A DNA stretch of 37,475 nt, from the NCBI GenBank assembly GCA_002791805.1, contig PFND01000084.1, positions 1 through 37,475 on the forward strand. The letters run 5' to 3'. The DNA comes from Alphaproteobacteria bacterium CG_4_10_14_0_8_um_filter_53_9. GTDB taxonomy: Bacteria; Pseudomonadota; Alphaproteobacteria; UBA2136; UBA6156. Shown one piece after another: positions 1 to 37,475 of this stretch (positions are counted from its first letter, which is position 1; each line of letters opens with the position of its first letter). The notes below the pieces were generated by a model. The model ran no database searches, was not told where the DNA came from, and saw only the letters and a list, made by a program, of their open reading frames with translations. The position numbers and the translations under genes are program-made.

Positions 1-47
1 CTTTTCCTCGGTCCGCCCCCTGCGCGCCGCAACCACGGAGACAATCC

Positions 48-443
48 ATGTCCGCAATCCTCACCTACACCAACTTCCGCCGCCTCATCGCAGGGATCAA
101 TCTTGCTTTCTGGTCCTTGAATACTTACGTTGGCTATTCCCTTACATTTGAGGGAACAGCCGCCACAAGCGGCCGCGAGATGTATAGCCCCGGTCTTATC
201 GCCACCTTCTTCGTATTTTTGGTATTGGCCGGGCTTAATCTCACCAGCAGATACGTTGGCAACGGATTATTCTACGGCACACTTGCGATGATTGCCTTCA
301 AGGATTACTTCATCGCCAAAGAAGCAGCCGCCGCCCTCCCGCCCGATCCAACAGCCGTCATCTTAATAGCCATAACATTCGTCTGCTGCACCGTCAGTGC
401 CCTGTGCATCTGGCACCCGGAAAAATGGCCCCCCTCCAAATAG
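48..443 (+). CDS. small multi-pass membrane protein, hypothetical
   Basis: 131-aa ORF with about four hydrophobic segments (LIAGINLAFWSLNTYVGYSL, LIATFFVFLVLAGLNL, GLFYGTLAMIAF, AVILIAITFVCCTVSALCI); followed by a terminator hairpin. Confidence 0.7.
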   Translation: MSAILTYTNFRRLIAGINLAFWSLNTYVGYSLTFEGTAATSGREMYSPGLIATFFVFLVLAGLNLTSRYVGNGLFYGTLAMIAFKDYFIAKEAAAALPPDPTAVILIAITFVCCTVSALCIWHPEKWPPSK

Positions 444-452
444 GGTCACCCC

Positions 453-487
453 AAAAGCCGCCCGATCCTCCAGATCAGGCGGCTTTT
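453..487 (+). terminator. intrinsic terminator-like hairpin
   Basis: AAAAGCCGCC (453-462) / GGCGGCTTTT (478-487) perfect arms just after the 48..443 ORF. Confidence 0.75.
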
Positions 488-616
488 GCCATCCCCACTC
501 CCTACTCACCTGTTTCTCCCCCCCCTTGCCACCCCCCAAAACGTATACTACAAACAACCTACAGATGCGGTATTTTTACGGGCAAACGAAGGTGCTCGAA
601 ACAAGGGAGAACGAGC

Positions 617-850
617 ATGAGGCTCGAAGATATCCTTACCAGACAAACGTCCCCTATCGGCAACGATAAGCGGGCAGGCTGCCATATCAGAAGCTATGCA
701 GGCCTCCACACCAATCTGCTGGCTCTCCTGTATAAGGCAACGGACGCCGGAGAAGGCCTAAGCCAGAACCACATGATCCAATGTGCCGATGGTGTAATGG
801 ATCTTCCCCAAAACATCCCCATAAAAGCAACAGAACTCGCCCTTGTGTAA
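617..850 (+). CDS. small hypothetical protein (77 aa)
   Basis: ATG at 617 preceded by AAGGGAGA; MRLEDILTRQTSPIGNDKRAG...; ends just before a hairpin terminator at 880-906. Confidence 0.45.
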   Translation: MRLEDILTRQTSPIGNDKRAGCHIRSYAGLHTNLLALLYKATDAGEGLSQNHMIQCADGVMDLPQNIPIKATELALV

Positions 851-879
851 GCAAGGCGGCTCTTGAAAACCAGTGTATT

Positions 880-906
880 GCCGCCGAGCCTGAAAAGCTC
901 GGCGGC
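880..906 (+). terminator. intrinsic terminator-like hairpin
   Basis: GCCGCCGAGC CTGAAAA GCTCGGCGGC followed by TTTC. Confidence 0.65.
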
Positions 907-920
907 TTTCGCGTATTTGT

Positions 921-2009
921 CTATTCCTCTTTTGCCCCAGAAATCTCCACCACCCGCACCGTTCCCGCAACATCTCCCGCCCACACCACATCCGTACACC
1001 ACACCTGACACCCCAATCCCACCACATCCTCTATCAAAGCCGCCCGCCGCTCGGCATCCAGATGCGCGCCAAATTCATCAATCAGCACCAGCGGCGCCAC
1101 ACCCAGCCTGTCACGTACCAACCGGGCATGAGCCATCAGCAGGCCCACAAGCCCGCGCTTGTGCTGCCCGCTGCTCGCCGTCGCCAGCGCCACCTTGCGC
1201 CCCCCTTCAATCACCACATGCCCCACCACATCCACTGTGTTGGCTCCACTCATGGTGCGGCCCATGCGGCGGTCAATATCGCGGCTCCGCGCAAACTTTC
1301 CTGCAAGCGCCGCCACACGGTCGTCATCATCCAGCACGGCAAGCCCCGCCCCTTCCAATCTCAACGCCACCCCTTCGCCAAAGCCCGTCAGCGCCTCGCA
1401 ATACGTCGCCCGCCCTTCCAAAATCTTCACCCCCCACCGCGCGGCAGAAAATTCTTCCGCCGCCAGCCAATCATCTTCCACGCCCTCTGTTTGCAAAAGC
1501 TTCATACGTCCGCGCAGGTGTCCTGTATAGCGGCGCACAGCCTCGGCATGGCCGGGCACCAAAGCCGCAGTCAAATCATCCAGCCATTCGCGCCGCACAC
1601 CGAGGCTTTCAAAAAATAGTCGGTCCAAAGCAGGCGCCAGCCACACCAGCGGAACCTCACACGCCAAAACATCGCCGCTCACCCTGTTACCATCCACCAA
1701 AACATCTTTTTTGCCCGCATCGCTCTTGGGCTTCCACCCCACCGCCACGGTGCGCCCGTCCATATCTCCCGCCACAACGCCCCACCCCATTGCCCGTTGG
1801 TTCTTGGGCACCTCCCACGCCAGCAACGCCTTGGCCTCCGCGCTCAAAATCCCGCGCCCCCCACCCAGCACACTCACCGCCTCTAAAATACTTGTTTTGC
1901 CCGCACCGTTGGGTCCAATCAGCGCCACCACATCTGCCCCGCCCAAATCCTCCAGAACCCGCTCGCGCTGGTTTCTAAAATGGGTCATAACAAGCCGTTC
2001 AATCCGCAT
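921..2009 (-). CDS. recF: DNA replication and repair protein RecF
   Basis: 362 aa, N-terminal MRIERLVMTHFRNQRE..ALIGPNGAGKTSILEAVSVLGGGRG (Walker A), C-terminal SSGQHKRGL..VLIDEFGAHLD; next to dnaN. Confidence 0.93.
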   Translation of the reverse strand: MRIERLVMTHFRNQRERVLEDLGGADVVALIGPNGAGKTSILEAVSVLGGGRGILSAEAKALLAWEVPKNQRAMGWGVVAGDMDGRTVAVGWKPKSDAGKKDVLVDGNRVSGDVLACEVPLVWLAPALDRLFFESLGVRREWLDDLTAALVPGHAEAVRRYTGHLRGRMKLLQTEGVEDDWLAAEEFSAARWGVKILEGRATYCEALTGFGEGVALRLEGAGLAVLDDDDRVAALAGKFARSRDIDRRMGRTMSGANTVDVVGHVVIEGGRKVALATASSGQHKRGLVGLLMAHARLVRDRLGVAPLVLIDEFGAHLDAERRAALIEDVVGLGCQVWCTDVVWAGDVAGTVRVVEISGAKEE

Positions 2010-2064
2010 AGAAAAGTCCTACCATAGCCTCCTGTAAAAGACAAAAAGGCTTCTCAAAATCTCT

Positions 2065-2203
2065 CTATTTTTAGGCCATTCATCTCGTTGGCGAAAACTC
2101 GTTTATTCCGAGCAGCAAGGAGGATGTGTACGTCTTCAGTACACGACGACGCGGCGCGCAGGAAAAACGAGTTTGCAGCCCGAGAGAAGGTGTCTAAAAA
2201 CAG
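2065..2203. repeat. long imperfect palindromic element (about 43-45 bp arms)
   Basis: Left arm CTATTTTTAGGCCATTCATCTCGTTGGCGAAAACTCGTTTATTCC vs reverse complement of right arm CTGTTTTTAGACACCTTCTCTCGGGCTGCAAACTCGTTTTTCC; internal GTGTAC/GTACAC. Confidence 0.65.
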
Positions 2204-2251
2204 CAACCCCCACCACCGGGCGAGGGAGAGTAAAGCCCGGAGATGGGGTTG
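2204..2251. other. second hairpin adjacent to the palindromic element
   Basis: CAACCCC (2204-2210)/GGGGTTG (2245-2251) with inner CCGGGC (2216-2221)/GCCCGG (2235-2240). Confidence 0.5.
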
Positions 2252-2399
2252 TTCAAGGTCACTGCTTCCGTTGCGTCTCGGAACTTTGGCCAGGTGGCAC
2301 AAACTTTGTTGGTATTATTCGCCACTCTTATTTTAAGTAAGCCTGCTCTCCTCGTTTTTTTCCACAACAGAAACTTTGGTAAACCCTGAAAATACGGGG

Positions 2400-3515
2400 T
2401 TAAACGCGCATCGGCATCACAACAAACAGGCTGTGAGCATCACCGGGGTCACGCACCATCACAGGGCTGTTGCTGTCCTTGCAGTGCAGCACCATGTCAT
2501 CGCCTTCAATCTGAGAGCCAATTTCCGCCAGATACCGGGCATTAAAACCAATCTCAAGAGGCTGGCCTGCATAATCAACCTTCACGTCCTCATTAGCATT
2601 TTCCTGGTCGGGGTTGTTGGCAGAAAGGGTGACAGAGCCACCATCCGCTTTCAACCGAACACTGCGTGTTTTCTCATGAGAGAGAATGCTCACCCGCTCC
2701 ACAGCCTGAAGGAGAGATTTGCGCGCCACGGTCAAAACGTCTTTCGCCACAGGCGGAATCACACGGCCGTAATCAGGGAAACTTGCATCAATCACCTTGC
2801 TGGTCATCGTAATGTCGCCCGCCTCAGCCTGGATTTTGCTCTCCGCAAGGGTCAGCTTCACTTCTTTGCCAATCTCGGCCAGCTTTTTAAGCTCGGCAAC
2901 ACATTTTTTGGGCAGGATCACACCCACCATGCCCGCCGCACCCTCGGGCAAAGGCATATCCGCCTTGGCCAGACGGTGGCCATCCGTGGCCACAGCGCGC
3001 AAAAGAGCTTCGCCGTCTTCTTCAACTTCATGAAGGTACACGCCGGTAAGATAGGCGCGCGTCTCGTCAGAGCTCGCTGCAAAAGAAACCTTGTCCAAAA
3101 GACGCTTCAAATCGGCAGAAGGCAGGGTAAACGCCACGCCGTCCGTCACCCGGGTCATATCGGGGAAGGCTTCGGCCCCAAGGGTCGCAAGGCTGAAGTT
3201 GGCCTTACCCGCACTCATGGCAAGGCGGCTGCCCCCATCCACAAGCTCAAGGTTCACCATCACCCCTTCAGGGATTTTGGAGACAATTTCAAACATTTTA
3301 GTCGCACCCACGGTGGTGGTGCCTTCCTTGTCCACAAAGGCTTCGGCGGTGCCCTGCACGGTCAGGTCGTTATCCGTACCGGTAAGCTCCAGCTGGTCTT
3401 TGGTGGCCACAAGGCGCACATTGCCCAAAATAGCAATGGTGGATCGTTTTTCAACCACAGCACTTGCGTGTTTCAGGGCTCTAAATAAGGTCTCTCGAGA
3501 TATGCTAAGTTTCAT
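2400..3515 (-). CDS. dnaN: DNA polymerase III beta sliding clamp
   Basis: 371 aa MKLSISRETLFRALKHASAVVEKRSTIAILGNVRL...PDYGRVIPP...VVMPMRV. Confidence 0.96.
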   Translation of the reverse strand: MKLSISRETLFRALKHASAVVEKRSTIAILGNVRLVATKDQLELTGTDNDLTVQGTAEAFVDKEGTTTVGATKMFEIVSKIPEGVMVNLELVDGGSRLAMSAGKANFSLATLGAEAFPDMTRVTDGVAFTLPSADLKRLLDKVSFAASSDETRAYLTGVYLHEVEEDGEALLRAVATDGHRLAKADMPLPEGAAGMVGVILPKKCVAELKKLAEIGKEVKLTLAESKIQAEAGDITMTSKVIDASFPDYGRVIPPVAKDVLTVARKSLLQAVERVSILSHEKTRSVRLKADGGSVTLSANNPDQENANEDVKVDYAGQPLEIGFNARYLAEIGSQIEGDDMVLHCKDSNSPVMVRDPGDAHSLFVVMPMRV

Positions 3516-3697
3516 GACCTAAACCTAAACCAACCATAGCCTTCCTGCCATCCCCCCTGCCCACGCCTTCACCACCAAATCAACAGCCCGATAACTAACA
3601 GCATGAATACAAAAGACTTGCCATCTCTCTAAAAACACCTTTAAGCTCTTGCCCGAGCACCACCCCTCCCTTTTCCCCAAGCAGGAGATTGTCTCTC

Positions 3698-4384
3698 ATG
3701 TTGCCAGAAAGCATCCGAACGCTTGAGATTCCCCTTTTCATCATGCCTTCCTTCTACAATGTCAGGGTGGATGAGAATAACAAAATCAACCCCAAGCCTC
3801 ACGAGGCCAGAATACGAGAAGACCTGATACGCCAAGCTGTCCACAGTGGCGTCTGGGAAGATCCGACAGATCCGAATATCTTTTACGGTTCAGGGCTCAT
3901 CATCGTTTCGGGTACAGAGATACCCACACCTCTCTTCATACGCTTTTCAATAGAAGAGGAAGGGTTAACCTTTATCCAACCGGAAGAGTTTGAGGATTGG
4001 GATGAAGACACACAACCCGTACACGGGGCAAACATGCTCTCTGCAGCAAGCTTTGCCGTAAGCCTTCTGGAAATTTACGAGACTGAAGATAAAGAAAAAT
4101 TCGCCCGCATGAAGGCACGAAGGAAGCTTAACTGGCTCACAAGCTCTCGCCAGCCGTGGTTTCCCTTTTTTCACGCGGCAGAAAGAAAGAAGATTCTCCT
4201 TCCAAGTGGAGAAAGCGCGTGGTCACTTATGGTTCGCTGCCCGGACGACTCTGTCTTCTTTATCACCCACGGCAGCGATATCGTGCTTATGGAAGAACCC
4301 GAAACTGCAAAACACGATGTTCATACGTTAAGGAACATCTCCCAAGAAGCCCTACGGGCCATGCCCCACATCGGCGAAGCCTGA
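3698..4384 (+). CDS. hypothetical protein, orphan gene between dnaN and dnaA on the opposite strand
   Basis: ORF reported from TTG at 3689; ATG at 3698 has AGGAGA about 9 nt upstream; MLPESIRTLEIPLFIMPSFYNVRVDENNK...; ends before a strong hairpin at 4418-4439. Confidence 0.75.
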   Translation: MLPESIRTLEIPLFIMPSFYNVRVDENNKINPKPHEARIREDLIRQAVHSGVWEDPTDPNIFYGSGLIIVSGTEIPTPLFIRFSIEEEGLTFIQPEEFEDWDEDTQPVHGANMLSAASFAVSLLEIYETEDKEKFARMKARRKLNWLTSSRQPWFPFFHAAERKKILLPSGESAWSLMVRCPDDSVFFITHGSDIVLMEEPETAKHDVHTLRNISQEALRAMPHIGEA

Positions 4385-4417
4385 CAACCCCTCTCACCGC
4401 CGCCCAACAACCAGAAG

Positions 4418-4439
4418 CCCCCCGCATGCGTGCGGGGGG
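4418..4439. terminator. GC-rich terminator hairpin between convergent genes
   Basis: CCCCCCGCA TGCG TGCGGGGGG followed by TCTTTG. Confidence 0.75.
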
Positions 4440-4466
4440 TCTTTGTTATTTAATCACCACGTTCTC

Positions 4467-5990
4467 CTACCGCGCCGTCAGCATCTGCTCCAAAAGCTTC
4501 ACATCTTCCACAAGGCGCGCATCGCGCTCCAAAAGGTTCACAATCTGCTGGCAGGCATGCATCACGGTGGTGTGGTCGCGGCCGCCAAAGGCACGGCCAA
4601 TGTCGGGGTAGCTGCGGCTGGTCAGCTGCTTGCACAGGTACATGGCCACCTGGCGGGGGCGGGCCACCGCACGGTCACGGCGGGGGGCATGCAGGTCCGC
4701 CACGCGGATTTTGAAATACTCGGCCACTTGCTTCTGGATATCATCCATCCCCACCACCTTTGTCTGCACACGCAGCAGGTCGCGCAGCTGGTCTTTGGCA
4801 AAGGCAATGGTAAGCTCTTGGCCCGTCAACCGAGAGAACGCTGCAAGGCGGTTAAGGGCACCCTCAAGCTCCCGAACATTACTCGCAATGTTGGTGGCAA
4901 GGTAAACAGAAACATCATGAGGCAGCTCAAGGTCCATACTCGCGGCTTTTTGCTCCAAAATAGCCTGGCGGGTTTCCACGTCAGGGGCATGCACTTCAAT
5001 GGCAAGGCCGCTGCCAAGGCGGCTCCGCAAACGGTCTTCAATGTTAGGCAAGTCATGGGGAGATTTATCGGCGGTGAGGATCACCTGTTTTCCAAGGCTC
5101 ACAAGGGTATTAAAGGTATGGAAGAACTCTTCCTGCGTGCTTTCCTTGCCCGCAATAAACTGAATGTCGTCAATCATCAGTACATCCACCGCACGGAAGA
5201 GCTCTTTAAAGGCCAGCGTGTTTTTCTCACGAATGGCGCGGATGAATGTATAAAGGAATTGTTCGGCAGAAAGATATTGGATAACCACATCAGGGTTTCT
5301 GGCCTTCAGGGCATGGCCTACCGCCTGCATCAGGTGGGTTTTTCCAAGGCCTACCCCCCCGTGGAGGAAGAAGGGGTTAAACGATCCCATCTCTTCCGCC
5401 ACACGCTGTGCTGCCGCAAAGGCAAACTGGTTAGATTTTCCGGTAACAAAACTGTCAAAAGAGTAGCGCGCGTCCAGCTCGTTGCCGGCCAGCCAGTCAT
5501 GCGTCTTGGCCGTCGCAGCAGCCCCCCCCGTCGCACCCCCGTTGCTTACCTCGCTCTTATCCTTAGGGCCCCCTTGTGTACCCCCCAAAACCTCCGTTGC
5601 ACCACCCCCGTCTCTGCCCATGCTTTGCCACACAGGCACAACATCAAAGTCCACAGCCACATCTTTGCCCGTAACATGGCGCCAGCCTTCAGCAATGGGG
5701 TCTCTGTAATGCTTTTTCACCCAATCCTGCATAAACATCGTGGGCACAGCCAGCACCACACGACCACCATCTTTCTTCAAAAAATTCAAAGGCATAACCC
5801 ATGCCGCAAAATCAGCCGGTGCTACCTGGCCTTCCATCCACGCCTGCACCGCCGCCCATATCGCCTTGTCTCCCTCCCCTTTTTTATCGCTCAAAGCACT
5901 GTTTGTTAAAGATAAATTCGGTAAAGTATTCTCAAAGTATCCATCGGACGTCATGGAAGATACAGCGGCTAAAGCAGGGGAAGATGTCAT
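4467..5990 (-). CDS. dnaA: chromosomal replication initiator protein DnaA
   Basis: GGVGLGKTHLMQAVGH (Walker A), DVLMIDDIQFIAGKESTQEEFFHTFN, C-terminal FGGRDHTTVMHACQQI. Confidence 0.98.
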   Translation of the reverse strand: MTSSPALAAVSSMTSDGYFENTLPNLSLTNSALSDKKGEGDKAIWAAVQAWMEGQVAPADFAAWVMPLNFLKKDGGRVVLAVPTMFMQDWVKKHYRDPIAEGWRHVTGKDVAVDFDVVPVWQSMGRDGGGATEVLGGTQGGPKDKSEVSNGGATGGAAATAKTHDWLAGNELDARYSFDSFVTGKSNQFAFAAAQRVAEEMGSFNPFFLHGGVGLGKTHLMQAVGHALKARNPDVVIQYLSAEQFLYTFIRAIREKNTLAFKELFRAVDVLMIDDIQFIAGKESTQEEFFHTFNTLVSLGKQVILTADKSPHDLPNIEDRLRSRLGSGLAIEVHAPDVETRQAILEQKAASMDLELPHDVSVYLATNIASNVRELEGALNRLAAFSRLTGQELTIAFAKDQLRDLLRVQTKVVGMDDIQKQVAEYFKIRVADLHAPRRDRAVARPRQVAMYLCKQLTSRSYPDIGRAFGGRDHTTVMHACQQIVNLLERDARLVEDVKLLEQMLTAR

Positions 5991-6185
5991 AGAAAATCTC
6001 GTCCTTTCAATATGTTATTATCATTCCTCCCGCACCCCGCGTGCCAGAAAATCTCGCAACGCGCACCCCACACTGCCAGCACGGCCAAAAGCCCTCGCCA
6101 CCCCCTCAGGCAGCCCCCATAATGTGTCTAAAATAAATCTCTAACTTCTTAAGACATAAGAAGAAATCGTATCTCACGAACACTC

Positions 6186-6216
6186 AAAAAAAACCGCAGT
6201 ATGGGGGACTGCGGTT
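6186..6216 (-). terminator. rpsT terminator
   Basis: AACCGCAGT (6192-6200)/ACTGCGGTT (6208-6216) with a U-run on the minus strand (A-run at 6186-6193). Confidence 0.8.
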
Positions 6217-6224
6217 AAGTATGC

Positions 6225-6494
6225 TTAAGCTTTGGCGCTCGTGCGTATTTTTGCCGCCATCCGAGAAACCTTCCGAGAGGCCGCTCCTTTCGTCAAAATA
6301 CCTTGGCGGGCTTTACGTGCCAGCTCGCTCATTGCCTCTTTAAACGTCGCGGCAAGGGTTGCCTTATCGCCAGAAACCACAGCAGCATCAAACTTCTTAA
6401 CTGCAGATTTCACTTGTGTTTTCTTGGTAATATTAGCCACTTTTTGAACGCTATCTTGGCGGATGCGTTTACGTTGTTGCTTGGTATGCGCCAT
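6225..6494 (-). CDS. rpsT: 30S ribosomal protein S20
   Basis: MAHTKQQRKRIRQDSVQKVANITKKTQVKSAVKKFDAAV...GILTKGAASRKVSRMAAKI. Confidence 0.97.
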   Translation of the reverse strand: MAHTKQQRKRIRQDSVQKVANITKKTQVKSAVKKFDAAVVSGDKATLAATFKEAMSELARKARQGILTKGAASRKVSRMAAKIRTSAKA

Positions 6495-6675
6495 GGGGTC
6501 GTCGTTTCCTTCTTCATTTAATTCAGTTATTCGGGCTGTGTCAGATGCTCACGCTTCGTTAATTTATGGCGTTTTCAAACAATCGTTCTAAAATAACAAT
6601 CATTTGGCTTCCACACAGCTTTTACTCACTTTCCCAACCACGCCCTGCCCAAAGTGTGAGCGGCACACTAACCCC

Positions 6676-6799
6676 TGTGGATAACTTTCGTAAAGCCCCC
6701 TCCACAAAAAAATACACTAAAAAAAACCTTGACTTGCCCTTTTCAAACACCCCGCCTCCGTAAAATTCGTTCCCCATTTTATCCACAGGGTTATCCCCT
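6676..6799. promoter_or_regulatory. DnaA-box cluster (candidate oriC segment A)
   Basis: TGTGGATAA 6676-6684 (perfect box, minus), TTATCCACA 6779-6787 (perfect box, plus), TTATCCCCT 6791-6799 (2 mismatches); A/T-rich flanks. Confidence 0.5.
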
Positions 6800-6842
6800 T
6801 GTATAAAAATAATGCCTAAGCCTATGTAAAATAATAAAAAGT

Positions 6843-8708
6843 CTATTTATGTAAGGCCAGCCACAAAATCTGCAAAGCCGCAGGAGTTATCCCGCTAATA
6901 CGCCCTGCCTGACCAAGGGTTGTCGGCGTATGAAGCTTAAGTTTTTCTCGTACTTCATGGCTCAGGCCCTGTAAAAGGTCGTAATTGAAGGATAGAGGGA
7001 TATCCAGCGCCTCATCATCCTTTACACGCTCAGCATCTTGCCTCTGGCGCTGTAGGTAACCGTCATAAGCCGCCTCTGTCTCAATCTGCTCCCGCGCATG
7101 TAAAGGTATGTCTTTTTCTAAGGGTAAAATCTCCAGCACCATATCCAAACTCATCTGCGGCCGCTTTAAAACCTCAAAAACACTCATCGTATAAGGAAAG
7201 TTTCCTGCAACTTCCTTCACTTTGATACCTAGCGGGCTGTTGGGCGTCACTTTCGTCATGCGGGCCCAGTTAAAGGCCGCTGTCACCTCATCTAAACGCT
7301 TGCTGAAAATATGCTGGCGTACAGAACCCACACATCCAAGATCAATCCCTTTTTGAGTTAAGCGCAAATCTGCATTATCCGCCCTCAATAAAAGCCTGTA
7401 CTCCGCACGGCTGGTGAACATGCGGTAAGGCTCCGCCGTTCCTTTTGTCGTTAAGTCATCAATTAAAACACCAATATAGGCTTCACTTCGGCTGAGTGTA
7501 AACGCTGGTTTATCACAGGCTTTAAGGGCTGCATTAAGCCCGGCCATCAAGCCTTGAGCTGCCGCCTCTTCATAACCTGTTGTTCCATTAATTTGTCCCG
7601 CCAAAAAAAGCCCTGCTATTTTTTTGGTTTCAAGTGTCGGCCGTAGCTCAGTCGGGTCAACATAATCATATTCAATAGCGTAGCCGGGGCGTAGAATTTC
7701 AGCCTTTTCCAAACCAGGTATGGTTTTCAATATTTCATGCTGAACATCAATCGGTAAACTGGTAGAGATTCCGTTAGGATAAACTTCAAAGCTATCATAT
7801 CCCTCTGGTTCCAAAAAAATCTGATGCCCTTCTTTATCAGCAAAGCGCACCACTTTGTCTTCAATACTCGGGCAGTATCTCGGTCCCGTACCTTCAATCT
7901 GGCCACTATACATAGGGCTGCGGTGAAGATTATTCCGGATAACTTCATGTGTGGCTGCACACGTGTACGTTACATGACAAGGAAGCTGAGTCTGAGGAAG
8001 TGTCTGAGTAAGATACGAGAATGCAGGAGGAGGAAAATCACCTGGCTGTTCTTCAAGACGTGAATAATCAATCGTCCTTCCATCCAAACGCGGTGGCGTA
8101 CCTGTTTTAAGGCGCCCTATTTTAAAATTAAGGGCTTTAAGGCGGTCCGCCAGTTTAAGTGATGCAGGCTCCCCCGCCCGACCTCCCGTTGTCTGGGCAG
8201 ATCCAATATGAATAAGCCCTCGCAAAAATGTTCCTGTCGTAACCACAACAGAAGGAGCCTCAAAAACCCAGCCGCTTGAGGTATAAACATGGTGCCCACC
8301 TGTTTCTTGAGGAGTAATATCCACCACTTCAGCCTGCTTAATAGAAAGATGGGGTTGAGCAAATAAAAGCTCCTGTATAGCTTCCCGGTAAAGTTTTCGG
8401 TCAGCTTGCGCTCTTGGCCCTCTTACCGCAGGCCCTTTGCTGCCATTAAGCATCCTAAACTGAATACCTGCCTTATCCGTTGCAACGCCCATAAGGCCAT
8501 CCAAGGCATCAACCTCACGCACAAGGTGTCCCTTCGCAAGCCCCCCAATCGCAGGGTTACAAGACATCTGACCAATGGCGTCTAAATTTCCCGTAAGTAA
8601 AAGCGTTTCAGCCCCCATACGTGCCGCTGCCGCTGCCGCTTCACTGCCGGCATGGCCTCCCCCAATCACAATGACATCATAGCGTGCTGTTATATTCATC
8701 TCTCTCAT
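6843..8708 (-). CDS. mnmG: tRNA uridine-5-carboxymethylaminomethyl modification enzyme MnmG (GidA)
   Basis: [62 protein letters not shown]. Confidence 0.97.
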
Positions 8709-8794
8709 GTAGGATTGTTGAGCAGCAAGGTCAAGAACCTCGTGCCAAGACTTTTAAAATATGAAACAATAAAAACCTGTTTAAGGAGATATTA

Positions 8795-9169
8795 ATGGAA
8801 ACAACGCGTTATAACCTCGAAGATAATCCCACTATTTTTGGTAAAATCCTTCGTAAAGAAATTCCGGCCAATATTGTCTATGAGGATGATAAGGCATTAG
8901 CCTTTTGGGATATAGCCCCAAAAGCACCTGTTCATATCATCATTATCCCAAAACAACACCTTGCCTGTTTACGTTGTATGGAGACATCCGATGCCAACCT
9001 TATGGCCCACCTTCTTCATGTCGCCAATATCGTTGCCGAAAAACTCGATGTTAAAGAAAGCGGATATCGCCTCATTACAAATGCCGGACAAGGCGCAGGA
9101 CAAGAGGTACCTCACCTTCACTTCCATCTTCTTGCAAGCAAAAAAGGTGAACATTTACCTGGGTTTTAA
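8795..9169 (+). CDS. HIT family (HinT-like) protein
   Basis: TIFGKILRKEIPANIVYEDDKALAFWDIAPKAPVHIIIIPK...GQEVPHLHFHLL (HxHxH motif). Confidence 0.92.
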   Translation: METTRYNLEDNPTIFGKILRKEIPANIVYEDDKALAFWDIAPKAPVHIIIIPKQHLACLRCMETSDANLMAHLLHVANIVAEKLDVKESGYRLITNAGQGAGQEVPHLHFHLLASKKGEHLPGF

Positions 9170-9170
9170 G

Positions 9171-9340
9171 CGTTATCCCCATAAGGTTGGGGATAACGTC
9201 TCCCCAGCCCCCTTTATAACTTGGGGATATCTTCTTCCCCACCCCAAATATCTCTTTTCCCCCTTTTTTCCCACCACCTCCCTACCACAAAAACACATAG
9301 TATTTTCAAACACATAATAAAGCTTCCCCACCTATCCACA
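9171..9340. promoter_or_regulatory. DnaA-box-like inverted repeat and adjacent near-consensus box (candidate oriC segment B)
   Basis: CGTTATCCCCA (9171-9181)/TGGGGATAACG (9188-9198) perfect 11-bp IR; CTATCCACA at 9332-9340; followed by an AT-rich stretch 9341-9400. Confidence 0.45.
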
Positions 9341-9459
9341 GGACAACATAAAACTATAAAAAATATTATATAAAAACTTATCTATAAGAAGAGGTATAGA
9401 CGAAAGCCTTTATCTCACAGATACTCTTTTTAATCATAATAGAGAAAAGCCATAAAAAT

Positions 9460-10002
9460 ATGAGATTAGAAACCAATCGCCTTCTTTTAATGAGTACCCA
9501 GTTTACAGATGCGAACGATATTTTTATGGGCGTAAAAGAATCGGTTAATGAGTTAAGCACATGGTTTCCATGGGCTATACAATCTTATAATTTAAGACAG
9601 GCACAAGAGTTTATTGCTGAAGCTATAAAAAAATCTCAAAATCAGGAAGCATTCGTTTACACGGTTAAAAGCCGGAGCAGCGGTAAATTTATGGGTATAG
9701 TAGAACTCAAGCATGTGCCGGATGTTTATGGTCGCAAAGTTCCTATGTTTGAAGTTGGCGCCTGGATAAGAAATAGCGAGGCCGGTCAGGGGTATGGTGC
9801 AGAAGCGTTAAAAAAACTTATCGAGCATGCAGATCAAACCTTAAAAGCTAAAAGAGTCTTTGCAGAAACAGCGGCAAGTAACAGCGCCTCTATCAAAATG
9901 ATGCAAGAAGCTGGCCTCACAAAAGAAGCCGAATTAAAACATAACCGTGTTTTGCCAGATGGCAGTCTGGAAAATACAGTTATTTGGTCATGGGTTAAAT
10001 AA
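9460..10002 (+). CDS. GNAT family N-acetyltransferase (RimJ/RimL-like)
   Basis: MRLETNRLLLMSTQFTDANDIF...FEVGAWIRNSEAGQGYGAEALKKLIEHA...ETAASNSASIKMMQEAGL. Confidence 0.88.
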   Translation: MRLETNRLLLMSTQFTDANDIFMGVKESVNELSTWFPWAIQSYNLRQAQEFIAEAIKKSQNQEAFVYTVKSRSSGKFMGIVELKHVPDVYGRKVPMFEVGAWIRNSEAGQGYGAEALKKLIEHADQTLKAKRVFAETAASNSASIKMMQEAGLTKEAELKHNRVLPDGSLENTVIWSWVK

Positions 10003-10007
10003 TAGGG

Positions 10008-10490
10008 CTATTTAAAAGAGGCAGCCCATAATAAAGAAGATGTCTCCATCCAACCTTTAAGCCCCTGGGTTTCAACTTTGCACATATTGGCTTTCGTATC
10101 GCAATCAACCAAGTCAACAATAACGCCAGGGCTAAGTTTAGCAACAATGTCAGAAGAGGTATCTTTCCTCCGTAAGAGCAAAGAAGGCTTGTCACCTAAA
10201 ACAAAACTGGTGCGGGCAAGGCTTACAAGGCCCAGATAAACCCAGCCTTCCTCGCCTTCAACATCTTTAATTTTGTAATAATTATCAAATTTAGCAAGGA
10301 GTTGAACAGGATATCCCGCCCGTTGATAAATCCATAAAATAGGATATTGATTTCCCGGACCGCTCCGAACATTAACTTCAGCACGCTTCAAACTTGCATA
10401 GCGTGGGTATCCCTGTTGGGGTTGTGCCCAACAAGAGAAAGCCCCCAAAATAAGAGCAGAACAAAGACCGGAGAAAACCAAAAAACGCAT
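10008..10490 (-). CDS. secreted bacterial SH3-domain protein
   Basis: signal peptide; ASLKRAEVNVRSGPGNQYPILWIYQRAGYPVQLLAKFDNYYKIKDVEGEEGWVYLGLVS. Confidence 0.82.
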   Translation of the reverse strand: MRFLVFSGLCSALILGAFSCWAQPQQGYPRYASLKRAEVNVRSGPGNQYPILWIYQRAGYPVQLLAKFDNYYKIKDVEGEEGWVYLGLVSLARTSFVLGDKPSLLLRRKDTSSDIVAKLSPGVIVDLVDCDTKANMCKVETQGLKGWMETSSLLWAASFK

Positions 10491-10499
10491 GCAAAAACT

Positions 10500-12032
10500 C
10501 TAAATCGAAACCCCGCGATATGCCAAGGCTTCCGCTAAATGAGCGCGCTTAATATGTTCCTCTTGTGCCAAATCGGCAATAGTACGCGCCACGCGGATAA
10601 TACGGTGATAAGCTCTGCCAGAAAGTCCAAAGCGCTCAGCCGCCTGGGTAAGTAAAGCTTGGCCCTCAGCATCCAGAGGACAAAAATCATCAAGAGCCTT
10701 TCCATGCATCTCACCATTGCAGGTAAGGTCGGTTTTCGTAAAACGCTGTGTTTGGAGGGCTCGGGCTGCGGCAATCCGCACAGCAACATCTTTCGTACCC
10801 TCTTTGGCAGGGGGCAGGGCAAGGTCAGAGGGCTTAACAGCAGGCACCGTAAGCCGTACATCAAATCGGTCAAGTAAAGGGCCAGAAATACGGTTTTGAT
10901 ACGTCTCTGCGCACTTGGGTTGGGCCGAGCATCCTTTGGTGCGGTCACCAAGGTAGCCGCAAGGGCAGGGGTTCATAGCCGCCACCAGCATAAAGCGGGC
11001 AGGGTAAGTAATATGAGCATTCGCCCGAGAAATGGTAATACTTCCTGTTTCCAAAGGCTGGCGTAACGTCTCTAAAACCTGACGAGGAAATTCAGGTAAT
11101 TCATCTAAAAACAAAACACCCCGGTGAGAGAGAGACATTTCACCGGGCCGGGCCTTAAGTCCTCCTCCCGTAAGCGCAGTAGGAGAGGCGCTATGGTGAG
11201 GGTCTCTAAAAGGACGAGACGTAAGCAATCCTTGGCTATGAAGCTCAGCAGAAGACATGCCCGCCACACTGTGGATCATGCTTACTTCCAAAGCTTCTTT
11301 AGGGGTAAGGGGGGGCAAAAGGGCAGGTAAACGCGCCGCCAGCATAGATTTTCCCGAGCCTGGGGGTCCAGAAAGAAGCATGTGGTGCCCTCCCGCTGCT
11401 GCAACTTCAGCGGCACGCTTGGCACTTTCCTGGCCACGAATATCTCGTAAATCAAAAGGGCTGTTGGTTGTAGAGGCAGCACGCGCCACCGGAGATGTCG
11501 CCGTAAGCAAGGTGTGGTTGCGCAGGTGGTGGATAAGATCCGTAAGCTTGGACAGGCCATAAACGCCCATGGCACCGTCTTGGCTGGCCCATGCAGCCTC
11601 AGGGGCGTTGGCTTCTGGTAAAATAAGGGCCTGCATATTCATGCCTGCTGCCGCAATGGCCGCAGGCAAGGCGCCTGTTAAAGGTTGGGTGGCGCCATCA
11701 AGGCCAAGCTCTCCCATTAAAAGCATGCCTTGAGCACTATCAGAAGGGACAACGCCCATAGCCAGCAAAAGGGCAGTGGCAATGGGCAGGTCGTAATGAG
11801 ATCCGTCTTTATGCTGGTCAGCAGGGGCAAGGTTGACCGTAATGCGCTCGGCAGGCAAGGCTAACCCCAAAGCATGAAAAGCCGCCCGCACACGGTCCCG
11901 AGATTCTTTAATCGCGTTGGAAGGAAGACCCACAATGGTCATCATCGGCTGGCCAGAGGCAATATGGGCCTGAACCGTAACGGGAATGGCATCAAGTCCC
12001 CGTAGGGCCAGAGTCTGAACGGTGGCAAGCAT
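10500..12032 (-). CDS. comM: YifB/ComM family Mg-chelatase-like AAA ATPase
   Basis: LATVQTLALRGLDAIPVTVQAHIASGQPMMTIVGLPSNAIKESRDRVRAA...LLSGPPGSGKSMLAARLPALLPP; the longest ORF runs to 12074 but family proteins start near MLATVQ. Confidence 0.92.
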   Translation of the reverse strand: MLATVQTLALRGLDAIPVTVQAHIASGQPMMTIVGLPSNAIKESRDRVRAAFHALGLALPAERITVNLAPADQHKDGSHYDLPIATALLLAMGVVPSDSAQGMLLMGELGLDGATQPLTGALPAAIAAAGMNMQALILPEANAPEAAWASQDGAMGVYGLSKLTDLIHHLRNHTLLTATSPVARAASTTNSPFDLRDIRGQESAKRAAEVAAAGGHHMLLSGPPGSGKSMLAARLPALLPPLTPKEALEVSMIHSVAGMSSAELHSQGLLTSRPFRDPHHSASPTALTGGGLKARPGEMSLSHRGVLFLDELPEFPRQVLETLRQPLETGSITISRANAHITYPARFMLVAAMNPCPCGYLGDRTKGCSAQPKCAETYQNRISGPLLDRFDVRLTVPAVKPSDLALPPAKEGTKDVAVRIAAARALQTQRFTKTDLTCNGEMHGKALDDFCPLDAEGQALLTQAAERFGLSGRAYHRIIRVARTIADLAQEEHIKRAHLAEALAYRGVSI

Positions 12033-12113
12033 GGTTTTGTTTATAAAGGAGAAAGCAGGCTTAGAAAAGGACAAAAGCCGCCCATCAGTAATAAGCAGGC
12101 AGTTTTAAGGTAT

Positions 12114-12197
12114 TTAAATTAAAGAAAAAACACCAATAAGTCCTAGGTACGCTGCCGCAAGGGTGCTGATAACAATAAGCTGTTCGTAAGTCTTCAT
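12114..12197 (-). CDS. 27-aa single-span membrane peptide
   Basis: MKTYEQLIVISTLAAAYLGLIGVFSLI* read on the minus strand; GGAGGAG Shine-Dalgarno about 9 nt upstream; below the length cutoff of the ORF track. Confidence 0.55.
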   Translation of the reverse strand: MKTYEQLIVISTLAAAYLGLIGVFSLI

Positions 12198-12280
12198 AAG
12201 GTTTTACTCCTCCTGTCCCGAGGATGTATGCATACGTTATCTTATAAAGGGGAACAAGAGAAAATCAAAAATAAAAGGCA

Positions 12281-13054
12281 TTAAGGTGCCGTTAACCAAT
12301 AATCACGAGATTGAACAAGCGGCTGTGCCGTACTCAAACGGGTCGTGTAAAGCTTCAGGCGGGCGGGCACCAAAAGGCGGCCATCCAAAATATAATCATT
12401 GAGAACAAAGTGCGGGGGCTGTTTAAAGCCAAGGCTATCAGCAAGGGTTAAGTCCTCTTCCAGTTGTTGAAGGTAGAGCTCAGATTTTTCAGCAAGTAAC
12501 GTCTGCAGCTTGGGTACAGGAAGGCCTGCTTTTGTTAATATCTGCAACAGGTCTGTAGCGGTATATGTGCCGCTCCCTGCGTGGAGAGCACGCCAAAATG
12601 GCTCGGCATAACCAGCCTCAGCAGCCAGAAGAAGCAAAATACCCACCGTGGCATCCTCACGGTTCTGGGGGATAATTTTATAAACAAGGCGCAGGTTTTC
12701 AAGGTCAAGAGGGGCAAGGGCGGCATCCACCTCGGCGCGGCACGGGCCACAGGCAGGGTCAGTAAAAATTGTCAGCACCATGCCTGCCGTAGGGTTCCCA
12801 AACTGAAGGTTGTGAGAGGCAGGCGGTACGACGGCACGTAAGGGCGTAAGATTAATGGCAGAAGATGTGGCGCGGTTTTGGCTCGCTGTCGCAATTTGGC
12901 GGGCAAGGTTAGGTTCACCCCCCAGCCATCCTGCTTTATAGATAAGATTGGCACCATGCAAAGCAAACAAAACGAGCGCACCCGCCACAACCAAAGGCCA
13001 GATACGCGGCTCATGAGAAGGGGTTTGAGGAGAGTGGCGGGTAAGGCGCGCCAT
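12281..13054 (-). CDS. membrane-anchored thioredoxin-fold DsbA-family protein
   Basis: N-terminal TM anchor; LTIFTDPACGPCRAEVDAALAPLD (CxxC). Confidence 0.75.
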   Translation of the reverse strand: MARLTRHSPQTPSHEPRIWPLVVAGALVLFALHGANLIYKAGWLGGEPNLARQIATASQNRATSSAINLTPLRAVVPPASHNLQFGNPTAGMVLTIFTDPACGPCRAEVDAALAPLDLENLRLVYKIIPQNREDATVGILLLLAAEAGYAEPFWRALHAGSGTYTATDLLQILTKAGLPVPKLQTLLAEKSELYLQQLEEDLTLADSLGFKQPPHFVLNDYILDGRLLVPARLKLYTTRLSTAQPLVQSRDYWLTAP

Positions 13055-13069
13055 AAGGGTTTATATAAC

Positions 13070-13768
13070 CTATTTGTTATGCAAAAGCGGCTCAATCAAC
13101 TCGGCAAACGCGGCCTCGCTTTGGGCGCCGGAAATAGCAATGCCGTTGATAAGAAAGTACGGTGTGCCCCGTGCCCCGATCTGCGCAGCCTCCTCACTGT
13201 CGCGCTTAACAATTCCCTGTATTTTAGGAGATTTTCGGTCGGCCTGAAATTTTTTCACATCCAGCTTCAAGTCTTTGGCAATATCGGCAAAAAGTTTTTC
13301 ACCCAAAAACTCTTGGCGTTTCCAAAGCTCATCAGAGTACTCCCAGAACTTTCCCTGTTCTTTGGCAGCAAAAGCTGCGGTGGCGGCGGGTATCGCCATA
13401 GCGTGGAAGTTAAGGGGCAGGTTTTTGTAGGCCCAGCGTATTTTTCCGGGGTAACGGGCGTCCAAAGCCTTCAATGTGGCCTGGGCCTTATGGCAGAAGG
13501 GGCACTCAAAGTCAGAAAATTCAATAATGGTCACCGGTGCATCGTCAGGCCCACGGGTGGGGGTGTTGGCGTTAATAAGTGTTTTTACTTTGGCCAGTTG
13601 GGCATTTTGTTGGGCTGCAGCAATGCTTTCCATTAAAAGGTCACCATTTTTAGAAATGTATTCTTGTACAATGGCCTGAACATCAGCGCGGGTAAGGGGG
13701 GTGGCGGGGGCAGCGTGGGCCATAAAAGGGGTAAGGGTTGCGGCAGCAAGCAAGGCGGTTAAACGCAT
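13070..13768 (-). CDS. DsbA-family periplasmic thiol-disulfide oxidoreductase
   Basis: signal peptide; APVTIIEFSDFECPFCHKAQATL (CPFC), KSPKIQGIVKRDSEEAAQIGARGTPYFLING. Confidence 0.9.
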   Translation of the reverse strand: MRLTALLAAATLTPFMAHAAPATPLTRADVQAIVQEYISKNGDLLMESIAAAQQNAQLAKVKTLINANTPTRGPDDAPVTIIEFSDFECPFCHKAQATLKALDARYPGKIRWAYKNLPLNFHAMAIPAATAAFAAKEQGKFWEYSDELWKRQEFLGEKLFADIAKDLKLDVKKFQADRKSPKIQGIVKRDSEEAAQIGARGTPYFLINGIAISGAQSEAAFAELIEPLLHNK

Positions 13769-13857
13769 AGCACAGGTCTTTCTTATTTATTGCTTATAAT
13801 ATCTTTGGGCCATGGTGCCACGCAGGGGAGGCAGGGGCAAGACTCTTTAAGGCTAAA

Positions 13858-14889
13858 TCAGGTTGCAAGAGATAAAAGTGTACGCCGAAAAGTCAGCTGA
13901 GATGCAGAAGAAAGGGTGCCGCTGCGGGCTTGTAAAAGAGTATCAAGCGTAAGCTTGGGTAGCTGAGCCAAACGGCCCGCAGGGTAACGGCCGGCTTGTT
14001 GTAGAAGGGCGGCCTGGGCAGGCTTGGGCGGCGGCGGCTTAAGTTGGTAAAGGGCATCATTCGGGCTAACGCCAGAGGCAAGGGCCGTTTGCAAAGTATG
14101 CAGTTTGGCAAGGTGCCGCATGGTGAGAATAAAAGCCTGGTTAAGGTCTTCGCCTTCTTCTAAAAGCTGTTCAATCAAGGTATCGGCCAGGGCAACATCC
14201 CGGCTCCCCACCGCATCAGCAAGTCTGAAGGCGCCTCCCGCCGTGGCACCGGCAAGGCTTGCATAAACCATATCTTCTGTAATTTCGGCATCGTCTCCCG
14301 CGTAAAGAACAAGCTTTTCCATCTCTCGGGCAGCAATTTCGCGGTCAGCGCCAAGGCCGCCCAACAAGGCTTGGCGGGCACTGGGTGTTAAGGTCTTGCC
14401 AGAGGCCTGCAAGGCCGTATCCAAATATCCCGCAAGGTCACGTGCCGTATCGGCAAAAAAACGCACGGCCAGAGTACGGGGGTGTTTTTCAAGAAGAGAA
14501 ACAAGCCCATGTCGCTTTTCCAGAGATTTTGGCACAGGTAAAACAAGCGTATACCCCTCCGTGTTGCTTTCAAGCAAAGCTTTAACGGTGTCTTTAAGGG
14601 TCGTAAGCGAAGCTCCAGGTACATCGCCACCCGTAGGTAAAAGGCGCACAAGCTTATGGCTGGCGCCAAAAGACATCGTAAGGCAGGCATCTAAAAGGGT
14701 CGCCGGGTCGCTGGCAACATCGGTCAGGCTAAAACTGCATGTTGCAAAGGGGTCATCCAGCGGAACACGCGTGGCCTCCGCCACCACCGCCGCCGCCTGA
14801 CGAATAGCCCCTGCATCCTCACCCCAAAGCAATACCACAGCGGGCAGAGGAGAAAGAGACGCCGAAAGCTTGTTAGGGTAAGCAAGCAT
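13858..14889 (-). CDS. holA: DNA polymerase III subunit delta
   Basis: VVLLWGEDAGAIRQAAAVV...QALLGGLGADREIAAREMEKLVLYAG; adjacent to lptE. Confidence 0.88.
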   Translation of the reverse strand: MLAYPNKLSASLSPLPAVVLLWGEDAGAIRQAAAVVAEATRVPLDDPFATCSFSLTDVASDPATLLDACLTMSFGASHKLVRLLPTGGDVPGASLTTLKDTVKALLESNTEGYTLVLPVPKSLEKRHGLVSLLEKHPRTLAVRFFADTARDLAGYLDTALQASGKTLTPSARQALLGGLGADREIAAREMEKLVLYAGDDAEITEDMVYASLAGATAGGAFRLADAVGSRDVALADTLIEQLLEEGEDLNQAFILTMRHLAKLHTLQTALASGVSPNDALYQLKPPPPKPAQAALLQQAGRYPAGRLAQLPKLTLDTLLQARSGTLSSASQLTFRRTLLSLAT

Positions 14890-14897
14890 AAGAAAGC

Positions 14898-15407
14898 TTA
14901 GGGCGTTTCAGGGTGGTTTTTAAGGTATTGAGAGACGCGCAAAGCCACTTCCTGGGCCACATTACGGGCAGCGGTTAGGCGGGCATATCTCCGGCCAGAT
15001 TCCGTGCTAAAAGGCGTCTCTTCAACGTTATAAGCCGCCCGAGAGACCACGTCCGCGATAAGGACATCCGTTCCTGCCGCATCAGTTAAGGTAAACGTCG
15101 CGGTCAAAACAACTTCGGCACGGGCCACAGTGGCGCTTCGTTGGACAGCAAGGGTGCCTAAATCTTCAAACAAACTCACACGCAGAGAATATCCATTGGG
15201 GTCAAGAGAAGGAAAGCGTTGTTTGAGCTCACGGGAGACATCTTGGGCTGTCCGTCGTTCACCGGGGAGAATATCAGGGTTGCTGACCGTTACAGCACCC
15301 ACCATAACATGGGCCTGATGCTTAGGGGCGTAGAGAGGGGTGTAAGCGCAGGCAGAGAGAAAGACTCCCGCAGCGCCTGCCCACAAGAAGGAGGAAAAGC
15401 GTTTCAT
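14898..15407 (-). CDS. lptE: LPS-assembly lipoprotein LptE
   Basis: MKRFSSFLWAGAAGVFLSACAYTPLYAP lipobox; lies between leuS and holA; the tracked ORF extends to 15464 through an upstream hairpin, so MKRF is the likelier start. Confidence 0.82.
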   Translation of the reverse strand: MKRFSSFLWAGAAGVFLSACAYTPLYAPKHQAHVMVGAVTVSNPDILPGERRTAQDVSRELKQRFPSLDPNGYSLRVSLFEDLGTLAVQRSATVARAEVVLTATFTLTDAAGTDVLIADVVSRAAYNVEETPFSTESGRRYARLTAARNVAQEVALRVSQYLKNHPETP

Positions 15408-15436
15408 AAAACCGAGTGTGGCGGATGTTGAGGAAG

Positions 15437-15464
15437 ATGAAAAGCCCCTTAAGGGGCTTTTCAT
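15437..15464. terminator. perfect 28-bp palindromic terminator
   Basis: ATGAAAAGCCCCTTAAGGGGCTTTTCAT. Confidence 0.75.
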
Positions 15465-15480
15465 GGTAACAAGCGCTCGC

Positions 15481-16167
15481 TTATTCCGCAGCAGAAGGCG
15501 TGCTTTTCTCGGCAGGCGTTATAACGGTGTTGGTGGTCACCGTCACCTCAGATGTAGCCTGAAGGGGAGCTTCAGCCTCAGCCTCAGTAGCTTCAGCGGG
15601 CATCTCCTCTACTGAGTCAGATGGAGAAGCATCAACAGGGGCTATAGCCGGCGGCGTACTCACAGGTTTGGTTGTTTTGGGGGTACCATCGTCGTTCCAG
15701 CGGTCAGCCCAACGTTTTTCCCAGGCAGGATTGGTATAGGCCACGTAGTTGCCTGTTTCCGCATCCCAATAAAAGCTGGAGACACCCTCTAAACGAGGAT
15801 CTTCCCGCCAGGCTTTGCCGTTCTCAAGGGTCTCGGGCAGCATAAGGGCGCCAGAGGAGAGCACAACAGTGACCGTTGGCACAGCCGGCATGTTATCAGG
15901 GGAAGAGCCCCCCAGATCGCCATGATCAGAAGAGTCATCAGAAACATCAACGTCAGGCATTTCGTCATTCATCATACCAGCGGCGGCATTGTCCATGTCT
16001 TCGGCAACATCTGCGGGGGCCATAGCCGCCTCATCCAGCGCTGCTTCAGCGTCTTCAGTAAAAGCGCTGTTGGTTTCCACGTAGGTGTTTGGCAGCACCA
16101 TATCTTCGGCAAAAGCGGCCCCAAGGGTGCCGATGCTCATCAAGGTTGCAAGGCGTAAAATCGTCAT
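15481..16167 (-). CDS. secreted acidic, Ala/Glu/Asp-rich hypothetical protein
   Basis: MTILRLATLMSIGTLGAAFAEDMVLPN signal peptide with GGAGAG upstream of ATG 16167; low-complexity acidic body. Confidence 0.7.
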   Translation of the reverse strand: MTILRLATLMSIGTLGAAFAEDMVLPNTYVETNSAFTEDAEAALDEAAMAPADVAEDMDNAAAGMMNDEMPDVDVSDDSSDHGDLGGSSPDNMPAVPTVTVVLSSGALMLPETLENGKAWREDPRLEGVSSFYWDAETGNYVAYTNPAWEKRWADRWNDDGTPKTTKPVSTPPAIAPVDASPSDSVEEMPAEATEAEAEAPLQATSEVTVTTNTVITPAEKSTPSAAE

Positions 16168-16343
16168 AATAAAGCTCTCCCCATATTTTGTTTTTTTGTA
16201 GTGTAAAGCAAAGCCATCGTACGCCATCTCCACCCTCTTGGCTAGAGGCCTTGACATAAGTATACATAAGAACCATACAAGGCTTATCTAAGATTCCGTT
16301 TTTCACGTCCCCAAGGGGGGCGGCGGCAATCTGGAGGTTCTCC

Positions 16344-17102
16344 ATGAAAAATCTCATCCCTGTACATTCCGCAACCCAAAACCCCGAGGATGAGTACGAC
16401 GATTGGTTTCGTTGCGTCATCGGCGATCTGAAAACCGGTCTACACGGCCGGCTCTTGTATGCCTTATGGACCGCAAACAGGCTCGCTGGAGAAGTGCGCC
16501 TGTTTCTCCCCGTCTCTCCTTCCGAATTGAAGGGGGAAAGGTTTAATGGTCGCCCTGAATCGGTGCAGAAGCTCTGGACATGGCTGAAAGACGAAGCTTC
16601 TGACGAAGATCTGGTAAGGGTCCGTTTGGATCGTACCCAAGCGCTCGATCTGCTTTTCGGCGCCCACTATGATTGGTGGGAGGATGCAGCAGAAAAGAAG
16701 CATCCCATCAATACGAATGGGGAGGCGCTTCGGGCACGCATCTTCGCAGAAGAGGAGGGCTTTGATTGGATCATGCCCATCTCAACAGGGTATGGCCACG
16801 CAGCGCGGTGCGGCGATACCGATTTTGCCACATGCGAACCATGCGGCATTGATGTGGCTGGTTATGCGCCGGCGCCGTTCGCTCGTCTGGGCAAGCAGCG
16901 GCCAGCAATCATCGATCCTGTGCATCTCACCAGTGCGCCGTTCGCGGGCGTAGATGAGCGCCATCAATTCCATCTCTTGATACCTGCAATGTTTGTGGAG
17001 TTCAAAGGGGATGGACCTCGTTATGACGCTTTCAACGAGGCCTTGGTGGATTTGATGAAAAAGCATGGCATCACCAAAAACGTGAGGGGCGAAGCTCTGT
17101 AA
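16344..17102 (+). CDS. hypothetical protein, 252 aa
   Basis: MKNLIPVHSATQNPEDEYDDWFRCVIGDLKTGLHG...; GGAGG upstream; ends before a terminator hairpin. Confidence 0.8.
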   Translation: MKNLIPVHSATQNPEDEYDDWFRCVIGDLKTGLHGRLLYALWTANRLAGEVRLFLPVSPSELKGERFNGRPESVQKLWTWLKDEASDEDLVRVRLDRTQALDLLFGAHYDWWEDAAEKKHPINTNGEALRARIFAEEEGFDWIMPISTGYGHAARCGDTDFATCEPCGIDVAGYAPAPFARLGKQRPAIIDPVHLTSAPFAGVDERHQFHLLIPAMFVEFKGDGPRYDAFNEALVDLMKKHGITKNVRGEAL

Positions 17103-17119
17103 GCATCGCGAAAAAACAA

Positions 17120-17146
17120 AACGGCCGGGAATCCCCCGGCCGTTTC
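17120..17146. terminator. bidirectional terminator between convergent genes
   Basis: AAACGGCCGGG / CCCGGCCGTTT. Confidence 0.8.
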
Positions 17147-17151
17147 GCGTA

Positions 17152-19704
17152 TTAAGCCACCGCCAGCGTCACCAAACGCCCGGGCACATACAGCTCTTTT
17201 TTAAGGGCCTTACCCTCTATCCAGGGCTGCACCTCATCCAAAGCCTTGGCCATGGCAAGGGCATCTTCCGCGCTAATGTCGGCAGGCACCACAAGCTTGC
17301 CGCGCACCTTACCGTTCACTTGCACCACAAGGGTTATTTCATCTTCTTGGGCGGCGGCCTCATCGGCCACAGGCCAAGGGGCGGCATAAAGCGGGTCTGT
17401 ATGGCCCAAAACCTGCCACAGGTGCTCGGTGATGTGGGGCACGGCAGGGTTAAGCAAACGCACAAGGGTTTCCGCACCAAATTTTACGGTGTCCGAAAGA
17501 CCCTCTTCAGCCGCTCTGTTCAAATCATTCATTAACTCCATGCACGCCGCCACCATGGTGTTATAATGAAAACGTTCAATGTCTTTTGTCACACGCAAAA
17601 TGGTTTGATGAATTTTACGGTTAAGGGCTTCGTTGGGCGCACTTTGTAGGGCATCCGCCGCCGCCACTTTGTGGGCAAGCGTCCACACACGGCCTAAAAA
17701 GCGCCACGCACCGTCAATCGCCTGCTCAGACCACTCAAGGTCGCGTTCGGGCGGAGCCGTAAACAGCATAAACAGGCGGAGCGTATCGGCACCATAGCGA
17801 GCCAAAAGCTCATCCGGGCTGTCCCCATTGTTTTTAGATTTGGAGATTTTTTCCGCCGCCAGAACCGTAAGCGCTTCTCCCGTATCTTTTTCAAAGGCTT
17901 TCCCGTCTTTCCAAACCACCTGGCTGGGGTAAACATAAGTACCGTCGGCCTTCTGGTAAGAATTTCCAATCAGCATTCCCTGGCAGAGCAAAGCCGCAAA
18001 AGGCTCACCACAAGGCAGCTTGCCCATATCCCGCAAGGCTTTGACAAAAAATCGAGAATAGAGCAGGTGCAGCACAGCATGCTCAATCCCGCCAATATAT
18101 TGGTTAACGCCACCTTTCATCCAGTAGTCCATCGCCGTTTTATCCAAAGGCTCATCGGCCTCAGGGCACAAATAACGGAGAAAGTACCAGCTGCTGTCCA
18201 TAAAGGTATCCATGGTATCCGTTTCTCGCTCAGCCTTGGCGCCGCAGCTTGGGCAGTCTACATGTTTCCACGTAGGGTGCTTATCAAGGGGGTTGCCAGC
18301 GCCATCAAAGGCACAATCTTCAGGGAGTTTCACGGGGAGCTGATCGCGCGGCACAGGCACAACGCCACAATCAGGGCAATGAATGAAAGGAATAGGGCAA
18401 CCCCAGTAGCGCTGCCGTCCCACACCCCAGTCTCTCAGGCGGTATTGGGTTTGTCCCTCTCCCCAGCCTTCCGCTTCAGCCTTGGCAATAGCGGTTGCAA
18501 TGGCCTCATCCACCTGTTTGCCGTTAAAAAGAGGAGAATTAACCACCTCACCATCACCCGTATACGGGGCGGCCGTAATGTCATGACCCTCGGGGAGAGA
18601 GACAACAGGCGTAATAGGCAGGTTATATTTGGTTGCAAACGCGTGGTCACGCTCATCATGAGCCGGCACAGCCATAATGGCACCCGTGCCATAGGTCATC
18701 AGCACAAAGTTCGCCACAAAAATAGGGAGTTTATCACCCGTAAGCGGATGAATCGCCACATAAGGCGTAAGAGCCCCCTTTTTCTCGGCACGGTCAATAA
18801 TCTCCTGGGCAGTACCCATACGGCTGGCCTCGGCAATAAAGGCAGCAATCTCAGGGCTCGTTTCAGCAGCTTTCTTAGCCAAAGGGTGCTCTGGAGCCAC
18901 AGCACAAAAAGTCGCACCATAAAGGGTATCAGGCCGTGTAGAAAAAACGGTAAGGGGGTCAAGCGCCGCACCCGCCTCATCCTGTACCGTAAAATCAAAC
19001 TTCATCCCTTGGGATTTTCCAATCCAGTTGACCTGCATGGTTTTCACACGGTCAGGCCAGCCGGGCAGGGTGGTAAGGTCATCAAGCAGGGCATCGGCAT
19101 AATGGGTGATTTTCAAAAACCATTGAGAAAGAAGCTTGCGCTCCACAGGCGCACCGCTGCGCCAGCCCTTACCATCCACAACCTGCTCGTTAGCAAGCAC
19201 GGTTTGGTCTATAGGGTCCCAGTTGACCAACGCCTCTTTTTTATAAACAAGTCCTTTGGCAAAAAAGTCCAAAAACAGTGCCTGCTGGTGACCATAATAG
19301 CTAGGTAAGCAAGTGGTCACTTCCTTGCTCCAATCGTAACTCCAGCCAAATTTTTTCATGACAGCCTTCATCTCGGCAATGTTTTCCAGTGTCCACGTTC
19401 CTGGGTGTATACCGCGCTTGATGGCCGCATTTTCAGCAGGCAGTCCAAAACTGTCCCAGCCCATGGGGTGCATCACATTAAAACCTTGGGCGCGCTTAAA
19501 GCGGGCCAGAACATCGCCCAAAGTATAATTGCGTACATGTCCCATATGCAGCTGACCACTTGGGTAAGGAAGCATCTCAAGTACATAAAACGGCTGTTTT
19601 TCAGGGTTTACGTGGGCTTCAAAAACGTTGTTGTCAAACCAGGTTTTTTGCCAGTCAGCTTCAAGAGATGACGGGGTATAAGGAGGGATAAGTGCTGTAT
19701 TCAT
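17152..19704 (-). CDS. leuS: leucyl-tRNA synthetase
   Basis: MLPYPSGQLHMGHVRNYTLGDVLARFKR (HMGH), EKISKSKNNGDSPDELLARYGADTLRLF (KMSKS-like); likely start MNTALIPPYTP. Confidence 0.96.
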   Translation of the reverse strand: MNTALIPPYTPSSLEADWQKTWFDNNVFEAHVNPEKQPFYVLEMLPYPSGQLHMGHVRNYTLGDVLARFKRAQGFNVMHPMGWDSFGLPAENAAIKRGIHPGTWTLENIAEMKAVMKKFGWSYDWSKEVTTCLPSYYGHQQALFLDFFAKGLVYKKEALVNWDPIDQTVLANEQVVDGKGWRSGAPVERKLLSQWFLKITHYADALLDDLTTLPGWPDRVKTMQVNWIGKSQGMKFDFTVQDEAGAALDPLTVFSTRPDTLYGATFCAVAPEHPLAKKAAETSPEIAAFIAEASRMGTAQEIIDRAEKKGALTPYVAIHPLTGDKLPIFVANFVLMTYGTGAIMAVPAHDERDHAFATKYNLPITPVVSLPEGHDITAAPYTGDGEVVNSPLFNGKQVDEAIATAIAKAEAEGWGEGQTQYRLRDWGVGRQRYWGCPIPFIHCPDCGVVPVPRDQLPVKLPEDCAFDGAGNPLDKHPTWKHVDCPSCGAKAERETDTMDTFMDSSWYFLRYLCPEADEPLDKTAMDYWMKGGVNQYIGGIEHAVLHLLYSRFFVKALRDMGKLPCGEPFAALLCQGMLIGNSYQKADGTYVYPSQVVWKDGKAFEKDTGEALTVLAAEKISKSKNNGDSPDELLARYGADTLRLFMLFTAPPERDLEWSEQAIDGAWRFLGRVWTLAHKVAAADALQSAPNEALNRKIHQTILRVTKDIERFHYNTMVAACMELMNDLNRAAEEGLSDTVKFGAETLVRLLNPAVPHITEHLWQVLGHTDPLYAAPWPVADEAAAQEDEITLVVQVNGKVRGKLVVPADISAEDALAMAKALDEVQPWIEGKALKKELYVPGRLVTLAVA

Positions 19705-19772
19705 AACGCCAAAGTGTAACGATAGCCGCCAAAAAAACAAGCCCCAAAGGGCCTGTAAAAGAAAAAGAGACT

Positions 19773-20300
19773 TTATTCCTTGTTAAGGGCACTCACTTTA
19801 TAAGCACGTGCTTTGGTAAGGATAATGTCTTCAAGCTGGCGCGCCGTGGCCGCATCGCTCTGCACATTTTGCCAAACGCCATTGTCTTTGGTACGCTTAA
19901 ACAGCGTAATCTTAAGGGCTTCAGGGGTAAGTTTCTGGCCTGTAATGAGGATATTCAGCTTAATCTGCTCATCAGTACGGGAGGGGTTGGTGTACCAATC
20001 CGTTACCACAACACCACCGGTGCTATCGGCTTGAATAAGGGGCATAAAGCTCACGGTATCAAGGGTGGCTTTCCACAGGTAGGCATTCACACCCAGCTCA
20101 GGAACATCACGACTGAACAATCCGCCGCTGCCGTCACGGTTTTTAAACGCATCCAGAATGTTACCGCTCTCGCCAGAAAAGAGACCAGGCCCTTTAGGCA
20201 TATCGGTAGGGTTTACAGGAGCCGGTTTAACATCAACACCAGAGCAGGCCACAAGGAAGGTTGCGGCGAAAAGAGCGTTAAGCGCGAAGAAGCGAGACAT
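19773..20300 (-). CDS. DUF3576-like lipoprotein
   Basis: MSRFFALNALFAATFLVACSGVDV lipobox; GVNAYLWKATLDTVSFMPLIQADSTGGVVVTDWYTNP; next to leuS-lptE-holA. Confidence 0.82.
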   Translation of the reverse strand: MSRFFALNALFAATFLVACSGVDVKPAPVNPTDMPKGPGLFSGESGNILDAFKNRDGSGGLFSRDVPELGVNAYLWKATLDTVSFMPLIQADSTGGVVVTDWYTNPSRTDEQIKLNILITGQKLTPEALKITLFKRTKDNGVWQNVQSDAATARQLEDIILTKARAYKVSALNKE

Positions 20301-20374
20301 GGATACGTTTTTTCCTTTGTTGCGGGCCTCACCATAGCGGGGATAAGAAAGTTTGTCTATCACCCATAGCAAAA

Positions 20375-20391
20375 GGCCGCCATAGGCGGCC
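20375..20391 (-). terminator. porin terminator hairpin
   Basis: GGCCGCC ATA GGCGGCC with an A-run on its left (U-run on minus). Confidence 0.65.
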
Positions 20392-20421
20392 GTTTGCTTT
20401 AGGTAAGGTTTAAGCGTTAGC

Positions 20422-21507
20422 TTAAAACTTCACGCGCATGTTCACGCCGTACAGGCTAACATCTTCCGTGGTCAGAGCAGTCCGATCAAGGTCGAAGTTA
20501 CGGTACAGAGCAGCCAAGCTGATGCCGTTACCCAGGTTGTACTGAGCACCAAGACCCATGGTGGTCAGGTCGTCAGAACGGGTACCAACATTGTTGTAGT
20601 CTTTCGACACACCGTAGTCAGCAGCCACTTCGTAGGCATCCCAGGCATAACCAACTTTGGCATACCAGGCGCTAGGTTCTTCGACAGCAGCTGCTTTGTT
20701 ACCCAGGCTTTGGGTTGTGTAAGCAACGGTACCGGCGATACCGGAAGTGTGTTTGGCAGAGACGCTGGCAGCAACTTCAGTGTCAACGCGGTTAGCCACG
20801 TTCTGGTTGCTGTCATTGTTCATGTGCACACCGGCAGCAGCAGCGACAGTAAAGTCGTTCATGCCACCTTCGTAGAACACGCTGGCGTCCATATCACCAC
20901 CTTGGGCGATAGCGGCACGACCTTGGAAGCCGGCCACGATTGGGCTGTCATAGCGAACGCTGTTAGAGCGGCTGGGAAGACCAAAAGTAGATCCACCAAC
21001 AGTCACACCGGAAGCAGCACCTGTGCTGGTTGCAAACTGAATGCCACCACCAATGTCGCTGTTTTCGCTGTTCATAACGTCACCAACACCGGCCAGGTCT
21101 TGGCCAATAACGCCATCAATGGCGGTGCTTTGACGACCAACATACACACCACCGAAGTTACCGGACATACCAACGCGGGCTTGACGCTCGGTCATGGTTG
21201 CAGCGGCACCATCAGTTACTTGGTTGTTAGCGGCGGTAAAATCCTTGCTGAAGTTGTTAGAAGGGTTACCTTGCATTTCGGCTTCGTAAAGCACAGAAGC
21301 GGTCAGGCCATTGTCCAAAGCTTGGGCACCTTTAAGGCCAAAGCGGCTGGAGCTCATGTCATTGTCCACGACGACGAAGTTAGTATCGGCGCCGTCATCA
21401 AAAGCAAAAACGCCCTTGTTAACCTGGCCGTACAGTTCAACGTCCACGGCGGACGCAGTAGCGGCCACGAACGCGAGAGCAGTCGTTGCCAGAAGGGTTT
21501 TGTTCAT
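20422..21507 (-). CDS. Gram-negative outer membrane porin
   Basis: MNKTLLATTALAFVAATASAVDVELYGQVNKGVFAFDDG...SSRFGLKGAQALDNGLTASVLYEAEM...C-terminal VSLYGVNMRVKF. Confidence 0.9.
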   Translation of the reverse strand: MNKTLLATTALAFVAATASAVDVELYGQVNKGVFAFDDGADTNFVVVDNDMSSSRFGLKGAQALDNGLTASVLYEAEMQGNPSNNFSKDFTAANNQVTDGAAATMTERQARVGMSGNFGGVYVGRQSTAIDGVIGQDLAGVGDVMNSENSDIGGGIQFATSTGAASGVTVGGSTFGLPSRSNSVRYDSPIVAGFQGRAAIAQGGDMDASVFYEGGMNDFTVAAAAGVHMNNDSNQNVANRVDTEVAASVSAKHTSGIAGTVAYTTQSLGNKAAAVEEPSAWYAKVGYAWDAYEVAADYGVSKDYNNVGTRSDDLTTMGLGAQYNLGNGISLAALYRNFDLDRTALTTEDVSLYGVNMRVKF

Positions 21508-21565
21508 AGTTCCCTATCCTTTTTTGTTTATCACGCCACGGACTTATCTGCCCTTGGGTAGGGGT

Positions 21566-21594
21566 AAACTACGTACCCTTTACCAGCAGGTCAA
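21566..21594 (-). promoter_or_regulatory. sigma70-like promoter upstream of the porin
   Basis: minus strand TTGACC - 17 nt - TAGTTT. Confidence 0.5.
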
Positions 21595-21816
21595 GATTTT
21601 TTGTGGCATTGGCGTAGGGGGTGTGGGCTTTAAATCACAGAGTGTGACATAAGCTCCCACCTACGTGCCCGTATTTGGCCTCTACCTTGATTCTTTGTCA
21701 AGATATACAGCTTACAACGCCTATCGTTTTTTCTCCCGATATAAGGAAGAGAATCCAAAAAGGTGTTTAAAAACAAAATGTTATATAAAAGCGCCCCTTG
21801 AGTTTGTAAAACGACC

Positions 21817-22785
21817 TTAAATGTCCATTCTGGAGGCAGAAGACGTACCGATGCGTTTAAGCAGGCCAGAAAGCTCATCCGTAGAGTCAAAGAAGATGCG
21901 CACACTCCCTCCCCCTGTCTGGTCTTTTTGGCGTATGGCAACCTTAAGGCCCACGCGCTCCTGCATCAGTTGTTCAAGGGCAGAAAGTTTGGGGTCATTC
22001 GTGCGGCGGGTCTTTGCGGTCTGGTTGGGGCGCACAAGGTGGCGCACAAGGTCTTCGGTCTCTCGCACACTCATCTGGTCTTTAATTACTTTGTTGGCAG
22101 CTTTAAGCTGCAAGTCAGCATCATCACTCAAGGCAAGGAGGGCGCGCGCATGCCCCATAGAGAGCAAACCTTTATTTACGCAATCCTTAATTTTATCAGG
22201 CAATCCCAGCAGACGAAGAAGATTGGTGATATGAGAGCGGCTTTTCCCGGTCACGCGGGCCATGTCTTCATGGGTGTAATGGAATTCGTTCACAAGCCGT
22301 AAATAGCCGGCCGCCTCTTCCAAGGGGTTGAGGTCGGATCGTTGAACGTTTTCAACAAGGGCCACTTCCAAAGCTTTGCCGTCATCAAGGGGGCGCACGA
22401 TAACAGGAACAGACGTCAGCCCCGCAATTTTGGCCGCACGCCAGCGGCGCTCGCCACCAATAATCTCAAACTTACCCTCTTGTCCTGGTGCCGGCCGCAC
22501 TAATAAAGGTTGCAGAACACCTTGGGCTTTAATAGAGCTCGCAAGGGCCTCAAGCGCAGTAGGCTCAAAATAACGACGCGGCTGAACAGAGGATGGGATA
22601 AGGGCGTCGAGAGAAACCTCCGTCTCACCCTTGGCAGGCGTTATGGCGGGTGTGGAGGAAACAGCTGCCGCAGCGGAGTCATCCAAAAGCGCGCTAAGGC
22701 CTCGGCCCAAACCCTTGGGGGCTGTCTGTGGTTTGGAGGGCATGGCCACAGTGTTTAAAGGAGAGGGGGTGGAGTCTTGGGTCAT
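21817..22785 (-). CDS. parB: chromosome partitioning protein ParB
   Basis: [13 protein letters not shown]...[45 protein letters not shown]...[17 protein letters not shown]. Confidence 0.97.
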
Positions 22786-22824
22786 CGAGGGTTTCTTTCT
22801 TCTTTTACTATATAAAGGTACAAA

Positions 22825-23619
22825 CTAGGCAGCTCGGGGTGTTGCCGCAGGCTGAGAGAGGCGCTGGATCAATTCTGCCGCCAATCGGATATAAGCCTGA
22901 GACCCCGCAGATTTAACATCATAAATCAGGCCGGGCGCCCCATGAGACGGAGCCTCGGAGAGACGAACATTCCGGGGGATAAGGACATCAAAGACCTGGT
23001 GACCAAGGTGCTGACGAACATCATGGACAACCTGATTTGCAAGGTTGTTCCGTTTGTCATACATGGTCAGCAGGACACCTAAAATCTCAAGGCGGGGGTT
23101 AAGGTTCTTTTTCACAAGCTCAAGGGTTTTGAAAAGCTGGGAAAGTCCTTCCATGGCAAAAAATTCACATTGAAGAGGAATGAGCACATCCGTAGAAGCC
23201 ACAAGGGCGTTAATGGTCAGCAAACCTAAAGAGGGAGGACAATCAATAAAAACGTAGTCAAAAGCGTTTTGAGCCTCTGCGAGCGCCTCCTTCAAGCGCG
23301 TCTCGCGCGCCATGGCGGGCACAAGCTCTACTTCGGCACCAGAGAGGTGGATGGTGGAGGGCACAATAGAAAGTCCCGGCACCTGTGTCGGCACAATAGA
23401 GTCTTCCAAAGAGGATTCGTTCATAACAAGAGAGTAAGATGAGTGGGCAAGCCCGCGCTTGTCGATACCAAATCCTGTCGTCGTGTTTCCTTGGGGGTCA
23501 AAATCAACAACGAGAACGCGGTGGCCGCAGGCCGCCATCGCTGTCGCGAGATTAACGGCAGTGGTTGTCTTTCCAACACCGCCTTTTTGGTTGGATAAGG
23601 CAATAATTCTAGCTGGCAT
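22825..23619 (-). CDS. parA: chromosome partitioning ATPase ParA
   Basis: MPARIIALSNQKGGVGKTTTAVNLATAMAACGHRVLVVDFDPQGNTTTGFG. Confidence 0.97.
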   Translation of the reverse strand: MPARIIALSNQKGGVGKTTTAVNLATAMAACGHRVLVVDFDPQGNTTTGFGIDKRGLAHSSYSLVMNESSLEDSIVPTQVPGLSIVPSTIHLSGAEVELVPAMARETRLKEALAEAQNAFDYVFIDCPPSLGLLTINALVASTDVLIPLQCEFFAMEGLSQLFKTLELVKKNLNPRLEILGVLLTMYDKRNNLANQVVHDVRQHLGHQVFDVLIPRNVRLSEAPSHGAPGLIYDVKSAGSQAYIRLAAELIQRLSQPAATPRAA

Positions 23620-23730
23620 TGTCGCGCATTCTCCCCTGGTTATCCCCAGATAAGCCTATCTTACAGGCAGTCAAAACCTAGGTTTTCTGCGTGTATGCCG
23701 CACCATGGTGAAAGTTTGGGCGGTTGTATC

Positions 23731-23746
23731 CGTTCCACATGGAACG
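23731..23746. promoter_or_regulatory. parS-like site upstream of parA
   Basis: CGTTCCACATGGAACG, arms CGTTCC/GGAACG, similar to chromosomal parS TGTTYCACGTGRAACA. Confidence 0.6.
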
Positions 23747-23760
23747 GTTCAGGCTGCTGT

Positions 23761-24390
23761 TTAGCTCTGGGCGTCCGGGCGGATGGTTAGCACCACGCCC
23801 AACGCATCCGTTATACTCTTGTCAGCAGATATTGTCATGTTTTTGGCGGGCGGATAAGCCTCTATTTCTGTTAGATATGCCTGCCCTTTAAGCAACAACC
23901 AATACCCCTTAGGGGCGAGCAAAGGTTGAGTAAGCGGAAGCAAATCACTCAAGGCTGCAACAGCGCGAGCCGTCACAATATCAAAGCTTTTTTCAGGGAG
24001 AGTAGCGCAATCATCTGCACATATAGCGATATTAGATAAGCCTATGTTTTGTTTGACGATTTTTAGAAAGCTGGCTTTCTTCGCAATGCGTTCACAAAGG
24101 GTGAAATGCAGGTGCGGGCAGAGTATGGCAAGCACCATTCCTGGTAAACCGGCCCCTGTTCCCACGTCCAAAACGTGGCGAGGAGAGTCCAGCTCCTCCG
24201 TTTCCATCGCCGTAGGAAGATGCGGCACAATCTGCGCGCTATCCCAAATGTGTCTCGCCAGGGCATCGGGGGTCGTGCTTCGCCCAATCAGGTTGTGCGT
24301 TGTATTCCATTTAAGGAGGAGCGCCGTATAAGCTTCCAGTTGTTCCATCTGGGTGGGTGTCGGGTGGGGGAGAGTCTCTGGCCAAAGCAT
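23761..24390 (-). CDS. rsmG: 16S rRNA (guanine-N7) methyltransferase RsmG (GidB)
   Basis: KWNTTHNLIGRSTTPDALARHIWDSAQIVPHL...VLDVGTGAGLPGMVLAI; adjacent to parAB. Confidence 0.94.
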   Translation of the reverse strand: MLWPETLPHPTPTQMEQLEAYTALLLKWNTTHNLIGRSTTPDALARHIWDSAQIVPHLPTAMETEELDSPRHVLDVGTGAGLPGMVLAILCPHLHFTLCERIAKKASFLKIVKQNIGLSNIAICADDCATLPEKSFDIVTARAVAALSDLLPLTQPLLAPKGYWLLLKGQAYLTEIEAYPPAKNMTISADKSITDALGVVLTIRPDAQS

Positions 24391-24459
24391 AAAAGGGTCA
24401 TAGCGCGTAGATGAAAAGCTGGCAAGAGCCGCTTGATTTCGCAGAAATTTAAAAAGATA

Positions 24460-24473
24460 TGTAAGCGCTTACA
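24460..24473. promoter_or_regulatory. perfect 14-bp palindrome, possible operator upstream of rsmG
   Basis: TGTAAGCGCTTACA. Confidence 0.4.
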
Positions 24474-24509
24474 CACCTAAAAAGTGCAGCTTTTCTGGGC
24501 ATTTTAGAA

Positions 24510-24528
24510 AAGGCCTCAGAGAGGCCTT
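24510..24528 (-). terminator. terminator of the BON-domain gene
   Basis: AAGGCCTC AGA GAGGCCTT followed on the minus strand by TTCTAAAA. Confidence 0.65.
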
Positions 24529-24532
24529 GACG

Positions 24533-25252
24533 TTATTTAAGGGTGCTGTCCCCCAAAGGGTCGGGGGCTTGGGTGGTATAAGATCGGCTGCCAACAGTCA
24601 GGCGTCCCTGCCCTGCCGTGCCGTAGGCGCTGGCGGGGGCGCCGGCTTCCTGGTTGTTGTCAGGGTTTTCAATGGTCAGGTAGTCATGCACTTGGCGCAC
24701 ACCTTTCGTGGTGCGTAAAATATGAAGCACATGTTCGTGTTCTTCTGCACTGCTCACGGTACCAATCACATAAACGTGGCCGTTCACAACGCTTAAAAGG
24801 TAGTTAAGGGGGTAGGCATCCTTGGCAGCCAGCAGCCGGGGCTGAAGCTGGGCAGAGACCCACGTGTCCGAGGCCTTTTGTTTAAGAGAGTAGCTACTTC
24901 CCACAAACAGTTCATTATAAATCTTTTTCACACTGGGTGTCGCGCGCACAATGTTAAGCACACGCTCGCCTTCGTCTGTGGTGGGCACCACACCGGTGAG
25001 CAAAACATCCCCATAAAACACATCAATACCAATCTGGGTAAGATAAGCGGTGTTGGTCTGGGTCAGTCTGTCTTTAATAGAAACCTTGATTTTTGTATCT
25101 TCGGCCGTTTGGGTTACGGGGCGGTCTTGCAGGCCTATATAGCCTGCCGTTGCGGCGCCACCCATAATAACAGGCGCGCAGCCGGTGGCGGTAAGGGCCG
25201 TCGCACCCAGCAAAACAGAGCGGAGAAAAGAAGAAGACAAAAGAGGAGACAT
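24533..25252 (-). CDS. BON-domain lipoprotein
   Basis: LLGATALTATGCAPVIMGG lipobox; two BON-like repeats (IKVSIKDRLTQTNTAYLTQIGIDVFYGDVLLTGVV.. and VSAQLQPRLLAAKDAYPLNYLLSVVNGHVYVIGTV). Confidence 0.85.
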   Translation of the reverse strand: MSPLLSSSFLRSVLLGATALTATGCAPVIMGGAATAGYIGLQDRPVTQTAEDTKIKVSIKDRLTQTNTAYLTQIGIDVFYGDVLLTGVVPTTDEGERVLNIVRATPSVKKIYNELFVGSSYSLKQKASDTWVSAQLQPRLLAAKDAYPLNYLLSVVNGHVYVIGTVSSAEEHEHVLHILRTTKGVRQVHDYLTIENPDNNQEAGAPASAYGTAGQGRLTVGSRSYTTQAPDPLGDSTLK

Positions 25253-25318
25253 GGTAAAGGAAACTTTCTTGATATTGAGAGGGAGCGTAAGCACAATCCC
25301 GCGTTTTGTCTAGCCGGT

Positions 25319-25708
25319 TTACCTCATGTCGGGGATATGTTTGATAAAAGGGTAGGCCTTAAAAAGAAGGAGGGCGTCAATGCGTATCGTGCTCGTGGGG
25401 AAGAAGGAGGCAAGGGCGCGTGCCTCTGTCTGGAGCCTTCTCAGCTGGGCGGGCCCCAAGGCAAAACTGGCGTGCAAGGCATCCTGGCGATATTTCACTT
25501 CTACAAGCACAAGGTGGTGGCCGCGCCGTACCAGCAGGTCGGTTTGGGCCAAAGGGCGTCGCTTGGGGCGGGCTACAGGGCGGTAGCCGCGGCTCATCAG
25601 GTAAAGCAGGGCAAGCTTTTCGGCAAAAACCCCTTTAAGCTTAAGCATGTTAATGCCACGGGCAGTCCGCTTGGAGGTGCCGTGTTGGGGTGGTAACGTG
25701 CGAGACAT
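25319..25708 (-). CDS. YraN/UPF0102 family nuclease-like protein
   Basis: AEKLALLYLMSRGYRPVARPKRRPLAQTDLLVRRGHHLVLVEVKYRQD. Confidence 0.8.
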   Translation of the reverse strand: MSRTLPPQHGTSKRTARGINMLKLKGVFAEKLALLYLMSRGYRPVARPKRRPLAQTDLLVRRGHHLVLVEVKYRQDALHASFALGPAQLRRLQTEARALASFFPTSTIRIDALLLFKAYPFIKHIPDMR

Positions 25709-25741
25709 AATAAAACCATAACAGGCAGGAAAGTCTTGGCA

Positions 25742-27328
25742 ATGCATAAAAAGGGATACGTGGCCGCAGTGGCGCTGGGGGTGTGGTCAGGGATTGCCCC
25801 GGCTCTGCCGGTTGTGGCGCAATCAGGGTACGAGGTTGGGGTCGTTCGCGGTCAGCTGGAAAGGGCCGCCGCCGCCGTTTCACGGGGAAGATATGCCGAA
25901 GCGGTAGAAATTTACAGGGTTTTGGTCAATCAGGGGACAGAGGGCGAAAAAGGCCAGTCTCGTCTTGGCCTCGCAGCGGCCTTAAGCCAAATGGGAGAAG
26001 ACGAGCAAGCCCTGCGGGTGCTGGAAGGTACCGTGGCGGATAGAACCCCCTTGGGGCAAGAGGTTGCCGCGCTCAGGGGTCGTCTTGTTCTCCAGCTGGC
26101 AGAGAAAGCCCTTCATACCAAGGGGGCAGAAGAAGCGCGCCGCTGGCTTGTACAGTATGCCCGCCTGGCCGATGCACCGGATAGGTATCGTTATACACGT
26201 CTTATGGCCGTAACAGATACCTATGCTCCCGTGCAGGAGGCCTTTCTTAAGGTGGGGGTTCTCCTCCCTGTCACAGGGCCCCTCGCCACATTGGGGAGCG
26301 ATCTTATGGATGCGCTCAGTCTCGCCGTGCTGGAGGAAGGCTTGTGGCCAGGCACACACGTAGAGCTTAAGGTTTACGATGTGGGGAGTGTTTCCGCCCA
26401 GCAGGCAGCGCTTATGGCGCTTAATGATGGGGTGGGCCTCATTGTCGGCCCGCTGGAAAGTAAAAACGTGGTTGCCGTGGCCGGGCTTGCAAAAAGCGCA
26501 GGCGTGCCGGTCGTAGGGTTTTCAACAGATAAAGCCGCCGCAGGCGGAGGGGCGTGGCTTGCGGGGTATTTGGCAGCCGAGCAAGGCCATCAGGTGGCCG
26601 ATTATGCGGCACAGGCAGGGCACGAGCGTGTTGCGGCTCTGGTGCCAAGCAATACGTACGGGTACGAGCTTTACGATGCCTTTAAGGCCCGCGCAGGGGT
26701 CGAAGGCGTAGAGATTACAAAAACGGTTTTTTATAATCCGGAAAATGTGGATCTTGGCGCCAGTCTGCGCTCTTTAGTGGGAGACGGTACCTCTCCCCTG
26801 CCCTTTAGCGCCCTCTTCGTGCCTACAGGCGCGGCCAATCTGCCGCTTGTCGCCAGTCAGCTGGAGGTTCGGGGTGTCGCCGCAGGAGAGATGGTGTATC
26901 TCGGCACGGCACTCTGGCAGGATGCAGGGCTTCTCTCGCCCAGCGTCCTTCCCACGGTGCGGGGGGCAACATTTGCCGTTCCGCCAAGGAGCACAAAGTT
27001 TGAGACGGCGTTTAACGAAGCCTATGGCCGCGCGCCGCTTGGTTTGTCGCTTGTTGCCTATACAGTCGGCGAAGTTCTGGAAGAGCTCGCATTTGAGCAC
27101 ACACGAACGGGGCAAAGCCTTCAGGAGATTCTGGTACGGCCGGAAGGCTTTTATGCCGAGGGCGGCTACCTGAGATTTCTCCCGAACGGAGAAAACGTAC
27201 GGGGGCTGAGCATCGTCAAAATAGGCGCCGCTCAGTTTGAGGAAGTGGTGCGTGGTCTCCCCCTCGCGCCCGTGCCCCTGCCGGATAATCTTCTTCCCGC
27301 CACTGTTGGCCGGGGCTGGTTCTGGTAA
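25742..27328 (+). CDS. penicillin-binding protein activator (LppC/LpoA-like periplasmic-binding fold)
   Basis: signal peptide, TPR-like N-terminus, KVGVLLPVTGPLATLGSDLMDALSLAVLEEG...LIVGPLESKNVVAVAGLAKSAGVPVVGFSTD; divergent from yraN. Confidence 0.85.
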   Translation: MHKKGYVAAVALGVWSGIAPALPVVAQSGYEVGVVRGQLERAAAAVSRGRYAEAVEIYRVLVNQGTEGEKGQSRLGLAAALSQMGEDEQALRVLEGTVADRTPLGQEVAALRGRLVLQLAEKALHTKGAEEARRWLVQYARLADAPDRYRYTRLMAVTDTYAPVQEAFLKVGVLLPVTGPLATLGSDLMDALSLAVLEEGLWPGTHVELKVYDVGSVSAQQAALMALNDGVGLIVGPLESKNVVAVAGLAKSAGVPVVGFSTDKAAAGGGAWLAGYLAAEQGHQVADYAAQAGHERVAALVPSNTYGYELYDAFKARAGVEGVEITKTVFYNPENVDLGASLRSLVGDGTSPLPFSALFVPTGAANLPLVASQLEVRGVAAGEMVYLGTALWQDAGLLSPSVLPTVRGATFAVPPRSTKFETAFNEAYGRAPLGLSLVAYTVGEVLEELAFEHTRTGQSLQEILVRPEGFYAEGGYLRFLPNGENVRGLSIVKIGAAQFEEVVRGLPLAPVPLPDNLLPATVGRGWFW

Positions 27329-27348
27329 AAGGGCTTTGTAAAAATGCT

Positions 27349-27374
27349 AACGGCCCCCGTCTCAGGGGGCCGTT
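27349..27374. terminator. bidirectional terminator hairpin
   Basis: AACGGCCCCC / GGGGGCCGTT. Confidence 0.8.
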
Positions 27375-27399
27375 TAGCGTCGCGTGCAGTGGCCTTTTG

Positions 27400-27801
27400 T
27401 CAGCCGTTGTCTCGCCATCCTGCCATCATGGCAAACATAACCCAGGTTGCCAGGCTTCCGCCTAGTAGAGAGAAAAGCTCTTTCGGCGTCATTGTATGAG
27501 GCACAAAGGGGTGTGCAGCCGCCAGAAAAAGCACAAAAACGGGTAGAAAGACCAGAATGGCAGCAATCAAAGGCCCTGTACCTTTCCAGCCATGGCGAGC
27601 AAACTCAAGCAGTTTCAGGCCGGTCAGCGTCAGCCAGACGCCCGCCAGGGCGAGTGTGAAAACCCAGAAGGCGCCCATCCAGAAGGAGGGTGTGTTGACC
27701 TCCGCCGTACGAAATATCTGGTTCACACCCCAGCAGGAAAGGGCCAGATAAAGGGCAATTGCAACGATGCGCAGGCTATGCGAGCCCACAATCTTTGTCA
27801 T
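27400..27801 (-). CDS. membrane protein, hypothetical
   Basis: 133 aa, about four hydrophobic segments; ATG overlaps the upstream stop (ATGA). Confidence 0.7.
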   Translation of the reverse strand: MTKIVGSHSLRIVAIALYLALSCWGVNQIFRTAEVNTPSFWMGAFWVFTLALAGVWLTLTGLKLLEFARHGWKGTGPLIAAILVFLPVFVLFLAAAHPFVPHTMTPKELFSLLGGSLATWVMFAMMAGWRDNG

Positions 27802-28196
27802 GGTAGGGCCTCCGTTGTTTTGAGGGGATTTGGCAAAAGGACCAGAAGTACAAGAGCCAAAAGGCTGGTTCCCGCAAAGCCAAGCGCCAGCTCAACACTC
27901 GGTGGCGCATACCCCCAAGCTATGTACGTGGCGCCGCCACAGAGAGCGGCCGTTAAGACATAGCGGTGGGCAGCATGCAGATAGCCCCTCAGCGACCATT
28001 TTTTCCCTCCCCCGACATACAGACAGACGGAAAAGAATAATGGCCATAAAGGGGCGATGGCAATAAAGGTATTCATGTCAGAGCCGCCCCCACGGGTAGA
28101 GTTGAAAATAAGGCCAAAAGCGAGCATCAGCGTGGCCTCAATGGAGATGAATCCAATCCATCCGGAAAGGAGAAGGTTTTTAGGTGTCTCATTCAT
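27798..28196 (-). CDS. membrane protein, hypothetical
   Basis: 132 aa, about four hydrophobic segments; translationally coupled to the 27400..27801 ORF. Confidence 0.7.
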   Translation of the reverse strand: MNETPKNLLLSGWIGFISIEATLMLAFGLIFNSTRGGGSDMNTFIAIAPLWPLFFSVCLYVGGGKKWSLRGYLHAAHRYVLTAALCGGATYIAWGYAPPSVELALGFAGTSLLALVLLVLLPNPLKTTEALP

Positions 28197-28267
28197 GGCA
28201 AAAGCTCCTTTAAGTCTCGCCGATAAGTGTCCGCGTCTTTCTAAACCATGAAACAGGATCGTGCAAC

Positions 28268-28283
28268 AGTTTCACGTGATACA
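28268..28283. promoter_or_regulatory. parS-like site
   Basis: AGTTTCACGTGATACA, 14/16 match to TGTTTCACGTGAAACA. Confidence 0.65.
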
Positions 28284-28780
28284 TAAACATAGGCCAAAAA
28301 ATAATGTTCCACAAAGGCCCGCGTCTCGTGCTTGACATCATCCCCTCTTCGCACCATCATAAAAAATGAAGGCGGCGTAAAAAGCGATAGCTTGTCAAAA
28401 ACGAGCGCGCTAAATCCAAAAATTGCCCCGCTCTCAGCTGTTGGCACACATACCACAGTTGTTTTTGCCTGTTGTGCCAATGAAACGCGTTTCACGGCCT
28501 CAAAATCACAAAAATATCTATATGAATAAAAAAAGCTTTTCTTTGAAAAAGTACTTACTTACAGATAAGCCACTGTTTTATATAAAGACACATCGAAAAT
28601 TATATTGCACCGCACAAAAATATTTTTAATGAGCAGTGCCTAAAGCAAAAATCAAAAAACGGCAGAAAATATGGCAAAAAAGTGCGCCATTTAAGTAACA
28701 GGGGTATCTAAGTGTACACAAAAAGAAAAAGGGCCGTATAAAATGATATGATCCCGAGGTCTGCCCGCCACCGCCCCCGT

Positions 28781-29986
28781 TTAAAGGGCGATAAGAATCT
28801 CCCGCAGCAAGCTATCGAGCAATCCCCATCCGGCCGAGGTCAGGCAAACATGCGTACGGCTTTGTCGGATCATCCCCAAACGGACAAATCTATCCAAGGC
28901 TTTGAAATCTAATGAGTCTTCGCAGGCGGCCCGTCCAAAGCGTTTTTCTATGTCTTCCATATTAACGCCTTCTGCAAGGCGTAATCCCATCATAAAGGCC
29001 TCCTGCGCAGTCGAGGGGAGTGTGAGAGGGGTGGATGATCCCGCCCAAAAAGCCTTTTCCTCTATATTTTCCATATACTTAGTTGGCATTTTAAGGCGTG
29101 TCGTGGCGCACCACTCGCCGTTAATAAGGGCGCGCCCGTGCGCGCCGGCCCCCACACCTATATAAGGTTGGTATCGCCACACATGCAGATTATGGCGACA
29201 CGCATGTCCGGGCCGTGCAAAGTTAGAAGTTTCGTAGTTTTCAAAGCCGCGCTCGCGCAAAATTGTCTGGGTGGCTTCAAAAAAATCCGCCTGGGCATCA
29301 TTCTCCAGGGGGTGCCACAACCCCCGCGCTACCTGAGAGTAAAAGGCTGTTTGCATTTCAATCGTCAGTTGATACGCCGAGAGGTGGGAGATGCCCATCT
29401 CAGCCAAGCGGGTAAGGTCGTCTCTCCATACGCCCAGCTTTTGGTAAGGGAGTCCATACATAACATCGGCATTCACGTGTCCGTCCATGGCGTGCACGGC
29501 ATGAGAGAGTGTTTCAAGGGCTTGGGCAGCATTGTGCTCTCGCCCCAGAAAAGAAAGGTCGTCATCGCGCAGTCCTTGTACGCCAACACTTACACGGTTA
29601 ACGCCCGCACTCGCCAGGCCAGAGAAAAGCGTTTTGCTGCTGCTGGTAGGGTTGCACTCCACAGTAATTTCCGTTTCAGGTAAAACGCCCCATGTCTTAT
29701 GGGCATGAGAGATAAGTCGCGCCAACTGGTCGGGCTTCATAAGGCTTGGGGTGCCTCCGCCAAAGAAAATGCTCACAAGGTTTCCCGTGATACCTTGGTC
29801 TTGCCACAAGGTCATGTCGGCCATAACGGCGCGTAAATATCTTTCCGCCATGTCGTCATCCACAGGGGCACCGTTTGGTGTTGCATGAGAATTAAAGTCG
29901 CAGTAGGGGCATTTCTTGAGGCACCACGGCCAGTGGATGTAAAGGGCAAGGGGGGAGGGTGCCGCCGGGAGAGAAATTTCGTTCAT
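28781..29986 (-). CDS. hemW: radical SAM family heme chaperone HemW
   Basis: LALYIHWPWCLKKCPYCDFNSH (CxxxCxxC), SIFFGGGTPSLM, YQLTIEMQTAFY. Confidence 0.93.
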   Translation of the reverse strand: MNEISLPAAPSPLALYIHWPWCLKKCPYCDFNSHATPNGAPVDDDMAERYLRAVMADMTLWQDQGITGNLVSIFFGGGTPSLMKPDQLARLISHAHKTWGVLPETEITVECNPTSSSKTLFSGLASAGVNRVSVGVQGLRDDDLSFLGREHNAAQALETLSHAVHAMDGHVNADVMYGLPYQKLGVWRDDLTRLAEMGISHLSAYQLTIEMQTAFYSQVARGLWHPLENDAQADFFEATQTILRERGFENYETSNFARPGHACRHNLHVWRYQPYIGVGAGAHGRALINGEWCATTRLKMPTKYMENIEEKAFWAGSSTPLTLPSTAQEAFMMGLRLAEGVNMEDIEKRFGRAACEDSLDFKALDRFVRLGMIRQSRTHVCLTSAGWGLLDSLLREILIAL

Positions 29987-30362
29987 ACGTAAAAGGGGTC
30001 ATACGCGCGTCAGTGTCATTTTACAAGTCGCAGATACGAAGGAGGTCTTTTTTCTCGATATGTCCAGCAGACAGGTGTCCGTAGATAAAATGGGGTGGAC
30101 GTCTGTCGGAGGGCATCTGTGAGGTGTTTCAAGAAGGGGGCGGGCAGGCTGGGTTGTTTTTTTATAAAATCACGATGAAACGCAAAAATGGGTAAAAAAA
30201 GCTCAAGGGCCTCTTGGGAGCCGTTAAAATCGTTTTTGCTAAAAAATAATAGCGTTTATCATTGGGGGGTGCAAAAAGGGCTTTAAAACGCCCGAGAGAT
30301 GCAACTCGGGGAGGTGGGGGCGTGTAAGAAAGTGTTTACATATAATGCCATTTTAACCCCCC

Positions 30363-30378
30363 TGTGTCACATGAAACA
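30363..30378. promoter_or_regulatory. parS-like site in the hemW-rph gap
   Basis: TGTGTCACATGAAACA, 14/16 match to TGTTTCACGTGAAACA; flanked by CTGTGT/ACACAG. Confidence 0.55.
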
Positions 30379-30465
30379 CAGAATGCTCGTTTTGAGAGGA
30401 AAGTGCAAAAAAGAGGGGGAAGGATAGACAAAGAGGTTTCAAAAAAGGGTGGGGTGCAAAAATCG

Positions 30466-30484
30466 CACAAAATAGCATTTTGTG
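30466..30484. other. AT-rich hairpin
   Basis: CACAAAAT AGC ATTTTGTG, perfect 8-bp arms, 3-nt loop. Confidence 0.5.
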
Positions 30485-30775
30485 TTGCCTAAAAAACAGG
30501 CACGCCTAAAGCTAAGGGAATGAAAACTATGAAAGCTAGCATACGAACGGGTATAGAAAGTGTAGACCCACCTTTAAAAAATACACATTCCAGGAAGGGT
30601 GTGAGGAGGTTTTTTTATAAAGAAAGAGAGAGAAGTGTCGTGTGCAGTCCAAAAAGCCCTGTGGGGGGCTTGTGAAGGAAGTTTTATACAAAAACGCCCA
30701 GAAAATAAGGGGAAAGGGTGGGGGCGATGGACGGAGTAGAGGTGGAGAGATGAAAATTAAAAAAGTTTTAAAAAA

Positions 30776-30805
30776 GGAGAAAAAATCCCTCCAACAAAGG
30801 AGGGA
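30776..30805 (-). terminator. rph terminator
   Basis: CCCTCC (30787-30792)/GGAGGG (30799-30804), U-rich on the minus strand beyond. Confidence 0.7.
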
Positions 30806-30836
30806 AGAGGGCGTTTCACGGGGTGAAGAAAAGCAG

Positions 30837-31586
30837 TTAGGACGATAGCACCTGTTGCTGCAAAGCCATAAGTTGCTTGCACCCGATAAGGGCAAGGCGC
30901 TGCATTTCGGCGGTTTCACTGGCGGTTATGGGTCTTTGCTCGGCGCTAATCTGCAACTCTATCCAGTGCTCGGCACAAGAGAGAACAAAGTTGCCATCTG
31001 CGTGTGTATTGGCATCCTCAGCATAGTCCATATCCAGCACAATGCCTGCTGGGGTAATGCCGCAGCTTATGGCGGCAATTTGAGATTGAAGGGCGCCGGG
31101 TTTTATTTTTCCATCCTTTTCAAGCGAGGAAATGGCAAGGGCAAGGGCCACATAGGCGCCCGTAATAGCGGCGGTGCGTGTGCCCCCATCGGCGACCATA
31201 ACGTCGCAGTCCAGCCAAATGGTGTAGCCATCCAGCAGCTCAAGGTTAACCACGCTGCGTAAACTACGGCCAATCAACCGTTGAATTTCAATGGTGCGGC
31301 CTTCTTGTTTGCCTCGGGTAGCCTCACGGTCTTTGCGTTCATGCGTGGCGCGGGGCAGCATGCCGTACTCAGCTGTTACCCAGCCACGTTTCTGGCCTCT
31401 CATCCACATAGGGGTTTTGCGCTGAACACTGGCCGTGCAAAGCACTTCCGTGGCGCCAAATTTCGCAAGGCAGCTCCCCTCTGCATAGGGGTTTACGTGG
31501 GTTGTAAGGCTTATATCTCTCATCTGGTCGCAAGCCCGGTTGTCAGGGCGTGCAGGAGGGGCAGAAGGTGGTGTCGGGCTGATCAT
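30837..31586 (-). CDS. rph: ribonuclease PH
   Basis: RPDNRACDQMRDISLTTHVNPYAEGSCLAKFGATEVLCTASVQ...GWVTAEYGMLPRATHERKDREATRGKQEGRTIEIQRLIGRSLRSVV. Confidence 0.96.
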   Translation of the reverse strand: MISPTPPSAPPARPDNRACDQMRDISLTTHVNPYAEGSCLAKFGATEVLCTASVQRKTPMWMRGQKRGWVTAEYGMLPRATHERKDREATRGKQEGRTIEIQRLIGRSLRSVVNLELLDGYTIWLDCDVMVADGGTRTAAITGAYVALALAISSLEKDGKIKPGALQSQIAAISCGITPAGIVLDMDYAEDANTHADGNFVLSCAEHWIELQISAEQRPITASETAEMQRLALIGCKQLMALQQQVLSS

Positions 31587-31671
31587 AAGGCTGTTTTCTC
31601 AAGTTGGTTGTTTATAAAAGAGGTCTAAGGGCCCGCGCCGGGCGCGTCAACATAAAGGGCTATAAAAAACA

Positions 31672-32142
31672 TTATGAGGAGGGCTGGGTACGCACCCAGG
31701 TAAGGATATCATTAAGGTGGTCGGCAGGCTTAACCTTGGGCCATACCATGCGTATAACACCCGTGTTGTCGATCAGGAAGCTGGCCCGGGTCATGCCCAT
31801 ATAGGTGCGGCCATACATGCTTTTTTCAACCCACACGCCAAATTTCTCAGCAACCGAGTGGTCTTCATCGCTAAGCAGGCTAAAGTTAAGCCCTTCCTTG
31901 TCTTCAAATTTTTTAAGCAGGGCGGGGGCATCAGGGCTTACGCCCAATACGGTTATGTCCAGGTCTTTCAGGTCCTCCTCAGCATCACGTAAAGCGCAGG
32001 CCTGTACAGTGCATCCAGAGGTCAGTGCTTTGGGATAAAAGTATATAAGCACCCACTTACTTTTTATGTCATCTAAAGAAATCAATGAGTTATTTTGGTC
32101 TCTAAGGGATATTCCCGTAACCTTGTCGCCGATAGAAAGCAT
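31672..32142 (-). CDS. bcp: thioredoxin-dependent peroxiredoxin (BCP/PrxQ type)
   Basis: WVLIYFYPKALTSGCTVQACALRDAEEDLKDLDITVLGVSPDAPALLKKFEDKEGLNFSLLSDEDHSVAEKFGVW. Confidence 0.93.
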   Translation of the reverse strand: MLSIGDKVTGISLRDQNNSLISLDDIKSKWVLIYFYPKALTSGCTVQACALRDAEEDLKDLDITVLGVSPDAPALLKKFEDKEGLNFSLLSDEDHSVAEKFGVWVEKSMYGRTYMGMTRASFLIDNTGVIRMVWPKVKPADHLNDILTWVRTQPSS

Positions 32143-32238
32143 GGTGCACCTCTCTTGATTGATAAAACTGACCCCACAATAAGCACTCTTGGCCCCCAGG
32201 GCAATGCAAAAAGGGGTTTGTGCCGCTACAACAGAAGT

Positions 32239-32658
32239 ATGAAAAAATCATCCTCCCCTGCCCTCCTCGCTCACTACCTGAAGGACCTCTCTTTAGAGCT
32301 CTCTCAGCCCCCTCTAAAAAACCCCAAAAAGGGGGAGCAAGAGCTTCAGTTCAACCTGTCCGTCCATCACAAGCCCGGGGCGGGAGATGCGCCAGACGAT
32401 GTGCTCCTCGCAACACGCTTGGTTGTGTGGCACACACCTACTCAAACTCCCATTTTAGTGGCAGATCATGCGTATTTAGGCATGTTTCACAACGAAAAGG
32501 AAAAAAACGGCGCTTTGAGCAAAGAAGCCCTCCAATCATGTGCTGCTGTTTTATACGAAAAAGCGATGGAATCATTAAAGCAACACTTAGAGGCGGTAGG
32601 TCACACGCCCCCTCTTCCTAAAACATTGGAAAATATGGAAATGGCGAAAAACACATAG
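32239..32658 (+). CDS. divergent SecB-like chaperone
   Basis: HYLKDLSLELSQPP resembles SecB TKDISFEAPNAP; QELQFNLSVHH..DDVLLATRLVVWHTPTQTPILVADHAYLGMF resembles the SecB core strands. Confidence 0.55.
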   Translation: MKKSSSPALLAHYLKDLSLELSQPPLKNPKKGEQELQFNLSVHHKPGAGDAPDDVLLATRLVVWHTPTQTPILVADHAYLGMFHNEKEKNGALSKEALQSCAAVLYEKAMESLKQHLEAVGHTPPLPKTLENMEMAKNT

Positions 32659-32683
32659 GTGTAAGACATACACATATAAGTCA

Positions 32684-32711
32684 AAAAATGCCGGCAATCG
32701 CCGGCATTTTT
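32684..32711. terminator. bidirectional terminator hairpin
   Basis: AAAAATGCCGGC AATC GCCGGCATTTTT. Confidence 0.85.
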
Positions 32712-32728
32712 GTAAGCACGGGTTTCTG

Positions 32729-33025
32729 TTAGAGCATGCTGCGGGCAAATTGCATCACCACAGGCAAAACACCCGTACGCACAAAGGAAATCGCGATGAT
32801 CACCACCAGCGGCGTCAGGTCAAGTCCGCCAATCAGGGGCACATAGGCGCGCACCTTGTCCATCACAGGCTCGGTCAGTTGGCGCAAAATACGCACGAGC
32901 GGGTTAAGGGGGTCCGGGTTGGCCCAGGCCAAAATCCAGGCGGCAATGATAATAAAGGTATAAATCAGTAGCAGGTGGCTTACAATCTGCGCGGCAGAAA
33001 GCAACGGATAACCAAGCATATACAT
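32729..33025 (-). CDS. YggT family membrane protein
   Basis: IIAAWILAWANPDPLNPLVRILRQLTEPVMDKVRAYVPLIGGLDLTPLVVIIAI. Confidence 0.9.
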   Translation of the reverse strand: MYMLGYPLLSAAQIVSHLLLIYTFIIIAAWILAWANPDPLNPLVRILRQLTEPVMDKVRAYVPLIGGLDLTPLVVIIAISFVRTGVLPVVMQFARSML

Positions 33026-33167
33026 CGGTATGTCCTTCCGGAGTTCGTTTGTCTCACGTGGTGGGTGCTAGCCAACACGCCTCATATGGGCTAAGTTCGC
33101 ACAAAAGGCAAGTTCAATCAAAGCGCTTGCCCATATCGCCACCAATAAAAAAAGGAAAGTTTGTCAT

Positions 33168-33461
33168 ATGTATCTTCGTCTTTTAAGCCTCGCCCTCCTG
33201 GCCGGCACGCTCAATGCGGCAGATACCGCCTCCCCCACCACCCTCCCCGCCGGCAAAGTCGCGTGCTTTACCGTCAAGCAGTTGAGAGACTATCAATCCT
33301 ACACAGATGTCGCGCCCGCCTTCGCCGAGGATATGCTCGCGCGCGCCACCTGCTTCATAAATAAAGAAGAGCAGCCCGCCGTGCTCGATGGCAGCATGGA
33401 AGGCTACACACGCTATAAGTTGCTAAGTGGTCACAAGGTCTGGGTCGCAAACGACCAGTAA
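33168..33461 (+). CDS. small secreted hypothetical protein, 97 aa
   Basis: signal peptide MYLRLLSLALLAGTLNA; AAAGGAAAG upstream; two Cys residues in the mature part. Confidence 0.65.
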   Translation: MYLRLLSLALLAGTLNAADTASPTTLPAGKVACFTVKQLRDYQSYTDVAPAFAEDMLARATCFINKEEQPAVLDGSMEGYTRYKLLSGHKVWVANDQ

Positions 33462-33523
33462 GCCAGCGTAAAGCTGCGCCCCTCTTTAAAAGAGCATAGG
33501 CTCGCCCCATAATAAGAGTACAA

Positions 33524-36500
33524 ATGATGCAAGGTACCGCTCCAGGCAAAGGCGCAAGGGCTGTCAGAGCTCTGGCATGCCTGTTAGCCCTTGGGTCGGC
33601 CTCGGTATCTCACGGGCTGGATGCCAACCTCCCCCCGGCAAACACGAACTTTTCCTTAACGGATACTCTCGGCAGCGCCAACTATCAGCAACAAGGCTCC
33701 AAGCTGAAGGATCTCGCCAATTTTGATAGCTGCCTTCAGTACAAAGTTGGTCTCGGCATGCACTGGTGCAAGGGGTTTTTTGGCATCAGGTTTCCCTCTC
33801 CATGTGTGAAATTTACCTATAACGAACCCGCTGCCGTGGTGGAAGTCACTCCGGATCATAACGGCCAGCATCTAGATACAGGTTTTAATCCGTTTAATTC
33901 TATTATGGCTGGTTCTGTCTCACCGGAAGAGAAAAAAGGCCGTCGCGGAATTCAAACAGGCAGTGGAACTTATGCCAGTCAGTATGATGAAGCCAAGGTG
34001 TATAAGGTAACGCCCGTCGCGCGCTATTTGTCATCGGGCACAGCCACGCAAGCTACGCAGTCCTTTACGTGTGGTATTTTTGGCAAACTCGGCACATTTA
34101 TGAATTTTACCCAAGCCTTTAATATTAAAAATATTACCCAAGGCCTCAATCCGGCCAATCTTGGTCAGCGCATCAGCAGTGGAATAAAAAATGTCACAAC
34201 CAATCTTTCCAAAAGCTTGGAAAATCTTGGCTCAGGCCTCACAGAGAGCGTATCTAACATAGGTAGCAACATCACCCAAAGCGTTAATGGTATAGGGGCC
34301 AATTTAAGCAATATTGCAGGCAGCCTCAACCCGGCAGATCTTGCCAAAGGTGCTCAAACCCTTGCCGCCAAGGCGCAAACGACCATCACCAATCAGCTTC
34401 AATCTCTGCAAAATATGGGGTCGGGCCTTGCAGGCCAGCTGGATGGGTTAGCTTCGGGTACACTCCGCTTGCAGGATCTTAATCTACAGGATCTCGGGCG
34501 AGCCGCAGGCGTTATGTCGATGCTCGGCCCCGTTATCGGAGAACTTGGCTCTATCGGGTCAGATGCGAACGCCGTCAACACAGGTGTGGGCCTTACGGCT
34601 GCGGCAGAAGCCGCCAAAACGCTCGAGGCAGGGGCCAAATCAGGCACGTTGAGCGAGCCGGAAGCCCGCGCCCTTGCGGCCTCCATAGGGTCTGCCATGC
34701 AGTTGGGGATGTCGGAGTTCGTGGCCCCCACCGATCCCATCCTTCTTCAAGGGGCAGATAACCCTCCTGCTAATGCCCGCGGGCCAAACGGAGAGCCGAA
34801 CTCAGCCTTCATTCCCCATCCGCCCCAAAATCCCTATCTTAACTGGAACACCAGTATGATTGCCACCACAGGCAGTACAGAGGTCGGAGACGGTCTCGCC
34901 ATCATGTCTGTCCGCCAGTTAGATGAAATGTGGGAGAAAACCACAGGCTGGCTGGATGAGGTGATCAAAAACGGAGATATGACAACGGCAGATCTGGATA
35001 ATACCACCCCTGCCGAGCTTTGCACCGCCCAGTACTACCTTAAGGATATCAAGACACAGGTAGATAATCTCTACACCCGCATGACAGATAGAGACAATCC
35101 CGCCAAAGTTATCCCCGCAGCTACCTATTTAGGGGCCGTTCATCGTCAGGTCTCACCGGAGGATCAGCCAAATGCCGCCTGCCCCCTCACGCACGCAGGG
35201 TTTGTGAGCAATGGGGTGGACGATAAGGCCATGGTACTTAACTGTCACGAATATTGCTGGGATGTTCGCCGTATCGCAGGAGATACGGAAGAAAAAGTCT
35301 GTCGTATCGTGCCCAAGCCAGGTTTCGCAGGCAGCTGCTTTACCAATCCTTTAAGTAAGGAGCGGTTTGATGCGAGCGGTAAGTTTAAAGAAGATACATG
35401 GGTGGTGAGAGGGGACAGCGCCCCCGCAGGCGATAAGTTCCCCGCCTGTAACGGCCATATCCCGGCAGAAGTGGCCGATGGTCGCCTGGGCACTCAAATC
35501 CAGGGAGAGCGCTACGATGCCTCTAAAGATCATTTCAAGCAGATCAATGCCCGCCTCCGCAATCAGTATGCGCAGGATATTGCGGCTCGCAAACCAGGCC
35601 TCATATCCCTTCAGGCCAAGGTGGATGGGTATATTAAAACGCAAGGCGGTACCTGCGATGAGCTGGGCAGCCCCACAGGCCCGTGGGCAGAAGCAAGTAA
35701 CACGCGGCGCCCGGGCAGCAGTCAGGTTGCAGGCGTCATGGAGCGGATGAGTGACGCCCAGTCCGCGATCAACCAAAGCGCCTTTTTGGGCGGCGTCCCT
35801 CTTCAGCCTACGTTTTTAAGGGGCACAGCCCTCCCCTCGGCCGGCAGCATGCTCACCATGATGGATGGAATGATGCGCGGCGGCGTTCAAAACATGGTAG
35901 CAGGGCGGGTGAATGCAATTGTCCCCACGGGCGTCCTCCCCATGGTGTATAACAGCAGCAACGGCGGGGCAGTGCCCCACCCTTCTGCCAGCGGGATGAT
36001 CGGCAAGCTGGGGAATAATATTATGGCCGCAGGCTCAGGCATGGCCTATAGCGCCCTGTGTGCAGGTAAATCAGCCCTTACAGATATTGGGATAGCGCCA
36101 ACGGCGGCCACGAGCAGTATCTTTAATCTGTCCAGTAAAGTCTGTATTGGCAGCTTAGGCCTTCGCCACCCGGAAACAGGCCACACCTTTGGTCAAAACA
36201 CTCAAAAGAACCAAAAATTGGTGGCTTTCCGCTTCTTGGGAATCGCTGAAGATATGAAGGCTGTGCCCAAGTGCAGCCCGAAAGATCCAAACTGTGCCGA
36301 TGGTCTCGCCCTCTTTAATAAGGACTATCCCCAAAACTACACAAACGATGATTATAGTAAGGCGTTAACGCCCGTTGGCACCGTGCGCTCGGGCCGCCAC
36401 AACGGCTCAGGTTGTTATAAAACAGGCACCATGGATCCCAGAGTGGATTCACGGGGTGAAAAACTTCTCCCGCTGGCAGAAAACCTGGGCGATGGTATTA

Positions 36501-36628
36501 AAGGCCTTAATCCTCTCACCGCCTCGGCCAGTTATGGTAAAGGCCACCAGATTCTCACCTCATGGACAGGTACCCAGTGCTGTGTCCCCATCTTCTGCCC
36601 CACCAACGTCCGGAGGGATTACCCATGA
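33524..36628 (+). CDS. large secreted Cys-rich protein with 11-residue repeats; possible TraU-like conjugation-associated protein
   Basis: 1034 aa; N-terminal signal-like segment; FDSCLQYKVGLGMHWCKGFFGIRFPSPCVKFTYNEPAAVVEV; C-terminal GHQILTSWTGTQCCVPIFCP. Confidence 0.85.
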   Translation: MMQGTAPGKGARAVRALACLLALGSASVSHGLDANLPPANTNFSLTDTLGSANYQQQGSKLKDLANFDSCLQYKVGLGMHWCKGFFGIRFPSPCVKFTYNEPAAVVEVTPDHNGQHLDTGFNPFNSIMAGSVSPEEKKGRRGIQTGSGTYASQYDEAKVYKVTPVARYLSSGTATQATQSFTCGIFGKLGTFMNFTQAFNIKNITQGLNPANLGQRISSGIKNVTTNLSKSLENLGSGLTESVSNIGSNITQSVNGIGANLSNIAGSLNPADLAKGAQTLAAKAQTTITNQLQSLQNMGSGLAGQLDGLASGTLRLQDLNLQDLGRAAGVMSMLGPVIGELGSIGSDANAVNTGVGLTAAAEAAKTLEAGAKSGTLSEPEARALAASIGSAMQLGMSEFVAPTDPILLQGADNPPANARGPNGEPNSAFIPHPPQNPYLNWNTSMIATTGSTEVGDGLAIMSVRQLDEMWEKTTGWLDEVIKNGDMTTADLDNTTPAELCTAQYYLKDIKTQVDNLYTRMTDRDNPAKVIPAATYLGAVHRQVSPEDQPNAACPLTHAGFVSNGVDDKAMVLNCHEYCWDVRRIAGDTEEKVCRIVPKPGFAGSCFTNPLSKERFDASGKFKEDTWVVRGDSAPAGDKFPACNGHIPAEVADGRLGTQIQGERYDASKDHFKQINARLRNQYAQDIAARKPGLISLQAKVDGYIKTQGGTCDELGSPTGPWAEASNTRRPGSSQVAGVMERMSDAQSAINQSAFLGGVPLQPTFLRGTALPSAGSMLTMMDGMMRGGVQNMVAGRVNAIVPTGVLPMVYNSSNGGAVPHPSASGMIGKLGNNIMAAGSGMAYSALCAGKSALTDIGIAPTAATSSIFNLSSKVCIGSLGLRHPETGHTFGQNTQKNQKLVAFRFLGIAEDMKAVPKCSPKDPNCADGLALFNKDYPQNYTNDDYSKALTPVGTVRSGRHNGSGCYKTGTMDPRVDSRGEKLLPLAENLGDGIKGLNPLTASASYGKGHQILTSWTGTQCCVPIFCPTNVRRDYP

Positions 36629-37475
36629 TCTTGAAACCCCAAAAACAAGAAAAGACAAAAATCAGGGCTGAAAAGATTATGTTAAATGGGCCGTCTCAAA
36701 CAGGAGCCCCCACAGGGTGGGTAGCCAGCACGTCTGGGCAGGGTATGGGGGTCAAAGTGCTGCAAACCGCCCCTTGTCTCTCCGCACACACGCGCGGCGG
36801 GGCAAAAGGCCTGTCTCGGCAAGGGTGCCAAGGTCAAAAGGCTTCCTTAAGCGCCCAAAAATCAGGCTGCTCCCTTCCTTTCGCCTCCACGGTCGCAGAG
36901 GTCACTTCGCAGCCCCCCTTTCATCGTTTAAGGCGCGTGAGCCGCAGTCGCTTGCTCCATGTCGCAGGGGGCGCCCCACGCCGCTCTCACCCTTTGTGGG
37001 CCGCCCCAGTCCAGCTCTCTTGCGTTGCCGAGGCTATGGCTGCCGCCACTGCCACCACTCATCCTCGCCATCTTGTCGTCCCTGCTTGCGCGCCTTTATC
37101 CTTTGTTGCGGTGGCCTTGTGGGTCACGGCGGCCCTTACACCGGCCACGTCCCACGCCCAAATCCGTACCTATAATCCGGATACAGGCACAACCGGCGCC
37201 CTTCCCACGCTTTCAGGCCTCGGGGCCTCTCCCACAGTCTCGGGTGTGGCCACAGCTCCCGCCGCGCCAACTCCTGCAAAAGGGGGTGTCTCCTTTTCTT
37301 CATCTTCCGCGTCAGGGGGCGCCGCTGCCACCTCTAACGCAGTATCGGCAAATTCACCAAAAAGTAACATAAAAGGCACATCTGTTATCGGTGGCGTTCG
37401 TACGGGTGCGTCGCAAAATACCCCCCCCGCCTCTACCCCGTCTCTCCCCCCCAAAACCCCCGTCTCTAACCCCAC
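36625..37475 (+). CDS. hypothetical protein, truncated by the window edge; translationally coupled to the upstream ORF
   Basis: ATG at 36625 overlaps the upstream TGA (ATGA), CGGAGGG about 8 nt upstream; frame open to 37475 with no stop; hydrophobic APLSFVAVALWVTAALTPATSHAQ; internal in-frame ATG at 37036. Confidence 0.65.
   Translation, partial: MILKPQKQEKTKIRAEKIMLNGPSQTGAPTGWVASTSGQGMGVKVLQTAPCLSAHTRGGAKGLSRQGCQGQKASLSAQKSGCSLPFASTVAEVTSQPPFHRLRRVSRSRLLHVAGGAPRRSHPLWAAPVQLSCVAEAMAAATATTHPRHLVVPACAPLSFVAVALWVTAALTPATSHAQIRTYNPDTGTTGALPTLSGLGASPTVSGVATAPAAPTPAKGGVSFSSSSASGGAAATSNAVSANSPKSNIKGTSVIGGVRTGASQNTPPASTPSLPPKTPVSNP

Follow-up and report, generated by a model that had tools for sequence, protein, structure and literature searches.

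The question raised by the spacer between recF and dnaN in the window (the whole 37,475-nucleotide stretch analysed here) is what kind of sequence forms the imperfect palindrome of 139 bp found there. The original prediction considered a mobile palindromic repeat, similar in shape and size to the Rickettsia palindromic element (RPE), or a structured RNA. The features concerned are the following.

2065–2203, no strand assigned: the whole imperfect palindrome (element copy A), from RNAfold of both strands and a match of covariance model R2
2089–2184, + strand (orientation of covariance model R1; “sense” below means the opposite strand): conserved inner part of the element, R1 match with E 6.3e-24
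2126–2144, no strand assigned: innermost stem-loop GTGTAC-GTCTTCA-GTACAC, columns 67–71 with 83–87 of alignment A5
2400–3515, − strand: dnaN, upstream neighbour of copy A, an ORF present in 17/17 relatives
921–2009, − strand: recF, downstream neighbour of copy A, an ORF with a RecF-like P-loop N terminus

Folding confirmed the palindrome as real. The + strand of 2060–2205 forms one end-to-end hairpin from about 2065 to 2203, with −53.8 kcal/mol where shuffled versions average −37.2 (z −4.07; matched by 0/200 shuffles), and the − strand folds with comparable strength (z −3.99). The pairing of the arms around a GTGTAC/GTACAC core (2126–2131 and 2139–2144) is borne out by the + strand fold. The palindrome is imperfect; its longest clean inner arms measure 19 nt and are 79% complementary. 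Two 82-aa ORFs cross the copy as predicted, at 2054–2302 (−) and 2088–2336 (+); a protein-coding reading was rejected, since the palindrome itself generates both.

Copy A is adjoined by a second, unrelated inverted repeat at 2204–2252 (AACCCC..CCGGGC / GCCCGG..GGGGTT), followed on the − strand by TTGCTGTTTTT; this is possibly the dnaN terminator. GC skew in the window is clearly negative over 1–10000 and near zero or positive past about 10000. Together with dnaA, rpsT, mnmG and parA/parB in the window, this change suggests a replication origin region.

To assess the distribution of the element, the 1.27-Mb genome of the window (G000) was compared with 17 relatives of its order (18 genomes together). 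A BLAST search in the own genome disclosed one extra copy in the nrdA-nrdB spacer (G000:C27:16430-16521), 76% identical to the inner part of copy A over 92 bp, and two copies in one relative have the core in common with those of the own genome. In these first four copies, at most 1/500 shuffles and none of the slid versions equalled the named structure on four of five measures. Model R1, built on them, found 6 copies in G000, 23 in G002, 21 in G008 and 23 in G013. Model R2, built on 61 full-length copies, matches copy A at 2071–2202 on the − strand (E 7.9e-12), and at E 0.01 it detected 6 copies in G000, 27 in G002, 13 in G004, 17 in G007, 29 in G008, 54 in G013 and 27 in G017. In total, 16/17 relatives were positive with 1–54 copies each, and G011 had 0. 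Neither a lone copy without homologues or covariation nor conservation solely as a coding frame was found. Some contigs end about 30–100 bp from copies (L072 and L073 in G002:C9 and C13, L076 and L082 in G002:C5 and C10), indicating that assemblers break there and that draft genomes yield copy numbers that are too low.

Matches were present in 37/385 genomes of a class sample at E 0.001; these counts are minima, as only the 8 best first-look candidates were scored per genome. In a phylum sample, every match below E 1e-6 falls in the class of the window, Alphaproteobacteria, and other classes yielded weak matches only, in four genomes (best 1.2e-6). Plasmid copies were found in Allorhizobium, Agrobacterium, Phyllobacterium, Shinella, Sphingobium, Novosphingobium, Mesorhizobium, Rhizobium, Ensifer, Bosea and Aminobacter, all of them Alphaproteobacteria. 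Exact-core searches had suggested a restriction to two genera; this was wrong, and the true spread was given by the covariance models. The other matches to the core pattern in named genome contigs are attributed to chance, the surrounding element being missing. Rfam families were rejected, because the window had no match at gathering score and none of ten loci with copies matched at E 0.05, and a phage origin was rejected, because the family had no match in the phage set and viral contigs carried no exact core patterns.

In the 61-copy consensus, the element is about 110–140 bp long and forms a single nested end-to-end hairpin. On the sense strand (opposite to R1, i.e. the − strand of the window), the 5' half reads AATTCTACTGG-nCGGGnTGC-TTTTTGnnTTTT-nCTG..CTGCGCTCCGCATGTAC-loop and the 3' half after the loop GTACACTTGCGGTGCTCG..CTGCG-AAAAnCAAAAA-TCnCC..CCAGCGAATT, with AATTCTACT ... 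AGCGAATT at the stem base. The second stem defines two subtypes, TTTTT/AAAAA or CAAAT/ATTTT. Helices are set apart by conserved asymmetric internal loops.

Copies are located mainly behind genes. In 42/63 copies, the modelled core is preceded at 8–57 nt, read along the sense strand, by the end of an ORF of ≥100 aa, and we read some copies as sitting directly after tRNA 3' ends. No G004 copy with E < 0.01 falls within an ORF of ≥120 aa; coding overlap is limited to gene ends, for example to the last codons at one G013 site. Products of neighbouring genes are unrelated (EF-Ts, an HlyD-like protein, pyruvate kinase, TolB, UvrC, PrfB, RecA, a phage capsid protein), and only two upstream genes recur in more than one genome, each within one genus. 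One copy (L104, G012:C3:306011-306148) is placed directly behind a Pfam Phage_capsid_3 gene, showing that the element also neighbours prophage-like genes. Banded local alignment of the outer arms revealed complementarity of flanks beyond the conserved part in 34/74 copies, against 5% by chance (mismatched flanks). The arm ends at most 4 nt from the stop codon in 13/22 copies with an adjacent gene, and Shinella, Sphingobium and Novosphingobium copies behave likewise. Copy A is atypical in its position, the dnaN stop codon being 215 nt from the modelled core and not abutting it.

When the spacers behind dnaN were compared among relatives, a copy was present only in G000 and G008, and in G008 it precedes an ORF which we take to be lpxC-like. 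A conserved dnaN-recF regulatory element was rejected on these grounds, and the two dnaN-adjoining copies look like independent insertions. In G005, a different dispersed repeat (GTCATTGCGAG..; L107), resembling CGTC-type REPs, was observed about 210 nt behind dnaN.

Presence and absence of copies at orthologous sites were observed between congeners. The rpmB spacer carries a copy in G007 and none in G004, where it is about 50 nt long, and the nrdA copy of G000 is missing from G004. At two further sites, G013 has the element and G017 instead has 39 and 66 nt, with about 80% identity around them; at one of these G013 sites the final codons of the gene have given way to the element. Flanks at the G013/G017 empty sites have diverged, so that the insertion junctions can be placed only approximately. 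A relic was also found: at G004:C2:664367-664423 (L182), on the site of a full G007 copy, the outer stem GAATTCTACTGG..CCAGCGAATTC is intact and the centre deleted. The prediction of a mobile palindromic repeat is upheld by these differences, by the six own-genome copies and by the large family in relatives. As for retention, copies of Ensifer, Rhizobium and Aminobacter (L254, L261, L264) apparently occupy one common spacer, annotated in Aminobacter as lying between two electron-transfer flavoprotein subunits (etfB-etfA). This points to long retention at one site, and suggests that certain copies have persisted across genera.

Searches revealed neither a transposase nor an autonomous partner, and no target-site duplication was seen. 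The Y1 (IS200/RAYT) transposase PF01797 is absent from 18/18 genomes of the order, in a search whose control was positive in 5/14 known genomes, and G004 has no solitary half-elements around a gene, which would mark an autonomous version. Element flanks are complementary and not directly repeated, and those of empty sites are too diverged to show a target-site duplication.

We have also addressed the orientation of copies with regard to replication, using GC skew as a proxy for its direction (local skew over 13–20 kb in G002). Over seven genomes, 62/67 copies are oriented by the sign of the skew. Agreement is complete in G002 (16/16), G004 (14/14), G007 (3/3), G012 (4/4) and, on 3-kb loci and the window, in the own genome (6/6); it is imperfect in G013 (14/17) and G008 (5/7), where skew is weak. 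In other families of the class, 11/14 multi-hit contigs are uniform in orientation. Skew is positive across nearly all of the G004 contigs C1 and C2, so that a single replichore seems to make up most of C2 (1.02 Mb). This would mean an unusually uneven layout, or else an artefact of contig joining. All copies on C2 have one orientation, and only 47% of its genes are on the + strand. Copies at gene ends in G002 and G004 are sense to the gene in 9 cases and antisense in 9, at a replication orientation of 30/30; gene direction was therefore rejected as the cause, and transcription does not explain the orientation. This near-strict replication orientation is an unexpected property of the palindromic DNA repeat, and points to a replication-tied DNA element, not an RNA or gene.

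We propose, with a probability of roughly 0.55 for the mechanism, that the family is a non-autonomous dispersed palindromic DNA element that is mobile, or filtered, via single-stranded DNA at the replication fork. Replication would expose one strand as the lagging-strand template, where it would fold into the long hairpin with its conserved internal loops; taking the G-rich strand as leading, and skew as a proxy for the lagging template, we infer this to be the sense strand. Copies would spread through such a single-stranded intermediate, by a putative moving enzyme, or survive insertion, almost only one way round relative to the fork, and insertions would be tolerated just behind stop codons. 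Arms may stay complementary via template switching at the fork, one arm being copied from the other, and/or via selection for the hairpin, and the same process could extend them outward up to the stop codon. The lack of a detected transposase, target-site duplication or partner and the imperfect orientation in G013 and G008 count against this explanation, as does the etfB-etfA-like spacer in three genera, because it suggests long retention. A stronger statement, that this is an unrecognised class-wide family of mobile hairpins, fork-oriented, lacking a known single-strand transposase and renewing its arms, as far as the stop codon of the host gene, through template switching, is put forward only tentatively.

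The orientation can be read in two ways: either copies insert in one orientation, or those exposing the stronger hairpin are lost. The latter concerns the orientation step only and is compatible with the fork-associated element proposed above: insertion would occur both ways, and copies with the stronger hairpin on the lagging template would be cut (SbcCD-like) or deleted. It is a possible account, with odds of about one in three at best. With DNA parameters, the sense strand, the putative lagging template, folds weaker than its complement in 59/61 copies, by a mean of 6 kcal/mol, and an internally deleted relic is known. However, since folding is strong on both strands, selection would have to be strong to remove one orientation almost completely, and the asymmetry sits in the conserved internal loops, which may equally be a recognition feature.

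There is a smaller chance, about one in four, that the family has already been described, above all as RIME or Sm-repeats, Bru-RS or CIR, in which case the novelty would lie in the host and the replication orientation alone. CIRs (Caulobacter and Brucella, CcrM-associated intergenic repeats) are intergenic, multi-copy and about 110 bp long, occur in several alphaproteobacterial lineages, and are built of two hairpin arms with a linker between them and a GANTC (CcrM) site in a loop (PMC2229807). By that description, our element is alike in size, intergenic location and copy number, but forms a single nested hairpin without two arms and linker. Nor is a GANTC conserved in its loop; the motif is depleted (11/61 elements against 25 expected), occurring almost only near the ends and never mid-element. 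The rhizobial RIME, Sm-repeats and AB/C palindromes and Bru-RS1/2 of Brucella are described as Rhizobiales repeats that are intergenic and palindromic (PMC2573895, PMC2873474), with no mention of replication orientation in the text consulted. The present family occurs in Rhizobiales too, and by description these repeats and CIRs resemble it as multi-copy intergenic sequences of palindromic or stem-loop form, found in Rhizobiales and other Alphaproteobacteria (PMC2229807, PMC2573895, PMC2873474). Possible identity with RIME, Sm or AB/C repeats, known here by description, is the main limit on the claim of novelty.

For other known repeats, resemblance is only partial. A known trait of RPEs is that they insert within protein-coding genes. 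They are dispersed, putatively mobile single long stem-loops of 105–146 bp in Alphaproteobacteria (PMC2229807). The suggested RPE type, compared by description only, holds for shape and size, with one long end-to-end hairpin of 110–140 bp and up to 54 copies per genome, but not for defining features such as insertion in protein-coding frames, our copies being intergenic, at gene 3' ends and in fixed replication orientation. REP and REPIN sequences are, like our element, extragenic, non-autonomous palindromes, and form hairpins as single-stranded DNA. REPs measure 20–40 bp and bear GTAG or CGTC tags (PMC3733652), unlike units of 110–140 bp. A RAYT- or IS200-driven REP was rejected, as the 18 genomes of the order lack the Y1 transposase, by which the family also differs from IS200/IS605. 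With MITEs the family shares presence and absence at orthologous sites (rpmB in G007/G004, nrdA in G000/G004, two sites in G013/G017). Integron attC sites are defined by RYYYAAC ... GTTRRRY boxes at the stem base and act as single-stranded hairpins on the lagging-strand template with orientation effects; our consensus has no such R-box pair, and no cassette arrays were seen. Comparable hairpins and orientation effects are described for IS608/ISDra2 (PMC6006769). By its presumed working, the family would be nearest to these single-strand hairpin elements (IS200/IS605, REPIN, attC), though it lacks their defining features.

Improbable is a functional RNA at mRNA 3' ends, whose hairpin, starting from the stop codon, would terminate transcription, protect the 3' end or separate expression within operons. 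The position 8–57 nt behind stop codons, the arms often finishing at them, the double changes in stems and the etfB-etfA-like spacer kept in three genera would all suit such a role. Stems are indeed highly variable, with double changes at 25/26 consensus pairs; in the orthologous pair of copies that G004 and G007 carry behind pyruvate kinase, 8/25 pairs differ in both arms and 1 in a single arm. If the helix were RNA, G-U would be expected to be better tolerated than A-C. However, over 25 pairs in 61 copies we counted 1355 Watson-Crick, 36 G-T and 41 A-C cells, without a wobble preference on either strand; the innermost helix, the best conserved of the family, has 303/305 Watson-Crick cells, 0 G-T and 1 A-C. 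Because double changes come without a wobble preference, the structure seems, as judged from sequence comparison, to be kept in DNA and not in RNA. Gene orientation of 9:9 against a replication orientation of 30/30, canonical terminators that often come separately after copies, the unrelated neighbours and the lack of an Rfam family also speak against an RNA, and the structured-RNA option of the original prediction is thus disfavoured. The stem changes fit selection on a DNA hairpin or copying of arm from arm. Copying alone is unlikely, because it would erase the conserved internal loops. Recent perfecting was observed in the G008 copy behind dnaN: an inverted repeat of GTTTAAGCAAATCTCGCGTGTTGATTTTT, with the dnaN stop codon included, stands on its opposite side.

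Least likely is a replication-oriented functional DNA signal (cf. FtsK-orienting, Chi or primosome-assembly sites), with the hairpin used on the lagging template and kept by selection rather than mobility: near-strict orientation by skew, structure kept at the DNA level and the uniform contigs elsewhere in the class (11/14) agree with it, but genomes of one order have anything from 0 (G011) to 54 (G013) copies, sites are not common to different genera and are gained or lost between congeners, and the hairpin on the lagging-template strand is the weaker one.

Dispersed palindromes of bacteria are known, and the open questions are what maintains the pairing of their arms and how, lacking a transposase, they spread. 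The family described here offers direct handles, with hundreds of copies over the whole class, a near-strict replication-strand orientation, a strand difference in hairpin strength, and orthologous stems changed on both sides at once. As members are present in culturable genera (Agrobacterium, Shinella, Sphingobium, Ensifer), mobility, template switching and effects on replication are open to bench work.
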